The position numbers were made by a program, and so were the translations under genes. A model generated the notes under the pieces. The model had not been told where the DNA came from. It saw only the letters and a program-made list of their open reading frames with translations, and ran no database searches. A stretch of 64,000 nucleotides of DNA from Agromyces albus (GTDB lineage: Bacteria; Actinomycetota; Actinomycetes; Actinomycetales; Microbacteriaceae). Below are positions 1 through 64,000 of the stretch, one piece after another. The first letter of the stretch is position 1; every line of letters starts with the position of its first letter. The stretch is taken from contig NZ_JAUSWX010000001.1 in NCBI RefSeq assembly GCF_030815405.1, forward strand, positions 2,852,001-2,916,000, read 5' to 3'.

Positions 1-1
1 C

Positions 2-166
2 GTGTGGGTGCTCGCCGGCTACACCGCGCTCGGTGTGCTGACGAACGCCATCTCGCCGAGCCCGGTCGAACGAGCCATCTGGGTGCCGGCGACGATCGCG
101 ATGTCGGCGCTCTGCTTCGGGGTCGCCATCGCCCTGCGCGGGCGGCAGGCGACGCGCGCGAGCTGA
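2..166 (+). CDS. C-terminal fragment of a membrane protein
   Basis: The first 165 bases read as an open frame with no start, ending at TGA 164-166, so this is the last 54 residues of a gene that begins outside the window. The peptide is hydrophobic with two likely membrane segments (around VWVLAGYTALGVL and WVPATIAMSALCFGVAIAL) and ends in a basic tail (RGRQATRAS), as expected for an integral membrane protein with a cytoplasmic C-terminus. I do not recognise the family. The following dinB start is 41 bp downstream. Confidence 0.6.
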   Translation: MWVLAGYTALGVLTNAISPSPVERAIWVPATIAMSALCFGVAIALRGRQATRAS

Positions 167-207
167 AAACCGGCACCGATCCGCACCGGTGTCGACAGAA
201 TGGTCCT

Positions 208-1287
208 GTGAGCCAACGCCGGAGCTCCTGGGTGCTGCACGTCGACCTCGATCAGTTCATCGCGGCCGTCGAGGTGCTCCGGCGTCCCGAGCTCGCGGGC
301 AAGCCGGTGATCATCGGCGGGCGGGGCGACCCGACCGAGCGGGCAGTAGTCTCGACCGCGTCCTACGAGGCCCGCGAGTTCGGAGTCGGTTCAGGGATGC
401 CTCTGCGGATCGCCGCTCGCAAGGCACCCGATGCGGTGATCCTCCCGGTCGACGCCGAGGCCTACCTCGCGGCATCCGAGGAGGTCATGGCGACGCTTCG
501 CGCGCAACCGGGAGCAACCGTGCAGGTACTCGGCTGGGATGAGGCGTTCATCGGCGTGGAGACCGACGATCCCGAGGCGTACGCCCGCCGGCTGCAGCAG
601 GCGGTGCTCGAACGCACCCGACTGCACTGCAGTGTCGGCATCGGCGACACCCTCGTGCGGGCCAAGGTCGCGACCGGGTTCGGCAAGCCCCGCGGGGTGT
701 TCCGGCTCACCGCCGACAACTGGCTCGAGGTGATGGGCGACCGGCCCACCATCGACCTGTGGGGCGTGGGGACGAAGATCTCCCGCCGCCTCGCGGGGCA
801 CGGCATCAAAACCGTCGCCGAATTGGCCGCCACCGACCCCGACAGCCTCGTGGCCGAGTTCGGCCCGCGGATGGGCCCGTGGTACGCCCAGCTCGGCCGG
901 GGCGAAGGCGCACACGTCGTCGACGACACGCCCTGGGTGGCCCGCGGCCACAGCCGGGAGACCACGTACCAGCAGGACCTCACCGAGCCCGCACAGGTCG
1001 AAGCTGCCGTGCGGGAGCTCGCGGCCAAGGTGCTCGAAGACATCGCGGCCGAAGGCCGGCCGGTGATCGGGCTCACGCTCAAGGTGCGCTACGCGCCGTT
1101 CATCACAAAGGTCTTCACCAGGAGAATCTCCGAGACGTTCGACCGCGACGTCGTGTTGGCCGGTGCGCTCGGCCTCGTCGGCAGGATCGAGCCCGGCCGG
1201 CCGATCAGACTGCTGGGACTGCGGGCGGAGATGCCCATGCCCGAGGACGCCCGCGAGGGACACACGCCGACGCGCGGCGGCTGGTGA
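208..1287 (+). CDS. dinB: Y-family DNA polymerase IV, DinB2-like
   Basis: Template-directed lesion-bypass polymerase of 359 residues. Visible motifs are the N-terminal metal site VDLDQF (D13, D15), the nucleotide-binding stretch STASYEAREFGVGSGMPL, the second catalytic acidic pair in GWDEAFIGV, and the HhH region WGVGTKISRRLAGHGI, followed by a little-finger domain. The GTG at 208 is chosen because the homologous N-terminus begins just there and CAGAAT at 196-201 lies 6 nt upstream, the leaderless spacing seen across this window. The residue at the steric gate, usually Phe or Tyr in DinB, is Ile18 (DLDQFIAAVE). Mycobacterial DinB2, which tolerates ribonucleotides, has Leu there. No beta-clamp motif was confidently identified. 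Confidence 0.93.
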   Translation: MSQRRSSWVLHVDLDQFIAAVEVLRRPELAGKPVIIGGRGDPTERAVVSTASYEAREFGVGSGMPLRIAARKAPDAVILPVDAEAYLAASEEVMATLRAQPGATVQVLGWDEAFIGVETDDPEAYARRLQQAVLERTRLHCSVGIGDTLVRAKVATGFGKPRGVFRLTADNWLEVMGDRPTIDLWGVGTKISRRLAGHGIKTVAELAATDPDSLVAEFGPRMGPWYAQLGRGEGAHVVDDTPWVARGHSRETTYQQDLTEPAQVEAAVRELAAKVLEDIAAEGRPVIGLTLKVRYAPFITKVFTRRISETFDRDVVLAGALGLVGRIEPGRPIRLLGLRAEMPMPEDAREGHTPTRGGW

Positions 1288-1350
1288 GCGCCCGATTCCT
1301 CCAAGCGATGAGCCATGCGTCCACTTCTTACGCAGCTTCGGCATCCGCGT

Positions 1351-1386
1351 TTGGCTCAGAAGTTAGCTAAGGCTAGGCTCACCTGG
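1351..1386 (+). promoter_or_regulatory. Promoter overlapped by an iron box (DmdR/IdeR type)
   Basis: TTGGCT (1351-1356), 17 nt, then TAGGCT (1374-1379) forms a good sigma-A-type promoter. The segment TAAGGCTAGGCTCACCTGG at 1368-1386 matches the actinobacterial iron box TTAGGTTAGGCTCACCTAA at 15 of 19 positions and covers the -10 element. This is where an iron-loaded DtxR/IdeR/DmdR repressor would block transcription. It drives the adenylation/carrier/acyltransferase gene downstream, with a leader of about 90 nt. Confidence 0.65.
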
Positions 1387-1426
1387 TTGCATCACCCGCC
1401 CCCAGAGTGATCGGAGACACTCCAGC

Positions 1427-1474
1427 ATGCCCATGCTCGTGCGCTTCGACCACCTCGCCAGCGGGAGTGAGTGA
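1427..1474 (+). CDS. Possible 15-codon leader peptide
   Basis: An ATG at 1427, preceded by GGAGAC at 1413-1418, opens a 15-residue frame (MPMLVRFDHLASGSE). Its TGA (1472-1474) shares a base with the ATG of the next gene. The arrangement suggests translational coupling in the transcript leader. No homology or function is known to me, and it may be chance. Confidence 0.3.
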   Translation: MPMLVRFDHLASGSE

Positions 1475-4146
1475 TGGCTGAGACGACTGCCGCCGTCCGT
1501 TTCCTGATGCCCACGCGGCCCGATGTGGGGCTCGACCTCCTCGCGGTCGGTGCCGACGACGACCTCGCGATCACCACGGCAGAGCGCACGATGACGCGAG
1601 CTGAGCTGCGAGACCGGGTCGACGACACCCGACGCTTGCTCGGAGACATCCGCCGGCTCGTCTTCGTCTCCTGCACCAACACCGTCGACTCGCTCGTGGC
1701 CTACCTCGCCGCCGTCGCCGGCGGGCACCCGGTGCTGCTCCTCGACGGCTCGGGCAGCGAGCAGGCTGAAGCGCATCGCCGCAACCTCGTCGACCGCTTC
1801 GACCCCGACGTGATCGTCGACGGCAGCGGCGAGGGCGACGTGATCGTCGACGGCAGCGGCGAGGGCGACGGCGGCTTGCGGTTCGAGGAGCGCCGGCCCG
1901 GCACGCGCCACGCACTGCACCCCGAGCTCGCGATGCTCACGAGCACGTCGGGTTCCACGGGGTCGCCGAAGCTCGTGCGGCTCTCGCGCCGCAATCTCAA
2001 GAGCAATGCCGCGAGCATCGCCGAGTACCTCGGACTCCGTTCCGACGACCGCGCGGCGACGACCCTCCCGATGCACTACTGCTACGGCCTGTCGGTGATC
2101 AACAGCCACCTGCTCGCCGGAGCGAGCGTGCACCTCACCGCGCGCTCGGTGGTCGACCCGCTGTTCTGGCGCGAGTTCGACCACGTCGGCGCGACCTCGT
2201 TCGCGGGCGTGCCGTACACCTTCGAGCTGCTCAGCGGCGCCGGGTTCGCAGATCACGTGCCGGCAACGCTCCGGCACGTCACGCAAGCGGGCGGGCGACT
2301 GCCAGCCGACGCCGTCAGGCACTACGCCGGACTCGGACGCGACCACGACTTCCGCTTCTTCGTGATGTACGGCCAGACCGAGGCGACCGCGCGGATGGCC
2401 TACCTGCCGCCTGAACTGGCCGAGGCTCGCGCGGGCACCATCGGTGTTCCGATCCCCGGCGGCAGCTTCCGCATCGACGGCGACGACGAGGGCGAACTCG
2501 TCTATTCGGGCCCGAACGTCATGATGGGCTACGCCGGGGACGCCGGCGACTTCGCGCTCGGCCAGGTGCTGACGGAACTGCGCACGGGGGACATCGCCCG
2601 CCAGCACGACGACGGCCTCTACGAGATCGTCGGGCGGTCGAGCCGCTTCGTGAAGACGTTCGGGCTGCGCGTCTCCCTCGACCGGGTCGAGGAGCTGCTG
2701 CTCGAAGCCGGCATCGATGCCCGTGCCGTCGCGTGCGACGAGCGGCTGGCGGTGTTCGTCCGCGCCGAGCGATTCGTCCCGGCCGCACGGGACGTCATCG
2801 TTGAGCGGCTCGGGCTGCCGGCGCACGCGTTCGCGGTGCACGCCGTGGATCGCTTCCCGCGCACCGCGTCGGGAAAGCCCGATGACGCGACCCTCGTCGC
2901 GCACGCGCGCCGCCTCGAGCAAGTGGAGCCGGATGACGCGACAGCGCCGGCATCGGAGCGGATCCGCGAGCTCTACGCCGAACTCCTCGGGCGGCCGGAT
3001 GCCACTGCGGATGACTCGTTCGTCTCGCTCGACGGCGACTCGCTGAGCTACGTCGAGGTCTCGGTGCGGCTCGGGCGGATGCTCGGGACGCTGCCGAGGG
3101 ACTGGCCCGAACGCGGCATCCGCGAGCTTGCCGCACTCGTGGCGCCCGAACCGAGAGCCACCACCGCCGAGTCGGCGGAGCCGGCCGGCACGAACACGAA
3201 GACTGCACGCCCCCGACGCCGACCACGCACCACCTCGATGGAGACCTCCGTGCTCCTGCGGGCCGCGGCGATCGTGCTCATCGTCGCGACGCACACCGAC
3301 TTCATCGACGTGAAGGGCGGCGCACACCTGCTGCTCGCGGTCGCGGGCTACAACCTCGTGAGGTTTCGGGTCACCGGGGCATCCGGCGCCGCCCGCGTGA
3401 CCGGGTTGCTGCGGGCAGCCGCCTGGATCGCGGTGCCCGCTGTGATCTGGATCGGCGGGGTCGCCATGACGACCGGCTTCTACGATCCGTCGACGGCGGC
3501 GCTCCTGAACGGCGTGCTCGGCCAGCAGTCGGTGTGGTCCGAGCAATGGCAGTTCTGGTTCCTCGAGGCGATCATCTGGACGCTCGTCGGCGTCGCGGCG
3601 CTGCTCGCGATCCCGTGGGTCGACCGGTTCGAGCGGCGGCATCCGTTCGGCCTCGCGCTCATCCTGCTCGCGGTGGCGTTCGCGGTGAGGGTGCTGGTCA
3701 TCGGCGGCATCGAGGCGGAGCGCGTGGAGCGGTACGCGGTGCTCAGCGTCGTGGCCTTCGTCGTGCTCGGCTGGCTCATTGCGCGCGCCGACACCCTCAC
3801 CCGCCGCCTCATCGCGAGCGCGGCCGTGCTCGTCGTCGCGCCCGGGTTCTTCGGCGAGCCGCTGCGCGAGGCCATCGTCGTCGCGGGCTGTCTGCTGCTG
3901 TGCTGGATGCCGGTGCTGCGAGTTCCGCGCGTGCTCGTGCCGACGGTCGTGGTGCTCGCCGCGTCGTCGATGTACGTCTACCTCACGCACTGGCAGGTGT
4001 ACCCGCCGATCGAGGAGGTCTCTCCCGCGCTCGCGACGCTCGCCTCGTTCGCGGTCGGCATCGTGGTGTGGTGGCTCGCCCGCGTCGCCGGGCAGGGTAT
4101 TGCGCGCATGACGCGGGCGAGTGCGGCGCCGTCGACGTCGAAGTGA
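1474..4146 (+). CDS. Adenylation-carrier-membrane acyltransferase fusion
   Basis: Three-part protein of 890 residues. Residues about 1-490 are an AMP-forming adenylation domain: P-loop TSTSGSTGSPK near 155-165, MYGQTEA, GELVYSGPNVMMGY, RTGDIA, and the catalytic lysine K468 in PRTASGKPDD. Residues about 500-570 are a carrier domain with phosphopantetheine serine S523 in LDGDSLSY. Residues about 590-880 hold some nine membrane helices resembling acyltransferase family 3, with a THTDF motif near the start. Inference: a carboxylic or amino acid is activated, loaded on the internal carrier, and transferred across or at the membrane. The start ATG 1474 has GGGAG at 1463-1467. The promoter carries an iron box, so iron starvation is the likely inducer. 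The substrate is unknown. Confidence 0.8.
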   Translation: MAETTAAVRFLMPTRPDVGLDLLAVGADDDLAITTAERTMTRAELRDRVDDTRRLLGDIRRLVFVSCTNTVDSLVAYLAAVAGGHPVLLLDGSGSEQAEAHRRNLVDRFDPDVIVDGSGEGDVIVDGSGEGDGGLRFEERRPGTRHALHPELAMLTSTSGSTGSPKLVRLSRRNLKSNAASIAEYLGLRSDDRAATTLPMHYCYGLSVINSHLLAGASVHLTARSVVDPLFWREFDHVGATSFAGVPYTFELLSGAGFADHVPATLRHVTQAGGRLPADAVRHYAGLGRDHDFRFFVMYGQTEATARMAYLPPELAEARAGTIGVPIPGGSFRIDGDDEGELVYSGPNVMMGYAGDAGDFALGQVLTELRTGDIARQHDDGLYEIVGRSSRFVKTFGLRVSLDRVEELLLEAGIDARAVACDERLAVFVRAERFVPAARDVIVERLGLPAHAFAVHAVDRFPRTASGKPDDATLVAHARRLEQVEPDDATAPASERIRELYAELLGRPDATADDSFVSLDGDSLSYVEVSVRLGRMLGTLPRDWPERGIRELAALVAPEPRATTAESAEPAGTNTKTARPRRRPRTTSMETSVLLRAAAIVLIVATHTDFIDVKGGAHLLLAVAGYNLVRFRVTGASGAARVTGLLRAAAWIAVPAVIWIGGVAMTTGFYDPSTAALLNGVLGQQSVWSEQWQFWFLEAIIWTLVGVAALLAIPWVDRFERRHPFGLALILLAVAFAVRVLVIGGIEAERVERYAVLSVVAFVVLGWLIARADTLTRRLIASAAVLVVAPGFFGEPLREAIVVAGCLLLCWMPVLRVPRVLVPTVVVLAASSMYVYLTHWQVYPPIEEVSPALATLASFAVGIVVWWLARVAGQGIARMTRASAAPSTSK
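1811..1870 (+). repeat. Perfect 30-bp tandem duplication, in frame
   Basis: Two identical adjacent 30-bp units (1811-1840 and 1841-1870) encode a doubled ten-residue segment, DVIVDGSGEG twice, in a loop before the adenylation P-loop. The identity suggests a recent slippage or duplication that keeps the frame. Confidence 0.95.
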
Positions 4147-4168
4147 CGCCACGCGGCGCCGCGTCACG

Positions 4169-4564
4169 CTACATCGTCGATTGCAGCAGCTCCTGAGCCC
4201 GAGCGTTGTCGCTCGTCGCGAGCACGATGCGGTTCCCACTGGCCATATACACGAGCGCGATGTTGATCCCGGCGTCGCCCAAAGCGCGCGCCAACGTGCC
4301 GAACCGGCCCGGTGTATCCATGTCGTTGTCGGAGATCGGCGAGCTGACGAACACGTCGGTCTCGCCCTCGACCCTGATGCCGGCGCCGTCGAGCGCTGCC
4401 CGCGCAGCCGGGACGTCCTCAACGAGGACGTGGACGATGCTCCTTCCGTCTCGGACCACCGCGCAGAGGCCCTCGATGTTGACGCCCGCGTTGCCGAGTG
4501 CCTCGCCGACGCGCGCTCCTTCGCCGGGGGTGTCCTCGAGTGTGAGCAAGAGATCCTTCGCCAT
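4169..4564 (-). CDS. Tandem ACT-domain protein
   Basis: Small cytoplasmic protein of 131 residues made of two ACT-like modules, about 3-65 (LLLTLEDTPGEGARVGEALG, then NAGVNIEGL) and 75-130 (DTPGRFGTLARALGDAGINI). ACT domains bind amino acids or similar ligands and normally regulate a partner, but there is no catalytic domain here. The ATG at 4564 is preferred over upstream codons because GGGAGGTG sits just before it. The gene faces the acyltransferase gene with 22 bp between the stops. The ligand cannot be told from sequence. Confidence 0.8.
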   Translation of the reverse strand: MAKDLLLTLEDTPGEGARVGEALGNAGVNIEGLCAVVRDGRSIVHVLVEDVPAARAALDGAGIRVEGETDVFVSSPISDNDMDTPGRFGTLARALGDAGINIALVYMASGNRIVLATSDNARAQELLQSTM

Positions 4565-4635
4565 GATGCACCTCCCATTTCTCGATGGCTCAGGTCTACG
4601 CCGACGCCTGCGCGGCGTCAAACCCCTTACATCGC

Positions 4636-4670
4636 GAAAGCCCCGAGATCACTGGGATCTCGGGGCTTTC
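4636..4670 (-). terminator. Terminator displaced from tRNA-Ser
   Basis: Perfect 15-bp stem, GAAAGCCCCGAGATC and its complement, with a 5-nt loop. It lies directly beyond the tRNA 3'-end copy at 4676-4699. It was probably the terminator of tRNA-Ser on the minus strand before the element inserted, and may now serve the ACT-domain gene region. Confidence 0.75.
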
Positions 4671-4675
4671 AGCGA

Positions 4676-4699
4676 GCGGTACCGGTGGGATTTGAACCC
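4676..4699. other. Attachment site, tRNA-distal copy (24 bp)
   Basis: This segment is identical to 21007-21030, the 3' part of tRNA-Ser including the acceptor strand and T-arm sequence GGGATTTGAACCC. The identity stops at both sides (GAAT here, ACGG in the tRNA). It marks the far end of the integrated element, and the tRNA body is absent here. Confidence 0.93.
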
Positions 4700-4801
4700 G
4701 AATGCGCCACCAGCAACGGCGGGAGCGAGAGTCTAGATGCCCGCACTTACGCGGAAGTTGGGGCCGATTCGGTTAGTGCGCATCGCCTCAATTCCGGCGA
4801 A

Positions 4802-4822
4802 GTGTTGCCATTCCGTTGCCAC
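4802..4822 (+). promoter_or_regulatory. Candidate integrase arm site (left end)
   Basis: GTGTTGCCA-N3-CGTTGCCAC: two direct GTTGCCA units 12 bp apart, 103 bp inside the left att copy. The same 21-bp arrangement, differing only in the central three bases, occurs at 20915-20935 inside the right end. In the excised circle the two would flank the core, as arm-type sites of tyrosine integrases do. Confidence 0.6.
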
Positions 4823-4826
4823 AGGA

Positions 4827-5060
4827 CTACCTCGAGGCTCGCTTCGGCTCAGTCGGGAGGTTACCTAGCCACCGCACGAGCTCGTCTCGCGTGAGTAGCG
4901 GTTTCGTCTTCACATATACCGGCCGCAAGTCACCTGACGCCATCTCGTACTGAATCGTTCGTAGGCTCACCCCCACCGCCTCTGCGGCCTCAGGGAGCGT
5001 GTAAGCGAGTTTCTCGGGTGACCTGTTCTCCACGACTCCATGGTGGCCGATCAACTCCAT
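4827..5060 (-). CDS. Small HTH protein, excisionase/AlpA-like
   Basis: Protein of up to 77 residues with an HTH_17-type fold: YTLPEAAEAVGVSLRTIQYEM followed by the wing-like GDLRPVYVKTKPLLTRDELVRWL. Such proteins are recombination directionality factors or small regulators. It lies 128 bp from the left attachment site, where an excisionase would be at hand. The start is uncertain: ATG 5060 falls in a duplicated 19-bp block, and a GTG 27 bp downstream would also keep the whole domain. Confidence 0.7.
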   Translation of the reverse strand: MELIGHHGVVENRSPEKLAYTLPEAAEAVGVSLRTIQYEMASGDLRPVYVKTKPLLTRDELVRWLGNLPTEPKRASR

Positions 5061-5072
5061 GGTGGCCGATCA
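5035..5072. repeat. 19-bp perfect tandem repeat over a start codon
   Basis: Positions 5035-5053 and 5054-5072 are identical. On the minus strand each unit carries GGCCACCATGGAGT, so the duplication creates two ATG codons in different frames at the beginning of the HTH gene. It could be a repeated operator or a slippage duplication. Confidence 0.9.
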
Positions 5073-5117
5073 ATCGACGACGAGAAGAGTGTGTGAACTC
5101 TCCCGACTTTCAATCAG

Positions 5118-5363
5118 TCACGCCGACGTTGTCGGCTGCGAACGCATCCACGCGTAGAGCTCGGCCTCGTCGTAGCGCACGCGAGCGCCAACCTTCAGGT
5201 ACGGCGGGCCGACCTTCCGTGCGCGCCAATTCGCGAGCGTCTGCATGGCAAAGCCGGTGCGCACCACGACCTCGGCTGGCGTGAGGTACACGGGGAGGCC
5301 CGGCGCTCGTCGAGGAGGAGCTCCCGGCGCCGCCGCAATGCTCTCCTCACGCGCCGGGGTCAC
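5118..5363 (-). CDS. Second small HTH protein, excisionase-like
   Basis: Protein of 81 residues. After a loose Pro/Ala/Arg-rich N-terminus comes YLTPAEVVVRTGFAMQTLANW with GPPYLKVGARVRYDEAELYAWM, a standard HTH_17/MerR-like module that recognises DNA. The GTG at 5363 is chosen because GGGAG precedes it by about 7 nt; the upstream frame lacks a plausible coding region. It lies just upstream, in the same direction, of the 4827-5060 HTH gene. Which of the two is the excisionase cannot be decided. Confidence 0.72.
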   Translation of the reverse strand: MTPAREESIAAAPGAPPRRAPGLPVYLTPAEVVVRTGFAMQTLANWRARKVGPPYLKVGARVRYDEAELYAWMRSQPTTSA

Positions 5364-5558
5364 GCGGCCGCTCCCGAGTGAGTCCGAGGCATGGGAGCGC
5401 AATCGGCGATGATCAGGAGAGGGGATGGGAGCCTGGCCATTCCCGGAGTCTAGAGCTCTGTGAGGGTTGGGGTCCATCTGAAGGAGACCCGGAATTGCAG
5501 GGCACGGCCCCTGCATAGGGGGGCGAACCGGTACCAGCTCGCGGATAGGCTCAGCGCC

Positions 5559-6161
5559 ATGAAGAGGCTGCTCCCAATCACGACCCTCGCAGCGAGCCTC
5601 CTCGTCGTCGTCTTCGCTCTCACCGGATGCGCGGCAGCTGGTGAGAGCGTCGAGAGCGCAGCACGTTCCGCCGCCGTCGCCGAAGATGAGACCCCAACAG
5701 CTACAGAAGAGGTCGTCGATCTCGCGTCCAAGACCAATCCCGGTGAGGTGTGCGACCCGCACAACCTCAACGACGTCATCTGCGCCGCGTTCTATCCAGA
5801 CCTGGCTGTGATCAACATGACCTCTGCGCCGCGCGGGATGGAGCCGCTCGCTTCGCTGCCCGAGGCGGATAGGATCGCACTCGCCCATCAGGCGTGCGAC
5901 GCCCTCACGGCCGGGGCGACGAAAGACACGCTCGTACTCGTCGACACCATCCGTGAGTCCGAGAACGACCCACGCGATAACAACCGCGTCCTGTTCAGCG
6001 CCGGGACGCTCGCCTACTGCAACGAACACCTCGAGGACACCGACGCCGGGTACCGCTTGGGCTGGATTATCAACGCGTACCGGCAGATGGGCGAAGCCGC
6101 CGCCAAGGAATCGTTCGCGGACGGCACGGTTATTCAGCCTCCGGAGCGGCCGGAGCAGTGA
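5559..6161 (+). CDS. Lipoprotein encoded by the element
   Basis: Protein of 200 residues with a signal peptide (MKRLLPITTLAASLLVVVFA) and lipobox LTGC, so it is expected to be lipid-anchored outside the membrane. The C-terminal half (ADRIALAHQACDALTAGA to LAYCNEHL) resembles DUF732-like secreted domains, with paired cysteines. TAGGCT at 5546-5551 lies 7 nt before the ATG, indicating a leaderless transcript that could be made in the lysogen. Lipoproteins in prophages often act in superinfection exclusion, but nothing here proves that role. Confidence 0.75.
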   Translation: MKRLLPITTLAASLLVVVFALTGCAAAGESVESAARSAAVAEDETPTATEEVVDLASKTNPGEVCDPHNLNDVICAAFYPDLAVINMTSAPRGMEPLASLPEADRIALAHQACDALTAGATKDTLVLVDTIRESENDPRDNNRVLFSAGTLAYCNEHLEDTDAGYRLGWIINAYRQMGEAAAKESFADGTVIQPPERPEQ

Positions 6162-6218
6162 CTCACGACTGAGGCAGCTCTGACCGGAGAGTCGGTGCGG
6201 CGGCGTATGGTGAGGCGC

Positions 6219-6386
6219 ATGAAGGTCTGTCCGAGGGACGGCGGCCGGCTCACTGAGATCAGGAGCACCCGTCAAGGCATGCGATCGGGGCGCCGCATAG
6301 CATCGGCGCCGGTCGTCACGGGGTATCTGTGCGAGCACGGGCACACGCTCAACATGGGAGAGCAGCCGGTCGACGTCGACGAGTAG
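6219..6386 (+). CDS. Small zinc-ribbon-like protein
   Basis: Protein of 55 residues (MKVCPRDGGRLTEIRSTRQ at the start) with CPRDGG near the N-terminus and a later CEHGH, which could make a Cys/His zinc site. TATGGT at 6206-6211 is 7 nt upstream of the ATG, so leaderless expression is likely and the start is well supported. It follows the lipoprotein gene. Family unknown. Confidence 0.6.
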   Translation: MKVCPRDGGRLTEIRSTRQGMRSGRRIASAPVVTGYLCEHGHTLNMGEQPVDVDE

Positions 6387-6535
6387 TAGCTCCGTGGGTG
6401 TGTGGGGCAGTCCGACGCGGCCCCCTACTTGGGAGGGCGAGGCGGGACCGAACTCGAGCGGCGGCGGGCGAGCCTCCCGCACGAGCCTTTGCGGTGGTCA
6501 GAGCACACGACCGCATCGCCCGCGCACATTGCGTC

Positions 6536-6685
6536 TTAGTCGACCACGAACCTCCGGTCAGTGTTTCGGATCATGGCGAGGTACGCGCGTGCACCTTCCT
6601 CAGTCTCGCCGTCACGGATATACGCGGCGACGATCTCATCGTCGGTCGCATGCTCCACGTCGTTGAGGGTCAAGGGGGTGATCAC
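6536..6685 (-). CDS. 49-residue acidic protein (easily missed)
   Basis: A GTG at 6685 opens a 49-codon frame (MITPLTLNDVEHATDDEIV at the start, RNTDRRFVVD at the end). TAGCCT at 6692-6697 lies exactly 6 nt upstream, the leaderless signature. The peptide is acidic and looks helical, with clean codon use. It occupies the otherwise empty stretch 6387-6751. Function unknown. Confidence 0.6.
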   Translation of the reverse strand: MITPLTLNDVEHATDDEIVAAYIRDGETEEGARAYLAMIRNTDRRFVVD

Positions 6686-6751
6686 GCGAGCAGGCTACGC
6701 CTCTGGCGCCGCGGCCGCACCCTCGGTAGAGAACTCCCCGGCCTCGGGAAG

Positions 6752-7312
6752 TTACGGCAGGTAGACGCTCGCGTGCTGCATCTCGGATGACGTGTCGTCG
6801 AGCCACGCGATGTCGAGTTCTTTGACGCGCAGCGCGAGACGACGCTCTGTACGCACGACGATCGCCGACCCCGGCTCGAGTGTCGGTCGATCAGCGACCA
6901 TGCGGACGAGCGCCGAGTGTTCTTGCGGCACCGTTGTTACACCAACCTCACGTGCGCCGATGGAGCCGATATTCCGTAGACGGAACGTGTCGGGTTCGCT
7001 TCGTTCCTCGACGGCCCATTTCACCTCGGGCTGCGGCACGAGCGCACGAAGCTCGGCCGGCGCATCGGTCGGGCGCACGTGGAGGACAGCCGAACGGGCA
7101 CTGATGATCTCGATCGCTTCCGCGATCCGCTCGGCCGCATCCGCGCTTCGCAGCAACGCTGCGGCCGCGTCCCCCCGCGCGTCTTGTGCAGCGGCGTTCG
7201 CCCGTCCAGCCGCTCTCGACGCACTCGCCGACCGGAAGAACCCCACGACACCGCCGACGAGCCCTGCTGCACCGAAGATCAGGGCGAGGATGTCGGCGGT
7301 CTCCCACGTCAT
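6752..7312 (-). CDS. Membrane-anchored protein of unknown function
   Basis: Protein of 186 residues with one N-terminal membrane segment (ADILALIFGAAGLVGGVVGF), a coiled-coil alanine-rich stretch to about residue 75, then a globular domain including FRLRNIGSIGAREVGVTTV that reads like a beta-rich fold. ATG 7312 is preferred because TACGCT at 7320-7325 lies 7 nt upstream. It belongs to the bidirectional cargo cluster of the element. It resembles no family I can name. Confidence 0.65.
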   Translation of the reverse strand: MTWETADILALIFGAAGLVGGVVGFFRSASASRAAGRANAAAQDARGDAAAALLRSADAAERIAEAIEIISARSAVLHVRPTDAPAELRALVPQPEVKWAVEERSEPDTFRLRNIGSIGAREVGVTTVPQEHSALVRMVADRPTLEPGSAIVVRTERRLALRVKELDIAWLDDTSSEMQHASVYLP

Positions 7313-7390
7313 GCCTTGGAGCGTACAGGCCAAGCGGGACTTTCACTGCAGACCGTACGATGCCGAACGTTTGACAGGGTACTCGCGCAC

Positions 7391-7606
7391 CTAGCCAAGT
7401 GCGAGTATTTGGTTCGCGCGGCGCCGCAGCCGGGCGTAGTCGAGCTTCTCGCCGGTATCCGAGTGGATGTCGAGCTCCACACCATCCGCTGACGTGAGGC
7501 CAGCTTCGCGCGCCGTCTTCGCGATCCCTTGAGCGGTCTCCTCATATACGGCGTCGATCGCTTCCCGCTCGAGAGCGTCCGCCAGGTCATCCCAATCATT
7601 CGCCAT
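7391..7606 (-). CDS. Small acidic hypothetical protein
   Basis: Protein of 71 residues, MANDWDDLADALEREAIDA at the start, mostly helical and charged, with a basic C-terminal helix (YARLRRRANQILAL). TACGTT at 7613-7618 lies 6 nt before the ATG, which supports the start and suggests an independent leaderless transcript. It is divergent from the gene at 7700. Function unknown. Confidence 0.62.
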   Translation of the reverse strand: MANDWDDLADALEREAIDAVYEETAQGIAKTAREAGLTSADGVELDIHSDTGEKLDYARLRRRANQILALG

Positions 7607-7699
7607 GCCGCGAACGTACCCCCAAGACGCCCAAACCCACACCCCCAGAACGAGCCTCGCCGCAACGCGCGTGTCGCACGTCAGCCGTATGGTGGCCCA

Positions 7700-7909
7700 A
7701 TGCACGAACTCGCAAGCATCGAGCCCGTCCTGAACCGGGCGGGGATTGTTCTTGCCGTCTGGAAGTGCACCTGCGGCCGCCGAGGCAAGGGCAGCCGCAC
7801 GGCCACCGAGTCCCAAGCCGGCTGGATCAAGCATGCCCGTGGGCGGGCGCTCAGAGATGCAGGCTACGCGCCGTCGCGACGATCGCCCCGCACCTCCCGG
7901 GACTGGTAG
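7700..7909 (+). CDS. Small basic hypothetical protein
   Basis: Protein of 69 residues containing VWKCTCGRRGKGSRTATESQ, a CTC pair in a basic region, then SQAGWIKHARGRALRDAGY. TATGGT at 7688-7693 is 6 nt upstream of the ATG, so the start is supported. The stop is 2 nt before the ATG of the next HTH gene, making a two-gene operon. It may bind nucleic acid or zinc, but this is only suggested by composition. Confidence 0.58.
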   Translation: MHELASIEPVLNRAGIVLAVWKCTCGRRGKGSRTATESQAGWIKHARGRALRDAGYAPSRRSPRTSRDW

Positions 7910-7911
7910 CC

Positions 7912-8265
7912 ATGCCGAAGCCGCTTCCCATCCCCAGCTCGACGCGCGAAGCAGTCGCTGAAGCCATTCACGCCGGCCGGGGCCGCAACGAGATCGCTCG
8001 TGCCTTCAACATCTCCCCCGGGTCCGTGTCGAAGATCGCGCGCGACTATGGCCTCTGGTTCGAGCGCTCCTCCCAGACTGCAACCGCCACCAAAGCCCGC
8101 CAGATCGATCTCTGGGCAGCACGAATCGAAAGAGCCGAGCAACTCTTGCACGAGTACCTCCAAGCCCCATACCGACAGGACGGCACACCCACACGACGCT
8201 CCAGACGAGCCAGCTACGCCCTCTACGACGTCGAGCGCCACCACGACGGCACCTATCGTTCGTGA
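7912..8265 (+). CDS. Phage helix-turn-helix protein
   Basis: Protein of 117 residues. The N-terminal half has a clear HTH: TREAVAEAIHAGRGRNEIAR then AFNISPGSVSKIARDYGLWF, the recognition helix lying in SPGSVSKIARDYG. The C-terminal half is basic and helical (RIERAEQLLHEYLQAPYR). Similar HTH segments occur in phage transcription factors and at the N-terminus of small terminase subunits, but there is no large terminase gene nearby, so a regulator is the safer call. It sits 2 nt after the preceding gene. Confidence 0.7.
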   Translation: MPKPLPIPSSTREAVAEAIHAGRGRNEIARAFNISPGSVSKIARDYGLWFERSSQTATATKARQIDLWAARIERAEQLLHEYLQAPYRQDGTPTRRSRRASYALYDVERHHDGTYRS

Positions 8266-8407
8266 CCCGGATCGGTCACACCTATGCGCGCGTGCGCGAG
8301 GCGCGTGCGCAGGTAGCCCAAGGCCGCGCAATTCCGGGATCTTGATGTCGAACACCCGTCGAACGTTCGAAGTTGGGCGGTGTCTCGGCACGGTGCTCAC
8401 CCTGATG

Positions 8408-8424
8408 CCCCGTTCGCGGGGTTC
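8408..8424 (+). terminator. UUCG-tetraloop hairpin
   Basis: CCCCG-TTCG-CGGGG followed by TTC closes the 7700-8265 operon. The rest of the 191-bp gap 8266-8456 shows only GC-rich alternating sequence and no further gene. Confidence 0.6.
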
Positions 8425-8456
8425 TGGTCGGGCTTCCGCCCCGACAGGATGGGCTC

Positions 8457-8744
8457 ATGACAGACCGTGTATTGACGATCCCGACCGACCCGCCCGCAAT
8501 GGTCATCGCTGGAAGCCCCGACGATTACGGCTCGCTCGACGTCGGCTCCATCCGGTTGGCTGCCGAGTTTGCGGGCAATGCCTTCCGCCGTGCGGAAGAG
8601 CTCACGGAGAACCCCGATGACATCGCTTCGCTGCGCGCGGCCGTGAACGAACTATCCGATGGCCTCAACACGGTGGTCGGGCAGCTCTACCAGATCGCGC
8701 ACGGGCTTGCGACGGGCCGACTCGCGGTAACCCAGGCTGACTAG
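8457..8744 (+). CDS. Hypothetical helical protein
   Basis: Protein of 95 residues, acidic and mostly helical (AAEFAGNAFRRAEELTENPD, VNELSDGLNTVVGQLYQIAHG). CAGGAT at 8445-8450 lies 6 nt before the ATG, a weaker form of the leaderless promoter seen elsewhere. No signal peptide or membrane segment. Function unknown; it stands just upstream of a small membrane protein gene in the same direction. Confidence 0.6.
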   Translation: MTDRVLTIPTDPPAMVIAGSPDDYGSLDVGSIRLAAEFAGNAFRRAEELTENPDDIASLRAAVNELSDGLNTVVGQLYQIAHGLATGRLAVTQAD

Positions 8745-8771
8745 GGCTTCACCAATCGATGGAGTGTGGGC

Positions 8772-9278
8772 ATGACGCCGGAGTTCCTGCAATCGATCGC
8801 CCTCGTGATTGTCGGTGCCGCGATCACGCTCAGCACGACGCTCATCGTTGAGCGACTTAGGGGACGTCAGGAGGACCGTCGAGAGACCGAACGGCGCGAG
8901 GTCGAGGAAGGAGCGAAGCTCCGAGAGCAGGGTTTGAGCCACACGCTCGCCGTCCACGACATCCTCAATCAACTGCAGCTCGCGTTGTCGGGCCGCGTGA
9001 CGCCGACACCGCAAGACGAGCTCATGCTCGCCTTGCGCGGCCGCTACCTTCTGGTGCCGGACACAGAAGTCCGATCCGCGCTCGCGGTCGGACTCACTCT
9101 CGCAGCCCGACAGGGGCAAGGAATGGTCGAGTGGAATCACGTTGGGCGCGCCATGACCGCGTGTTCCTTCATCGTTGCTGCATACCTCCGCGGCGGCCGC
9201 CCGCCCGCCCGCTACGTTTCACAGCTCGCGGATCTCCGGGCGCTGTACGAGACGTCTGGCGAATCTGAGGCAGAATAA
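8772..9278 (+). CDS. Small membrane-anchored protein
   Basis: Protein of 168 residues with a single N-terminal membrane segment (SIALVIVGAAITLSTTLIV), a charged linker (RLRGRQEDRRETERREVEE) and a soluble helical domain. The ATG at 8772 is chosen over the GTG at 8766 because GGAG at 8761-8764 is 7 nt before it. The layout resembles the other membrane-anchored protein of the element at 6752-7312, so the pair may act at the envelope. Family unknown. Confidence 0.62.
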   Translation: MTPEFLQSIALVIVGAAITLSTTLIVERLRGRQEDRRETERREVEEGAKLREQGLSHTLAVHDILNQLQLALSGRVTPTPQDELMLALRGRYLLVPDTEVRSALAVGLTLAARQGQGMVEWNHVGRAMTACSFIVAAYLRGGRPPARYVSQLADLRALYETSGESEAE

Positions 9279-9285
9279 CGACCTC

Positions 9286-9636
9286 CTACACGGCCGACCA
9301 GATGGCGTAGAACTCTCGCACGGCGGCACGCAACAGAGATCGATCGCGTGACTCGCGAAACCCGTATTTGTACTGCAGGTTCCGCTGCGCGAGCTTCCTA
9401 CTCCGGAGCCGGTATTTCAGTGCGGCGACGCGTTCAGCGGTGTACTCGGCGTACCGCAGCTCGCGGCCGATGAGGTCGCGCATCTGATGCTCCCAAGCGA
9501 CGTTCTCGGCCTCGTCCGTCATCAAGCACTCGGTCTGGAATGCCCACGTCGCCAGAAGTAGCCACAAGGCATCCTCGTCAGCGGCCGGCCAGCGGCCACG
9601 CTCGGCGTCATCGAGTAGCTGGGTCAGCGGGTCCAC
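9286..9636 (-). CDS. Hypothetical phage protein, end of the leftward operon
   Basis: Protein of 116 residues, helical and rich in Arg/Tyr/Trp in its C-terminal half (YAEYTAERVAALKYRLRSRK, NLQYKYGF). It starts with GTG at 9636, 13 bp inside the preceding gene (overlap 9624-9636), which points to translational coupling. It is the last gene of the leftward train that begins with the XRE gene near 17.0 kb. Function unknown. Confidence 0.6.
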   Translation of the reverse strand: MDPLTQLLDDAERGRWPAADEDALWLLLATWAFQTECLMTDEAENVAWEHQMRDLIGRELRYAEYTAERVAALKYRLRSRKLAQRNLQYKYGFRESRDRSLLRAAVREFYAIWSAV

Positions 9637-9926
9637 CGATGCCGCCGGTTCTCGAGCTCGGCGTCGACGTCACTGCGCACGTCTCGCTCGAGGATCTTCA
9701 CAACGGTGTTGTCGCGCTTCGCTTTCGCGAGCGCCTTCTTCGAGCGGCGGCCGAACTCCATCAGCAGCTCCAGCTCGGCCTGGCCTCGATCGAACGGAGT
9801 GAGCGACTCGTCCGCATCGAGCGTCGCCTTCTCGACCTTGTGCCAGTCGAACAGTTCGTCTGTAGCGCGCTCCTCTGCCTCGCGTTGTGCCTGCTTCGCT
9901 CGACGGTGAAGATTCCCGGTGGCCAT
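9624..9926 (-). CDS. Hypothetical charged phage protein
   Basis: Protein of 100 residues, strongly charged with long helices (NLHRRAKQAQREAEERATDE, FGRRSKKALAKAKRDNTVVK). ATG 9926 has AAGGAG about 9 nt upstream. A hairpin at 9953-9986 separates it from the preceding gene. It could be a small virion or assembly protein, but nothing identifies it. Confidence 0.62.
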   Translation of the reverse strand: MATGNLHRRAKQAQREAEERATDELFDWHKVEKATLDADESLTPFDRGQAELELLMEFGRRSKKALAKAKRDNTVVKILERDVRSDVDAELENRRHRWTR

Positions 9927-9952
9927 CGTGATTACTCCTTCTGGGGGTGTGG

Positions 9953-9986
9953 GGCGGGCTGGCACCCTGCACAGGGCCAGCCCGCC
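9953..9986 (-). terminator. GC-rich intercistronic hairpin
   Basis: GGCGGGCTGGC pairs with GCCAGCCCGCC across a 12-nt loop in the 75-bp gap between the genes ending at 10002 and starting at 9926. There is no T tract, so it may attenuate rather than stop transcription of the last two genes. Confidence 0.5.
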
Positions 9987-10001
9987 GCGACCTGTCGCGG
10001 G

Positions 10002-10739
10002 CTATGCAGCCTCTGCTGCGACGGGCTGCGCTTCGGACTCGGCGAGCTGCGCGCTGATCGCCGCGCCGAGGATGTCGGTGTGACCGGCATCGATCAGCTG
10101 ACCCGCGGCGTACAACCACGGTTCCGCGCCGGCCGCGCCCTGCTCCGCGGTCAGCGTTCCACGTAGCGTCTCGGCGAGCGCCGCGTCCGGGGTGATCTCC
10201 GCGAGACGGGCGTAGACGTTGCGACGGATGCCGGGTGCGACTTCCGACGCAGCGGCACCCAAGGCGTTGCCTACGGCCCCCTGGAGGCCGTGCGGGCGGG
10301 TCGATTGCGCTTCCGCCCACGACGGGGCGAACTCGGCGATCGCGAGCGCGGTGTCGGGGTCTGCCTTGCGGATCTGCTGCAGCAGGTCGCCGCCGGCTGC
10401 GAGGATGCGTTCGACCTGTCGCCACTTCTGCTCAGCCCGGATGAGCGCTGCCGGATCGTCGGCGAGCCGGGTGTGCTCAGCGGCGGTCGAGGCGAGGTAG
10501 TCGCGTGCTTGCACCGTTTCGCCCCTCAGCTTCGCGAGATCGGTGGCGGCCGCGGCGCGGAATGTCGACTCGAGCTCGACACGCTTCTCGGCGACGCCCT
10601 GCGGGCTGAGGTTCGGGTCGGTGAAGGTGCGGGCCTTGCCGAGCGCGTCGGATAGCTGCTTCGCGAGCGTCGAGGCGCGCTCCCTGGCCGTGCGCATCGT
10701 CTCGGCCGCAATGCGGACGCTGGTGATGTAGATCGTCAT
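10002..10739 (-). CDS. Coiled-coil phage protein downstream of tail genes
   Basis: Protein of 245 residues, nearly all alpha-helical with heptad-like stretches (RIAAETMRTARERASTLAKQ, LESTFRAAAATDLAKLRGET) and an alanine-rich C-terminus. ATG 10739 has AAGGAG spaced well before it. In phages, such proteins near tail genes may be minor structural or scaffold-like proteins, but I see no diagnostic motif. Confidence 0.6.
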   Translation of the reverse strand: MTIYITSVRIAAETMRTARERASTLAKQLSDALGKARTFTDPNLSPQGVAEKRVELESTFRAAAATDLAKLRGETVQARDYLASTAAEHTRLADDPAALIRAEQKWRQVERILAAGGDLLQQIRKADPDTALAIAEFAPSWAEAQSTRPHGLQGAVGNALGAAASEVAPGIRRNVYARLAEITPDAALAETLRGTLTAEQGAAGAEPWLYAAGQLIDAGHTDILGAAISAQLAESEAQPVAAEAA

Positions 10740-10750
10740 GAGAGTCTCCT

Positions 10751-11122
10751 TCAGTGCTGGCCGGTGAGGCGGCCGTTGTCATCGATGGTCGCGGTGCCGT
10801 TGATGATGTCGCGCAGATCGACGGCCGTGTGACCGTCGGCCGCAGTGACCATGAACCGCTGCTCGGGGTCCTCGCCGTCGCCGAGCGAGCCCAGGAACTG
10901 GACCGGGAACGCGTCGAGTCGGGCGACCTTGTCGAGGTGGTCCTGCGGGATCTCGTCGACGGTCTCGACGCTGTAGCCCTTGCGGCCAACCCACTCCGCG
11001 ATGTGGTCGCTAGTCGTGTAGCCGACGCCGAGCACGATGCGGACTCCTCGGCTGTGGTCGTTCATGTCGCCGATCGTGGCAATCGCTTCCGGGTCGGGTG
11101 CTGCGAGCCTGTACGTGGTCAT
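10751..11122 (-). CDS. Hypothetical phage protein
   Basis: Protein of 123 residues with mixed alpha/beta composition: MTTYRLAAPDPEAIATIGD, GVRIVLGVGYTTSDHIAEWV, then EQRFMVTAADGHTAVDLRDI. ATG 11122 is preceded by AAGGAG. It lies 11 bp upstream of the coiled-coil gene in one operon. Unassigned. Confidence 0.6.
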   Translation of the reverse strand: MTTYRLAAPDPEAIATIGDMNDHSRGVRIVLGVGYTTSDHIAEWVGRKGYSVETVDEIPQDHLDKVARLDAFPVQFLGSLGDGEDPEQRFMVTAADGHTAVDLRDIINGTATIDDNGRLTGQH

Positions 11123-11158
11123 GGTGTGTCTCCTTCTGGGTTGTCGATGGCGAGTTGC

Positions 11159-11431
11159 TCATCGAGGATGTGGGGATGGATCTTGGCGCGGGTGTGGCGG
11201 TTCGGCGTCGAGGTCGAGCGTGACTTCGCGGTTGAGCATCACCGAGAGCAGGACCTCGGAGTCGGAGATGACCGTGAGCTGGTGGCTGACCGGGACCCAG
11301 CCCTCGCCGTGCTCGCGAATGAACTCGGGGCTGTGGAACGCGACGAGCCGTTGGGTGGGCAACTGGCCGGGCATTGTCGGGACGATGCTGGAGACGGGCA
11401 GTCGGAAGAAGTAGACGCCGGTGTCGATCAT
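11159..11431 (-). CDS. Small phage protein following the tail-fibre gene
   Basis: Protein of 90 residues (MIDTGVYFFRLPVSSIVP at the start), rich in beta-type residues through residue 80, then a Pro/His-rich tail. ATG 11431 overlaps the TGA of the preceding gene (ATGA), with GGAGGG upstream, so it is translationally coupled to the tail-fibre-like gene. Position suggests a virion or assembly role; no family recognised. Confidence 0.6.
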   Translation of the reverse strand: MIDTGVYFFRLPVSSIVPTMPGQLPTQRLVAFHSPEFIREHGEGWVPVSHQLTVISDSEVLLSVMLNREVTLDLDAEPPHPRQDPSPHPR

Positions 11432-12433
11432 TCGGGGGTTCCCTCCGCCGTTGGTGGTTTCGTCGGCTCGACTTCGAAGACCGCGCGGGCCGCTTTCACG
11501 AGCCACGAGAACGCCGAACCCGCCGTTCCTGTCACCGTGAACGCGCCGTCTTGGATGTCAGTCCAGCCGGGCACGAACCCGCGACCTGTGACGAAGACGC
11601 TGCGCCCGTCTGGGAGGGCGAGCGACTCGAAGTAACCGGGGAGTTCGACTCGGGCGGCTCCGTCGTTCCCGATCGTCGCGTTGCCCCAGTACTCGACGCC
11701 GTGCACCGGGGATTCACTCGAGCCGTGCCGGAGCATCTTGTCGGCGTGCGTCGGATGCGGAATGAGGAACGACTTGGACGCTGCGGAGAAGTCGCCTTGC
11801 ACGCTCATGTCGTCGTTGGCGACGACGGGACCCTCGACGGTCGTCTGCGTGCCAGTGACGAGGATCGCGTGACCGAGGCTGTGCTGCATCCCGACGAGTC
11901 CGGTGCCGACATACATCGTCCGACCCCCGGCGACCATCCGAATGCCGCCGTTCGCGGTGTCTGCCTCGAGTGCTCCGCCCGTGCCGAACGATAGGGGCGC
12001 CGTTCTGGAGAGTCAGCGGCGACGAACCGCCCGTGATGAGAATCTTCCCCGCACCCTCAACGACCAAGTCATTCAGGAGCTTCGTCAGCCCTGTCACGTC
12101 GAGATTGCCACCGATCTCCGTGTTCCCAGTGAAGTTCGCGTTCGCGGCGACATCGAGCGAGCCGCCGATGCTCGAGTCGCCCGAGAACGATGCCGGCCCG
12201 GTCCAGATCAGTTCACCGGAGCCCGTCAGCAAGCCGATCACCGACGCGGTGCCGGTGACGATTAGCCACCCCTCGACCTTCGCGGAGCCCTGCACGAGCA
12301 GGCCCTCGTTCGAGGCGACGCGGAGCTGGCCGCGGGTGATCGCGGTGAAGCCGACTGGGGCGCCGTTCTCCAGCTTCCGGATGCGGCTGAGAACCTCTTT
12401 GAGCGCCGAGTCGTTCAGGTTGTCGTGCAGCAT
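11428..12433 (-). pseudogene. Tail-fibre-like gene split by a +1 frameshift
   Basis: The first frame (ATG 12433) reads MLHDNLNDSALKEVLSRIRK and then a repetitive beta-rich run with GGSLDVAANANFTGNTEIGG and GGNLDVTGLTKLLNDLV, typical of fibre shafts. Sense coding then switches to the +1 frame, which carries FGTGGALEADTANGGIRMV and continues to TGA 11428. The switch falls at the CCCC tract on the coding strand (plus 11994-11997); removing one C would restore a single protein of about 334 residues. Whether this is mutation, sequencing error or programmed shifting is open. The gene starts 2 nt after the tape measure stop, so it probably encodes a distal tail or baseplate protein. Confidence 0.7.
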
Positions 12434-12434
12434 G

Positions 12435-15400
12435 TCAGCCGCCCTTTCGGATCATCTTGTTCAGGCGGTCTTGCGCGAGATTCGCGTACGCGGACTCGTC
12501 GAGGCCCGGGGGGAAGTGGTTGTTCTGCACCACCGACGCCGGGGCGGCGGCCGTCGAACCCGCTGAAGCTGTGATTTGAGGCGGGCCGCTCGCGCTTCGG
12601 CCAGCGCCGGCGGGGACCAAGTCAAAGCCCAGTCGCGCCGCCGTATCGGCGAGCACAGGGACCGACTGGGAGCGCTTCGCGGGCGAGAGTGGAATGTATG
12701 CCTCACCGCCGGTCTCAGGCTCCGCCCACACCCGCCACGCGCCCGCCCGAGCGATCTGGGCCACGTGGTGCTCGCGCATGCCACCGCTGGCGTAGTGCTC
12801 GACGATGCCACCGTCAGCCATGGTGAGACCGCCCTGGCCGCCCGCGCCCGTTGCGACGCGGATCGTGTAGTCGCCGGTCGCGGCGCGGATCTGCGCCTGC
12901 AGCGTCATGATCTTGCCGTAAGCGGTGCTCGTGTCCACGTCGATCGTGGGGACGTATCCCTCGACCTTCAGCTTGTAGTCGCGCATGATCTCTTCGACGG
13001 TTGCGGTGCCGTCGGCGAGTTTCGTCGCGATTTCGGTCGCGGCGTCCTTCCCGAGCTGAGCGCCGGCGGCGGCGATGATCGGCCCGGCCGTGTCGAGAGT
13101 GCCGGCGAACGCATCCGTGGCCTCTTGCGACCGTTGCCCGTAGATGCCCTCTAGTTGCGCGAGCTCGTCGTCGGAGGCGTTCACGAGATCGGCGACAAGC
13201 GGCGCCCCCTCGGGGCCCAGCTTCGCCAGCTCCTCGAGCACTCCGGAAGAGACGCGCCCCGACAGGAGCACCATGTTCGTCTCCCACGCGTTCTGGGCAT
13301 CCACCTGCGTCTGCAGTTCAGCGAGGTACTCGCCGACGCTGACGGAGATCCCGTCGTAGTAGGACTCCCACGAGTCCGAAGACGAGCTGGTTGCCTCGGC
13401 GGTCTTCTCCGCCCATTCCTGGTTCTTCGCCACGACGGCGTCGATGCCGCTCTTGAAATCTACGAACGCTCCATCAGCGACAGCGAACTCGCCAAGGAGG
13501 CTCTCCTGGGCTTGCTCGGCTGCCTGCATCGATTCGGTGAGGACATCCGTCGCACCAGCAGCCGACTCCGTCGCGTCGGCTGAGTCGTCGACGGCAGCCT
13601 TCTGATCCTGAAAGCCCTCCTTCGCTCGCGGCAACGCCGCTGCGAGATCGTCGATCGCGCGACCTGCATCACCTGCGCGCACGCCGACGCCGGTGAAGAA
13701 GTTCACCAGGTTGTTGTTGCCGGCGATCTTCGCGGAGACTCGCTCCAGCTCTTCACCGCCGTTGATCACGGCGTCGGTGAGCTCTTTCTGCGAGATTCCG
13801 GCTTCCTTCGCTGCTTCGAACGCACCCTTCTCGGCCAGCTTCTGGGCCACCAACTCGCGCGTCAGCTTCGTGACCGCGCCAGTGGTCTGGTCGAGTGAGG
13901 CTTGGAATTCGGAGGCCGCAGCCGAGGCGTCGGCCTGACGAGCGGCCCACACGGCGAAGGCGGCTCCCACGAGGGAGAGGGCAATACCGACGCTGCCGGC
14001 AATGATGGCGGTCTTGCCCATCGTGAGGTTGAGGCTCCTGAGGTTCTGCTTGAGTTCGCCGATCTTGCCGATCGCGCCGAGCGTGCCACCGGACAGCAGG
14101 AGGAACGCTCCGATGGCTACTCCGGCTGTGAGGACGGTGCTCTGTACGGCCGGGTCGAGCTCGCCATAACCGTCGATCAGCCCGGTGACGAGCTGCACCT
14201 GGTCACGGAGGACCTCGTTCGCGCCCGAGCCCGTCTTGATCAGGGCCGTGTCGAACGCGCCGCCGAGCTTCTCGATGTCGCCCGCGAGGTTGTCCTGCCG
14301 GCGTGCAGCCTGATCCGCGGCGAAGCCGGATTCATCGACGGCGTCGGTCCACTTGGTTACAGCCTGCGCGCCACCCTCGTAGAGGACGCGCGCGGCGGTG
14401 ATCTGCTCGTTGCCGAAGATCCGGCCGAGCGCGGCAGACCGCTCTTCCTCGGTGAGGTGAGCGAAGCCGGTGCGGAGCGCCTCAGCGACCTGCGCGAGGG
14501 ACTTCATCTTGCCCTGGCCGTCGAAGATCTCGACGTTGTAATCCTTCAGCGTCTTCGCCGCGATCGATGAAGGCGAGACGAGCGACTGGATCACACCGCG
14601 CAGGCCCGTGCCGGCGCGCTCACCGAGCTGCCCGTTCTCAGCGAACAGCGCGAGGGTGCCAGTGACTTCCTCGACCGAGAGGCCCATGCCGGCCGCAACG
14701 GGGCCGACGTACTGCAGCGCCTGTGCGAGGTCGTCGACGGAGCCCTGCGCCTTGCCAGCACCCGCCGCGAGGAGATCCGCGACATGCGAGGCATCCGACG
14801 CGGGCAGCTTGAACTGCTTCAGCGTCGTCGCCATGATCGTCGCCGACCGAGCTACCTCGAGCTGACCGGCCGCCGCGAGCGCGAGGGAGGCGTTCAGGCT
14901 GCTGCCGACGATGTTCGCGACGCTCAGGCCGGCTTTCGCGAGCTCTTCCTCAGCCGCAGCCGCCTGCGTCGCGGAGTACGCGGTGTCGGCGCCAGCATCG
15001 AGGGCCGCCTCGCCGAGTTGTTCCTGCTCGGCCGCGGTGGCCATGGTCGCGGCGGCCGTGTTCGACATCGCCTGATCGAACGTGGCGAACTTCGCTACAG
15101 ACAGGCCCACGAGGGCGGCGACGGCGACACCGGCTGCAAGGAGCGCGACGGAGAGTTGCCGGGCGGAGTGCGCCTGCTTCTCCGACGCGGCCGCTTGCGC
15201 CTCCTGCTTGGCCTTCGCCTTGCGAGCTTCCTCGCCGGCACGCTCGGTCGCCCGGGCCTGCTCGTCGAGGGGCTGCTTCGCCGCGCGGGACTTCTTGCCT
15301 GTCGCGTCCGTGGCGGTGCCGAGCTGTTCGACGGGCTTCGCCGCTGCAGCCGCCGACCGGCCGGTCTTCTCGATCGCTTGGTCAGCTTGGCGGAGGTCTT

Positions 15401-15461
15401 GCTGGAAGACCTGCGCTCCCGCGGCCTTGATGGTGAAGATCAGCGCGCCTGCATCAAACAT
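12435..15461 (-). CDS. Tail tape measure protein
   Basis: Largest gene of the element, 1008 residues. The N-terminus (FDAGALIFTIKAAGAQVFQQ, LRQADQAIEKTGRSAAAAAK) and the central TP901-type core (SVAKFATFDQAMSNTAAATM, VEEVTGTLALFAENGQLGER, then GLRGVIQSLVSP) are typical of tape measure proteins that set tail length in long-tailed phages. Hydrophobic segments occur near 105-120 and 445-505. The C-terminal part has glycine-rich linkers and ADGGIVEHYASGGMREHHV, also usual for the family. It implies a siphovirus-type tail, yet tail tube, terminator and head genes are missing around it. The gene is intact. Confidence 0.9.
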   Translation of the reverse strand: MFDAGALIFTIKAAGAQVFQQDLRQADQAIEKTGRSAAAAAKPVEQLGTATDATGKKSRAAKQPLDEQARATERAGEEARKAKAKQEAQAAASEKQAHSARQLSVALLAAGVAVAALVGLSVAKFATFDQAMSNTAAATMATAAEQEQLGEAALDAGADTAYSATQAAAAEEELAKAGLSVANIVGSSLNASLALAAAGQLEVARSATIMATTLKQFKLPASDASHVADLLAAGAGKAQGSVDDLAQALQYVGPVAAGMGLSVEEVTGTLALFAENGQLGERAGTGLRGVIQSLVSPSSIAAKTLKDYNVEIFDGQGKMKSLAQVAEALRTGFAHLTEEERSAALGRIFGNEQITAARVLYEGGAQAVTKWTDAVDESGFAADQAARRQDNLAGDIEKLGGAFDTALIKTGSGANEVLRDQVQLVTGLIDGYGELDPAVQSTVLTAGVAIGAFLLLSGGTLGAIGKIGELKQNLRSLNLTMGKTAIIAGSVGIALSLVGAAFAVWAARQADASAAASEFQASLDQTTGAVTKLTRELVAQKLAEKGAFEAAKEAGISQKELTDAVINGGEELERVSAKIAGNNNLVNFFTGVGVRAGDAGRAIDDLAAALPRAKEGFQDQKAAVDDSADATESAAGATDVLTESMQAAEQAQESLLGEFAVADGAFVDFKSGIDAVVAKNQEWAEKTAEATSSSSDSWESYYDGISVSVGEYLAELQTQVDAQNAWETNMVLLSGRVSSGVLEELAKLGPEGAPLVADLVNASDDELAQLEGIYGQRSQEATDAFAGTLDTAGPIIAAAGAQLGKDAATEIATKLADGTATVEEIMRDYKLKVEGYVPTIDVDTSTAYGKIMTLQAQIRAATGDYTIRVATGAGGQGGLTMADGGIVEHYASGGMREHHVAQIARAGAWRVWAEPETGGEAYIPLSPAKRSQSVPVLADTAARLGFDLVPAGAGRSASGPPQITASAGSTAAAPASVVQNNHFPPGLDESAYANLAQDRLNKMIRKGG

Positions 15462-15464
15462 GCG

Positions 15465-15944
15465 TCACCGCCCGTCTATGGCCCGAGGACCATCGTCAGG
15501 GCTGCCCTGCTCAGCCGGATTGGAGACGGGCCCATCGCCCGCCTCAATGCCCTCGCCCTGGCCGCGACGCGGCTCGGCGGGGAAGTCACGATCCTGCTCG
15601 ACACGCTGCGAGCTCGGAGGTAGCAGCGTGCGCACCGCAAGAGCCACACCACTCAGCCGGCTTCGGAATGACGACATCTGCCACGTCTCGACGTCGAACA
15701 CGATGAACTCGCCCAGCATCCTCGAGACTTGGCGCATGAGCACGACCGTGTACTGACGCGACGTCTTCGCCGAGGTCTCCAGCACCGCGCGGACCGCCTC
15801 ACGGTCATCCGGCGACAGGGCGATCCGGCGGAACAGCTCCTCAACGTCCGCGTGGAACGCTGCCTGGTCGCTGACGATGACGAGATCGTCTAGGTCGGCC
15901 GCGAACAGCGCGACGAGCGCATCCTCGTCCGGTTGCTCGCTCAT
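15465..15944 (-). CDS. Phage protein between replication and tape measure genes
   Basis: Protein of 159 residues: an acidic helical N-terminal domain (EDALVALFAADLDDLVIVSD, LFRRIALSPDDREAVRAVLE) and a disordered C-terminus rich in Pro, Glu and Gly. ATG 15944 overlaps the preceding TGA (ATGA). The slot just upstream of a tape measure gene is normally held by tail-assembly chaperones; this could be one, but no slippery frameshift site or second frame was seen. Confidence 0.55.
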   Translation of the reverse strand: MSEQPDEDALVALFAADLDDLVIVSDQAAFHADVEELFRRIALSPDDREAVRAVLETSAKTSRQYTVVLMRQVSRMLGEFIVFDVETWQMSSFRSRLSGVALAVRTLLPPSSQRVEQDRDFPAEPRRGQGEGIEAGDGPVSNPAEQGSPDDGPRAIDGR

Positions 15945-16777
15945 GCGGCGCCTCCCATCCGGTCCTCGGCGCAGCGCGGACAGCCGCTCGGCGGATAGCC
16001 CGGGTGTGCGCTGCACTCAGCGAGCTCCCGCGGCGGGATCGGTGTGACCGTTGCGCGCTGCGGCTTGCTGGCTGAGGCCTCGTTGGCGAGCTGCTCTTCG
16101 TCCGTGAAGCGCTCGTCGTTCAGCCAGCCGGCAGCCAGCTTGATCCTGGTCTTGTCGCCCCCGGCGTTCATGAGGGCGTACGAGCGCAGCCCGGACATGA
16201 TCGTCTCAAGGCTGTGCTTCTTCCGCGCTCTCGCGAATGCTTCCGCGGCCGGCTTCTTCGCCTGGCGGCGGGGGTACAGGGACCAAAACTCCTCGAACTC
16301 CGATGAATACCCCTGCTTCTTGCCCGCTCGTGCATCGTGATGCACATCTACTACTTCGTCAGAAGTAGTGGTCGGGTCGGGTCGGGTCGGGGGCAGGGTT
16401 GGCAATTGGTCACCATCATGGTTGGTGACCTCGTCGGTACCGCGGTTACGCGAACGCCAGTTCGCGACCTTCTCGGTATTCTTCCGGCGCCGCTCGAGCG
16501 TCGGCTCGCGCAACGGCTGATCGGGACCCCAGGTTACGAACTGGAACCCGGCATCGACGATTGCCCAGTAACCAGCGTCAACGAGGCGCTGCGCGTCCCC
16601 AGGCGTGCCAGCGAGCTCCTCGATCATGTGGGCCGGAATATGCCCGTCGGTGAGCTCTCGCGCGCTCCACGAGCCCGCCAGCGCCCACAGGCCGATGGCT
16701 GCCGGCCGATGCGCGCGCGGGATGCGCGTGGTCTCCACCTTTGTGGAGAGCCCATCATCGACCTTGAACCATGGCAT
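15941..16777 (-). CDS. Phage replication initiator-like protein
   Basis: Protein of 278 residues. It opens with MPWFKVDDGL, the start of the N-terminal domain common in phage replication proteins, and later has EFEEFWSLYPRRQAKKPAAE, the DnaT/O-like segment seen in replisome organisers. A CSAHPGYPPSGCPRC motif near the end may bind zinc. ATG 16777 is 4 nt after the XRE stop. It probably recruits the host helicase to the element origin. The next gene overlaps its stop. Confidence 0.72.
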   Translation of the reverse strand: MPWFKVDDGLSTKVETTRIPRAHRPAAIGLWALAGSWSARELTDGHIPAHMIEELAGTPGDAQRLVDAGYWAIVDAGFQFVTWGPDQPLREPTLERRRKNTEKVANWRSRNRGTDEVTNHDGDQLPTLPPTRPDPTTTSDEVVDVHHDARAGKKQGYSSEFEEFWSLYPRRQAKKPAAEAFARARKKHSLETIMSGLRSYALMNAGGDKTRIKLAAGWLNDERFTDEEQLANEASASKPQRATVTPIPPRELAECSAHPGYPPSGCPRCAEDRMGGAA

Positions 16778-16781
16778 CGGA

Positions 16782-17003
16782 CTACGCCACCGCCCGAAGC
16801 TCGCTGAGAAGCTGCGCGTAGCGGAGGCGCAACTCGCCGCGCGGTCGACGATCGCCCGTCTCCCAGCGCGAGATCGTGTTGCGCGCAACGCCGAGCTCGT
16901 TCGCCAGCCTGATCTGCGACACTCCTGCGCTCTCTCGAATCAGTCGAGCGACCTCCGGCTTGGGGAGGTCTCGCGCGATGCGCACTTCCTCGATCAGTGT
17001 CAT
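16782..17003 (-). CDS. XRE-family HTH regulator
   Basis: Protein of 73 residues that is essentially one lambda-repressor-like HTH: VARLIRESAGVSQIRLANEL then GVARNTISRWETGDRRPRGE. ATG 17003 is fixed by GGAGGT 4 nt upstream. It is the first gene of the long leftward train (replication, tape measure, fibre) and diverges from the leaderless gene at 17153. It may activate or repress this operon. Confidence 0.8.
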   Translation of the reverse strand: MTLIEEVRIARDLPKPEVARLIRESAGVSQIRLANELGVARNTISRWETGDRRPRGELRLRYAQLLSELRAVA

Positions 17004-17116
17004 TTCAACCTCCGCATTCGTTGGGCTCGCACGTCTAGGTTGCGCTTCGGTGTCGCTCTCGGGATGGCGTGGGCTGTCTCGTGTCGGCGCGGGCATGAGA
17101 CACTCCCGCGCGACTG

Positions 17117-17146
17117 TTGCACCATCGGTAGCGCAGTGGTTACAGT
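17117..17146 (+). promoter_or_regulatory. Promoter of a leaderless GTG gene
   Basis: TTGCAC (17117-17122), 18 nt, TACAGT (17141-17146), with the GTG start 6 nt further on at 17153. This is the clearest -35/-10 pair among the leaderless promoters of the element. Confidence 0.7.
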
Positions 17147-17152
17147 CGGTCT

Positions 17153-17707
17153 GTGCAGCCCTACGAGTTCGCTCCCGACAGCCGGCCACCGGCCGAGGCC
17201 TTCGAGGAAGAATCGTGGACGCACGTCAGCGGCGGCGGACTGCCTGCACCGATCTACATCCGGGTGTCGCGTGCAGCGAACGGCCGCCCGGTCGTCACCG
17301 GTCTCGTCGTGGGCGCGACCTGGCCGAACGCGGAGATCACCGCAGACGTGCTCCGAAGCATCCGCCTCGGCGAGATCGTGCGCGAGCTTCACAAGGGGTT
17401 CAGCCCCACCGAGGTCCCGCCGTACGACGACTTCCGAGCCCAGATCGAGTGGGCACTCATGCACCAGACCTACGTCGAGGGCGCAGCGACGCTGACCGAG
17501 CCCAGTCGAGCTTTTCGCGGTGACGAGGAGCGCCTCCGTGTGTTCGCGCGCACGTACCAGGCGAACATCGTGCGAAGCCCGCGCTCGCCGATGGCCGCGA
17601 CGCTCCGCGACCTCGAGAACCGGCAGGAGTTCCTCAAGATCTCCCGCGCCACCCTGTACCGGTGGCTGGAGCGCTGCCGCGACCTCGGGCTCCTGCCGCG
17701 CACGTGA
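17153..17707 (+). CDS. Putative regulator with C-terminal HTH
   Basis: Protein of 184 residues starting at GTG 17153, supported by the promoter 6 nt upstream. The first 140 residues are an unrecognised mixed alpha/beta domain (PIYIRVSRAANGRPVVTGLV). The end holds FLKISRATLYRWLERCRDLG and LLPRT, an HTH placed at the very C-terminus. The gene at 19259-19834 has a similar length, leaderless start and terminal HTH, so both may be related immunity or control proteins. Confidence 0.6.
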   Translation: MQPYEFAPDSRPPAEAFEEESWTHVSGGGLPAPIYIRVSRAANGRPVVTGLVVGATWPNAEITADVLRSIRLGEIVRELHKGFSPTEVPPYDDFRAQIEWALMHQTYVEGAATLTEPSRAFRGDEERLRVFARTYQANIVRSPRSPMAATLRDLENRQEFLKISRATLYRWLERCRDLGLLPRT

Positions 17708-17754
17708 GCGGCGAGACAGAGCCACAGCCCTGTCTCGCCTGCCCGCAGCCGTCG

Positions 17755-17934
17755 TCACGGCCACTCGTCGCCCTCGACGGGATTCTCTATCCGGTGGGCA
17801 GCCTCGATCAGACGAACGGCGGTGCGCCGCGCCTCCGCCGGGGTGACGCGCCACGCGTCGCCCTCCGCCGGCTCGAGGATGACCACCGTGGCGCCATCGC
17901 CTGAGACACCGGTCGACACGCTAGGGGCACTCAC
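17755..17934 (-). CDS. Small hypothetical protein
   Basis: Protein of 59 residues (ATVVILEPAEGDAWRVTPAE in its middle) beginning with GTG 17934, which overlaps the previous TGA (GTGA). It is the last gene of the leftward early operon that starts near 19.1 kb. Function unknown. Confidence 0.58.
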   Translation of the reverse strand: MSAPSVSTGVSGDGATVVILEPAEGDAWRVTPAEARRTAVRLIEAAHRIENPVEGDEWP

Positions 17935-18239
17935 GGCGTCGCTCCGCCATTGAGGGCGGCGACCTGGTCTGCCAGCTCTCGCAGCCACACGGCGGCGGCC
18001 TCCGCCTGATCCGCGAGCTCGCGGACACCGACGACCGTCAGCTCCCGCGCCCAACCTGACTCGACGTCCACACCGAGTCGCGTGGGCCCGTCGTCCTCGC
18101 GGATGTAGAACGCATTGAGAGGCAGCGGCGACCCCTCGAGGTTGTGGCTGATGTGGAAGTTCATGCTGTTGTCGGGCTTGTGGTCCCTCGGGTGGCCGGA
18201 GCACCATGGCACCGGGCAGTCGATCCTCTCGTCACTCAT
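17931..18239 (-). CDS. Small hypothetical protein with Cys/His N-terminus
   Basis: Protein of 102 residues. CPVPWCSGHPRDH near the N-terminus could form a metal site; a beta-type middle (HISHNLEGSPLPLNAFYIRE) and a helical end (VRELADQAEAAAVWLRELAD) follow. ATG 18239 overlaps the upstream TGA (ATGA). It shares the early operon. Function unknown. Confidence 0.6.
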   Translation of the reverse strand: MSDERIDCPVPWCSGHPRDHKPDNSMNFHISHNLEGSPLPLNAFYIREDDGPTRLGVDVESGWARELTVVGVRELADQAEAAAVWLRELADQVAALNGGATP

Positions 18240-18526
18240 GAGCTCGCCACCGCCTCGGTGAGCGAAATGGCGATGCCGCGCAGCAGCCGGTCGATCTGGA
18301 ACATGGTGCCGACGGTGAACTCGTGCGACCATCCCCCGCTCTCTTCGGTCCAGACCGCCGCGAAAGACGTCGCCGTCGACTTCTGGAGGAACACCTCCAT
18401 GTCGGGGATGGGCGTATCGATCGGGGCACCGAACTCGGTAAAGACGCGGCGCACCCGCCAGCCCCATGCGGGGCACTCCTCCGAGACTTCTCGCTCCTGC
18501 GTCGGAGCCTGTGCGATCATGGTCAT
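18236..18526 (-). CDS. Small hypothetical phage protein
   Basis: Protein of 96 residues (MTMIAQAPTQEREVSEECPA at the start) with beta-rich content up to GWSHEFTVGTMFQIDRLLRG. AGGAA precedes ATG 18526. It is coupled to the next gene by an ATGA overlap. No family recognised. Confidence 0.58.
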   Translation of the reverse strand: MTMIAQAPTQEREVSEECPAWGWRVRRVFTEFGAPIDTPIPDMEVFLQKSTATSFAAVWTEESGGWSHEFTVGTMFQIDRLLRGIAISLTEAVASS

Positions 18527-18594
18527 GTTCTGGTTCCTCTCTGGATTCTGGATCTCGCCCTCGCCCTGGCCGGCGGGGGCTTTCTTCTTGCGGG

Positions 18595-18909
18595 TCACGC
18601 GAGGGTCCACAGTTGACAGGTCGACCCTGTGCGCGTGCGTCCCCGCTGGGATGCGGCGCGAACGTTCCCTTCGACGACGAGCTCGTTGCGTCGTGTGCGG
18701 ATGCTCTGCGGCGTGGCCGCGGGCACACTCGGATGCATGAAGCGGTGAGCCTCGTAGAGGTCGACGAGCCTCTCGTCTGAGATCGGGCCGTGGCTCTTGA
18801 TGAGCGTCACGATCGCGGCCTGCACGAGCTGGCGCCGCGTGGCAGACTGCGCGTCCGCGGCATCCCATGACGTTTCCGGGTCGTGCGGCCGCGCGATCGG
18901 AGCGGACAC
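18595..18909 (-). CDS. Winged-helix phage DNA-binding protein
   Basis: Protein of 104 residues with RPHDPETSWDAA, the DPxTSxxAA motif that opens a small winged-helix family common in actinophages, followed by RRQLVQAAIVTLIKSHGPIS, DERLVDLYEAH and TPQSIRTRRNELVVEGNV. GTG 18909 overlaps the TAG of the preceding gene, so the two are coupled. It is likely an early DNA-binding protein. Confidence 0.72.
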   Translation of the reverse strand: MSAPIARPHDPETSWDAADAQSATRRQLVQAAIVTLIKSHGPISDERLVDLYEAHRFMHPSVPAATPQSIRTRRNELVVEGNVRAASQRGRTRTGSTCQLWTLA

Positions 18910-19145
18910 TACGCACTCACCTCGGCCGTACCCTGTCGAGCGCTCGCCTCGACCCACTCGATTACCTCGGACTCAAGGTAGAGCACCGTCTTTGGCGTGG
19001 GCTTCCGATATCGGGGCCCCTTGCCGTTGAACCGAAGCTGCGCGAGGTTCGTCTTCGTCATCCCAGGGACAAGCTCACACACTTCGTCGACTGTGAGGTA
19101 TCGAGTTCGCGCGGCCGAGCTCACCGCGGGGTGCTGAACCGTCAT
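18909..19145 (-). CDS. Small HTH regulator of the divergent early promoter
   Basis: Protein of about 78 residues: TRYLTVDEVCELVPGMTKTN, LAQLRFNGKGPRYRKPTPKT and VLYLESEVIEWVEASARQG form an HTH_17/AlpA-like domain. Three in-frame ATGs exist (19199, 19178, 19145). I choose 19145 because AGGAAG precedes it and because a -10 (GATGAT, 19164-19169) and TGGCCA sites lie upstream of it in mirror image to the rightward promoter. It heads the leftward early operon and may be an excisionase or regulator. Confidence 0.7.
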   Translation of the reverse strand: MTVQHPAVSSAARTRYLTVDEVCELVPGMTKTNLAQLRFNGKGPRYRKPTPKTVLYLESEVIEWVEASARQGTAEVSA

Positions 19146-19163
19146 CCGTCGTTCTTCCTCTCG

Positions 19164-19252
19164 ATCATCAGTGGCCATGCCGTTCTTCATCATGGCCATA
19201 TCCCAAATATACAGAAGTGGCCGTAGAAATCAATACATTGGCCATCTATGAT
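19164..19252. promoter_or_regulatory. Divergent early promoters with repeated TGGCCA sites
   Basis: Leftward -10 GATGAT (19164-19169) and rightward -10 TATGAT (19247-19252) are each preceded by TGGCCA at a 2-nt spacing (19172-19177 and 19239-19244). A second copy lies 21 bp further upstream in each case (TGGCCA 19193-19198; TGGCCG 19218-19223). This symmetrical set looks like a shared operator controlling both directions, by analogy with phage immunity switches. Confidence 0.6.
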
Positions 19253-19258
19253 GACGGG

Positions 19259-19834
19259 ATGCCTGATAATCGACGCGAGCTGCCGCTCGCCGCCCGTCTG
19301 GGAGCCTCGATTGACGGCGTGCAACTGGCGGACGGCTCGTCCTACGTGGCGATCAAGCCGAGCTTGCTCGCCCCCACATCGGTGCGGGCAACAGTCGAGC
19401 TCGAACATTTCCCTGACACGCATTTCGACGTGAGGCTTCGGTGGGACAGCGAGACCCTTGGGTATCGAGTGGAGCACCTCGGAATCACCACGGACCGCGG
19501 GATATCGACGTCTGACCTACACGCCTATTCGGTACCAACGCTCGTCCGCGTAGTTGCCTCGTCAGGAGTCCTCGTTGAGCTCGAATCCATCACGGGCGAG
19601 GCAGGCAAGTTCACCGGATTTGAGGAGTTCTTGGCTCTAGTCGATCTCGACGCAATGCGCACGCGGGCATCGACAGGGCCGGCCGACTCGCTCTGGCTCG
19701 TTGCCATCCTCTACGCCTACGCCCGCACCGTTGGCCTTAACCCCAATCGGACAGTCGTGGATCTCCTCGCGCTTCCTCAGCGAACTGCGACCCGATGGAT
19801 AGCTCGAGCGCGCACAGAAGGGCTACTCGACTGA
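19259..19834 (+). CDS. Putative repressor/regulator upstream of integrase
   Basis: Protein of 191 residues. TATGAT lies 6 nt before ATG 19259, favouring this start over the in-frame ATG at 19217 and a leaderless transcript. Most of the protein is an unrecognised domain (SSYVAIKPSLLAPTSVRATV, LRWDSETLGYRVEHLG). The end, LALPQRTATRWIARARTEG then LLD, reads as an HTH. It overlaps the integrase start by one base (TGATG), so the two are co-expressed. Location beside the divergent operators suggests an immunity or integration-control role. Confidence 0.6.
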   Translation: MPDNRRELPLAARLGASIDGVQLADGSSYVAIKPSLLAPTSVRATVELEHFPDTHFDVRLRWDSETLGYRVEHLGITTDRGISTSDLHAYSVPTLVRVVASSGVLVELESITGEAGKFTGFEEFLALVDLDAMRTRASTGPADSLWLVAILYAYARTVGLNPNRTVVDLLALPQRTATRWIARARTEGLLD

Positions 19835-20967
19835 TGGGAAGCATCCACTCATACGAGACGAAGGCCGGCAAGCGATACCGGATCATCTTCCGCACACCCG
19901 ACCACTCGCAGACGTCCGAGCGAGGGTTCAGGACGAAACGCGACGCCGAGATCCGACTCGCCGAAGTAGAGGTATCCAAGTCGCGAGGGGAGTTCATCGA
20001 CGCGGCATCCGCTCGAGCGACCATTGCGACACTCGGCAAGGAATGGCTCCTGGGGCAAGAGCACGTCCTGAAGCCATCTGCGTACCGCCCGCTCGAGTCG
20101 TCGTGGCGCCTCCACGTGAAGCCCAAGTGGGGCCACCGCGCGATCGGCAGTGTCCGGCACAGCGAAGCTCAGACTTGGGTGTCGGAGCTCAGCCGCTCCA
20201 TGAGCGCGACCAGTGTCCTTCGCGCGTACGGCATCCTCGCCGGCATCCTCGACACCGCTGTGAAGGACCGGCGGTTGGCATCGAATACTGCCCGGGGGCT
20301 CACGTTGCCGAGGAAGACCGGCAAGTCGAAGGTGTATCTCACGCATGCCCAGGTGCAGCAGCTCGCGGACGCGTCCGCCTACCCCGCGCTGGTGCTCTTC
20401 CTCGCGTACACGGGTCTTCGGTGGGGTGAAGCGACGGGACTGCGGGTGAAGCATCTGAACGCGCTCAGGCGGCGTGTGAGCGTCGAGGAGAACGCGGTAA
20501 TGGTAGGCGGCACCATCCACGTCGGTACTCCGAAGAGCCACACCGCGCGATCGGTTCCCTACCCGGCGTTCCTGTCGACATCCCTCGCCCAGCTCTGCGA
20601 GGGAAAGGGTCGCGACAGCATCCTCTTCGGCGACGGCGCCACTCACATGCGACTCCCCCACTCTCGCGACGGCTGGTTCACCGCGGCCGTGAAGCGAGTG
20701 CAGGCGGTCGACGAGGACTTCCCCCGCGTGACACCGCACGATCTCCGACACACGGCCGCCTCACTCGCCATATCGGCCGGCGCCAACGTCAAGGCGGTGC
20801 AGCGGATGCTCGGTCACGCTTCGGCGGCGATGACACTGGACGTCTACGGCGACCTGTTCGATGACGATCTCGACGCCGTTGCGAAGGCGTTGAACAAGGC
20901 TCGCTCAGCCTCGAGTGTTGCCAAGGCGTTGCCACGAACGGTCGGAGGGCAAGAGAAAACCCCCTGA
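19834..20967 (+). CDS. int: Tyrosine integrase
   Basis: Site-specific recombinase of 377 residues. The N-terminal arm-binding and SAM-like domains run to about residue 165. The catalytic set is visible: R196 in YTGLRWGEATGL, H302 and R305 in HDLRHTAASL, H328 in LGHASAAMT and the nucleophile Y338 in LDVYGDL. It lies at the end of the element beside tRNA-Ser, whose 3' end is the target. ATG 19834 shares a base with the preceding stop. The last codons contain a candidate arm-type binding site (20915-20935). Confidence 0.95.
   Translation: MGSIHSYETKAGKRYRIIFRTPDHSQTSERGFRTKRDAEIRLAEVEVSKSRGEFIDAASARATIATLGKEWLLGQEHVLKPSAYRPLESSWRLHVKPKWGHRAIGSVRHSEAQTWVSELSRSMSATSVLRAYGILAGILDTAVKDRRLASNTARGLTLPRKTGKSKVYLTHAQVQQLADASAYPALVLFLAYTGLRWGEATGLRVKHLNALRRRVSVEENAVMVGGTIHVGTPKSHTARSVPYPAFLSTSLAQLCEGKGRDSILFGDGATHMRLPHSRDGWFTAAVKRVQAVDEDFPRVTPHDLRHTAASLAISAGANVKAVQRMLGHASAAMTLDVYGDLFDDDLDAVAKALNKARSASSVAKALPRTVGGQEKTP
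20915..20935 (+). promoter_or_regulatory. Candidate integrase arm site (right end)
   Basis: GTGTTGCCA-N3-CGTTGCCAC, the partner of 4802-4822 in the same orientation, 71 bp from the core. It lies inside the end of the integrase coding sequence. Confidence 0.6.
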
Positions 20968-21000
20968 CTTCCGCCTATTTACTGGGAAGTCAGAGGGTTT
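20956..21000. terminator. Bidirectional terminator between int and tRNA-Ser
   Basis: AAAACCCCCTGACTTCC pairs with GGAAGTCAG-AGGGTTT around an 11-nt loop, with T/A tracts at both ends. It starts within the integrase stop region and ends 7 bp before the tRNA 3' end. It can stop integrase transcripts and also acts as the replacement terminator for tRNA-Ser. Confidence 0.75.
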
Positions 21001-21006
21001 CACGTG

Positions 21007-21030
21007 GCGGTACCGGTGGGATTTGAACCC
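21007..21030. other. Attachment site within tRNA-Ser (24 bp)
   Basis: Identical to 4676-4699. It covers the acceptor and T-arm 3' strand of tRNA-Ser, so integration leaves a complete tRNA gene at this end. Confidence 0.93.
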
Positions 21031-21094
21031 ACGGTGGGCTTTCACCCACACAACTTTTCGAGAGTTGCACCTTCGGCCGCTCGGACACGGTACC
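21008..21094 (-). tRNA. tRNA-Ser (anticodon CGA)
   Basis: 87-nt class II tRNA. The acceptor GGTACCG pairs with CGGTACC, the anticodon loop CTCGAAA sits between CAACT and AGTTG, there is a long variable arm, and the T arm is GTGGGTTCAAATCCCAC. The anticodon CGA reads UCG codons. CCA is not encoded. It is the integration target of the 16.4-kb element. Confidence 0.95.
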
Positions 21095-21257
21095 GAGGAC
21101 GATCTTAGACGACCGGGGCGCATGGGCCAAAACGAGCGGATGCCACGAGGCCGGCGCCGCGGCATCCGTCGACCGCCCCTCGACCGCCCGCGGCGAATGC
21201 AGCGCACGTTCAGTCGGCATGCAGCCGGTTCGGAGCGGGCCGGCATACATTGTGCGC

Positions 21258-22103
21258 ATGACCAGCGCTCCTCGCCCCGATCGACCGCGCACCCGCGCGA
21301 TGTCGTCGAGGCTGCGCAACGGCCTTTGGCTCGCCGCCATCAACGTGCTCGGCGGCCTCGGTTGGGGCACGTTCCGCACGCGAGTGCGCGAGAACGCGGC
21401 GGTCCTCAGCGACCTGCTGCCCGTGCACTCGAAGTGGTGGCGCGACCAAGCCAAGGCCGAGGGCGAGCTGCTCTACGTCGCGCTCGGCGACAGCGCCGCG
21501 CAGGGCATCGGTGCCACGAGCCCCGATCGCAGTTACGTCGGCGTGCTCGCCGGTGACATCCGCACGGCCACCGGCCGCAGCCTTCGCGTCATCAACCTCA
21601 GCGTCTCAGGTGCGACGACGGCCCTCGCCGTAGAAGACCAACTTCCCCGCTTCCAGGCGCTCGAAGTCGAGCCCGACATCGTCACCGTCGCGATCGGCGC
21701 CAATGACATCGCCGGATGGGACTCGGAGGCATTCGGCCGCAACCTCCGCACGATCTTCGCGGCCCTGCCGTCGCACGCGATCGTCGCCGACGTGCCCTGC
21801 TTCCACCTGCGGCACAACGAGCGCAAGGTGGCGGTGGCGAATCGGATGCTGCGCGACCTCGCTCGCGGGTACGGGCTCACGCTCGCGCCGCTGCACGAGA
21901 CCACGAGGCGGCAGGGGATCGTCGGCATCCTCACGCAGTTCGCGCAGGACATGTTCCACCCGAACGACCACGGCTACGAGGTCTGGGCCGAGGCGTTCCG
22001 CCCCGCGCTCCTGGCGTCGGTCGCTCGTCGGATCGGGGCGGCTGACGCGTGGCCGGCGCGCGAACCGGCGCGCGAGCCGGCCGGTGTCGGAGGCGCGCGC
22101 TAG
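21258..22103 (+). CDS. SGNH/GDSL-family hydrolase
   Basis: Esterase/lipase-like enzyme of 281 residues: block I VALGDSAAQGIG with the nucleophilic serine, block III IGANDIAGW, and block V DMFHPND with the catalytic Asp and His. TACATT at 21246-21251 lies 6 nt before ATG 21258, which fixes the start. The N-terminus is basic with a modest hydrophobic patch but no clear signal peptide. It precedes radA by 9 bp, although radA has its own promoter. The substrate is unknown. Confidence 0.88.
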   Translation: MTSAPRPDRPRTRAMSSRLRNGLWLAAINVLGGLGWGTFRTRVRENAAVLSDLLPVHSKWWRDQAKAEGELLYVALGDSAAQGIGATSPDRSYVGVLAGDIRTATGRSLRVINLSVSGATTALAVEDQLPRFQALEVEPDIVTVAIGANDIAGWDSEAFGRNLRTIFAALPSHAIVADVPCFHLRHNERKVAVANRMLRDLARGYGLTLAPLHETTRRQGIVGILTQFAQDMFHPNDHGYEVWAEAFRPALLASVARRIGAADAWPAREPAREPAGVGGAR

Positions 22104-22112
22104 GCTCGCGCC

Positions 22113-23480
22113 ATGGCCCGTCCCACCTCCACCTTCCGTTGCACGGAGTGCGGGTGGAGCACCATCAAATGGGCGGGTCGCTGTGCCGAGTGCCAGCAGT
22201 GGGGCAGCGTCGTCGACGTCGCCGAACAGACCGGCATCGTTCGCGCCGTGCAAGCGGTGCAGTTGAGCGCCGCTCGCACCGCGCGGCCCATCGGCGAGGT
22301 GAACACCGAAGAAGACGCGGCACACCGCCCCACGGGCATCGGCGAGTTCGACCGGGTGCTCGGTGGCGGCATCGTCGCCGGCGCCGCGATCCTGCTCTCC
22401 GGCGAGCCGGGCGTGGGCAAGTCGACGCTCCTGCTCGAGGTCGCGGCCCGAGTCGCGGCCACCGGCCGCCGGGTGCTCTACGTGAGCGCCGAAGAGTCCG
22501 TGGCCCAGGTGCGCCTTCGCGCCGGCCGCACGGGCGCCCTGCACGACGAGCTCTACCTCGCCGCCGAGACCGATCTCGCCACCATTCTCGGCCAGGTCGA
22601 CGCGGTCTCCCCCGCGCTTCTCATCGTCGACTCGGTGCAGACCGTGTCGAGCTCGCTCTCCGACGGCCTGCCTGGGCAGCCGAGCCAGGTGCGCGAGGTC
22701 GCGTCCGCGCTGATCCGCGTCGCGAAAGACCGGCAGCTCCCAGTGCTGCTCGTCGGCCACGTCACGAAAGACGGCTCGATCGCGGGCCCCCGCCTGCTCG
22801 AGCACCTCGTCGACGTCGTCTGCCAGTTCGAGGGCGACCGCCAGACGGCGCTGCGCTTCGTTCGCGCGCTCAAGAACCGCTTCGGCCCCACCGATGAGGT
22901 CGGATGCTTCGAGATGACCGGCGAGGGCATCGCCGAGGTGCCCGACCCGTCCGGCTTGTTCCTCTCGAGCGGCCGCAGCGCCGTGAGCGGCACGTGCGTC
23001 ACCGTCGCCCTCGAGGGCCGGCGCGCCCTGCCCGTCGAGGTGCAGGCGCTCGTCGTCGCCACCAAGGCGCCGCAACCGCGCCGGGTCGTCAACGGCGTCG
23101 ACACATCGCGCGTCGCCATGATCATCGCGGTGCTCGAGCGACGCGCGGGGTTCAAGCAGCTCGGCGAGCACGACGTCTACGTCTCCACGGTGGGCGGCGT
23201 GCGCCTCATCGAGCCCGGGGCCGACCTCGCCATCGCCGTCGCGATCGCCTCGGCCATGCGCGATCGCGCCGTGCCGCATGAGCTCGCCGCGTTCGGCGAG
23301 ATCAGCCTCGCGGGCGAAGTGCGCCCCGTCACCTCGGCCCGCCAGCGTGGCGCCGAGGCGCGCCGGCTCGGCTACACGACGATCCTCGACGTCGAGGCTG
23401 GCAGCGTTCGCAGTGCGGTCGAGCAGGCGATGATGGCCTCGACGAGCGCCCGCGAGCGCGAGCTCGACGTCGCGTTCTGA
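22113..23480 (+). CDS. radA: DNA repair protein RadA/Sms
   Basis: RecA-related ATPase of 455 residues that assists branch migration in recombinational repair. The zinc finger is C10-x2-C13 and C24-x2-C27 (CTECGW, CAECQQWG), Walker A is GEPGVGKST near residue 97, the RadA signature KNRFG follows, and there is a C-terminal Lon-protease-like domain. Length is normal for the family. TAGGCT at 22101-22106 lies 6 nt before the ATG, indicating a leaderless transcript. It ends 1 bp from a convergent gene. Confidence 0.96.
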   Translation: MARPTSTFRCTECGWSTIKWAGRCAECQQWGSVVDVAEQTGIVRAVQAVQLSAARTARPIGEVNTEEDAAHRPTGIGEFDRVLGGGIVAGAAILLSGEPGVGKSTLLLEVAARVAATGRRVLYVSAEESVAQVRLRAGRTGALHDELYLAAETDLATILGQVDAVSPALLIVDSVQTVSSSLSDGLPGQPSQVREVASALIRVAKDRQLPVLLVGHVTKDGSIAGPRLLEHLVDVVCQFEGDRQTALRFVRALKNRFGPTDEVGCFEMTGEGIAEVPDPSGLFLSSGRSAVSGTCVTVALEGRRALPVEVQALVVATKAPQPRRVVNGVDTSRVAMIIAVLERRAGFKQLGEHDVYVSTVGGVRLIEPGADLAIAVAIASAMRDRAVPHELAAFGEISLAGEVRPVTSARQRGAEARRLGYTTILDVEAGSVRSAVEQAMMASTSARERELDVAF

Positions 23481-23481
23481 G

Positions 23482-23892
23482 TCAGGCTTCGAGCGCGCGC
23501 AAGAGCTCCGACGGCGGCGCCTGCATCGGATGCGGCCCGGCGATGTCGAGGAACACCGTCGTGATCGTCGACTCGTAGCGCTTCAGGAACGACTTCAGCC
23601 ACGCGGGACTCTGCAGCCCCACGCCGGGCGGCAGGTTCTCGGGCTTGTTCACCGCGTCGCTGAAGAGCAGCAGCGCCACGTCGCCCGTGCTCGGGTCACG
23701 GTACATCCACACCTCGCCGCCGTCGAGCGGCTTGTCGCGCGGCCCGGGCTTCACGAGCGGTACGACGGTGTTGCCGTGGCGCAACGCGAGCGCCACCGCC
23801 GCGATGTCCTGACGCTCGAGCGCCTCGGCGAGCGCCTGCGATCGGAACTCCAACGGCTCCGCCGCAGCCTTCTTACGTGCCTTGCCTGCCAT
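23482..23892 (-). CDS. SseB N-terminal domain-like protein
   Basis: Protein of 136 residues with a basic start (MAGKARKKAAAEP), then a domain typical of SseB-N proteins: HGNTVVPLVKPGPRDKPLDG, YRDPSTGDVALLLFSDAVNK, a Trp/Leu-rich middle and VFLDIAGPHPM near the end. TAGCCT at 23899-23904 is 6 nt before the ATG. The function of these domains in actinobacteria is not settled. It converges on radA with a 1-bp gap. Confidence 0.75.
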   Translation of the reverse strand: MAGKARKKAAAEPLEFRSQALAEALERQDIAAVALALRHGNTVVPLVKPGPRDKPLDGGEVWMYRDPSTGDVALLLFSDAVNKPENLPPGVGLQSPAWLKSFLKRYESTITTVFLDIAGPHPMQAPPSELLRALEA

Positions 23893-23949
23893 ACCTCAAG
23901 GCTATCGAGCGGATGCCGCTCGCCCGCCGCTGTCCGCGATCAGCGGACG

Positions 23950-24591
23950 CTAGTACAGCAGGAACTGTTTCGTCTCGTCGGCCGCGAAGCCGGCGACCGA
24001 GACCCCGAGGTGATACGACGCGCCGCCAGCCGGAACCGATTCACGTGGGCCATCGCACGTTTCGGTGCTCGACCGCGTGCGGTCCCAGATGATCGGCACG
24101 CTCGAGCTGATGGGGGTGCCCGGCTGGAGCGAGACCTCAGCGTCGATCGGGTCGACCTGGCAATCGGTGGAGGTCCAGTAGACCTCCTCGCCGCTCTTGA
24201 TCGTGAACACCTGTACCTTGGTGCCGACGTTCAGCATGCACACGTTCGACCCGGTATTCGTGATGGTGACCGAGAGCTGCGGTTGCTCGCCGGCCTGGTA
24301 CTCGAGCTTGTCGGTCGTGGCCTCGACAAGCACGTTCTTCTCCGCGCACGGGTCGCCATCTGCCGCGGTGGGCTCGGTCGGGATGGTCGACGCGTCGGCC
24401 GGCGCGGTCGTCGGTGGCGTCGAGGCATCCGTTCCGGGCCCAGTACCCTCGCCGCCCTGGCTCGCACCGGGCCGCACGATGATGAGCACGACCGCGACGA
24501 TCACGGCGATGAGGCCGAGCAGGACCAGGAGCCGGCGTCGACGGTACACCTGCGGCGATTGACGCCCGGCAGGTGTTGGGTTCGTCGACAT
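23950..24591 (-). CDS. Membrane-anchored extracytoplasmic protein
   Basis: Protein of 213 residues: short cytoplasmic N-terminus with RRRR, one membrane helix (LLVLLGLIAVIVAVVLIIV), a Thr/Pro/Ala-rich linker, and an outside beta-sandwich-like domain with four cysteines (DGDPCAEKN, NVCMLNVG, TDCQVDP, TETCDGP). TACCCT at 24598-24603 is 6 nt before ATG 24591. Similar proteins are common in Microbacteriaceae, but I know no defined role. Confidence 0.72.
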   Translation of the reverse strand: MSTNPTPAGRQSPQVYRRRRLLVLLGLIAVIVAVVLIIVRPGASQGGEGTGPGTDASTPPTTAPADASTIPTEPTAADGDPCAEKNVLVEATTDKLEYQAGEQPQLSVTITNTGSNVCMLNVGTKVQVFTIKSGEEVYWTSTDCQVDPIDAEVSLQPGTPISSSVPIIWDRTRSSTETCDGPRESVPAGGASYHLGVSVAGFAADETKQFLLY

Positions 24592-24654
24592 GCACACAGG
24601 GTACGACCGCGATGGGGCAGGCGGCGGCATCCGCTCGGCGTGCCGGGCGAGCGC

Positions 24655-25158
24655 TCAGAGAAGCTTCAGCATCCGCGTGTTGCCGAGGGTGTTCTGCTTG
24701 ACGCGCGCCAGGTCGAGGAACTCGGCCACGCCCTCGTCGTGCGAGCGCACGAGCTCGCCGTAGACCTCGGGGTCGACGGTCTCGGCGCCCATGTCCTCGA
24801 AGCCGTGGCGGTTGAAGAAACCCACCTCGAACGTCAGGCAGAACAGTCGGGTGAGGCCGAGCTCGCGGGCATCGGCTTCGAGCGCGTCGAGGAGCGCGTG
24901 GCCGACCCCGTGCCCGAGCCACGAGTCGTCGACCGCGAGTGTGCGCACCTCGCCGAGGTCCTCCCACATGACGTGCAACGCGCCCGCGCCGATGAGGCGG
25001 CCGTCGGATGCCTCGGCGACGCGGAACTCCTGCACCGAGCCGTAGAGGTCGACCCGTTCCTTGCCGAGCAGGATGCGTCGCTGCACGAGCGGCTCCACGA
25101 GGGCCACGATCTTCGGCACGTCGCTCGTGCGCGCGCGGCGCACCGTGAAGTCGGTCAT
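24655..25158 (-). CDS. GNAT acetyltransferase, amino-acid N-acetyltransferase type
   Basis: Protein of 167 residues with the GNAT fold: TVRRARTSDVPKIVALVEPL at the start, LGEVRTLAVDDSWLGHGVGH with the acetyl-CoA pyrophosphate loop, then LFCLTFEVGFFNRHGFEDMG. This resembles the short stand-alone N-acetylglutamate synthases of actinobacteria (first step of arginine synthesis), though other amines are possible. TACGAT at 25165-25170 lies 6 nt upstream of the ATG. The assignment to argA function is an inference. Confidence 0.78.
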   Translation of the reverse strand: MTDFTVRRARTSDVPKIVALVEPLVQRRILLGKERVDLYGSVQEFRVAEASDGRLIGAGALHVMWEDLGEVRTLAVDDSWLGHGVGHALLDALEADARELGLTRLFCLTFEVGFFNRHGFEDMGAETVDPEVYGELVRSHDEGVAEFLDLARVKQNTLGNTRMLKLL

Positions 25159-25180
25159 CCGATCATCGTATGGGAACGAC

Positions 25181-25210
25181 GAAGGGCGGATGCCGCAGCA
25201 TCCGCCCTTC
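25181..25210. terminator. Terminator after clpC
   Basis: GAAGGGCGGATGC and its exact complement with a 4-nt loop (CGCA), 17 bp past the clpC stop and 23 bp before the divergent acetyltransferase start. Confidence 0.75.
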
Positions 25211-25226
25211 GCATGTCGCTCTTCGC

Positions 25227-27755
<2,529 letters not shown>

Positions 27756-27837
27756 CCTCAACTCCTTACGGCGCCGGCTGGGACGGGGCGTCGATACAAC
27801 GAGCGTAACCAGCGCTGGTCAGGGATATGCGAGTGTT

Positions 27838-27848
27838 CGCCCTCGGCG
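27838..27848. promoter_or_regulatory. ClgR-like operator upstream of clpC
   Basis: Read on the minus strand, CGCCGAGGGCG fits the published ClgR consensus CGCYNANRGCG. It lies 83 bp before the clpC start and just upstream of a possible -10 TACGCT (27802-27807, minus), a position suited to activation. Flanking bases fit only in part. Confidence 0.45.
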
Positions 27849-27911
27849 CAGCGCTGGCACCGGGGATTGACGCGGGGACCGGTAACGGATTCGGCCTTGG
27901 CGCGGGCCGGG

Positions 27912-28364
27912 CTACTTGACCGGAACGGTCACGGCCGAGTCCCCGACCTCGACCCTGAGCGGCTCGGTCGTCGTGACGTCGACCGGCGTCCAGAACACGG
28001 TCGTGTACGGCGCGAGATCCATGGTGCAGACCTCGTCTTCGGGTCGCTCGACGAGGTCGATGGCGACGGTATTGCCCTCGCCGGCCGGCTCGACGACGGT
28101 GATGTTGCGGCCCACCTGCGGGCACGACGAGCTGCCCCAGATGGTCACCGCGAGCTGCGCGCCCTGGCCGACCCATGCGGCGACGGGCTCGCCCTCCTCG
28201 TTCTCGGGCTCCTCGTGGCCGCCCTCTTCCTGGTGCTCCGAGACGGGCAGGCCGGCGTAGTGCTCCGCAGGACTGCCGCTCGCAGCGCACGCCGCGAGCA
28301 GGAAGACGGACGCCAGGGCCACGGCCGCGAAGCCGGCACGGCGGAAACCAACGGAGGGAGCCAT
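27912..28364 (-). CDS. Small secreted lipoprotein
   Basis: Protein of 150 residues with a signal peptide and lipobox (FAAVALASVFLLAACAASG), an acidic linker (EHQEEGGHEEPENEEGEPVA) and a beta-rich domain with two cysteines (SSSCPQVG and DEVCTMD). Start supported by TAGCAT at 28371-28376, 6 nt upstream. Its mature domain resembles in style the protein at 23950-24591. Function unknown. Confidence 0.75.
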   Translation of the reverse strand: MAPSVGFRRAGFAAVALASVFLLAACAASGSPAEHYAGLPVSEHQEEGGHEEPENEEGEPVAAWVGQGAQLAVTIWGSSSCPQVGRNITVVEPAGEGNTVAIDLVERPEDEVCTMDLAPYTTVFWTPVDVTTTEPLRVEVGDSAVTVPVK

Positions 28365-28433
28365 TCCGTCATGCTATCGGTTGGGTCGATCGGGTTCGGC
28401 CTCACCTCGCTCAGCCGAGACTAGGCTGCCGAC

Positions 28434-29429
28434 ATGAGCAACTTGGAACGCGATCCGGTGGAGCTCCTCGCCCCGCCTGAGGCGCCAGCCGGCCCCATCG
28501 TGAAGGTGCTCGCGCCGCGCGATGTGCCGCTCGGCGGCCCTCGTGCGATGAGCGTGCGCCGCACGCTCCCCCAGCGCGGCCGCACGACGATCGGCGCCTG
28601 GTGCTTCGCCGATCACTACGGCCCCGACGCGGTCGACGCCACGGGTGGCATGGTCGTGCCGCCGCATCCGCACACCGGGCTGCAGACCGTGAGCTGGCTC
28701 TTCGAGGGCGAGATCGAGCATCGCGACAGCGCGGGCAGCCATGCCATTGTGCGCCCGGGTGCCGTGAACCTCATGACCGCGGGCCGCGGCATCTCGCACT
28801 CCGAGGTGTCGCTCCCCGAGACGACCACGCTGCACGGCGTGCAGCTCTGGGTCGCGCTGCCCGATTCCTCGCGGCACGTCGGTCCCTTCTTCGAGCACTC
28901 CGAGATCACCCCCGTAACCGTCGGCGACGCGACCCTGCGGGTCTTCGTCGGCTCCCTCGCCGGCAGCGAGTCGCACGTCACCGTGTTCTCGCCGCTCCTC
29001 GGCGCCCAGCTCGACCTGCCCGCGGGCGGATCCGTCGAGCTCGAGCTCGACCCCGCGTTCGAACACGGCGTGCTGGTCGATGCCGGGCCGGTGACCGTCG
29101 AGGTCGACGGAGCGGATGCCGCGACCGAGGTCGCATGGTCCGAGCTCGCCTTCGTCGAGCCGGGCCGGCACCGTCTCACCCTCCGGGCTGGCGATGCACC
29201 GGTGCGCGTCGTGCTCCTCGGCGGCGTGCCGTTCGGCGAGGAGCTCGTGATGTGGTGGAACTTCATCGGCCGCAGCCACGACGAGGTCGTCGAGTTCCGG
29301 CGGCAGTGGCAGGCCGACGTGATCGGGCGCGACAACCCCGACGGCCGGTTCGGCACGGTCGCCGGCTACGACGGCGCACCGCTGCCGGCTCCCGAGTTGC
29401 CGACGGTGCGGCTCAAGCCCCGCCGGTAG
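28434..29429 (+). CDS. Pirin-family protein
   Basis: Cupin-fold protein of 331 residues. The N-terminal metal site is visible in HPHTGLQTVSWLFEGEIEHR and the pirin signature in NLMTAGRGISHSE; a second cupin with GGVPFGEELVMWWNFIGRS follows. Some bacterial pirins have quercetinase or regulatory roles, so the exact reaction is open. TAGGCT at 28422-28427 is 6 nt before ATG 28434. It ends 52 bp from the convergent beta-galactosidase gene. Confidence 0.9.
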   Translation: MSNLERDPVELLAPPEAPAGPIVKVLAPRDVPLGGPRAMSVRRTLPQRGRTTIGAWCFADHYGPDAVDATGGMVVPPHPHTGLQTVSWLFEGEIEHRDSAGSHAIVRPGAVNLMTAGRGISHSEVSLPETTTLHGVQLWVALPDSSRHVGPFFEHSEITPVTVGDATLRVFVGSLAGSESHVTVFSPLLGAQLDLPAGGSVELELDPAFEHGVLVDAGPVTVEVDGADAATEVAWSELAFVEPGRHRLTLRAGDAPVRVVLLGGVPFGEELVMWWNFIGRSHDEVVEFRRQWQADVIGRDNPDGRFGTVAGYDGAPLPAPELPTVRLKPRR

Positions 29430-29481
29430 GGCGGCCCGAACGTTCCGGGGCGCGCCCGACGTCGGTGCACCGGGCGCCTCG

Positions 29482-32448
<2,967 letters not shown>

Positions 32449-32454
32449 CTATAG

Positions 32455-32467
32455 GGTAACCGTTTCC
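32455..32467. promoter_or_regulatory. LacI/GalR-type operator at the lacZ promoter
   Basis: GGTAACCGTTTCC is a near-palindrome centred on CG, the form bound by LacI/GalR-family repressors. It overlaps the upstream edge of the -10 element of the beta-galactosidase gene. The repressor is not in the window. Confidence 0.55.
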
Positions 32468-32510
32468 CTGGGCCATGGTTGAGCCGGCTCGAGGGCGAAG
32501 GAGTCGGGGG

Positions 32511-33983
32511 CTACTGCAAGGCCGAGGTGAGCCGCGCGAGATTGTCGAGCACGGTCGAGCGCAGCGGCTGTCGCAGCCAGTCGTCGAGGGTGAGCTCATG
32601 GCTGTCGCGCCGGTATCCGTCTTCGACAGCGCGCATCTCTCGCACGAATGACGCGCCGCGCACGAGAAGCGTGATCTCCATGTTGAGCTCGAACGAGCGG
32701 ATGTCCATGTTGCTCGAGCCGATCACCGCGACGTCGTCGTCGATGGAGAAGTGCTTCGCGTGCAGGATGTAGGGCGCCTTGTACATGTAGATCTTCACGC
32801 CGGCTCGCAGGAGCGCCTCGTAGTACGAGCGCTGGGCGTGATAGACGAGCGCCTGGTCGCCGATCTCCGAGACGAAGAGCTCGACGTGGATGCCGCGCTG
32901 CGTCGCCCCGCTGATGGCGAGGAGCATCGCCTCGTCGGGCACGAAGTAGGGGCTCGTGATGATGATCCTCTCCTGGGCCGCATAGAGCAGGGAGAGGAAG
33001 AGCTTCAGGTTGTTCTCGTTGCGGTAGCCGGGACCGCTCGGCACGACCTGGCAGTCGAGGTCCTGCGCCTCGCCGCGCTGGTGGAGGGACTCGGCGAGGT
33101 CGCGCCTCGGCGCCTCCTCGGTCTCGAGATACCAGTCGGTTGCGAAGATCGTGTCGAGTCCCGACACGATCGGGCCCTCGACCCGGATCACGAGTTCCTT
33201 CCATTTCAGCCCGCGACGGATGTTGACGCGCTTGTTGTAGCTGCGGTCGATGATGTTCTGCGACCCCATGAAGCCGATGTCGCCGTCGACGACGAGGAGC
33301 TTGCGATGGTTGCGGAGGTCGGGTCGCTGGTACTTGCCCTTCAGCGGCTGCACCGGCAGCATGAGCCGCCACTCCACGCCCATGTGCGTGAGCCGCTTCA
33401 CCGTCGCGCGGTACCCCTTCACCCGGTACGAGGCGATGTGGTCGAGGAGGACCCGCACCTCGACGCCACGCGCCGCCGCCTCACCGAGCGCGTCGAAGAA
33501 CGGCGCGGTGGTGCGGTCGTAGGCGAGGATGTAGAACTCCGCGTGCACGTAGTGCCTCGCCCTGCGTATGGCTTCCGTCATCGCATCGAGCGAGCCCTGG
33601 TACTCGCCGATGAGGCTCGCGCTGTTGGAGCCGATGAGCGGCATCGATCCGAGGTTGCGGTTCAGCCGCACGACGCCCTCGAACCATGCCGGCCATGAGG
33701 TGCTGTCGCTCACCCGCTCGACACCGTGAGTGCTCTCGCGGATGTACCGATCGACCTCGGCCTGTCGCTGGCGACGATGCCTTGGCAGCTTCGGGTTGCC
33801 GATGATGAGGAAGAAGATGACCCCGAGATAGGGGATGAAGAAGATGGCGAGGAGCCATGCCATGCCCGCGGTCGGGCGGCGGTTGCGCGGAACGACGATG
33901 ATCGCGACGATGCGCACGATGAGATCGATCGCGAGGAGCACCCCGCCGACGATCAGTGCCGCCTGCCCCGCGGTGAGCTCCAT
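32511..33983 (-). CDS. cls: Cardiolipin synthase (two-HKD PLD family)
   Basis: Membrane enzyme of 490 residues that joins phosphatidyl groups to make cardiolipin. Two N-terminal membrane helices (AALIVGGVLLAIDLIVRIVA and AWLLAIFFIPYLGVIFFLII) precede two PLD domains with HRKLLVVDGDIGFMGSQN and HAKHFSIDDDVAVIGSSN. The length matches bacterial Cls. A tiny membrane protein gene ends 6 bp upstream and probably shares its transcript. Confidence 0.93.
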   Translation of the reverse strand: MELTAGQAALIVGGVLLAIDLIVRIVAIIVVPRNRRPTAGMAWLLAIFFIPYLGVIFFLIIGNPKLPRHRRQRQAEVDRYIRESTHGVERVSDSTSWPAWFEGVVRLNRNLGSMPLIGSNSASLIGEYQGSLDAMTEAIRRARHYVHAEFYILAYDRTTAPFFDALGEAAARGVEVRVLLDHIASYRVKGYRATVKRLTHMGVEWRLMLPVQPLKGKYQRPDLRNHRKLLVVDGDIGFMGSQNIIDRSYNKRVNIRRGLKWKELVIRVEGPIVSGLDTIFATDWYLETEEAPRRDLAESLHQRGEAQDLDCQVVPSGPGYRNENNLKLFLSLLYAAQERIIITSPYFVPDEAMLLAISGATQRGIHVELFVSEIGDQALVYHAQRSYYEALLRAGVKIYMYKAPYILHAKHFSIDDDVAVIGSSNMDIRSFELNMEITLLVRGASFVREMRAVEDGYRRDSHELTLDDWLRQPLRSTVLDNLARLTSALQ

Positions 33984-33989
33984 GCCCGG

Positions 33990-34166
33990 CTAGGCTGCCG
34001 GCCGCTCGCGCCCGAGCTTTGCGCGCTCCTCGGCCTCGATGCGGGCGTAGGCCTTGCGCTCGTTGCGATCGGCACGGAAGATGGCGCGCATCACGAACCA
34101 GAAGATGAGGCCGATGAGCACCGTCGGTGCCAGCGACCAGATCGCATTCGCCCAGAACTCGTCCAT
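33990..34166 (-). CDS. 58-residue membrane protein upstream of cls
   Basis: MDEFWANAIWSLAPTVLIGL begins a single-helix protein (LIGLIFWFVMRAIF) with a charged cytoplasmic tail (RADRNERKAYARIEAEERA). It lies 6 bp before cls in the same direction. The reading frame is clean, with an SD-like GGAAAT 9 nt upstream of the ATG. It could be an accessory of the lipid enzyme, which is an inference from position only. Confidence 0.7.
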   Translation of the reverse strand: MDEFWANAIWSLAPTVLIGLIFWFVMRAIFRADRNERKAYARIEAEERAKLGRERPAA

Positions 34167-34283
34167 AGGATTTCCAGAATACGGGGGTTTCCTCGGATTC
34201 CGCGCATCGGTGCATGCGCAGAGCGCGAAAGCGGGCCCCGGGCTCTCCGCCCGAGTCCCCGCAGGGTGTGCCCCAACAGGGGA

Positions 34284-34432
34284 TCAGCCTCCGGTGACGA
34301 TGCCCCAGATGCCGGAGCCCAGCAGATACAAGCCGATCGCGCCGACGATGATCCAGATCGCGAGGCGCGTGTTCGACGGTCGCTTCGGGTCGCCCTCGGG
34401 CTGGAGCTCGTTCTTCGGCAGGAAGTCGTTCA

Positions 34433-34433
<1 letters not shown>
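34284..34433 (-). CDS. 49-residue membrane protein after lysS
   Basis: MNDFLPKNELQPEGDPKRPS opens a short polar N-terminus followed by one membrane helix (LAIWIIVGAIGLYLLGSGIW). The ATG at 34433 shares a base with the lysS stop (TGATG), so it is translated by coupling to lysS. Function unknown. Confidence 0.68.
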
Positions 34434-35950
<1,517 letters not shown>

Positions 35951-36048
35951 CGTTCACTCTCGATTCGCGGAAACATGCGTGCACCAGCCTAGGCGGTCTG
36001 TGCAGAGAGGAACCGGTGAAGCCCGCCGCCTGCGGTGCTCCGCAGCCC

Positions 36049-36927
36049 TCAGAGGGCGGGGCCGACGTCGACGAACGTGTTGTCGATGAGGCGGGTCGTG
36101 CCCACGACGGCGGCGACGAGCACGAGCGCGCGGCCGCGGAAGTCGTCGCCGATGGGGAGCAGGGTGTCGGGATCGACGACGACGAAGTAGTCGAGGCTGA
36201 CGCCGTCGTGGTCGCCGAATGCAGCGACCCCCTCGGCGAGCAGTTCGCCTGCGCCCTGTGCGGCCGCGGCATCCGCTGCCCGCAAGGACTCGGCGAGGGT
36301 GAGCGCCGCCGCGCGCTGGGCGTCGTCGAGGAAGCGGTTGCGGCTCGAGAGCGCGAGTCCATCGGGTTCGCGCACGGTCGGCACCGCGACGATCTCGACC
36401 GGCACATCGAGGTCGACGACCATGCGGGTGACGAGGAACACCTGCTGCGCGTCCTTCTGCCCGAATACCGCGACATCGGGCTGCGCGATGCCGAAGAGCT
36501 TCGCGACGACCGTGAGCATGCCGTTGAAGTGACCGGGCCGTGATGCGCCCTCGTAGCGGTCGCCGATCGGACCGGCATTCACGGTCGTGCCGTCGGCGGC
36601 GCCGCGCGGGTACATCTCGTCGACGTCGGGAGCGAAGACGAAGTCGACGCCGAGTTCGGTGAGTGCAGCGACATCCGATTCGAGGCTTCGGGGATACCGA
36701 TCGAGGTCTTCGCCTGGCCCGAACTGCCGTGGGTTCACGAAGATCGACACGACGACGACGTCGGTGAGCTCGCGCGCCCGGCGCACGAGTGCGAGGTGTC
36801 CGGCATGCAGGGCGCCCATGGTGGGCACGAGGGCGACGGATGCCCCGTCGGCGCGACGCTCGGCGAGCAACCGGCGTAGCTCGGCGATCGTCGGCACGGT
36901 GCGCGTGCCCGCCGTGACCTCGGTCAC
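36049..36927 (-). CDS. panC: Pantothenate synthetase
   Basis: ATP-dependent ligase of 292 residues joining pantoate and beta-alanine. The HIGH-like motif is in VPTMGALHAGHLALVRRARE, with FVNPRQFGPGEDLDRYPR and GQKDAQQVFLVTRMVVDLD as further signatures, and the KMSKS-like region is near LALSSRNRFL. GTG 36927 overlaps the stop of the DUF2520 gene (GTGA), so the two are coupled. panB and panD are not in the window. Confidence 0.95.
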   Translation of the reverse strand: MTEVTAGTRTVPTIAELRRLLAERRADGASVALVPTMGALHAGHLALVRRARELTDVVVVSIFVNPRQFGPGEDLDRYPRSLESDVAALTELGVDFVFAPDVDEMYPRGAADGTTVNAGPIGDRYEGASRPGHFNGMLTVVAKLFGIAQPDVAVFGQKDAQQVFLVTRMVVDLDVPVEIVAVPTVREPDGLALSSRNRFLDDAQRAAALTLAESLRAADAAAAQGAGELLAEGVAAFGDHDGVSLDYFVVVDPDTLLPIGDDFRGRALVLVAAVVGTTRLIDNTFVDVGPAL

Positions 36928-37685
36928 CCGCCACCTCCCAGCGGCCGGTCGCTTCCGGCCTCGTCGATCGTACCGGCACCGTCGGCGAACGGGCCGCTGT
37001 CGTGGCGGGCGAGGGCGTTCTCGACGGCGCTGCGCACGAGTGGTGCGAGCACCGCGCCCGAGCGGCCCACGCCGATGCCGTCGAGGAGCTCACTCGCCTG
37101 GTCGACGATCGCGCTCGAGAAGGAGACGGCCGTGTCGATCGCCTCGGCGTACGCCGCTCGATCGGCCTCGGCGACGATGAACGGCTCGCCGCCCATCTCC
37201 ACCACGAGCGCCTGGCCGATCGGCAGCACCGGCGCCGGGGCCGTGACGGCGAACCAGGTGCCCGGCAGTCGGGCGAGGTCGATCGTCGTGCCGGTGAAGG
37301 TCATCGCGGGATGCACCGCGAGCGGGATGGCTCCCGCTCGTCGCGCAGGGTCGAGCACGCGCGCGCCGTAGCGCGCGGCGGTGTGCAGCACGAGCTGCCC
37401 CGGTTGCCAGGCACCGGCCTCGGCGAGCCCTGCGACGAGCTGCTCGAGCTCGTCGGCCGGCACGGCGAGCAGCACGAGCTCGCTGCGCTCGACGATCTCG
37501 GGGATGGGGAGCACCGGAACGGCGGGCAGCATCGCCGCGGCGCGATCGCGGCTCGACTGCGAGACCGCGGCGATGCCGGTGAGCGCGTGCCCGGCGCCCG
37601 CGAGGGCCGCCGCGAGCACCGCTCCGACCCTGCCGGCGCCGATCGTGCCGACGCCGAGACGCCCCGCGCGGGACTCAACGGGCAT
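36924..37685 (-). CDS. DUF2520 Rossmann-fold protein next to panC
   Basis: Protein of 253 residues with an NAD(P)-binding start (VGTIGAGRVGAVLAAALAGA) and a C-terminal helical domain (AVHPAMTFTGTTIDLARLPG, AIDTAVSFSSAIVDQASELL), as in ketopantoate-reductase-like DUF2520 proteins. Its coupling to panC suggests it may supply pantoate, but this is not proved by sequence. ATG 37685 overlaps the end of the preceding PH-domain gene by 11 bp. Confidence 0.82.
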   Translation of the reverse strand: MPVESRAGRLGVGTIGAGRVGAVLAAALAGAGHALTGIAAVSQSSRDRAAAMLPAVPVLPIPEIVERSELVLLAVPADELEQLVAGLAEAGAWQPGQLVLHTAARYGARVLDPARRAGAIPLAVHPAMTFTGTTIDLARLPGTWFAVTAPAPVLPIGQALVVEMGGEPFIVAEADRAAYAEAIDTAVSFSSAIVDQASELLDGIGVGRSGAVLAPLVRSAVENALARHDSGPFADGAGTIDEAGSDRPLGGGG

Positions 37686-39474
37686 CTGCGACCTCGCTCG
37701 TCTCGGTGGGGGTGCCCGGCCCAGCCGACGTGCCCTGCGCAGGCGGCGTGCCCGGCCCGGCGACCTCGCTCGTTCGGCTGGCCCTGGCCGGATCCGCTGC
37801 GGCCGAGGTGACCGCACCCCAGTGATGGGACGTGTCGCTTGCGGCGCGCTCGACCGCTTCATCGGCGAGTCGCTCGAACAGCGCCTCCGCTTCGGCGCGC
37901 TCCGCGATCGGGAGGCCCGCGGCGACGGGGCCGGCGACGGTGTGGATGCGCACGGAAGCCAGCCCGAGCATCCGCTGGATCGGCCCGCTCGTCACCGCCA
38001 CCGATTGCATGCGGGCGAGGGGCACGAGCGTGAGGCTGCGAGCGATCGCGCCGTGACGGATGAGGGCGACGCCCGCCGTGGCGGCCCAGCCGATGCGTCG
38101 CCACGAGAACGGCCGGAGCCAGGCGCCGCGCCGGGGCGTGCGCGAGAATCCGCCCTCGCCGTCGCGACCCGTGAGGCCGGCGTCGAGCAGGGGGTCGACG
38201 GCGGATGCGGCATCCGGGAGCAGCAGCGCGAGCACTCGATGCACGTCGGCGACGGTGCCGACGGGCAGCACGAGCGTGCGCTGGGCGGCGTCGTTCGACG
38301 AGCTCACCGACTGGCCGGCGACGTTGATGCGGATCGACCACCAGCCGAACGGGCGCCAGAGCAGCCACTGCATCGCCTCGATCGCGTGGACGCGGCCCGG
38401 CGGGATGGTCTGGTTGCCCGTCGAGAGCAATCCGTGACCGATGCGCACACCGTCGGGCGTGCCCGCGATCGAGTACCGAAGCGACTTCGTGATGCGGGTC
38501 CACATGTAGCTGAAGAGACCGATCGCCGCCGGGACGAAGGTGAACAGCACCCAGAACTGGCCGGTCGTGAACCCGACGATGATGATCGCGACGAAGATCG
38601 CGATCCAGACGGTGGCGCCGCCGAGCAGCGTCGAGGCGACGACCCGCCCGAGCGGAAGATGGACGACGGACTCGGGCGAAGCGAGGTCGGGGTCGAGCTC
38701 GGGGGCGAGGAACTCGTCGACGCGCTGGCCGACGAGCGCGCCCGCGCGGGCGGCTGCCGTGCGGCGAGCCGCCGCGGCCTCGGGCGTCTCCCCCTCGACG
38801 TCGAGCTGCCCGGGGGCGGCCGCGTCATCACCGGGGCTCGCGGGCGCGTCGGGCGTCGGCCCGACGGCGGTGCGTGCCCGCTCGGCCCGCGCGCCCGAGG
38901 CGAGCCGGAGGATGTCGGCGCGCAGGTCGTCGGCGAGGGCGGAGCCGAGGTAGGCGAGCTGCACGTTCGCCGACTGGCCTGCGACCGAGAGCTCGAGCTT
39001 TGCCGTGCCGAAGAGTCGTGCGAAGAGCGGCCGGGTCACGTTGATGCCCTGCACGCGGTCGAGACGGGCGCTCCGGTGCGAGCGCAACAGGATGCCGCTG
39101 CGCACCTCGACCGCCTCGTGCGTGATGCGGAACGTGTGCATGCGCCACGACAGCCGGAACCCGATGATCACGGCCACGATGAGGCCGGCGAGGGCGAGCA
39201 GTGCCCAGCCGACGAGCCCGTTCGAGACGATGCCGCCGATCGGGTCGTTCGCCCAGTCCTGCCGCCAGTTGCCGTATCCCTCTTCGATGCCGGGGCCGAT
39301 GTCGGGCGCGAAGATGACGAGGAAGAAGTCGATGACTCGCTCGCGCATGTTGGCGATGATGAACCCGAGCACCGCGATGAACACGAGGCCGCCGCGCAGC
39401 AGCGGGCTCGCAGGATGCAAGCGGTGCCACTCGCCGTCGGCGAGGTTCGTGACCCGCGGCGCGGGAGTGCTCAC
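37675..39474 (-). CDS. Large PH-domain membrane protein
   Basis: Membrane protein of 599 residues with several bPH2 (YdbT/YdbS-like) domains, for example LSWRMHTFRITHEAVEVRSG and GTPDGVRIGHGLLSTGNQTI, and about six membrane helices in pairs (FIAVLGFIIANMRERVIDFF, VIWIAIFVAIIIVGFTTGQF-like region near 290). A low-complexity Ala/Pro/Asp linker lies near residues 195-225. It overlaps both neighbours and works presumably with the smaller PH-domain protein encoded just before it. Role in the envelope unknown. Confidence 0.82.
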   Translation of the reverse strand: MSTPAPRVTNLADGEWHRLHPASPLLRGGLVFIAVLGFIIANMRERVIDFFLVIFAPDIGPGIEEGYGNWRQDWANDPIGGIVSNGLVGWALLALAGLIVAVIIGFRLSWRMHTFRITHEAVEVRSGILLRSHRSARLDRVQGINVTRPLFARLFGTAKLELSVAGQSANVQLAYLGSALADDLRADILRLASGARAERARTAVGPTPDAPASPGDDAAAPGQLDVEGETPEAAAARRTAAARAGALVGQRVDEFLAPELDPDLASPESVVHLPLGRVVASTLLGGATVWIAIFVAIIIVGFTTGQFWVLFTFVPAAIGLFSYMWTRITKSLRYSIAGTPDGVRIGHGLLSTGNQTIPPGRVHAIEAMQWLLWRPFGWWSIRINVAGQSVSSSNDAAQRTLVLPVGTVADVHRVLALLLPDAASAVDPLLDAGLTGRDGEGGFSRTPRRGAWLRPFSWRRIGWAATAGVALIRHGAIARSLTLVPLARMQSVAVTSGPIQRMLGLASVRIHTVAGPVAAGLPIAERAEAEALFERLADEAVERAASDTSHHWGAVTSAAADPARASRTSEVAGPGTPPAQGTSAGPGTPTETSEVADAR

Positions 39475-40007
39475 AGCCCCGCCCGGCGCGTCTCTGCGAG
39501 CGCGACGAGCTCGTCGCGCAAGCGGTCGGCCTCCTCGATGGGCAGCCCGGGCACGGTCACCGCGGTGGCGGCGGCGGCGGTCACGAACTTGAGGTCGGCC
39601 AGCCCGAGGGCGCGTGCGACCGGTCCTCGGGTGATGTCGACGAGCTGCATGCGGCCGTAGGGCACCGCGACCTGCCGCTGGAACATGATGCCGCGCCGGA
39701 AGAGCAAGTCGTCTTCACGCAGACGGTAGGCGATCGAGCGCACGCGGCGCGGCTCGAACGCGAGGCTGACGAGCGACATCACGCCGACGGCGATCGCGGC
39801 CCACAGCGCCCACGGCTGACCGAAGACCAGGAAGGCGATGAGGAACGCGCCGACGAAGATCACGAGGCCGATGAGCGACCCGACGATCTCGACGACGAGG
39901 TACTTCGGGGAGACGCGACGCCACCCGGTGTCGGACGCCGAGGCATCCGATCCCATCTGTTGCACGACCTCGCCCTGCTCGCGGCCGTCGTCACGGAGGT
40001 CAGGCAT
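39471..40007 (-). CDS. Small PH-domain membrane protein
   Basis: Protein of 178 residues with two membrane helices (IVGSLIGLVIFVGAFLIAFL, ALWAAIAVGVMSLVSLAF) and one bPH2 domain (LREDDLLFRRGIMFQRQVAV, PYGRMQLVDITRGPVARALG). It forms the usual small-plus-large pair with the next gene, overlapping it by 4 bp. ATG 40007 lies 8 bp inside the end of the DUF3180 gene. Confidence 0.82.
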   Translation of the reverse strand: MPDLRDDGREQGEVVQQMGSDASASDTGWRRVSPKYLVVEIVGSLIGLVIFVGAFLIAFLVFGQPWALWAAIAVGVMSLVSLAFEPRRVRSIAYRLREDDLLFRRGIMFQRQVAVPYGRMQLVDITRGPVARALGLADLKFVTAAAATAVTVPGLPIEEADRLRDELVALAETRRAGL

Positions 40008-40473
40008 GCGCGTGCTCTTCTTTCTCGAGGTCGGTGTCATCTGGCGGCAGGGTGCAGAAGTGCTCGGCGATGAGGCCGGCGGCGAGCAGCAGGGCCGCCC
40101 CGACCGCCGTCGCAATCGCGAGCCACACGGTCTCGCCGGCCGGGAGCACGCTGCGGGTGAGCACGAACAACGCGATGCCGATGCCGATGCCGAACACGAG
40201 CGCGCCGCTCAGGCTGCACGCCTTCGCGAGGACGGCCGTGCGCATCGCGCGGAACGGGTCGAGGTGCTTCGTGGCCTTGCCCTTCACTGCGCGGCGAATC
40301 GGCCACGCAAGCGCGATGACGATCACGGCGACGCCGACGAGTGTGACGGGAAGGGAGATCGGCGGCACGAGCGCCTTCGACCCGGCGGTCACGATCGAGA
40401 GCTCGCCGAGGTAGCCGATCACGAGCCCCGAGAGCGTGAAGGCGATGAGAGTGGAGGCCGGCGTGCGCTTCAT
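40000..40473 (-). CDS. DUF3180 membrane protein
   Basis: Protein of 157 residues with four membrane helices (TLIAFTLSGLVIGYLGELSI at the start, VTLVGVAVIVIALAWPI, and SLSGALVFGIGIGIALFVLT) and a His/Glu-rich end. DUF3180 proteins regularly follow folK in actinobacteria. ATG 40473 overlaps the folK stop (ATGA). Function unknown. Confidence 0.8.
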   Translation of the reverse strand: MKRTPASTLIAFTLSGLVIGYLGELSIVTAGSKALVPPISLPVTLVGVAVIVIALAWPIRRAVKGKATKHLDPFRAMRTAVLAKACSLSGALVFGIGIGIALFVLTRSVLPAGETVWLAIATAVGAALLLAAGLIAEHFCTLPPDDTDLEKEEHAHA

Positions 40474-40955
40474 CGGCGCACCACCTCGTCGGTCGCGGCA
40501 TGCCGGAGTTCGGCGATCGGGCCTCGAGCGGGGAGCACGGCGTCGGGTTCGACGTCGAGCCACGGCTGCAACACGAACGCGCGCTGCCAGGCTCGCGGAT
40601 GCGGCAGCACGAGGCGCTCGTCGGCGAGCTCGATGCCGCCGAAGTCGATGAGATCGAGATCGAGCGTGCGGTCGCCCCAGTGCCGCGCGCGTTCGCGGCC
40701 GTGCTGCTGCTCGATGTGCTGCAGGATGTCGAGCAGGGCGTGCGGCTCGAGCGTCGTCTCGACCACGATGACGCCGTTCAGGTATCGCGGCGCGTCGACG
40801 TCGGCCCCGGCGTCGGTGATCGCCACCGATTCGTACACAGGAGAGACGGCGACGAGCACGACGCCCTCGGTCTCGGCGAGCGAACGGGTGGCCGAGACGA
40901 TGGTGACCTCGCGGTCGCCGAGGTTCGCGCCGAAGGCGATGACCGCGCGCGTCAC
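40470..40955 (-). CDS. folK: HPPK, folate pyrophosphokinase
   Basis: 6-hydroxymethyl-dihydropterin pyrophosphokinase of 161 residues. Signature elements are AFGANLGDRE at the N-terminus, the FolK motif in RHWGDRTLDLDLIDFG and LPHPRAWQRAFVLQPW. It transfers pyrophosphate from ATP before the FolP step. GTG 40955 overlaps the folB stop (GTGA). Confidence 0.95.
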   Translation of the reverse strand: MTRAVIAFGANLGDREVTIVSATRSLAETEGVVLVAVSPVYESVAITDAGADVDAPRYLNGVIVVETTLEPHALLDILQHIEQQHGRERARHWGDRTLDLDLIDFGGIELADERLVLPHPRAWQRAFVLQPWLDVEPDAVLPARGPIAELRHAATDEVVRR

Positions 40956-41323
40956 GCCCGGCCTCGCACGATCGTCACCGCGACATCCGTGAACGGCACG
41001 GTGATGGGGGCTTGCGGCTTGTGCACGGTGACCTCGACCTCCTCGACCGCGGGGAACGCGAGCGCGACGCTCGCGACGCGTTCTGCGACGGTCTCGATGA
41101 GATCGACGGGATCACGCTCGACCGCGGCGCTGATCGCCTCGGCGAGTTCACCGTAGTGCACGGTGCGTCCGAGATCGTCGCCAGATGCCGCGGCCGCGAG
41201 GTCGACGGCGACGGAGACGTCGATCACGAACTCCTGGCCCGCCTCGCGCTCGAAGTCGAAGACGCCGTGGTGCGCGCGCACGCGGACGCCCGTGAGCGTG
41301 ATCCGATCGCGCGTCTTAGCCAC
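40952..41323 (-). CDS. folB: Dihydroneopterin aldolase
   Basis: Enzyme of 123 residues in the folate path. Recognised by ITLTGVRVRAHHGVFDFERE with the substrate-binding region, ELAEAISAAVERDPVDLIET and EVTVHKPQAPI. GTG 41323 lies 8 bp inside the end of folP; an SD-like GGAG is close to it. Length is usual. Confidence 0.94.
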   Translation of the reverse strand: MAKTRDRITLTGVRVRAHHGVFDFEREAGQEFVIDVSVAVDLAAAASGDDLGRTVHYGELAEAISAAVERDPVDLIETVAERVASVALAFPAVEEVEVTVHKPQAPITVPFTDVAVTIVRGRA

Positions 41324-42188
41324 GTGCTCCACTCTGCCACGCTCCGAGCACGTCGAGGGCGCGACGCGTGCTGCGCACGTCGTGCACGCGCACACCCCAG
41401 GCGCCCGCTTGGGCCGACAGCACGCTCACGACGGCGCTCGGCAGGTCTCGCTCCTCGACGGGCGCGTCGTCGGGCAGCATCGCTCCGAGGAACCGCTTGC
41501 GCGAGGCGCCGATGAGCAACGGCAGGCCGAGGCCGGCGAGCACGTCGAGCCGGCCGAGCAGCTCCCAGTTCTGCTCGCCACGCTTGGCGAATCCGAGGCC
41601 CGGGTCGAGGATGAGACGCCCCGGGTCGACTCCTGCCGCCACGAGCGAGTCGATGCGGGTCGCGAGCTCGTCGCGCACCTCCGTGGCGACGTCGGTGTAC
41701 TCGGCGAGGGAGTCCATGCGGTCGGAGTGCCCGCGCCAGTGCATCGCGACGTAGTGCACGCCCGTCTCGGCGGCGATGCGGCCCATCGCGGCATCCGCGA
41801 GCCCTGCCGACACGTCGTTGATGATCTCGGCGCCTGCTTCGACCGCGGCGAGGGCCGTGGCTGCTCGCATGGTGTCGACGCTGACCCGGATGCCGCGACC
41901 GGCGAGCTCGCGGATGACCGGCACGACCCGCCGCAACTCCTCTTCGGGCTCGACGCGCGCGGCGCCGGGCCTCGTGGACTCGCCGCCGACGTCGAGCAGG
42001 TCGGCACCGTCGGCGACGAGTTCGAGCCCGTGTGCGATCGCGGCGTCGGCATCGAACCAGCGACCGCCGTCGCTGAACGAATCGGGCGTCACATTGACGA
42101 CGCCCATGACGAGGGTGCGGCCGCCTCGAGCGGGATCCCACCCGGCGCCGTCGGGCCGGCTCAGCTGCCGATCTTCGGCATCAGGCAT
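41316..42188 (-). CDS. folP: Dihydropteroate synthase
   Basis: Enzyme of 290 residues, the target of sulfonamides, joining the pterin to p-aminobenzoate. Visible signatures are VMGVVNVTPDSFSDGGRWFD, DVGGESTRPGA and LDPGLGFAKRGEQNW, with the late KRFLGAML region. ATG 42188 overlaps the folE end by 8 bp, so the folate genes are translationally coupled. Confidence 0.96.
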   Translation of the reverse strand: MPDAEDRQLSRPDGAGWDPARGGRTLVMGVVNVTPDSFSDGGRWFDADAAIAHGLELVADGADLLDVGGESTRPGAARVEPEEELRRVVPVIRELAGRGIRVSVDTMRAATALAAVEAGAEIINDVSAGLADAAMGRIAAETGVHYVAMHWRGHSDRMDSLAEYTDVATEVRDELATRIDSLVAAGVDPGRLILDPGLGFAKRGEQNWELLGRLDVLAGLGLPLLIGASRKRFLGAMLPDDAPVEERDLPSAVVSVLSAQAGAWGVRVHDVRSTRRALDVLGAWQSGARG

Positions 42189-42777
42189 CGCTGCTGATCC
42201 CGATGAGGGCGATGATCTCGGCCCGCGCCGCGGGTGACGCGAGGGCACCGCGACTCGCGATCGTGACCGTCGAGCTGCGCTCCTGGCGGGAGCCGCGGGT
42301 CGTCACGCAGCGGTGCTGCGCGTCGAGCACGACGAGCACGCCCTTCGGGTCGAGCCCGGCCTGCAGCGTGTCGGCGATCTCCTCGGCGAGGCGCTCCTGC
42401 AGTTGCGGCCGGCTCGCGAGCGTGTCGACGACGGCCGGGATGCGCCCGAGGCCCACGACCCGCTCGTTCGGAAGGTAGGCGACGTGCGCCGTGCCGACGA
42501 ACGGCAGTAGGTGGTGCTCGCATACCGAGCGGAACGCGAGGTCGCGAAGGATGACGGCATCGGAGGTGGCCGGCGCGCCGGCCTCGGTGGCGCCCAGCGG
42601 CACCGTATCGGCGAGGTGACTCAGCGGATCGACGTCGAGTCCGGCGAAGAACTCGGCGTAGGCCTCGGCAACGCGCTGAGGGGTGCGCGTGAGGCCCGGC
42701 CGGTCAGGGTCTTCGCCGATCGCGAGCAGGATCTCGAGCACCGCACGCTCGATGCGACGAGCGTCCACTCCCGCCAT
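42181..42777 (-). CDS. folE: GTP cyclohydrolase I
   Basis: Enzyme of 198 residues that opens the folate path from GTP. Zinc and active-site residues appear in RSVCEHHLLPFVGTAHVAYL and later in QHRCVTTRGSRQ. ATG 42777 is the start that gives the normal length (MAGVDARRIERAVLEILLAI). It lies 26 bp after ftsH in the same direction, the usual actinobacterial order. Confidence 0.95.
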   Translation of the reverse strand: MAGVDARRIERAVLEILLAIGEDPDRPGLTRTPQRVAEAYAEFFAGLDVDPLSHLADTVPLGATEAGAPATSDAVILRDLAFRSVCEHHLLPFVGTAHVAYLPNERVVGLGRIPAVVDTLASRPQLQERLAEEIADTLQAGLDPKGVLVVLDAQHRCVTTRGSRQERSSTVTIASRGALASPAARAEIIALIGISSDA

Positions 42778-42803
42778 GGCACCACCTTCGGGTCGAGGGA
42801 AGA

Positions 42804-44828
<2,025 letters not shown>

Positions 44829-44871
44829 GGTGCTCAAAGGCTACATGGGGGTTACTGCACGAGGGCTGCGT

Positions 44872-44918
44872 GTTCGCTGTGGGCTGCGCGACCGTAGGCC
44901 GCGGAGCCCACTGCGAAC
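44872..44918 (-). terminator. Long hairpin between the HxlR gene and ftsH
   Basis: GTTCGCTGTGGGCT pairs with AGCCCACTGCGAAC with one mismatch around a 19-nt GC-rich loop. It lacks a T tract. It could end the regulator transcript or shape the ftsH upstream region. Confidence 0.45.
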
Positions 44919-44939
44919 GATGGACACAGCCGCTGTGGG

Positions 44940-45599
44940 CTATGCCACCGCGGTCGCGGGCAGCTCGAAGCACGCGAGCAGCGATCGCGCGGATTCGACG
45001 TCGCCCGCGATCTCGACGTCGCCGTTCGCGATCGCCTCGTCGAGCGAGTCGCCGTCGAGGGCGATCGCCGCGAGCGTCTCGGGCGTCGTCGTGAGGGTGG
45101 CCGCGGCATCCGCCGACTCCCCCGGTTCGACCGCGAAGCGGCCGTCGGCGACCGCGGCGACGAACGGACGGCCGTCGAGGCGGAGCTCCACCCTGAGGTC
45201 ACTCGCGGGCAGGCGCTCGGGCACCACATTGGTACGCAGGGCGAGCACCGCGGTGGCGACGCTGATGGGCAGGTCGCGGCGCAGCGAGGGCGAGCTCGCA
45301 CCCCAGCGCCCGAGCGCACGGATGATGGGCTCGAGGCCCGCGCCCCACTCGGTGAGCTCGTAGACGGTCGAAGCTGCGGGCGGCGGCAACTCTCGGCGGC
45401 GCGCCACGCCGGCCGAGACGAGGTCGCCGAGTCGCTGGGCGAGCACGGCCGTGCCGATCGTGGGCATCGACACGAGGAGATCGCTGTAACGGCGCGGGCC
45501 GAGTGTGAGCTCGCGCACGACGAGCAGGCCCCACCGCTCGCCGACGAGGTCGAGGGCTTGCGCCGCCGCGCATCCGTCTTGATAGCTGCGCTTCACCAT
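44940..45599 (-). CDS. HxlR-family regulator with C-terminal SCP2-like domain
   Basis: Protein of 219 residues. The N-terminal winged helix has the HxlR pattern (SYQDGCAAAQALDLVGERWG, LLVVRELTLGPRRYSDLLVS); the C-terminal half (LDGRPFVAAVADGRFAVEPG, TTPETLAAIALDGDSLDEAI) resembles a sterol-carrier-type domain that may bind a hydrophobic ligand. TAGGAT (45606-45611) is 6 nt before the ATG and an inverted repeat lies just upstream. It is divergent from the exporter gene it likely controls. Confidence 0.85.
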   Translation of the reverse strand: MVKRSYQDGCAAAQALDLVGERWGLLVVRELTLGPRRYSDLLVSMPTIGTAVLAQRLGDLVSAGVARRRELPPPAASTVYELTEWGAGLEPIIRALGRWGASSPSLRRDLPISVATAVLALRTNVVPERLPASDLRVELRLDGRPFVAAVADGRFAVEPGESADAAATLTTTPETLAAIALDGDSLDEAIANGDVEIAGDVESARSLLACFELPATAVA

Positions 45600-45617
45600 G
45601 TCGCCATCCTACCAGCG

Positions 45618-45636
45618 AACTTCATTATTCAAAGTT
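45618..45636. promoter_or_regulatory. Inverted repeat operator, HxlR/exporter intergenic
   Basis: AACTT-N9-AAGTT in an AT-rich patch within otherwise GC-rich DNA. It lies between the likely -35 and -10 of the regulator gene and upstream of the exporter gene, suiting autorepression plus exporter control. Confidence 0.5.
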
Positions 45637-45693
45637 ACCTCTTGCGTTTCTGAAGCGGATGCTGCTTGACTGTCGCCGAACGAAGGGGACGAC

Positions 45694-47388
45694 ATGAGCG
45701 AGGGCGACATGAGCACAGCGCACGAGCCTGCGGCAGGCTCGGCCACCGACGTCAACGGGGCGAAGCTCGCCGGCCCGCGGGAGTGGGTCGGACTGGGGGT
45801 GCTCGGCCTCGCCTCGCTCCTCGTGTCGATCGACGTCTTCGTGCTCCTCCTCGCCCTGCCGAGCCTCAGCGCCGATCTCGGGGCGACGAGCACCGAGCAG
45901 CTCTGGATCATGGACGTGTACTCGTTCCTGCTGGCCGGATTCATGATCACCATGGGTGCCGTCGGCGACCGGGTCGGCCGGCGCAAGCTGCTGCTCATCG
46001 GGGCGACGGCGTTCACCGCGCCATCCGTCATCGCAGCCTTCTCGGCGACACCGCTCCTGCTGATCCTCGCCCGCGCCGCGATGGGCATCGCGGGGGCGAC
46101 CCTCGCGCCGTCGACGCTCTCGCTCATCAGCACGATGTTCCCGGTCGCGAGGCAGCGCTCGCTCGCGATCGGCGTCTGGCTCACGTGCTTCATGTCGGGC
46201 GCGGTGATCGGACCGCTCCTCGGCGGCATCGTGCTCGAGCACTTCTGGTGGGGCGCCGTGTTCCTGCTCGGCATCCCGCCGATGGTGCTCCTGCTCGTGA
46301 TCGGGCCGATCCTGCTGCCCGAGTACCGGAACGACGATGCCGGGCGGCTGAACCTCGCGAGCGTCGCGCTCTCGCTCGCCGCGATCCTGCCGGTGGTCTA
46401 CGGGGTCAAGGAGATCGCTCGTGCGGGGTGGCAGGCCGGGCCGATCGCCGCGATCGTCGTGGGCGCCATCGCCGGGTTCGTCTTCGTGCGGCGCGAACGG
46501 CGCCTGCCCGAGCCGCTCCTCGACCTGACGCTGTTCCACAACCGGCAGTTCAACGCGGCGCTCGTCGGCATGCACCTCATCACGGTGACCGGCGCGCTGA
46601 TGCTCCTGATCGCGCAGTACCTGCAGCTCGTGCGCGAGCTCGATCCCTTCGCAGCCGGGCTCGCGATGGTGCCGGCGATCCTTGCCGGGGTCATGAGCAT
46701 GCTCTTCGCGCCGGTGCTCGCGAGACGCGTGCGACCGGCCACCCTCATCGCCTCGGGGATGGCCGTCTCCATCGTGGGCCTCGGCCTCATCGCCGTCGCC
46801 ACCACCGGCGCCGAGCTCGGCTGGATCATCGCCGGCTACGCCATCTGGCAGCTCGGCTGCGGCCCCATGGTCGCGCTCGGCACCGACCTCGTCGTGGGAT
46901 CGGTGCCGCCGCCGCGAGCCGGCAATGCGGCGGCACTCTCGGAGACGAGCAGCGAGCTCGGCTTCGCGATCGGCATCGCGGTGATCGGATCGGTCGTCGC
47001 CGCGGTCTACCGGCTCGGCGTGGCCGACACCACCGCGTCCCTCGACCCCGCCGATGCAGACCTCGCGAACGACAGCGTCACGGGTGCCGCCGAAGTGGCC
47101 GGCTCGCTGCCGGCCGGTCCGGCCGGGGCGCTGCTCGCCGCGGCGAGCGATGCGTGGCTCGTGGGGATGTGGTTCGGGATCGCGCTCATCGCGATCGTCA
47201 TGGTCGCCGTGGCCGTGCTCGCGCTCACGTTCCTTCGGGGGGCGGGCGCCTATCGGGTCGAGCCCGGGTCGGCGGCATCCGACGACGAGGCGGCGGTCGC
47301 CGGGGATCCCACGGCCAAGACCGGGGCGACCGGGGCAGTGCCCCAGGGCGCGGCGGGTCAGGGCCAGGCGGTTTCACCGAGCGGATGA
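45694..47388 (+). CDS. DHA2-type MFS multidrug exporter
   Basis: Transporter of 564 residues with about 14 membrane helices, as in LfrA/SmvA/QacA-type drug:proton antiporters. The motif GAVGDRVGRRKLLLIGATAF follows helix 2, and motif C is likely in GAVIGPLLGGIVLEHFWW. AAGGGG precedes ATG 45694; an in-frame ATG at 45709 is possible. The last 50 residues are a polar Gly/Ala-rich tail. Its 3' end overlaps the convergent DUF2652 gene by 15 bp. The substrate is unknown. Confidence 0.9.
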   Translation: MSEGDMSTAHEPAAGSATDVNGAKLAGPREWVGLGVLGLASLLVSIDVFVLLLALPSLSADLGATSTEQLWIMDVYSFLLAGFMITMGAVGDRVGRRKLLLIGATAFTAPSVIAAFSATPLLLILARAAMGIAGATLAPSTLSLISTMFPVARQRSLAIGVWLTCFMSGAVIGPLLGGIVLEHFWWGAVFLLGIPPMVLLLVIGPILLPEYRNDDAGRLNLASVALSLAAILPVVYGVKEIARAGWQAGPIAAIVVGAIAGFVFVRRERRLPEPLLDLTLFHNRQFNAALVGMHLITVTGALMLLIAQYLQLVRELDPFAAGLAMVPAILAGVMSMLFAPVLARRVRPATLIASGMAVSIVGLGLIAVATTGAELGWIIAGYAIWQLGCGPMVALGTDLVVGSVPPPRAGNAAALSETSSELGFAIGIAVIGSVVAAVYRLGVADTTASLDPADADLANDSVTGAAEVAGSLPAGPAGALLAAASDAWLVGMWFGIALIAIVMVAVAVLALTFLRGAGAYRVEPGSAASDDEAAVAGDPTAKTGATGAVPQGAAGQGQAVSPSG

Positions 47389-48090
47389 CGCATGGCGCGG
47401 GCGGCGAAGCCCGATCATGTACGGCATACCCAGGCCCAGCGCCACGGCCGTCCTCCCCAGGCGCCCCTGCCACGACGGCGCGGGCAACGGCGGGAGCGAG
47501 CCCTCGACATCTCCGACGTCCACGAAGTAGGCGCGGACGGTTCCGAAGCCCTCGAGCTCCGGCGAGACCTCGTGCACGGGAGCGGACAGCGAATCCTCAG
47601 CGGTGCGGTAGAGCTCCTCGGAGAGCAGGACGTACTCGGGTATCCCGACCGGGTTCTTCAGCAGGCGATGGACGAGAATGACGTCGATCCCGACGAGCTT
47701 GATGCGGTCCCGGATGGTCTGGATGGCCACGTCGCCGATGTGCGCCACGAACTTCAGCTTGAGGTCGGCCGCGCCCTTGCACCCCGCGCACGGGCACAGG
47801 TTCGCCGTGACATACTGCCGCTCGAGATGGAACGCCCGATGCATGGTGACGGCGGCCCGGAGGATCTCGAGGATCGCGGTGTCGGTCTCGACTGCGTCGG
47901 CCTGGCGGGAGAGGAAGGCTGCGTCGCCCTCGATCTCGATGAGGTCGAAGCCGGGAGCGGCATCGATCATCTTCTCGAGCATGCGCGCGGTGTTGACCTC
48001 GGCGTGCGCGAGACTCATGCGGTGGGAGCTCATGTAGTCGGTGTAGCCACTGATGTCTGCGATCAGTAGCACAGCACGCCCGGACTCCAT
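47374..48090 (-). CDS. DUF2652 protein, nucleotide-cyclase-like fold
   Basis: Protein of 238 residues. The start LLIADISGYTDYM has the metal-binding Asp (D12) of class III cyclases, IEGDAAFLS supplies a second Asp (D56), and VAHIGDVAIQTIRDRIKLVG with VGIDVILVHRLLKNPVGIPE follows cyclase layout. A CPCAGCKG segment is peculiar to the DUF2652 family. Catalysis is not certain because substrate and transition-state residues are not clearly conserved. It lies 45 bp after, and in the same direction as, a transporter with a cyclic-nucleotide-binding domain. Confidence 0.78.
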   Translation of the reverse strand: MESGRAVLLIADISGYTDYMSSHRMSLAHAEVNTARMLEKMIDAAPGFDLIEIEGDAAFLSRQADAVETDTAILEILRAAVTMHRAFHLERQYVTANLCPCAGCKGAADLKLKFVAHIGDVAIQTIRDRIKLVGIDVILVHRLLKNPVGIPEYVLLSEELYRTAEDSLSAPVHEVSPELEGFGTVRAYFVDVGDVEGSLPPLPAPSWQGRLGRTAVALGLGMPYMIGLRRPRHASSAR

Positions 48091-48135
48091 GCCTCACCAT
48101 CGCACCAACGCCCGGGCATCTCAACCGAAAGATTC

Positions 48136-49827
48136 TCAGGATTGCGCCGGCGGTTCTCCGAACCGGTCCTTCGGCTCGTAGCGGTCGAGCAGGTCGTCGA
48201 CGGCCGCCGCCGCCTGTCGAGCGCTCGGCGTGTACCCGAGGACGACGGGAAGGAACCGGTCCGAGCCCAGTGCCTGCAGCAGGAGCTCGCTCCTGGCCAC
48301 GACGGTCGCCGTTCGGCGGGTACGGCGGAGCAATGCGATCTCTCCGAAGCCCTCTCCTGGGCCGAGCGTTGCCACGACCTTTCCGTCGCCCACCACGTCG
48401 GCCTCGCCCGACTCGATGACGAAGTACCGGTCGCCGATCTCCCCCTGGGTGAACACCACGTGGCCTGCGGGCACCGTGACCGGCTCGAGGCCGCGGGCGA
48501 GCTGCTCGACGGACGGCAGCGGCAGGGTGCGGAACATGGGCACCTGCTGGAGCAGTCCGATCTCCTCATCGAGGACATCGACCGACCGGTCGAGGGCCCG
48601 CAGTCGCCACCACGACGCCACCGCGAGCACCGGGCAGACCAGCCCGATCGCGATCAGCGCGGCCTGGACCCCGACCCACTCGACCATCGTCGATGCGACG
48701 ATGGCACCGATCCCGATGAACACCGCCACGAGGCTCTCGAGCACGCCGAAGACGCGTGCGAGCACCTCGTCGGGAGCCATCCTGCCGATGAGCGTGAACC
48801 CGGCGAGATCGATCAGGGCGTTGCCGACGCCGATGAACGCGAGCAGGCCCAGTGCCGCCGACTGCTGGGGGACGAGGGCGACGAGGGTCAGCGGCAGTCC
48901 CCAAAGTCCGACCCCGACGGCGTACCACGCGCCCAGTCGCCCGGAGCCGACGAGGAGCGAGGCAGCGAGCGATCCGAGCACCGCGCCCACCCCGACCGCG
49001 GTCATCAGGGCGCCGACGCCGGGCTCGCCGGTGCCCAGCAGCTCGATCGCGACCACTACGGAGAACACGGTGAGCGCGCCCCGTGTAAGGGCCTGCGCCG
49101 CGGCGAGACCGAGGATGAGCGTCAGATCGCGGTTCCGCGTGACCGCTCGAACACCGTCGACTGCTTCCCTGCCCAGGTTGGAGCGCTTCGGCGCCGGCGG
49201 GCGAGGAGGGGCTTCGTACCGGAGCCGCACGAGCAGGGCAGCCGCCCAGAACGAGGCGGCCGCTGCGACCGCGAACACGACGTCGACACCGGTGAACTGG
49301 AGCAGCACCGCCGCCAGGAGCGGACCCACGAGTGTGGCTGCCGAGTCGAGCAGTCCCCGCACCATGTTCGCGCTCGCGAGCTCGTACCCGGTGCTGCACA
49401 GCGACGGCAGGAGTGCGGAGTGCGCCGGGCGGTAGAGGGTGGCGGCGATCGTCGACAGCACGGCGAGCGCGTAGACCACCGCCGTCGGGCCGGACACCGC
49501 AACGACCACCGCGGCGGCAGCGGTCGCGCCTCCCCGCACGATCGACACGAGGATGAGCACCCGCTCCCGGCGCCCTCGGTCGGCGATGGGGGACAGCAGC
49601 GGTGCCAGGATCGCGGACGGCACCATGCGGAGCAGTCCGACCAGGCCGAGGGCGGTCGCGCCGCCGTCGCGGTAGGCGACGATTCCGAGCGCCACGGTGA
49701 AGGCCCACTCGGCGGTCCAGGCTGCGAGGAAGCTCAGCTGGGCGCGGCGGAGGTTGGGGTTGCGCGCGTTGCTCGAGAAGGCCGCCGCAGCCTCGCGGAC
49801 CCTGCTGCGGCGCCGGCCATCGCCCAT
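48136..49827 (-). CDS. MFS transporter fused to a cyclic-nucleotide-binding domain
   Basis: Protein of 563 residues: about 12 membrane helices to residue 410 (LSFLAAWTAEWAFTVALGIV early, then RRERVLILVSIVRGGATAAA), then a cNMP domain at about 425-540 with PAGHVVFTQGEIGDRYFVIE and the phosphate-binding cassette GEGFGEIALLRRTRRTATVV, including the Arg expected to hold the cyclic phosphate. Transport would thus be gated by cAMP or cGMP. TAGAGT (49834-49839) lies 6 nt before the ATG. The next gene encodes a cyclase-like protein. Confidence 0.88.
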   Translation of the reverse strand: MGDGRRRSRVREAAAAFSSNARNPNLRRAQLSFLAAWTAEWAFTVALGIVAYRDGGATALGLVGLLRMVPSAILAPLLSPIADRGRRERVLILVSIVRGGATAAAAVVVAVSGPTAVVYALAVLSTIAATLYRPAHSALLPSLCSTGYELASANMVRGLLDSAATLVGPLLAAVLLQFTGVDVVFAVAAAASFWAAALLVRLRYEAPPRPPAPKRSNLGREAVDGVRAVTRNRDLTLILGLAAAQALTRGALTVFSVVVAIELLGTGEPGVGALMTAVGVGAVLGSLAASLLVGSGRLGAWYAVGVGLWGLPLTLVALVPQQSAALGLLAFIGVGNALIDLAGFTLIGRMAPDEVLARVFGVLESLVAVFIGIGAIVASTMVEWVGVQAALIAIGLVCPVLAVASWWRLRALDRSVDVLDEEIGLLQQVPMFRTLPLPSVEQLARGLEPVTVPAGHVVFTQGEIGDRYFVIESGEADVVGDGKVVATLGPGEGFGEIALLRRTRRTATVVARSELLLQALGSDRFLPVVLGYTPSARQAAAAVDDLLDRYEPKDRFGEPPAQS

Positions 49828-49858
49828 GGGATGACTCTAGGGCCTGCGGCCCAGCAGC

Positions 49859-50410
49859 TCAGGAATAGATGTGCGGCGCGAGAATCGCGACATCGCGCAG
49901 GTTGCGGTAGCGCTCGGCATAGTCGAGCCCGTAGCCGACGACGAACTGGTTCGGGATGTCGAAGCCCAGGTACTTCACGGTCACGTCGACCCTCGCGGCA
50001 TCCGGCTTGCGAAGGAGGGCGCAGATCTCGACGGATGCCGTTCCGCGTGACTTGAGGTTGGCGAGCAGCCAGCTCAGGGTGAGGCCCGAGTCGATGATGT
50101 CCTCGACGATGAGCACGTGGCGACCGGTGAGGTCGGTGTCGAGGTCTTTCAGGATGCGCACGACGCCGCTCGACTCCGTGCCGGCGCCGTACGACGAGAC
50201 CGCCATCCAGTCGGTGCGCACGTGCGGGCGGAGCTCGCGGGCGAGGTCGGCCATCACCATGACGGCGCCTTTCAGCACGCCGACGAGGAGGATCTCACGC
50301 CCTTCGTAGTCGGCCTCGATGCGACGGGCGAGCTCGGCGAGCTTCTCCTGGATCTGGGCTTCGGTGACGAGCACTTCGGTGAGGTCGGCTTCGATCTCGC
50401 GCGCGTACAT
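49859..50410 (-). CDS. hpt: Hypoxanthine phosphoribosyltransferase
   Basis: Purine salvage enzyme of 183 residues: PRPP-binding motif VLIVEDIIDSGLTL, plus LVGVLKGAVMVMADLARELR and KYLGFDIPNQFVVGYGLDYA. GGGGAG precedes ATG 50410. It follows tilS by 54 bp as in most Gram-positive bacteria, but the usual next gene, ftsH, is displaced by the 45-49.8 kb block. Confidence 0.95.
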   Translation of the reverse strand: MYAREIEADLTEVLVTEAQIQEKLAELARRIEADYEGREILLVGVLKGAVMVMADLARELRPHVRTDWMAVSSYGAGTESSGVVRILKDLDTDLTGRHVLIVEDIIDSGLTLSWLLANLKSRGTASVEICALLRKPDAARVDVTVKYLGFDIPNQFVVGYGLDYAERYRNLRDVAILAPHIYS

Positions 50411-50464
50411 GGTGCTCCCCTGGGTCGTCGGCGTCGGATGCCCCGAGCCTACCTTCGCGCGAGG

Positions 50465-51529
50465 TCAGCGCGCCGCGAACTCGATTCGGGCGGCGATGCG
50501 GTGGGCACGGATGCCGGCGGGCAGGTCGATCGGTCCCTGGCCGTGCCAGTCGGTCACGAGGCGGGCGACCTCGATGGTCTGGGCGCGCGAGAGCGAGACG
50601 CCGAACTCGCTCAGCACGACGTGCCGGATGATGCGCTGCCGGAGCGCCGCGGGGTTGGCGGTGAGCGCACCGACGGACACGGCGATGCCGGCCTCGGACG
50701 GCTCGCAGATCTCCTCGATGAACTCGTCGATCTGCTCGGAGAACGCCTCGTCGTCTTCACGCAACTGCTCGGCGGTGCGAGCAAGCGCCTCGGCGATGCC
50801 GGGGCCGAGCTCCGCCTCGAGCACGGGGAGCACTCGCTCGCGTACCCGCACTCGCGCATACCCGCGGTCGACGTTGTGCGGGTCGTCCCACGGGGTGAGC
50901 CCGGCATCCGTGCACGCCTGCCTCGTGGTCTCGCGGCGGATGCCGAGGAGCGGGCGGGCGAACCGTCCGCTGCGGGCGGGCATGCCCGCGAGGCTCGCAA
51001 CGCCCGATCCGCGAGCGAGCCCCAGCAGCACCGTCTCGGCCTGGTCGTCGAGCGTGTGGCCGAGGAGTACGAGTGCGGCATCCGTCTCGGCTGCGGCCGC
51101 CTCGAGCGCCGCGTACCTCGCCGTGCGGGCGGCCGCCTCGGGGCCGCCATCGCCCGTCACCTCGACGCGGCGCACGAGCACCGGATCGAGGCCGAGCTCG
51201 CGAGCTTGCGCGGCGGCGGCAGCGGCGACCTCGGCCGAACGCCCCTGCAGCCCGTGGTCGACGATCACGGCGCCCGCCCGCAGGCCGGCTCGGGGCGCCT
51301 CGAAGGCCGTGGCGGCCGCGAGCGCGAGCGAGTCGGCTCCGCCGGAGAGCGCGACGAGCACGAGCGGAGCGGATGCGGCGGGGGCTTCGGGGGGTTCGGA
51401 CGCCGAGCGTGCCGCGGCATCTGGGCGGCCCGCGGCATCCGGAAGCACCGATCTCACCGCACGTCGCACATCGGCGATCGGCGGCGTCAAGCGGGGCCGT
51501 CGCCCGGGTGGCTGCTCGTCGGAAGGCAT
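50465..51529 (-). CDS. tilS: tRNA(Ile)-lysidine synthetase
   Basis: Enzyme of 354 residues modifying the wobble C of tRNA-Ile(CAU) with lysine. PP-loop S62-G-G-A-D-S67 in VALSGGADSLALA, then VDHGLQGRS, LLGHTLDDQAETVLLGLARG and RPLLGIRRETTRQACTDAGL. The N-terminus has an extra Ala/Pro-rich stretch. TAAGGT (51536-51541) is 6 nt before ATG 51529, favouring it over the adjacent TTG. It is divergent from ppa. Confidence 0.94.
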   Translation of the reverse strand: MPSDEQPPGRRPRLTPPIADVRRAVRSVLPDAAGRPDAAARSASEPPEAPAASAPLVLVALSGGADSLALAAATAFEAPRAGLRAGAVIVDHGLQGRSAEVAAAAAAQARELGLDPVLVRRVEVTGDGGPEAAARTARYAALEAAAAETDAALVLLGHTLDDQAETVLLGLARGSGVASLAGMPARSGRFARPLLGIRRETTRQACTDAGLTPWDDPHNVDRGYARVRVRERVLPVLEAELGPGIAEALARTAEQLREDDEAFSEQIDEFIEEICEPSEAGIAVSVGALTANPAALRQRIIRHVVLSEFGVSLSRAQTIEVARLVTDWHGQGPIDLPAGIRAHRIAARIEFAAR

Positions 51530-51611
51530 CAAGTAACCTTATTCCGCCGATCGCACCGGGTTCCGAACCCGGCCGCCACGGGCCAAGCTTCCAACACTCA
51601 AGGAGAACAGC

Positions 51612-52097
51612 ATGGGCGAGTACGCCGCCATCATCGAGATCCCCAAGGGGAGCCGCAACAAGTACGAGGTCGATCACGAGACCGGTCGCGTCTTCCTCGA
51701 CCGCGTGCTCTACACGAGCTTCGCGTACCCGACCGACTACGGGTTCTTCGAGAACACCCTCGGCGATGACGGCGACCCGCTCGACGTGCTCGTACTCCTC
51801 GACTACCCGCTCTTCCCCGGGGTCGGCGTGTCAGTGCGCCCGGTCGGCGTGTTCCGCATGACGGACGACGGCGGCGGCGACGAGAAGATCATCTCAGTGC
51901 CCGCGGGCGACCCGCGCTGGAACCACATCCAAGACGTCGACGACATCCCCGAGTTCACCCGCAAGGAGATCGAGCACTTCTTCGAGCACTACAAAGACCT
52001 CGAGCCCGGCAAGTGGGTCAAGACCGAGGGCTGGGGCGACGTCGCCGAGGCCGAGTCGCTCATCGCGAAGGCGATCGAGAAGTTCCCCGGTCACTGA
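51612..52097 (+). CDS. ppa: Inorganic pyrophosphatase
   Basis: Family I soluble pyrophosphatase of 161 residues, removing PPi from biosynthesis. Metal-binding signature [19 protein letters not shown], with [13 protein letters not shown] and [26 protein letters not shown] lies 6 nt before ATG 51612. It is followed by two strong hairpins. Confidence 0.96.
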
Positions 52098-52169
52098 GCA
52101 CCTCATGAACTGAGCGCGCGCTGGAGCTGAGGGCGAAGGCCATTTCTGGCCTTCGCCGCGACGCCAGCG

Positions 52170-52234
52170 CTGACGGCCGTCTCGGCCGTCAGTCCTGAGA
52201 GAGCGTTGAGGGGGCGAGCCTGACGGCTCGCCCC
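52170..52234. terminator. Double terminator after ppa and the NlpC/P60 gene
   Basis: Two hairpins: CTGACGGCCG-TCT-CGGCCGTCAG (52170-52192) and GGGGCGAGCC-TGAC-GGCTCGCCCC (52211-52234), the second followed by TTCT. They lie between convergent genes and can work in both directions. Confidence 0.8.
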
Positions 52235-52260
52235 TTCTCGCACCTTGGGCGCCGGATGCC

Positions 52261-53553
52261 TCAGCCGGCCGGGCGGGCCGCCGCCGAGGGGGAACCCCAG
52301 ATGAAGTACTCGCGCACCGGCACGCCCTCGCGGGGCGCCTCGAGGATGCGGCCGCCGCCGAGGTAGATCGCGACGTGGTAGTAGTCGCCGCCCGACCCCC
52401 AGAAGAGCAGGTCTCCGCGCTGGATCTGCGAGAGCGACACCGCCTTGCCGCGGCCCGCGAGGGTGTAGTACTGGTTCGTCGCCGAGTGCGTGCCGATGCC
52501 GATGCCGGCCGCCGCGTACGCGGCCTTCGTGAGGCCCGAGCAGTCCCACACGTTGGGGCCGGCTCCGCCGAGCCGATACGGCTCGCCGAGCTGCTGGCTC
52601 GCGAACCAGATGGCCGTCTCCACCGCGCCGGTGTTGGGTGCCGCCGGGGCGGGGTTCGGCGCGGGAGCGGGTGCAGCAGCCGGGGCTCCGCCGCCGCCGG
52701 TTGCGGGCGCAGGTGCCGGTGCGGGCGAGCCGCCTCCCCCGCCGCTCGCGGCCGCCTGTTGCTGCAATGCAGCCGCGGCGGCTTCGCGTGCCGCGCCCTC
52801 GACACGCTCGCGCTCGAGCTCGGCCGTGGTGTCCTTGAGCGTGGCGAGCTGCGCATAGAGCTCGGCCGAGCGCTGCTCCTGCACCGCGACAGCCGTCAGT
52901 GCGCCGTTCGCCGCCGTGCGCGCCTCGGCCGCCTTCGCCTCGGCGAGCGTGGCGAGCCGCACTCGCTCGGTCGCCGCTTGCGCCGCTTGCTCGCGCAACG
53001 CGTCGGCCGTGTTGCGATCGGCCACGGCCTGGTCGTAGACGGCTTGCGACTGCTCGCCGAGCTTCGACGCCATGCCGAGCTGCTGCAGCAGTCCCGTCGC
53101 GTCGTCGTTCGAGAACATCAGCTCAGCGGTGAGGTCGTTGCCCGCAGTCTTCGCGAGGTGTGCGGCGAGGAGTCCGGCGCGCATCTTCGAGATCTCGGCG
53201 ACGGCGTCGGCCTCGTCGGCCTGCCGGCCGAGCGTGCGCTCACGTTCGGCAGCCCGGTCGCGCTGGTCGATCGTGATGCGGTAGGCCTCGTCGGCCATCT
53301 GCGACGCCTGCACCGCGGCATCCGCAGCCCGCTGCAGGCCGGCGAGCAGTTCGGTGACGCGGCCGATCTCGGCTTGCTTCGTTGCCTCGTTCTGCTTGGC
53401 CTGTTCGATGTCGCTCCACGACGGATAGTCGGGCTCGGCGAAGGCGGGGCCGCCGGCCAAGCCGACGGAGGCCGTGACGGCGCCGACCGCGACGGTGGAG
53501 AACACGGTGGCGGGCTTCACGCGCGACACGGGACGAGTGCGGTGCTCAGCCAA
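52261..53553 (-). CDS. Secreted NlpC/P60 peptidoglycan hydrolase
   Basis: Protein of 430 residues. Signal peptide ending near GGPAFA, mature start EPDYPSW, a long coiled-coil region (about 45-270), a Gly/Pro/Ala linker, and a C-terminal NlpC/P60 domain with Cys in NVWDCSGLTKAAYAAAG, His in YYHVAIYLGG and a later polar residue. It cleaves peptide stems of the cell wall, as RipA-type enzymes do. The TTG at 53553 is chosen because GGGGGA is 6 nt upstream and no ATG fits; it lies 8 bp inside the end of the M23 gene. Confidence 0.9.
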   Translation of the reverse strand: MAEHRTRPVSRVKPATVFSTVAVGAVTASVGLAGGPAFAEPDYPSWSDIEQAKQNEATKQAEIGRVTELLAGLQRAADAAVQASQMADEAYRITIDQRDRAAERERTLGRQADEADAVAEISKMRAGLLAAHLAKTAGNDLTAELMFSNDDATGLLQQLGMASKLGEQSQAVYDQAVADRNTADALREQAAQAATERVRLATLAEAKAAEARTAANGALTAVAVQEQRSAELYAQLATLKDTTAELERERVEGAAREAAAAALQQQAAASGGGGGSPAPAPAPATGGGGAPAAAPAPAPNPAPAAPNTGAVETAIWFASQQLGEPYRLGGAGPNVWDCSGLTKAAYAAAGIGIGTHSATNQYYTLAGRGKAVSLSQIQRGDLLFWGSGGDYYHVAIYLGGGRILEAPREGVPVREYFIWGSPSAAARPAG

Positions 53554-54847
53554 AGTAGATCCCCCGATCGGCCATGAACGGCTGCGGGTTGATGCGCCCT
53601 CCGCCGTTCCAGACTTCGAAATGCAGGTGGCATCCTGTGGAAGCGCCGGTCGTGCCGCTCGATGCGATGTTCTGCCCGGCCTCGACCCATTGTCCGTAGC
53701 CGACGAACGTGCCACCCGGACGAATGTGCGCGTACGCGGTCGAGATGCCGCCACCGTGGTCGATCTTGACGTAGTTGCCGTAGGTCCCCGAGTAGCCGGC
53801 GAAGGTGACGACTCCGCTGTTGGCCGCGTAGATCGGGGCCGAGCACCCGGTGCCGAGGTCGATCGCGTAGTGGAAGCTGCCCGAGCATCCGCCGGAGCAG
53901 ATCGGCGATCGCGGGCCGAAGGTGCCCGTGAGCCCGCCGCGGGCCGGCCGCGCCCAGCCCGAGCTGGCGACGGTGCCGGGCGAGCCGTTCTTCAGGGCCT
54001 CCTGCCGGCGTCGCTCCTCCTCGGCCTTCCGGATCCGCTCACCCTCCTGGTAGGCGGCAGTCGTCTTGGCCTCGGCATCCTTCAGGAACTTCAGCTGTTG
54101 CTCGAGTTCGATCTTCTTCGCCTGAGACTCGGCGAGCGCCGCCTCGGCAGCGGCCTGCGCCTCTTGCGCGGCGACGAGCGCGGCCTCGGCGGCGATGCGG
54201 AGCTTCTCGCGCTCGGCTCGCGCCACCGCGGCCTGGTCGCTGAGCGACGTCGCGATGTTGTGCTTCTCCTGCGCGCGGTCGTAGATGCCCGACGTGCGCT
54301 CGACCATCTTGGTCATGTTGCCGAGCTTCGCGAGCAGCGCCTCGGTGACCGCGGAGTCGCCCGCATCGAGGAACAGGTTGAGGCCGACGTCGCCGCCGCC
54401 GGAGCGGTAGAGCTGGGCGGCGACCTGGCCGGCGTTCTGCTCGGCGGCCTGGGCCTCGGCGGCGGATGCGTCGGCCTGCGCCTGGATCTGATCGGCGCGC
54501 ATCACGGCGTCGTCGTACTTCTGCTGCGCCACGAACAACTCGTCGGTGCGACGTTCGGCCTCGGCGCGCGTCGTCTCGACGTTGGCCTCGAGCTGCGCGA
54601 TGAGCGCGATGATCTGCTGCACGGCGGCGGCGCCTGCGGCGGTGTTCGCCTTCGCGGCCTCCACCTCGGCCCAGCTCGGGTAGTCGGCGGCCATCGCGCT
54701 CTGCGGTGCAGCGGCGACCGGTCCGGCGAGCGCCGCTGCGACGATGGCGAGCACGGCGAAGAGCCGGTTCGGCGTGCGGCGACGCGGTCGAGGCTCGCGG
54801 GTCGTTCGAGCCCGGGCCGTCGATGTGCGGTGTGTGGTGCGGTGCAT
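53546..54847 (-). CDS. Secreted M23 (LytM) endopeptidase with coiled coil
   Basis: Protein of 433 residues. Basic N-terminus, signal peptide (RLFAVLAIVAAALAGPVAAA), mature start ADYPSW, coiled coil of about 230 residues, then an M23 domain with HYAIDLGTGCSAPIYAANSG and GCHLHFEVWNGGG carrying the zinc ligands (H and D of HxxxD, and HLH). The domain looks active. The shared DYPSW plus coiled-coil layout with the next gene suggests a common origin or partner. GGGGAA precedes ATG 54847. Confidence 0.9.
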   Translation of the reverse strand: MHRTTHRTSTARARTTREPRPRRRTPNRLFAVLAIVAAALAGPVAAAPQSAMAADYPSWAEVEAAKANTAAGAAAVQQIIALIAQLEANVETTRAEAERRTDELFVAQQKYDDAVMRADQIQAQADASAAEAQAAEQNAGQVAAQLYRSGGGDVGLNLFLDAGDSAVTEALLAKLGNMTKMVERTSGIYDRAQEKHNIATSLSDQAAVARAEREKLRIAAEAALVAAQEAQAAAEAALAESQAKKIELEQQLKFLKDAEAKTTAAYQEGERIRKAEEERRRQEALKNGSPGTVASSGWARPARGGLTGTFGPRSPICSGGCSGSFHYAIDLGTGCSAPIYAANSGVVTFAGYSGTYGNYVKIDHGGGISTAYAHIRPGGTFVGYGQWVEAGQNIASSGTTGASTGCHLHFEVWNGGGRINPQPFMADRGIYFG

Positions 54848-55068
54848 GGTTCCCCGTCCACGCGGGCCTCGGGCCCCGCGCTCCTCGCTCTCATGTGGGC
54901 AGTGGCAGCCCTCACGATAAGGGCCGCCTGCGCAGGATCCCGGGATTTCGGGGGCGTGTGGGCGATGCCGCACCGCGGGCACGAGGCATCCGCAGCCCTC
55001 GTTTTGACGTCTCGCGCGACGACCCGTATGCTTGGCTGTCGGCGGTCGTGCCCCAGGCAAGACCACCC

Positions 55069-55141
55069 GGCCCCATCGTTTAGTGGCCTAGGACACCGCC
55101 CTTTCACGGCGGCAGCACGGGTTCGAATCCCGTTGGGGTCA
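55069..55141 (+). tRNA. tRNA-Glu (anticodon TTC)
   Basis: 73-nt cloverleaf: acceptor GGCCCCA with TGGGGTC, anticodon arm CCGCC-CTTTCAC-GGCGG, T arm ACGGGTTCGAATCCCGT. Discriminator A, CCA not encoded. First of three tRNA genes in a row. Confidence 0.95.
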
Positions 55142-55191
55142 CGTACGACATACAATTGAACAGCCCGGTGTTGAAACGAACACCAAATCGA

Positions 55192-55265
55192 GGCCCTGTA
55201 GCGCAGTTGGTTAGCGTGCCGCCCTGTCACGGCGGAGGTCGCGGGTTCAAGTCCCGTCAGGGTCG
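55192..55265 (+). tRNA. tRNA-Asp (anticodon GTC)
   Basis: 74-nt cloverleaf: acceptor GGCCCTG with CAGGGTC, anticodon arm CCGCC-CTGTCAC-GGCGG, T arm GCGGGTTCAAGTCCCGT, discriminator G. It lies 50 bp after tRNA-Glu. Confidence 0.95.
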
Positions 55266-55275
55266 CTCAGGCGAC

Positions 55276-55306
55276 AAGCCCTTTCCCTTACGAGAGAAGG
55301 GGCTTT
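55276..55306 (+). terminator. Terminator after tRNA-Asp
   Basis: AAGCCCTTTC pairs with GAAGGGGCTT (one G-T type mismatch), followed by TCTCCTT. It separates tRNA-Asp from tRNA-Phe. Confidence 0.6.
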
Positions 55307-55354
55307 CTCCTTAAATCGAGGCACGCCACGATGCGAATCGAGCGGATGCCCCGA

Positions 55355-55427
55355 GGCTCTGTAGCTCAGTTGGTAGAGCGTTCGACTGAAAATCGAAAGG
55401 TCACCGGATCGATGCCGGTCGGAGCCA
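55355..55427 (+). tRNA. tRNA-Phe (anticodon GAA)
   Basis: 73-nt cloverleaf: acceptor GGCTCTG with CGGAGCC, anticodon loop CTGAAAA between TCGA arms, T arm ACCGGATCGATGCCGGT, discriminator A. Confidence 0.95.
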
Positions 55428-55432
55428 CAACG

Positions 55433-55459
55433 AAAACCCCCGGTTCAGCCGGGGGTTTT
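55433..55459 (+). terminator. Terminator after tRNA-Phe
   Basis: AAAACCCCCGG-TTCAG-CCGGGGGTTTT, a perfect 11-bp stem with a T tract, 5 bp after the tRNA. Confidence 0.85.
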
Positions 55460-55494
55460 CGCGTTTCTGGAGCGGGCACTCGACCGCCGGCTCC

Positions 55495-56412
55495 CTAGCT
55501 CGAACGCGGCGCGAGCGCACGAGTCAGCGTCTCCACGAAGCGCGTCAGCGCGGTGGGGTCGGCGGCCGCGTGCACCGGATTGAGTTCTCCGATCGACAGC
55601 GCTCGGCAGGCCGGGTTCCGCCAGAGCTCCGCGAGCGCTTCGCCGAGTTGCTCGAGGGTCGGGCCCGTGTTCCGGCCGTTCACGTTCTCTGCGATCGGCG
55701 CGTCGATGAAGTCGAGGACGTCGACATCGAGGTGCACCGCGAAGGGTCCCTCCGGCAGCGCGCTCATGGCCTTCGCGGCGGCGGCCCCCGGAGAGCTCAC
55801 GAGCTCAGCTTGCGGGACGACAGCGAGACCGAGAACGTCGACCTGCCGGCGTTCCCAGGTCGTCGACCCCTCCGGATCGACCCCCAGGTACGCGATCCGT
55901 TCGGGAGCGAGCAGCGGTCGATCGCCGAATGCGTCGACCAGTTCGTCGACCGCGCCCGGCAACGCCAGCGCATGTGCGACGCCCATCCAGTCGAAGGTTC
56001 CATCGGTCGTGCTCTCGGGAGTATTCAGGTCGAAGTGCCGGTCGAAGTACACCAGGCCGGGCTCCTCGCCGACCTCGCGCAATCCGCCGCACACGCCCAA
56101 GGCGATCGTGCAGTTGCCGCCGAGCACCAGCAGGCGGTCATCCCCCGACAGCAGCGACGGAACCGCTTGGGCGAGAGCTCGAAGCGACGCAACGACCTGC
56201 TCGAGATTCTGTGCATACCGATGTTCGCGGTCGGGCGCCCACGTCTGCATGGGGAGGTCACCGGCGTCGTGCACCTCGTGACCAACCGCGGAGAGCGCCG
56301 CGAGGAGACCCGCCTCTCGCAGCGCTCGCGGGGCCTGCTCCTGCCCCGCTGAGTAACTTCCGGCGCTGCTGGGCACCCCGATGACGTTCAACACAGGCAT
56401 CGGCGCGACCAT
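55495..56412 (-). CDS. Arginase-family protein with altered metal site
   Basis: Ureohydrolase-fold protein of 305 residues. The three metal motifs are present but changed: GGNCT (C101 where arginases have His), D124-R-H126-F-D128 in place of DAHxD, and D229-V-D231 in HLDVDVLD; SIGELNP supplies the late Glu. Numbering happens to match human arginase. With Cys for the first Mn ligand, activity may be altered or the metal may differ. ATG 56412 or 56400 may be the start. The upstream gene, 18 bp away, encodes a PLP decarboxylase, hinting at amine metabolism. Confidence 0.8.
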   Translation of the reverse strand: MVAPMPVLNVIGVPSSAGSYSAGQEQAPRALREAGLLAALSAVGHEVHDAGDLPMQTWAPDREHRYAQNLEQVVASLRALAQAVPSLLSGDDRLLVLGGNCTIALGVCGGLREVGEEPGLVYFDRHFDLNTPESTTDGTFDWMGVAHALALPGAVDELVDAFGDRPLLAPERIAYLGVDPEGSTTWERRQVDVLGLAVVPQAELVSSPGAAAAKAMSALPEGPFAVHLDVDVLDFIDAPIAENVNGRNTGPTLEQLGEALAELWRNPACRALSIGELNPVHAAADPTALTRFVETLTRALAPRSS

Positions 56413-56430
56413 GGACCCGCGTACATCCTG

Positions 56431-57834
56431 CTACTCGGTCGCGGCGGGAACGACCGCCTCGCGGACTTCTGCAAGGGCGCTTCTGACGGCCCCGATCGTC
56501 TGGTCAACGGCCGTGGCATCCGTGCCCCGATTGCTCACCGAGAAGCGCACGATGGCGCGATCGTGCCACCGTGACGGCGAGGCCCAGACCACGCCGTCCC
56601 CGCGAAGGCGGTCCGCGAGGGCCAGGGTGAGCGCGTCGTCTTCGGTGGCGACGCAGACCTGGGTGAACACGACGTCGTTCAGCACCTCGAGTCCCGGCGT
56701 CGCCGCGAAGCCGTCGGCGAGTCCCCTCGCCGACGCGACGAGCCCGTCGACGAGATCGGCGACGCCGCGCCGGCCCAACGTGCGGAGCGTCGCCCACACG
56801 GGGATGCCCCGCGCGCGTCTCGAGAGCTCGGGCGTGTGATCGTAGGGTTCCGCCACAGCACCGACCTCGGGCAGGTACGCCGCGTGGATGGCGAGCGCGG
56901 CGGCCATCGCCGCTTCATCGGCGACGATCGCGACCCCGCTGTCGTAGGGCACGTTGAGGGTCTTGTGCGCGTCGGTCGCCCATGAGTCGGCGGCCTCGTA
57001 GCCGGCGACCAGGTGCCGCAGCGACGGGCTCGCACCCGCCCAGAGACCGAAGGCGCCGTCGATGTGCACCCACGCGCCCGCTGCATGCGCGACGGCGATC
57101 GCTGCGGCGAAGTCGTCGAACGCACCCGAGTGCACGTCGCCTGCCTGCAGGGCCACGATCGCGGGACCGTCGTCTTCGCCCAGCGCGGCGGCGAGCCCGT
57201 CGACGTCGATGCGGCCCTGGGCATCCGCGCCGACGGTGCGCGGCAGTCCGAAGCCTGCCATCCGGCCGGCGACGACCATGGAACTGTGCACGGCGTCACC
57301 GGCGAGGAACCGGACGCGCGGGGCGCCCTGCAGTCCGTCCCGTTCGACATCCCACCCGGCCGCTCGCAGCACGCTCCCGCGCGCCGCCAGCAGGCAGGAG
57401 AAGTTGGCCATCGTGGCTCCGGTGACGAATCCCACGCCGGATCCCTCGGGAAGGCCGAGCAGGTCCAGCAACCATGCGGCCGCGAGCTCCTCCACGGCGG
57501 CGGCGCCGGGCGTGGGGGTGCGCGACCCCGTGTTCTGATCCCACGCCGAGACGAGCCAGTCTGCTGCCAACGCGGCGGGATACGTGCCGCCGATCACGAA
57601 TCCGTAGAACCGGGGCGAGGCCATCGCGATGAGGCCGGGTTCGATGGCCGTGGCGAGGTGATCGACGACGGCCGCGGCATCCTGCCCCTCGTCGGCGAGT
57701 TCGCGGCCGAGTGCGTCCTTGACCTCCTCCACATCGGCGGGAGGATCGATCGGACGCTCGGCGATCGAAGCCAGCCAGTCGTGCGTGTGCCGTTCGGCCA
57801 CGCTCAGCACGTCGGAATACTCGTCATCGGGCAT
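56431..57834 (-). CDS. PLP-dependent group II decarboxylase
   Basis: Enzyme of 467 residues in the aspartate/tyrosine/aromatic amino acid decarboxylase family. The PLP lysine is K291 in SWATDAHKTLNVPYDSG; AWDQNTGSRTPTPGAAAVEE and GFVTGATMANFSCLLAARGS carry substrate and phosphate contacts; HIDGAFGLWAG holds the cofactor Asp. GGGGAG lies 6 nt before ATG 57834. The substrate is not decided by sequence. It forms a likely two-gene operon with the arginase-like gene. Confidence 0.87.
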   Translation of the reverse strand: MPDDEYSDVLSVAERHTHDWLASIAERPIDPPADVEEVKDALGRELADEGQDAAAVVDHLATAIEPGLIAMASPRFYGFVIGGTYPAALAADWLVSAWDQNTGSRTPTPGAAAVEELAAAWLLDLLGLPEGSGVGFVTGATMANFSCLLAARGSVLRAAGWDVERDGLQGAPRVRFLAGDAVHSSMVVAGRMAGFGLPRTVGADAQGRIDVDGLAAALGEDDGPAIVALQAGDVHSGAFDDFAAAIAVAHAAGAWVHIDGAFGLWAGASPSLRHLVAGYEAADSWATDAHKTLNVPYDSGVAIVADEAAMAAALAIHAAYLPEVGAVAEPYDHTPELSRRARGIPVWATLRTLGRRGVADLVDGLVASARGLADGFAATPGLEVLNDVVFTQVCVATEDDALTLALADRLRGDGVVWASPSRWHDRAIVRFSVSNRGTDATAVDQTIGAVRSALAEVREAVVPAATE

Positions 57835-57913
57835 GGAGTGCTCCCCTCGGACTACAGGCCCATCTTGCTCCTGGGTCGAGCGTGCGGCAATCGGTCGGTA
57901 CTGATCCGCAGCG

Positions 57914-58726
57914 TCACGCTGCCGAGACGGGACGCGGCAGTTCGCGCAATTTCGCGATCGTCTCCAAGAGCTCGTCTGTGGTGGAACCCAATGCCCCGAG
58001 CAGGGTGGCCGCCGAGGAGCTGAACCCGTCGGTGTCCATCGGCAGACGCGCAACGTTCGGAATGAGCCCCTTCTCGTTGGTCACCCAGTGACCGGCTGCA
58101 GCGTGCCATCCATGGGCTGCGAGCATCGTGGCCGCGGCAGCGCACAGGGCCACATATGCGACGTCGGTCGCTTTGGCCCCCTTGATCGCGGCATCGAGCA
58201 GGAAATCCACCTGCCACAAGTTCGAGAGCAATGCGGTTCGCAGAGGTTCGGGGTAGGGCGTGACGCTCCGAGCCAGGTCCTCCAGAAGCCGGTCGGGGTC
58301 GCAGAACGGCACGCACATCGCGACTTCGCCCGCATACGCGATATCGAGAAACCCCAACGGGTGGCCGGGCTGGTGGTGAAAGGCGAACTCGCCGCGCTCA
58401 GCTCGTGCGCACTGCTCAGCAACCCGTGCCACATCTCGAAGGATCAGGTCGACCGCGACCCCGTCTACGACGAGCCATGCTCCGCTGTCCACCCACGGAC
58501 CCCAGCCCCCACGGGGCTCAATCGACGCATCCGCACCTGCCCATCGACGGGCGACGTCCTCGAGCGCGGGGAGATCGACGGTCATCTCGACATACAGGCC
58601 CAGATCGACATCGGAATCCGGCCGATGTGTCCCGCGGGCTCGACTCCCCCCGAGCGCGATCGCTCGAACACCACGCACCGCGCAGAGCTCGGTGGCCAGC
58701 TGGCGAAGGCGATCATCGTCGAGCAC
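57914..58726 (-). CDS. Nucleotidyltransferase-domain protein
   Basis: Protein of 270 residues. The N-terminal MNT/NTP-transferase motif is clear: ALGGSRARGTHRPDSDVDLG with the GS pair and two metal-binding Asp residues, and a third Asp in GVAVDLIL. The C-terminal half is helical. Such enzymes transfer nucleotides to small molecules, sometimes antibiotics; the target is unknown. GTG 58726 is supported by TAGGGT at 58734-58739, 7 nt upstream. Confidence 0.82.
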   Translation of the reverse strand: MLDDDRLRQLATELCAVRGVRAIALGGSRARGTHRPDSDVDLGLYVEMTVDLPALEDVARRWAGADASIEPRGGWGPWVDSGAWLVVDGVAVDLILRDVARVAEQCARAERGEFAFHHQPGHPLGFLDIAYAGEVAMCVPFCDPDRLLEDLARSVTPYPEPLRTALLSNLWQVDFLLDAAIKGAKATDVAYVALCAAAATMLAAHGWHAAAGHWVTNEKGLIPNVARLPMDTDGFSSSAATLLGALGSTTDELLETIAKLRELPRPVSAA

Positions 58727-58779
58727 GACAGCGACCCTACCGCGCCCAGGGAATACGGGTACCTTGGTTATTTAAACAA

Positions 58780-58832
58780 TTCATGACGGGCGTCATGAAA
58801 AGCTTGACATTCGGATGACCCTCCTCGACGAT
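58780..58832 (+). promoter_or_regulatory. Operator palindrome and promoter of the import operon
   Basis: TTCATGAC-GGGC-GTCATGAA (58780-58799) is a perfect 8-bp inverted repeat directly upstream of TTGACA (58804-58809), which is 17 nt from GACGAT (58827-58832). The palindrome is a plausible site for the PaaX-family regulator encoded at the end of the operon. Confidence 0.6.
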
Positions 58833-58946
58833 GGCACTGTCAATACAGCGCGGTGCCGACCGGACCTCTGGCAGAGGTGCCCGACCAGCTCTCTCTTCGC
58901 ATCGCCTCGCCGACAACCTGCCCACAGTGTCCAGAAAGGCTTGTCA

Positions 58947-59927
58947 ATGAAGAAGAGTCCTGCCGCCATCACCATGGCGGCCGCCGCGATCCTCGCCCTC
59001 TCCGCCTGCACGGATTCCGGCAGCCCGAGCGCCGCTCCCACCGAGGCGGAAGGCGCAGACGAACACACGAGCGTTCGCGTCGCCGCGCTCCCCATCGCCG
59101 AGACCGGCGCACTCTGGGGCGCGATCGACGCCGGGATCTTCGAGGAGCACGGCCTCGATGTCGAGATCGTCCCGGCACAGGGTGGCGCACAAGCCATTCC
59201 CGCGCTGCTCAGCGGCGACATCCAGTTCGCCATCGGACAGCCCTTCGGCCCCTTCCGGGCCGACATCCAAGACCTGGGTGTGGCCGTCATCGGCAACTAC
59301 GCGAGCTCGCTTGCCGAGGGCGACGACGTCAACGCGGTGGTCTCGCTTGCCGACTCCGGCATCACGCGCCCGAGCGACCTCGCCGGCAAGCGCGTCTCGG
59401 TCAACAGCCTCGGTGCCGCCGGTGACGTGACGATCATGAAGGCCGTGGAGGACGACGGCGGAGATCCCTCGACGATCGAGTTCATCGAGGTCGCGTTCCC
59501 CGACGCACAGGCCCAGCTCGATGCCGGGAACATCGACGCCGCCTGGGTGCCCGATCCGTTCATGTCGCAGATCGTCGGCGCTGGCGGGAACCTCGTCGTG
59601 CACCCCTACCAGGCGACGATCCCCGGCTTGCCGTTGCTCGTGAACATCACCACCCAGCAGCTCGTCGACTCGGATCCCGACCTCGTGGCCGACTACGCCG
59701 CGGCCATGACGGAGGCGCTCGACTGGGCGGCCGCCAACGAGGACGCAGTCCGCGCTGCGATCGTCGAGAACATGGGGATCCCTGAAGAGGCCGCCGCCGG
59801 AATCACCCTGCCCGAGTTCACGGCCGAGGTGGACGTCGATGCTCTCGAGCAGCTGGCCGGGCTCGCCGTGGAGTTCGGTGTTCTCGACGCAGAGCCCGAC
59901 CTCGACCGGCTCATCCAGCAGCAGTAA
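58947..59927 (+). CDS. ABC importer substrate-binding lipoprotein (SsuA/TauA-like)
   Basis: Protein of 326 residues with a signal peptide and lipobox (AAAAILALSACTDSG), then a NMT1/SsuA-type fold: GALWGAIDAGIFEEHGLDVE, PALLSGDIQFAIGQPFGPFR, DLAGKRVSVNSLGAAGDVT and AQLDAGNIDAAWVPDPFMSQ. GAAAGG precedes ATG 58947 after a leader of about 110 nt. Relatives bind sulfonates, nitrate, pyrimidines or aromatic acids; the ligand here is open. Confidence 0.88.
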   Translation: MKKSPAAITMAAAAILALSACTDSGSPSAAPTEAEGADEHTSVRVAALPIAETGALWGAIDAGIFEEHGLDVEIVPAQGGAQAIPALLSGDIQFAIGQPFGPFRADIQDLGVAVIGNYASSLAEGDDVNAVVSLADSGITRPSDLAGKRVSVNSLGAAGDVTIMKAVEDDGGDPSTIEFIEVAFPDAQAQLDAGNIDAAWVPDPFMSQIVGAGGNLVVHPYQATIPGLPLLVNITTQQLVDSDPDLVADYAAAMTEALDWAAANEDAVRAAIVENMGIPEEAAAGITLPEFTAEVDVDALEQLAGLAVEFGVLDAEPDLDRLIQQQ

Positions 59928-59933
59928 GGCATC

Positions 59934-60734
59934 ATGGCTCCCTCCTCGACCCGTGCCGTTCGCACGACGCGCAAGGTCGCGCTCGGAGCGGCCGGCATCG
60001 TCGGATTCCTCCTCGTCTGGCAGCTCATCCCGGCGCTCGGCATCATCAGCCCGAAGTACCTGCCCTACGCGACCGACACCCTTGCCCGCCTGGGTGAGGA
60101 GTTCCGCGACCTCGAGTTCTGGCGCAACGTCGGACGCACGATGCTCGCGTGGTTCCTCGGCCTGATGATCGCGGGCATCGCGGCGACCGTGCTGGGCACG
60201 ATCATCGGGCTCGTGCCCTTCCTCCGTCGCACCACTCACACGACGGTGGAGTTCCTGCGTCCGATCCCGTCGGTCGCGCTGATCCCGCTCGCCATCCTCG
60301 TCTTCGGAATCCAGCTTCAGGCGGCCCTCGTGATCATCGTCTTCGCGGCCTTCTGGCAGATGTTCGTGCAGGTGCTCTACGGCGTCGCCGACGTCGATGC
60401 GGTCGCCCGCGACACCGCCCGCAGCTTCGCACTGACGCGTTCCGAGCGCGTACGGTACCTCATCCTGCCCACGGCACTGCCGTATCTCATGACGGGGCTG
60501 CGCCTCGCGGCATCCGTCGCCCTGATCCTCGCCGTCACCGCGGAGATGGTCATCGGCAATCCCGGGCTCGGGAGGACGATCGTGTTCTCCCAATCGGCAG
60601 CGGACTGGGTCGGGGTGTACGCCCTCGTGATCGTCACCGGCCTGCTCGGCCTCGCCGTCAACCTCGGCTTCCGCCTCATCGAGCGGAGATCCCTGTCGTG
60701 GCACCAGTCCGTGCGAGGGGAGATCGTGCTGTGA
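59934..60734 (+). CDS. ABC importer permease 1 (SsuC-like)
   Basis: Protein of 266 residues with about six membrane helices and the BPD-type motif in SFALTRSERVRYLILPTALP (EAA loop) near residue 165-185. It starts 6 bp after the binding-protein gene and ends 4 bp inside the second permease, so subunits are made together. Confidence 0.9.
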   Translation: MAPSSTRAVRTTRKVALGAAGIVGFLLVWQLIPALGIISPKYLPYATDTLARLGEEFRDLEFWRNVGRTMLAWFLGLMIAGIAATVLGTIIGLVPFLRRTTHTTVEFLRPIPSVALIPLAILVFGIQLQAALVIIVFAAFWQMFVQVLYGVADVDAVARDTARSFALTRSERVRYLILPTALPYLMTGLRLAASVALILAVTAEMVIGNPGLGRTIVFSQSAADWVGVYALVIVTGLLGLAVNLGFRLIERRSLSWHQSVRGEIVL

Positions 60735-61555
60735 CCCTCTACACGAGCACCATCAGGTTGCCACGCCGCCGATCCGAAGCGTGGAGGCGCCTGGGCGACA
60801 GCACCCTCTCCGCGATCGGGTTCCCCTTCCTGCTGCTCGTGATCTGGGGCGCCTGGTCGACCGCGGCCCCGGCGACGTTCTTCCCGAGCCCCGTGATCAT
60901 CGCCCAGGCTTTCGTCGACACCTGGGTCGGTCCGGCGTTCGTGACCGACGTGCTCCCCAGCCTGGGGCGTCTCGCCTTGGGGATCATCCTGTCGATCGTC
61001 ATCGGCATCGCGGCAGGCACGCTCATCGGACTCGTGCGCTGGCTGCGCGAACTCCTCGAGCCGCTCCTGGAGTTCTTCCGGGCGATCCCGCCGCCGGTGC
61101 TGATCCCCGTGGCCATGCTCCTGCTCGGCATCACCGACACGATGAAGGTCGTGGTGATCGTCGCCGGGGCGGTGTGGCCCGTGCTGCTCAACACGATCGA
61201 GGGGGTTCGCTCCACCGACAGTGTCATGACCGAGACCGCCCGCTCGTTCGCAATCACCCGAGCGGAGCGGCTGCGCTACCTGGTGCTGCCGGCCGCGAGC
61301 CCCCGGATCATGGCGGGTGTGCGCCAGACCCTCTCGGTCGCGCTGATACTGATGGTGATCTCGGAGATGTTCGCCTCATCGTCAGGGCTCGGCTACCGGA
61401 TCACCTATTTCCAGCGCAACTACCTCATCGCCGAGATGTGGAGCGGCATCGTGCTGCTCGGACTCATCGGCGTGTTGCTCGCCGCGGCCTTCAGCATCGT
61501 CGAGAAGCGCGTGCTGCGCTGGTACTACGGAATCAAGGAGGTCGAACGTGCGTGA
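60731..61555 (+). CDS. ABC importer permease 2 (SsuC-like)
   Basis: Protein of 274 residues with about six membrane helices and the EAA-type loop SFAITRAERLRYLVLPAASP. GTG 60731 overlaps the preceding stop (GTGA). Two different permease genes imply a heterodimeric channel, unlike the usual single SsuC. Its end overlaps the ATPase gene by 8 bp. Confidence 0.9.
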   Translation: MTLYTSTIRLPRRRSEAWRRLGDSTLSAIGFPFLLLVIWGAWSTAAPATFFPSPVIIAQAFVDTWVGPAFVTDVLPSLGRLALGIILSIVIGIAAGTLIGLVRWLRELLEPLLEFFRAIPPPVLIPVAMLLLGITDTMKVVVIVAGAVWPVLLNTIEGVRSTDSVMTETARSFAITRAERLRYLVLPAASPRIMAGVRQTLSVALILMVISEMFASSSGLGYRITYFQRNYLIAEMWSGIVLLGLIGVLLAAAFSIVEKRVLRWYYGIKEVERA

Positions 61556-62348
61556 AACGCTGCTCCAGGTGGAGCACCTGAAGAAGGTCTACGAGTCCTC
61601 TACGGGCAACGTCGAGGCCATCGGAGACATCAGCTTCTCGATGAGCGCCGGAGAGCTCGTCTGCATCGTCGGCCCATCGGGGTGCGGCAAGACGACCCTG
61701 CTCAAGTGCATCGCCGGGCTGCTGCGCTCGACCGAGGGCACCGTCATGCTCGACGGCAAGCTCGTGAACGCGCCGCCGCCCAACATGGCGCTCGTGTTCC
61801 AGGAGTACGGTCGAAGCCTCTACCCGTGGCTCACCGTGCGCGGGAACGTCGAGTTGCCGCTCAAGCACAAGAAGCTCTCCCGCGTCGAACGAGACCGGCT
61901 CATCGACGACGCCCTCGAGGCGGTCGGACTCGACCAGGCCGCCAAGAGTTATCCGTGGCAGCTCTCGGGCGGCATGCAGCAACGCGTGGCGATCGCCCGG
62001 GCGGTGGCGTACCAGCCGGAGGTGCTCATCATGGACGAACCATTCGCGGCGGTCGATGCGCAGACCCGCGCCGACCTCGAAGACCTCGTGCGACGCCTTC
62101 ACGTCGAGCGCGGGATGTCGATCCTCTTCGTCACTCACGACATCGACGAGTCGGTGTATCTTGGCGAGCGCGTCATCGTGCTCTCGAAGTCGCCGACCTG
62201 GGTGCAGGAAGACCTCACGATCGACCTCGCCCCCGAGCGCGACCAGATCACCACGCGGGCGCTGCCCCGCTTCACCGAGTTGCGCACGCACGTGTACCAG
62301 CAGGTGCAGCGCGCCAAGCGCGGGCAGGCCGTGCGACCGGCCGCGTGA
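61548..62348 (+). CDS. ABC importer ATPase (SsuB/TauB-like)
   Basis: Protein of 266 residues: Walker A GPSGCGKTTL, Q-loop FQEYGRSLYPW, signature LSGGMQQRVAIARAV, Walker B VLIMDEPFAAVD, switch His in FVTHDIDESVYLG. AAGGAGG lies 6 nt before GTG 61548. It energises uptake through the two permeases. Confidence 0.94.
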   Translation: MRETLLQVEHLKKVYESSTGNVEAIGDISFSMSAGELVCIVGPSGCGKTTLLKCIAGLLRSTEGTVMLDGKLVNAPPPNMALVFQEYGRSLYPWLTVRGNVELPLKHKKLSRVERDRLIDDALEAVGLDQAAKSYPWQLSGGMQQRVAIARAVAYQPEVLIMDEPFAAVDAQTRADLEDLVRRLHVERGMSILFVTHDIDESVYLGERVIVLSKSPTWVQEDLTIDLAPERDQITTRALPRFTELRTHVYQQVQRAKRGQAVRPAA

Positions 62349-62380
62349 CCGAGAGCGACCAGTCTGCCGGGAGGAGGAGC

Positions 62381-63256
62381 ATGCGAAGCCGCCAGCCGAA
62401 GCAGTTGCTCCTCGCCTTCTTCGGCGAGCACGTCCTGGACCAGGGTGAACTGCCTCTCCGCGCGAGCGTGCTGATCGAGGTGCTCGAGGGCGCGGGGGTG
62501 GCGGCACCGGCGACGAGGGCGACACTCGACCGGATGGTGCGGCGCGGACTCATCTCCCGCGAGCGCCGCGGCCGCGAGATCCTCTTCACCCTCACCAGCG
62601 AGGGCAGCGCGGTGCTGCGCGAAGCCACGGAGCGCGTTCGCGGCCCGCATCCGTTCGAGCCGCACGGCAGCGGGTGGACCCTCGTGACATTCACCGTGCC
62701 GGAGAACCAGCGAACCCTGCGCCACCGGCTGCGGTCCGCACTCACCTGGGAGGGGTTCGCGCCGCTCCGTGACGGACTCTGGCTCGCACCCGGCGAGGTG
62801 GACCTGAAGTCAGCGCTCGAGCCACTCCAAGCCGATCTCCCGCCGGCCGCCATCACCGCGTTCCACGCTCAAGAGCTGCCGGGGTACGCGATGGCCGACA
62901 ACGTCCGCGCGGCGTGGGACATCGACCGGATCCGCGACGAGCACCTCTCGTTCATCGAGACGTGGAGCGATCCTGCCACCTCGGCGGAGGCCGGCACCGC
63001 ACTTTCGGCGCAGACGATGCTCGTCGCCGATTGGCTGGAGCTCCTGCGGGCCGACCCGCGCCTTCCACGCGCCTTCATGAACGACGACTGGCCGGCCGAC
63101 CAGTCGTTCGAGGTCTACTGGGCCGGTCGGCACGCCCTCGAGGAGCCCGCCGCCGCACAGTTCGCGGAGCTCGCGGGCGTCAGCCCCCGAAGCGCGACCG
63201 CAGATCGGCCTTCCGCACCTTCCCCGATGCCGTCCGCGGCAGCTCGTCGACGATGA
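62381..63256 (+). CDS. PaaX-family transcriptional regulator
   Basis: Protein of 291 residues. N-terminal winged helix (QLLLAFFGEHVLDQGELPLR, ATRATLDRMVRRGLISRERR), central domain with GSGWTLVTFTVPENQRTLRH and GFAPLRDGLWLAPGEVD, and a C-terminal helical domain, as in PaaX. ATG 62381 has GAGGAGGA just before it; a GTG at 62345 overlapping the ATPase stop is the alternative. The last 27 residues are Ala/Pro/Arg-rich and overlap the convergent ligase gene by 77 bp. It probably controls its own operon in response to a CoA thioester. Confidence 0.85.
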   Translation: MRSRQPKQLLLAFFGEHVLDQGELPLRASVLIEVLEGAGVAAPATRATLDRMVRRGLISRERRGREILFTLTSEGSAVLREATERVRGPHPFEPHGSGWTLVTFTVPENQRTLRHRLRSALTWEGFAPLRDGLWLAPGEVDLKSALEPLQADLPPAAITAFHAQELPGYAMADNVRAAWDIDRIRDEHLSFIETWSDPATSAEAGTALSAQTMLVADWLELLRADPRLPRAFMNDDWPADQSFEVYWAGRHALEEPAAAQFAELAGVSPRSATADRPSAPSPMPSAAARRR

Positions 63257-64000
63257 CGACGTTCTTGGGCAGCTTGTAGCGGGCGATCTTCCCGTCGAGG
63301 TACGCCTGAATGGTTTCGGTGGTCACAGATGCCCCGGGCCGCACAGTGAGCACAGCCCAAGGGCACTCCCCCCACTGCTCGTCGGGAACACCGATGACGG
63401 CCACCCCCGTGACGCCGTCGATGTCGTTGATGAGGTTCTCGATCTCGGCGGGGTAGATGTTCTCGCCGCCCGAGATGATCATGTCCTTCAGGCGGTCGGA
63501 GATGTACAGGTAGCCGTCGGCATCGAGGTAGCCCATATCGCCCGAGCGGAACCAGCCGTCGGGTGAGAACGCGGCTGCGTTCGCCTCGGGGAGGTTCAGG
63601 TAGCCCGGGAAGGCGTTCGGGCCGGCGATCTCGATCTCACCCACGGTGCCGCGCGGCACCATCGCTCCGTGCTCGTCGGCGATGCGGATGTCGGTGAAGA
63701 AGTGCGGCAGGCCCACACTTCCCTGCTTGGTGCGCGTCATCGACGGGGGCAGCGACGTCGCACCCGGGGAGGTCTCGGTCATGCCGTAGCCCTGCGAGAA
63801 CGACAGCCCGCGCTCTTCGTAGGCGTTGAGGATGCGCGTAGGCACCGGGGACCCGCCGCACGTGAGCTTCCCCAGCGTGCTCAGGTCGGTGCTCTTCCAG
63901 TTCGGGTGGTCGGCGAGCAACTGGTACGTGGTCGGAACTCCGCTCAGCATGGTCACGCCGTGCCGCTCGATGAGCTCGAGGGCGCGTCCGGGCTCGAAGC
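63180..64000 (-). CDS. Acyl-CoA synthetase (C-terminal part, runs off window)
   Basis: The visible 273 residues are the second half of an AMP-forming acyl-CoA ligase; the start lies beyond the right edge. Motifs: QGYGMTETSPG (A5), DGWFRSGDMGYLDADGYLY (A7), SDRLKDMIISGGENIYPAEI (A8) and the catalytic Lys in PRTASGKVRKADLRSRFGG (A10). It activates a carboxylic acid as its CoA ester. Convergent with the PaaX-like gene, it may handle the compound imported by the adjacent transporter, which is an inference. Confidence 0.9.
   Translation of the reverse strand, partial: FEPGRALELIERHGVTMLSGVPTTYQLLADHPNWKSTDLSTLGKLTCGGSPVPTRILNAYEERGLSFSQGYGMTETSPGATSLPPSMTRTKQGSVGLPHFFTDIRIADEHGAMVPRGTVGEIEIAGPNAFPGYLNLPEANAAAFSPDGWFRSGDMGYLDADGYLYISDRLKDMIISGGENIYPAEIENLINDIDGVTGVAVIGVPDEQWGECPWAVLTVRPGASVTTETIQAYLDGKIARYKLPKNVVIVDELPRTASGKVRKADLRSRFGG

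Follow-up and report, generated by a model that had tools for sequence, protein, structure and literature searches.

A gene for a protein of three fused domains, lying behind a sequence that resembles an actinobacterial iron box, raises the question of what such a protein could contribute to a bacterium short of iron. The gene is found in Agromyces albus (Microbacteriaceae), in a window of 64,000 nucleotides (the whole stretch of DNA that was analysed), where it occupies positions 1474 to 4146 of the forward strand; read as an ORF, it encodes 890 amino acids from an ATG start, with an alternative GTG start at 1471. A preliminary description of the locus had seen adenylation, carrier, and acyltransferase-3 (AT3) domains in the one gene, and all three scored above their Pfam cut-offs. 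The adenylation domain, including its C-terminal part, covers residues 29–474 approximately (1558 to 2895, forward strand) by Pfam and alignments, with the AMP-binding family (PF00501) matching residues 29–353 at 130 bits. It possesses a P-loop-like motif, the pocket residues C203, Y204, G205, A272, and R307, and a catalytic-type lysine, K468, that is kept in all 86 aligned proteins, as is typical of ANL-type enzymes. The domain is complete, and the proposal of an enzyme that activates an acid is supported. The carrier domain follows at residues 495–538 (2956 to 3087, forward strand; PF00550, 28 bits), and its Ser523, located within the motif DGDSLS (codon 3040 to 3042), is invariant across the 86 aligned rows, so the serine needed for phosphopantetheine attachment is present.

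The third domain, at residues 591–884 (3244 to 4125, forward strand), is a membrane acyltransferase, as had been proposed, with Acyl_transf_3 matching residues 594–868 at 40 bits and with R596 and H607 of the helix 1 R-X10-H motif invariant in the 86 rows. Because a fold search with the whole model covers only the adenylation domain, the AT3 part was folded separately; the resulting model has about ten helices, close to the "about nine" of the preliminary description, and superposes on transmembrane acyltransferases (TmAT fold). Foldseek on its own gave no match under 0.001 for the AT3 part, and a search of a viral library likewise returned nothing under 0.001. The RXXR motif of helix 3, positioned here by sequence spacing and not by superposition, is not conserved, as Arg647 occurs in 52 of the 86 proteins while residue 651 is Arg in 43, Gln in 26, and Trp in the window protein. 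The first Arg of RXXR is described as conserved in most, but not all, of the AT3 superfamily (PMC12423673).

Upstream of the gene, the iron (IdeR/DtxR) box TAAGGCTAGGCTCACCTGG lies at 1368 to 1386 of the forward strand, where it scores 15/19 against TWAGGTTAGSCTAACCTWA in its best register. An overlapping register at 1363 to 1381 scores 14/19, and every other 19-mer in the window scores 12 or less. When TWAGGTTAGGCTMACCTWA was searched with up to three mismatches, the gene's box was the sole match in the window, and none of 100 shuffles gave any match. The box overlaps the putative -10 element of a promoter-like pair at 1351 to 1379 (forward strand), consisting of TTGGCT (1351 to 1356) and TAGGCT (1374 to 1379) separated by 17 nucleotides. 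Both hexamers and the overlap with the box are placed as the preliminary description had them, and by direct reading the pair is a weak, putative promoter; a promoter scan at its own threshold called none at this position. Between box and gene, a 15-codon leader ORF, MPMLVRFDHLASGSE, can be read at 1427 to 1474 of the forward strand, its TGA overlapping the ATG of the gene. Among relatives, a frame that ends at the start codon was detected in 24 of the 99 loci; in the first 40 loci listed, several such frames look like the end of fbpC and none resembles the leader of the window. The choice of starts in this count is approximate.

A search for further boxes and for a DtxR homologue, which had been suggested at the outset, placed this site in a wider setting. 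In the whole 4.27-Mb genome, TWAGGTTAGSCTMACCTWA occurs at up to three mismatches in four places, the gene's own box included. One of the other sites is near a siderophore importer, where genes for an ABC ATPase and then for Peripla_BP_2, FecCD, and siderophore-interacting proteins are found; another is at an fbpABC operon (fbpA), and the remaining one adjoins the gene for an FTR1 iron permease. The genome also encodes a canonical IdeR (L001, 994 to 2016, reverse strand; 260 bits to IdeR 1fx7). With three other boxes beside iron genes and a canonical IdeR at hand, the four boxes fit a single iron regulon. The genome gave no match at E up to 0.001 for the IucA/IucC synthetase or for the NRPS condensation domain, while control searches for these markers found matches in 2 and 4 of 14 genomes, respectively. 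With no match to either of these standard markers, a classical siderophore pathway of the NIS or NRPS type is unlikely.

It could be argued that the box is a chance match and that the gene is unrelated to iron. In the genome, the reversed control pattern gives one match per strand, demonstrating that single matches of such quality can arise by chance, and the promoter is weak; the case therefore rests on the relatives of the gene. The three-domain family is large: of 7996 candidates that were scored, 6824 proteins match at E up to 0.001, and the 120 listed relatives carry both AMP-binding and Acyl_transf_3 according to precomputed domains. Two entries, P0206 and P0207, that had appeared to be tandem paralogues on one contig were rejected as a single protein with two starts. 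The spread of the gene is patchy, both at the level of the family (20 of 398 genomes at E up to 1e-60) and of the order (40 of 396 genomes at E up to 1e-100), the A. albus genome being counted in each. In eight genomes of the same genus that match dinB, the 1.5 kb beside it contained nothing matching the downstream ACT-domain gene, so that no insertion site could be demonstrated. For the comparison of loci, the best 80 of 588 confirmed stretches in named genomes, chosen by protein similarity alone and spanning Microbacteriaceae, Arthrobacter and its kin, Nocardioides, Streptomyces, Micromonospora, Actinomadura, and others, were combined with 20 stretches from the genome set, the window's own included, to give 100 loci, 99 of them distinct (L033 is identical to L119).

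The box was sought over a region reaching from 400 bp upstream of the aligned start to 30 bp beyond it, for which 99 loci had sufficient sequence. A best score of at least 14/19 was found before the gene in 76 of these (75 of 98 distinct loci), whereas five scrambled patterns and a reversed one reached 14 in only 6 of 594 trials. Distinct sites with a score of 15 or above number 69, and they display the expected palindromic pattern, with majority bases TTAGGTAAGGCTTACCTAA. In the 19 loci where the gene lies downstream of fbpABC on the same strand, 17 have their box ahead of fbpA and two ahead of the gene itself, and when boxes before linked fbpA genes are included, 93 of 98 distinct loci possess one (the altered-pattern control covers gene promoters only). 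The loci without a box are L055, L058, L064, L107, and L128, all but L058 having less than 4 kb of sequence on one side. Where a complete fbpABC is lacking, the box precedes the gene in 35 of 39 loci. Architecture and box occur together among homologues, and the absence of the box from orthologues, named beforehand as a finding that would refute iron control, is contradicted by these counts. Set against the recurrence of the box, and against the association with fbpABC described below, a chance match is extremely improbable; with a canonical IdeR and boxed iron-uptake genes in the same genome, the prediction from sequence that the gene is under iron control can be held with very high confidence.

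The clustering of neighbouring genes revealed a single dominant partner, namely an iron-binding lipoprotein with a double permease and an ATPase (FbpABC). Two neighbour clusters at fbpB and fbpC positions, c4 and c5, look like antisense frames, and the partner was therefore counted from tblastn matches to FbpA, FbpB, and FbpC. By this measure, a complete fbpABC adjoins the gene in at least 60 of the 99 distinct loci. The figure is a lower bound, since sequence on one side is shorter than 4 kb for 19 of the 100 loci, and 11 of these lack a complete fbpABC. The arrangement varies: 25 of the 60 are divergent, 19 are on the same strand with fbpABC first, 12 are convergent, and four have the gene first. 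Measured from the edge of the gene's alignment to that of the closest fbp match, the distance has a median of about 180 bp and a maximum of 1040 bp, and the linkage spans Microbacteriaceae through Streptomyces. Loci without fbpABC have other recurring neighbours, in small clusters that are each common to few loci.

In A. albus itself, fbpABC is unlinked to the gene and has its own box. In Microbacteriaceae, a match to an FbpA profile (E up to 1e-40; no more than 40 candidates scored per genome) was found in 19 of 20 gene-positive versus 5 of 33 gene-negative genomes, figures that are uncorrected for relatedness, and the latter set consists of genomes that appeared in earlier listings and not of a random draw. 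Within the genus, the counts are 3 of 3 versus 0 of 8. With the seven gene-positive genomes that supplied sequences to the profile removed from the family set, they are 12 of 13 versus 5 of 33; Fisher tests on this co-occurrence ignore phylogeny. A search with a single FbpA sequence, which found only 4 of the 20 gene-positive genomes, was dropped in favour of the profile because it missed known adjacent copies. Together, adjacency, boxes, and co-occurrence make the linkage of the gene with fbpABC physical, regulatory, and, in Microbacteriaceae, phylogenetic, and on these grounds the gene is very probably coupled to the FbpABC ferric importer. The idea of a self-contained one-protein system therefore gives way, as the protein looks instead like a biosynthetic partner of FbpABC, adjacent to it at most loci and encoded elsewhere in this genome. 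To our knowledge, nothing has been described that delivers ferric iron to FbpABC in actinobacteria.

What the partner might make depends on the acid that it activates. Across the 86 aligned proteins, which include the window protein and are 42 to 91% identical to it, the pocket is nearly unchanged, pointing to one common acid, and since no dedicated biosynthesis gene stood out nearby, this acid is likely a common metabolite. At the amino-binding position (GrsA 235, VinN 230), alignment with VinN places Cys203 and alignment with LgrA places Gly205; with Asp present in neither, an alpha-amino acid is an unlikely substrate. In the PDB, the core A segment is matched best by VinN (46 bits), an enzyme in which Asp230 is proposed to recognise the amino group of methylaspartate, and Ser299 and Arg331 its carboxyl (PMC7756342). 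In the present family, Arg331 corresponds to R307, kept in 86/86, Asp230 to C203 in 83/86, and Ser299 to A272. From the retained Arg and the changes of Asp to Cys and Ser to Ala, we infer that the substrate is a small acid that bears a further carboxylate but lacks an amino group; confidence in this is moderate, since the loop lengths differ from those of VinN. Structure matches do not discriminate, as MatB, oxalyl-CoA synthetase, MenE, HitB, and others are tied. The 25 NCBIfam matches listed all fall far below their cut-offs, including a 2-oxoglutaryl-ACP ligase at 78 of 370 bits. A carboxylic acid of the diacid type has, on balance, slightly less than an even chance of being the substrate. 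The acid could alternatively be an aryl, hydroxy, or fatty acid, leading to an aromatic or lipid-like modification, since feruloyl-, benzoate-, MenE-, and fatty-acyl-type ligases are among the structure matches with nearly tied Z scores; this is possible but rather doubtful, given the invariant Arg at the VinN Arg331 position and the fact that MatB and oxalyl-CoA synthetases are equally close in fold, if not specific.

The constancy of the pocket also bears on the idea that, instead of synthesizing a chelator, the enzyme acylates some component of the uptake path, be it a protein such as the FbpA lipoprotein or a small molecule such as a foreign siderophore that is imported. This would agree with fbpABC being the dominant recurring neighbour, with the siderophore-importer genes that carry a box in this genome, and with the Cys23 of FbpA, which is invariant in 22 aligned sequences within what looks by eye like a lipobox. 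The FbpA of this genome gives 252 bits to a solved ferric-binding protein. The 21 other aligned FbpA proteins share only 29 to 46% identity with it, in contrast to the nearly invariant acid pocket of the 86 enzymes, and such acylation is very unlikely.

The reading that we prefer overall, as a gist and not as a figure for every detail, is an iron-controlled outward transfer of an acyl group in the service of iron uptake by FbpABC; the iron box, IdeR, the box in relatives, the linkage and co-occurrence with fbpABC, the conserved motifs of the three domains, and the AT3 fold all support it, and it has about an even chance of being correct. At low iron, IdeR would leave the box, and the gene and fbpABC would be expressed. 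Inside the cell, the adenylation domain would activate a single kind of small acid, which central metabolism would probably supply as a di- or hydroxycarboxylic acid, and load it onto the Ser523-phosphopantetheine of the enzyme's own carrier. The fused ten-helix acyltransferase would take this thioester at the cytoplasmic side, in place of acyl-CoA, and attach the acid to an acceptor that lies at the outer face; such outward movement of an acyl group from the carrier is probable. A carboxylate-bearing product, surface-bound or released, could then hold ferric iron near the FbpA lipoprotein, which would feed the ABC importer. That the product is an iron ligand at all is a proposition on which the arguments are evenly balanced. 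The class of acid, the acceptor, the outward transfer, and the binding of iron by the product are the elements that we infer.

The main rival is an envelope remodelling during iron starvation, in which the acid would be placed on a cell-wall polymer, glycan, or lipid in response to stress or charge, the product would bind no iron, and the linkage to fbpABC would reflect shared iron control only. Precedent by analogy exists in AimS, an AT3 protein induced by iron/zinc starvation that aids the low-iron fitness of Acinetobacter independently of cell metal content (PMC13345540), and bacterial cell-surface modification is the subject of a review of AT3 proteins (PMC9558356). Such remodelling is nonetheless unlikely: the co-occurrence of FbpA with the gene even where the two are unlinked, and the repeated placement of the gene beside one specific importer in four different arrangements, favour participation in that importer's own uptake step. 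Under the preferred reading, it is tempting to suggest a widespread, hitherto undescribed actinobacterial module: one membrane protein would by itself produce a carboxylate ligand outside the cytoplasm, and this ligand would pass ferric iron on to FbpABC. This fuller version is tentative and less likely than not. The ligand may in that case be a one-enzyme siderophore or a surface-anchored chelator, and the module would be the Gram-positive-surface counterpart of the host iron proteins and foreign siderophores that serve FbpABC in Gram-negative bacteria.

In the passages of literature covered, no A-T-AT3 (adenylation, carrier, and acyltransferase-3) partner was named for FbpABC/SfuABC ferric importers. 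The genome paper on Arthrobacter Rue61a reports FbpABC, and its main text lacks the word "acyltransferase"; the main text of a paper on the DmdR1 regulon of S. coelicolor contains neither "AMP-binding" nor "adenylation". Searches of the non-subscription literature (with passages from PMC12161575, PMC9833829, PMC11253843, PMC3534580, PMC5719810, and PMC11481915, among others) yielded no account of an A-T-AT3 protein acting in iron uptake, and none of the titles or opening lines of abstracts listed reports such an architecture. The bacterial AT3 fusions named in the passages covered, PMC9558356 among them, are to SGNH or alanine-racemase domains, with unnamed others in eukaryotes.

Several known systems nevertheless share parts of the design. 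The AT3/TmAT surface acyltransferases, such as OafB and OatA, have the ten-helix fold and R-X10-H motif in common with the window protein, whereas those described use acyl-CoA (PMC12423673), and the window protein has a fused A-T pair and a non-conserved RXXR. AimS is likewise an AT3 protein induced by metal starvation, but it lacks an A-T pair, and its action on energy and pilin regulation does not depend on the cell's metal content (PMC13345540). Of the stand-alone enzymes that adenylate acids for carriers, VinN shares the proposed carboxyl-recognising Arg, while it feeds a freestanding carrier for vicenistatin and not a membrane transferase (PMC7756342), and its Asp230 and Ser299 are replaced in A-T-AT3. 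If the product is indeed an iron ligand, the cell would possess a remarkably compact route to a chelator, and this would be, as far as found, the first role for an A-T-AT3 protein.

Close parallels also exist with DltABCD and AlmEFG, which carry out the D-alanylation and glycylation of surface polymers, respectively, with an MBOAT protein as the membrane transferase in Dlt and the LPLAT-like AlmG in Alm. The DltA structure 3e7w is also among the structure matches of the adenylation domain. Like A-T-AT3, both systems adenylate a small acid, load it onto a carrier, and then transfer it at the membrane to the outside of the cell; they differ in using separate proteins, other membrane transferases, and amino acid substrates, in place of the probable non-amino acid and the iron partner of A-T-AT3, and neither is known to be linked to FbpABC. 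By analogy, A-T-AT3 may work much as surface modification of the Dlt or Alm type does, with a different membrane enzyme.

Directly upstream of the gene for the adenylation, carrier and acyltransferase-3 protein (A-T-AT3) lies a 15-codon ORF (window 1427-1474), whose TGA overlaps the ATG of the gene, and no leader resembling this ORF was seen in relatives among the loci listed, where the choice of start is approximate. Within the gene itself, a 30-bp exact tandem duplication (window 1806-1870; 2.2 copies, 100%) generates an extra acidic loop, a VIVDGSGEGD repeat, that falls in a low-confidence loop of the predicted structure and is lacking in P0002, a relative with 89-91% identity. Among the matches listed, P0002 is the closest named relative and is labelled Streptomyces sp. 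ISL-90, although Agromyces and Microbacterium account for most of the other close relatives that carry a name; this label looks wrong.

Frames resembling mobile-element genes adjoin the gene (window 5118-16888): an excisionase-like HTH (5118-6482), a tail tape-measure protein (12435-15461) and a replication-initiation-like protein (15941-16888), all on the minus strand.

Across 22 aligned sequences of the ferric-binding lipoprotein FbpA, the protein from this genome (locus L160, G000:C1:2547500-2553000) carries YAGRNE versus the consensus YNAQHE and SQDAG versus TENSPAM. The YY pair at positions 232-233 is invariant (22/22) and matches the known ferric-binding tyrosines.
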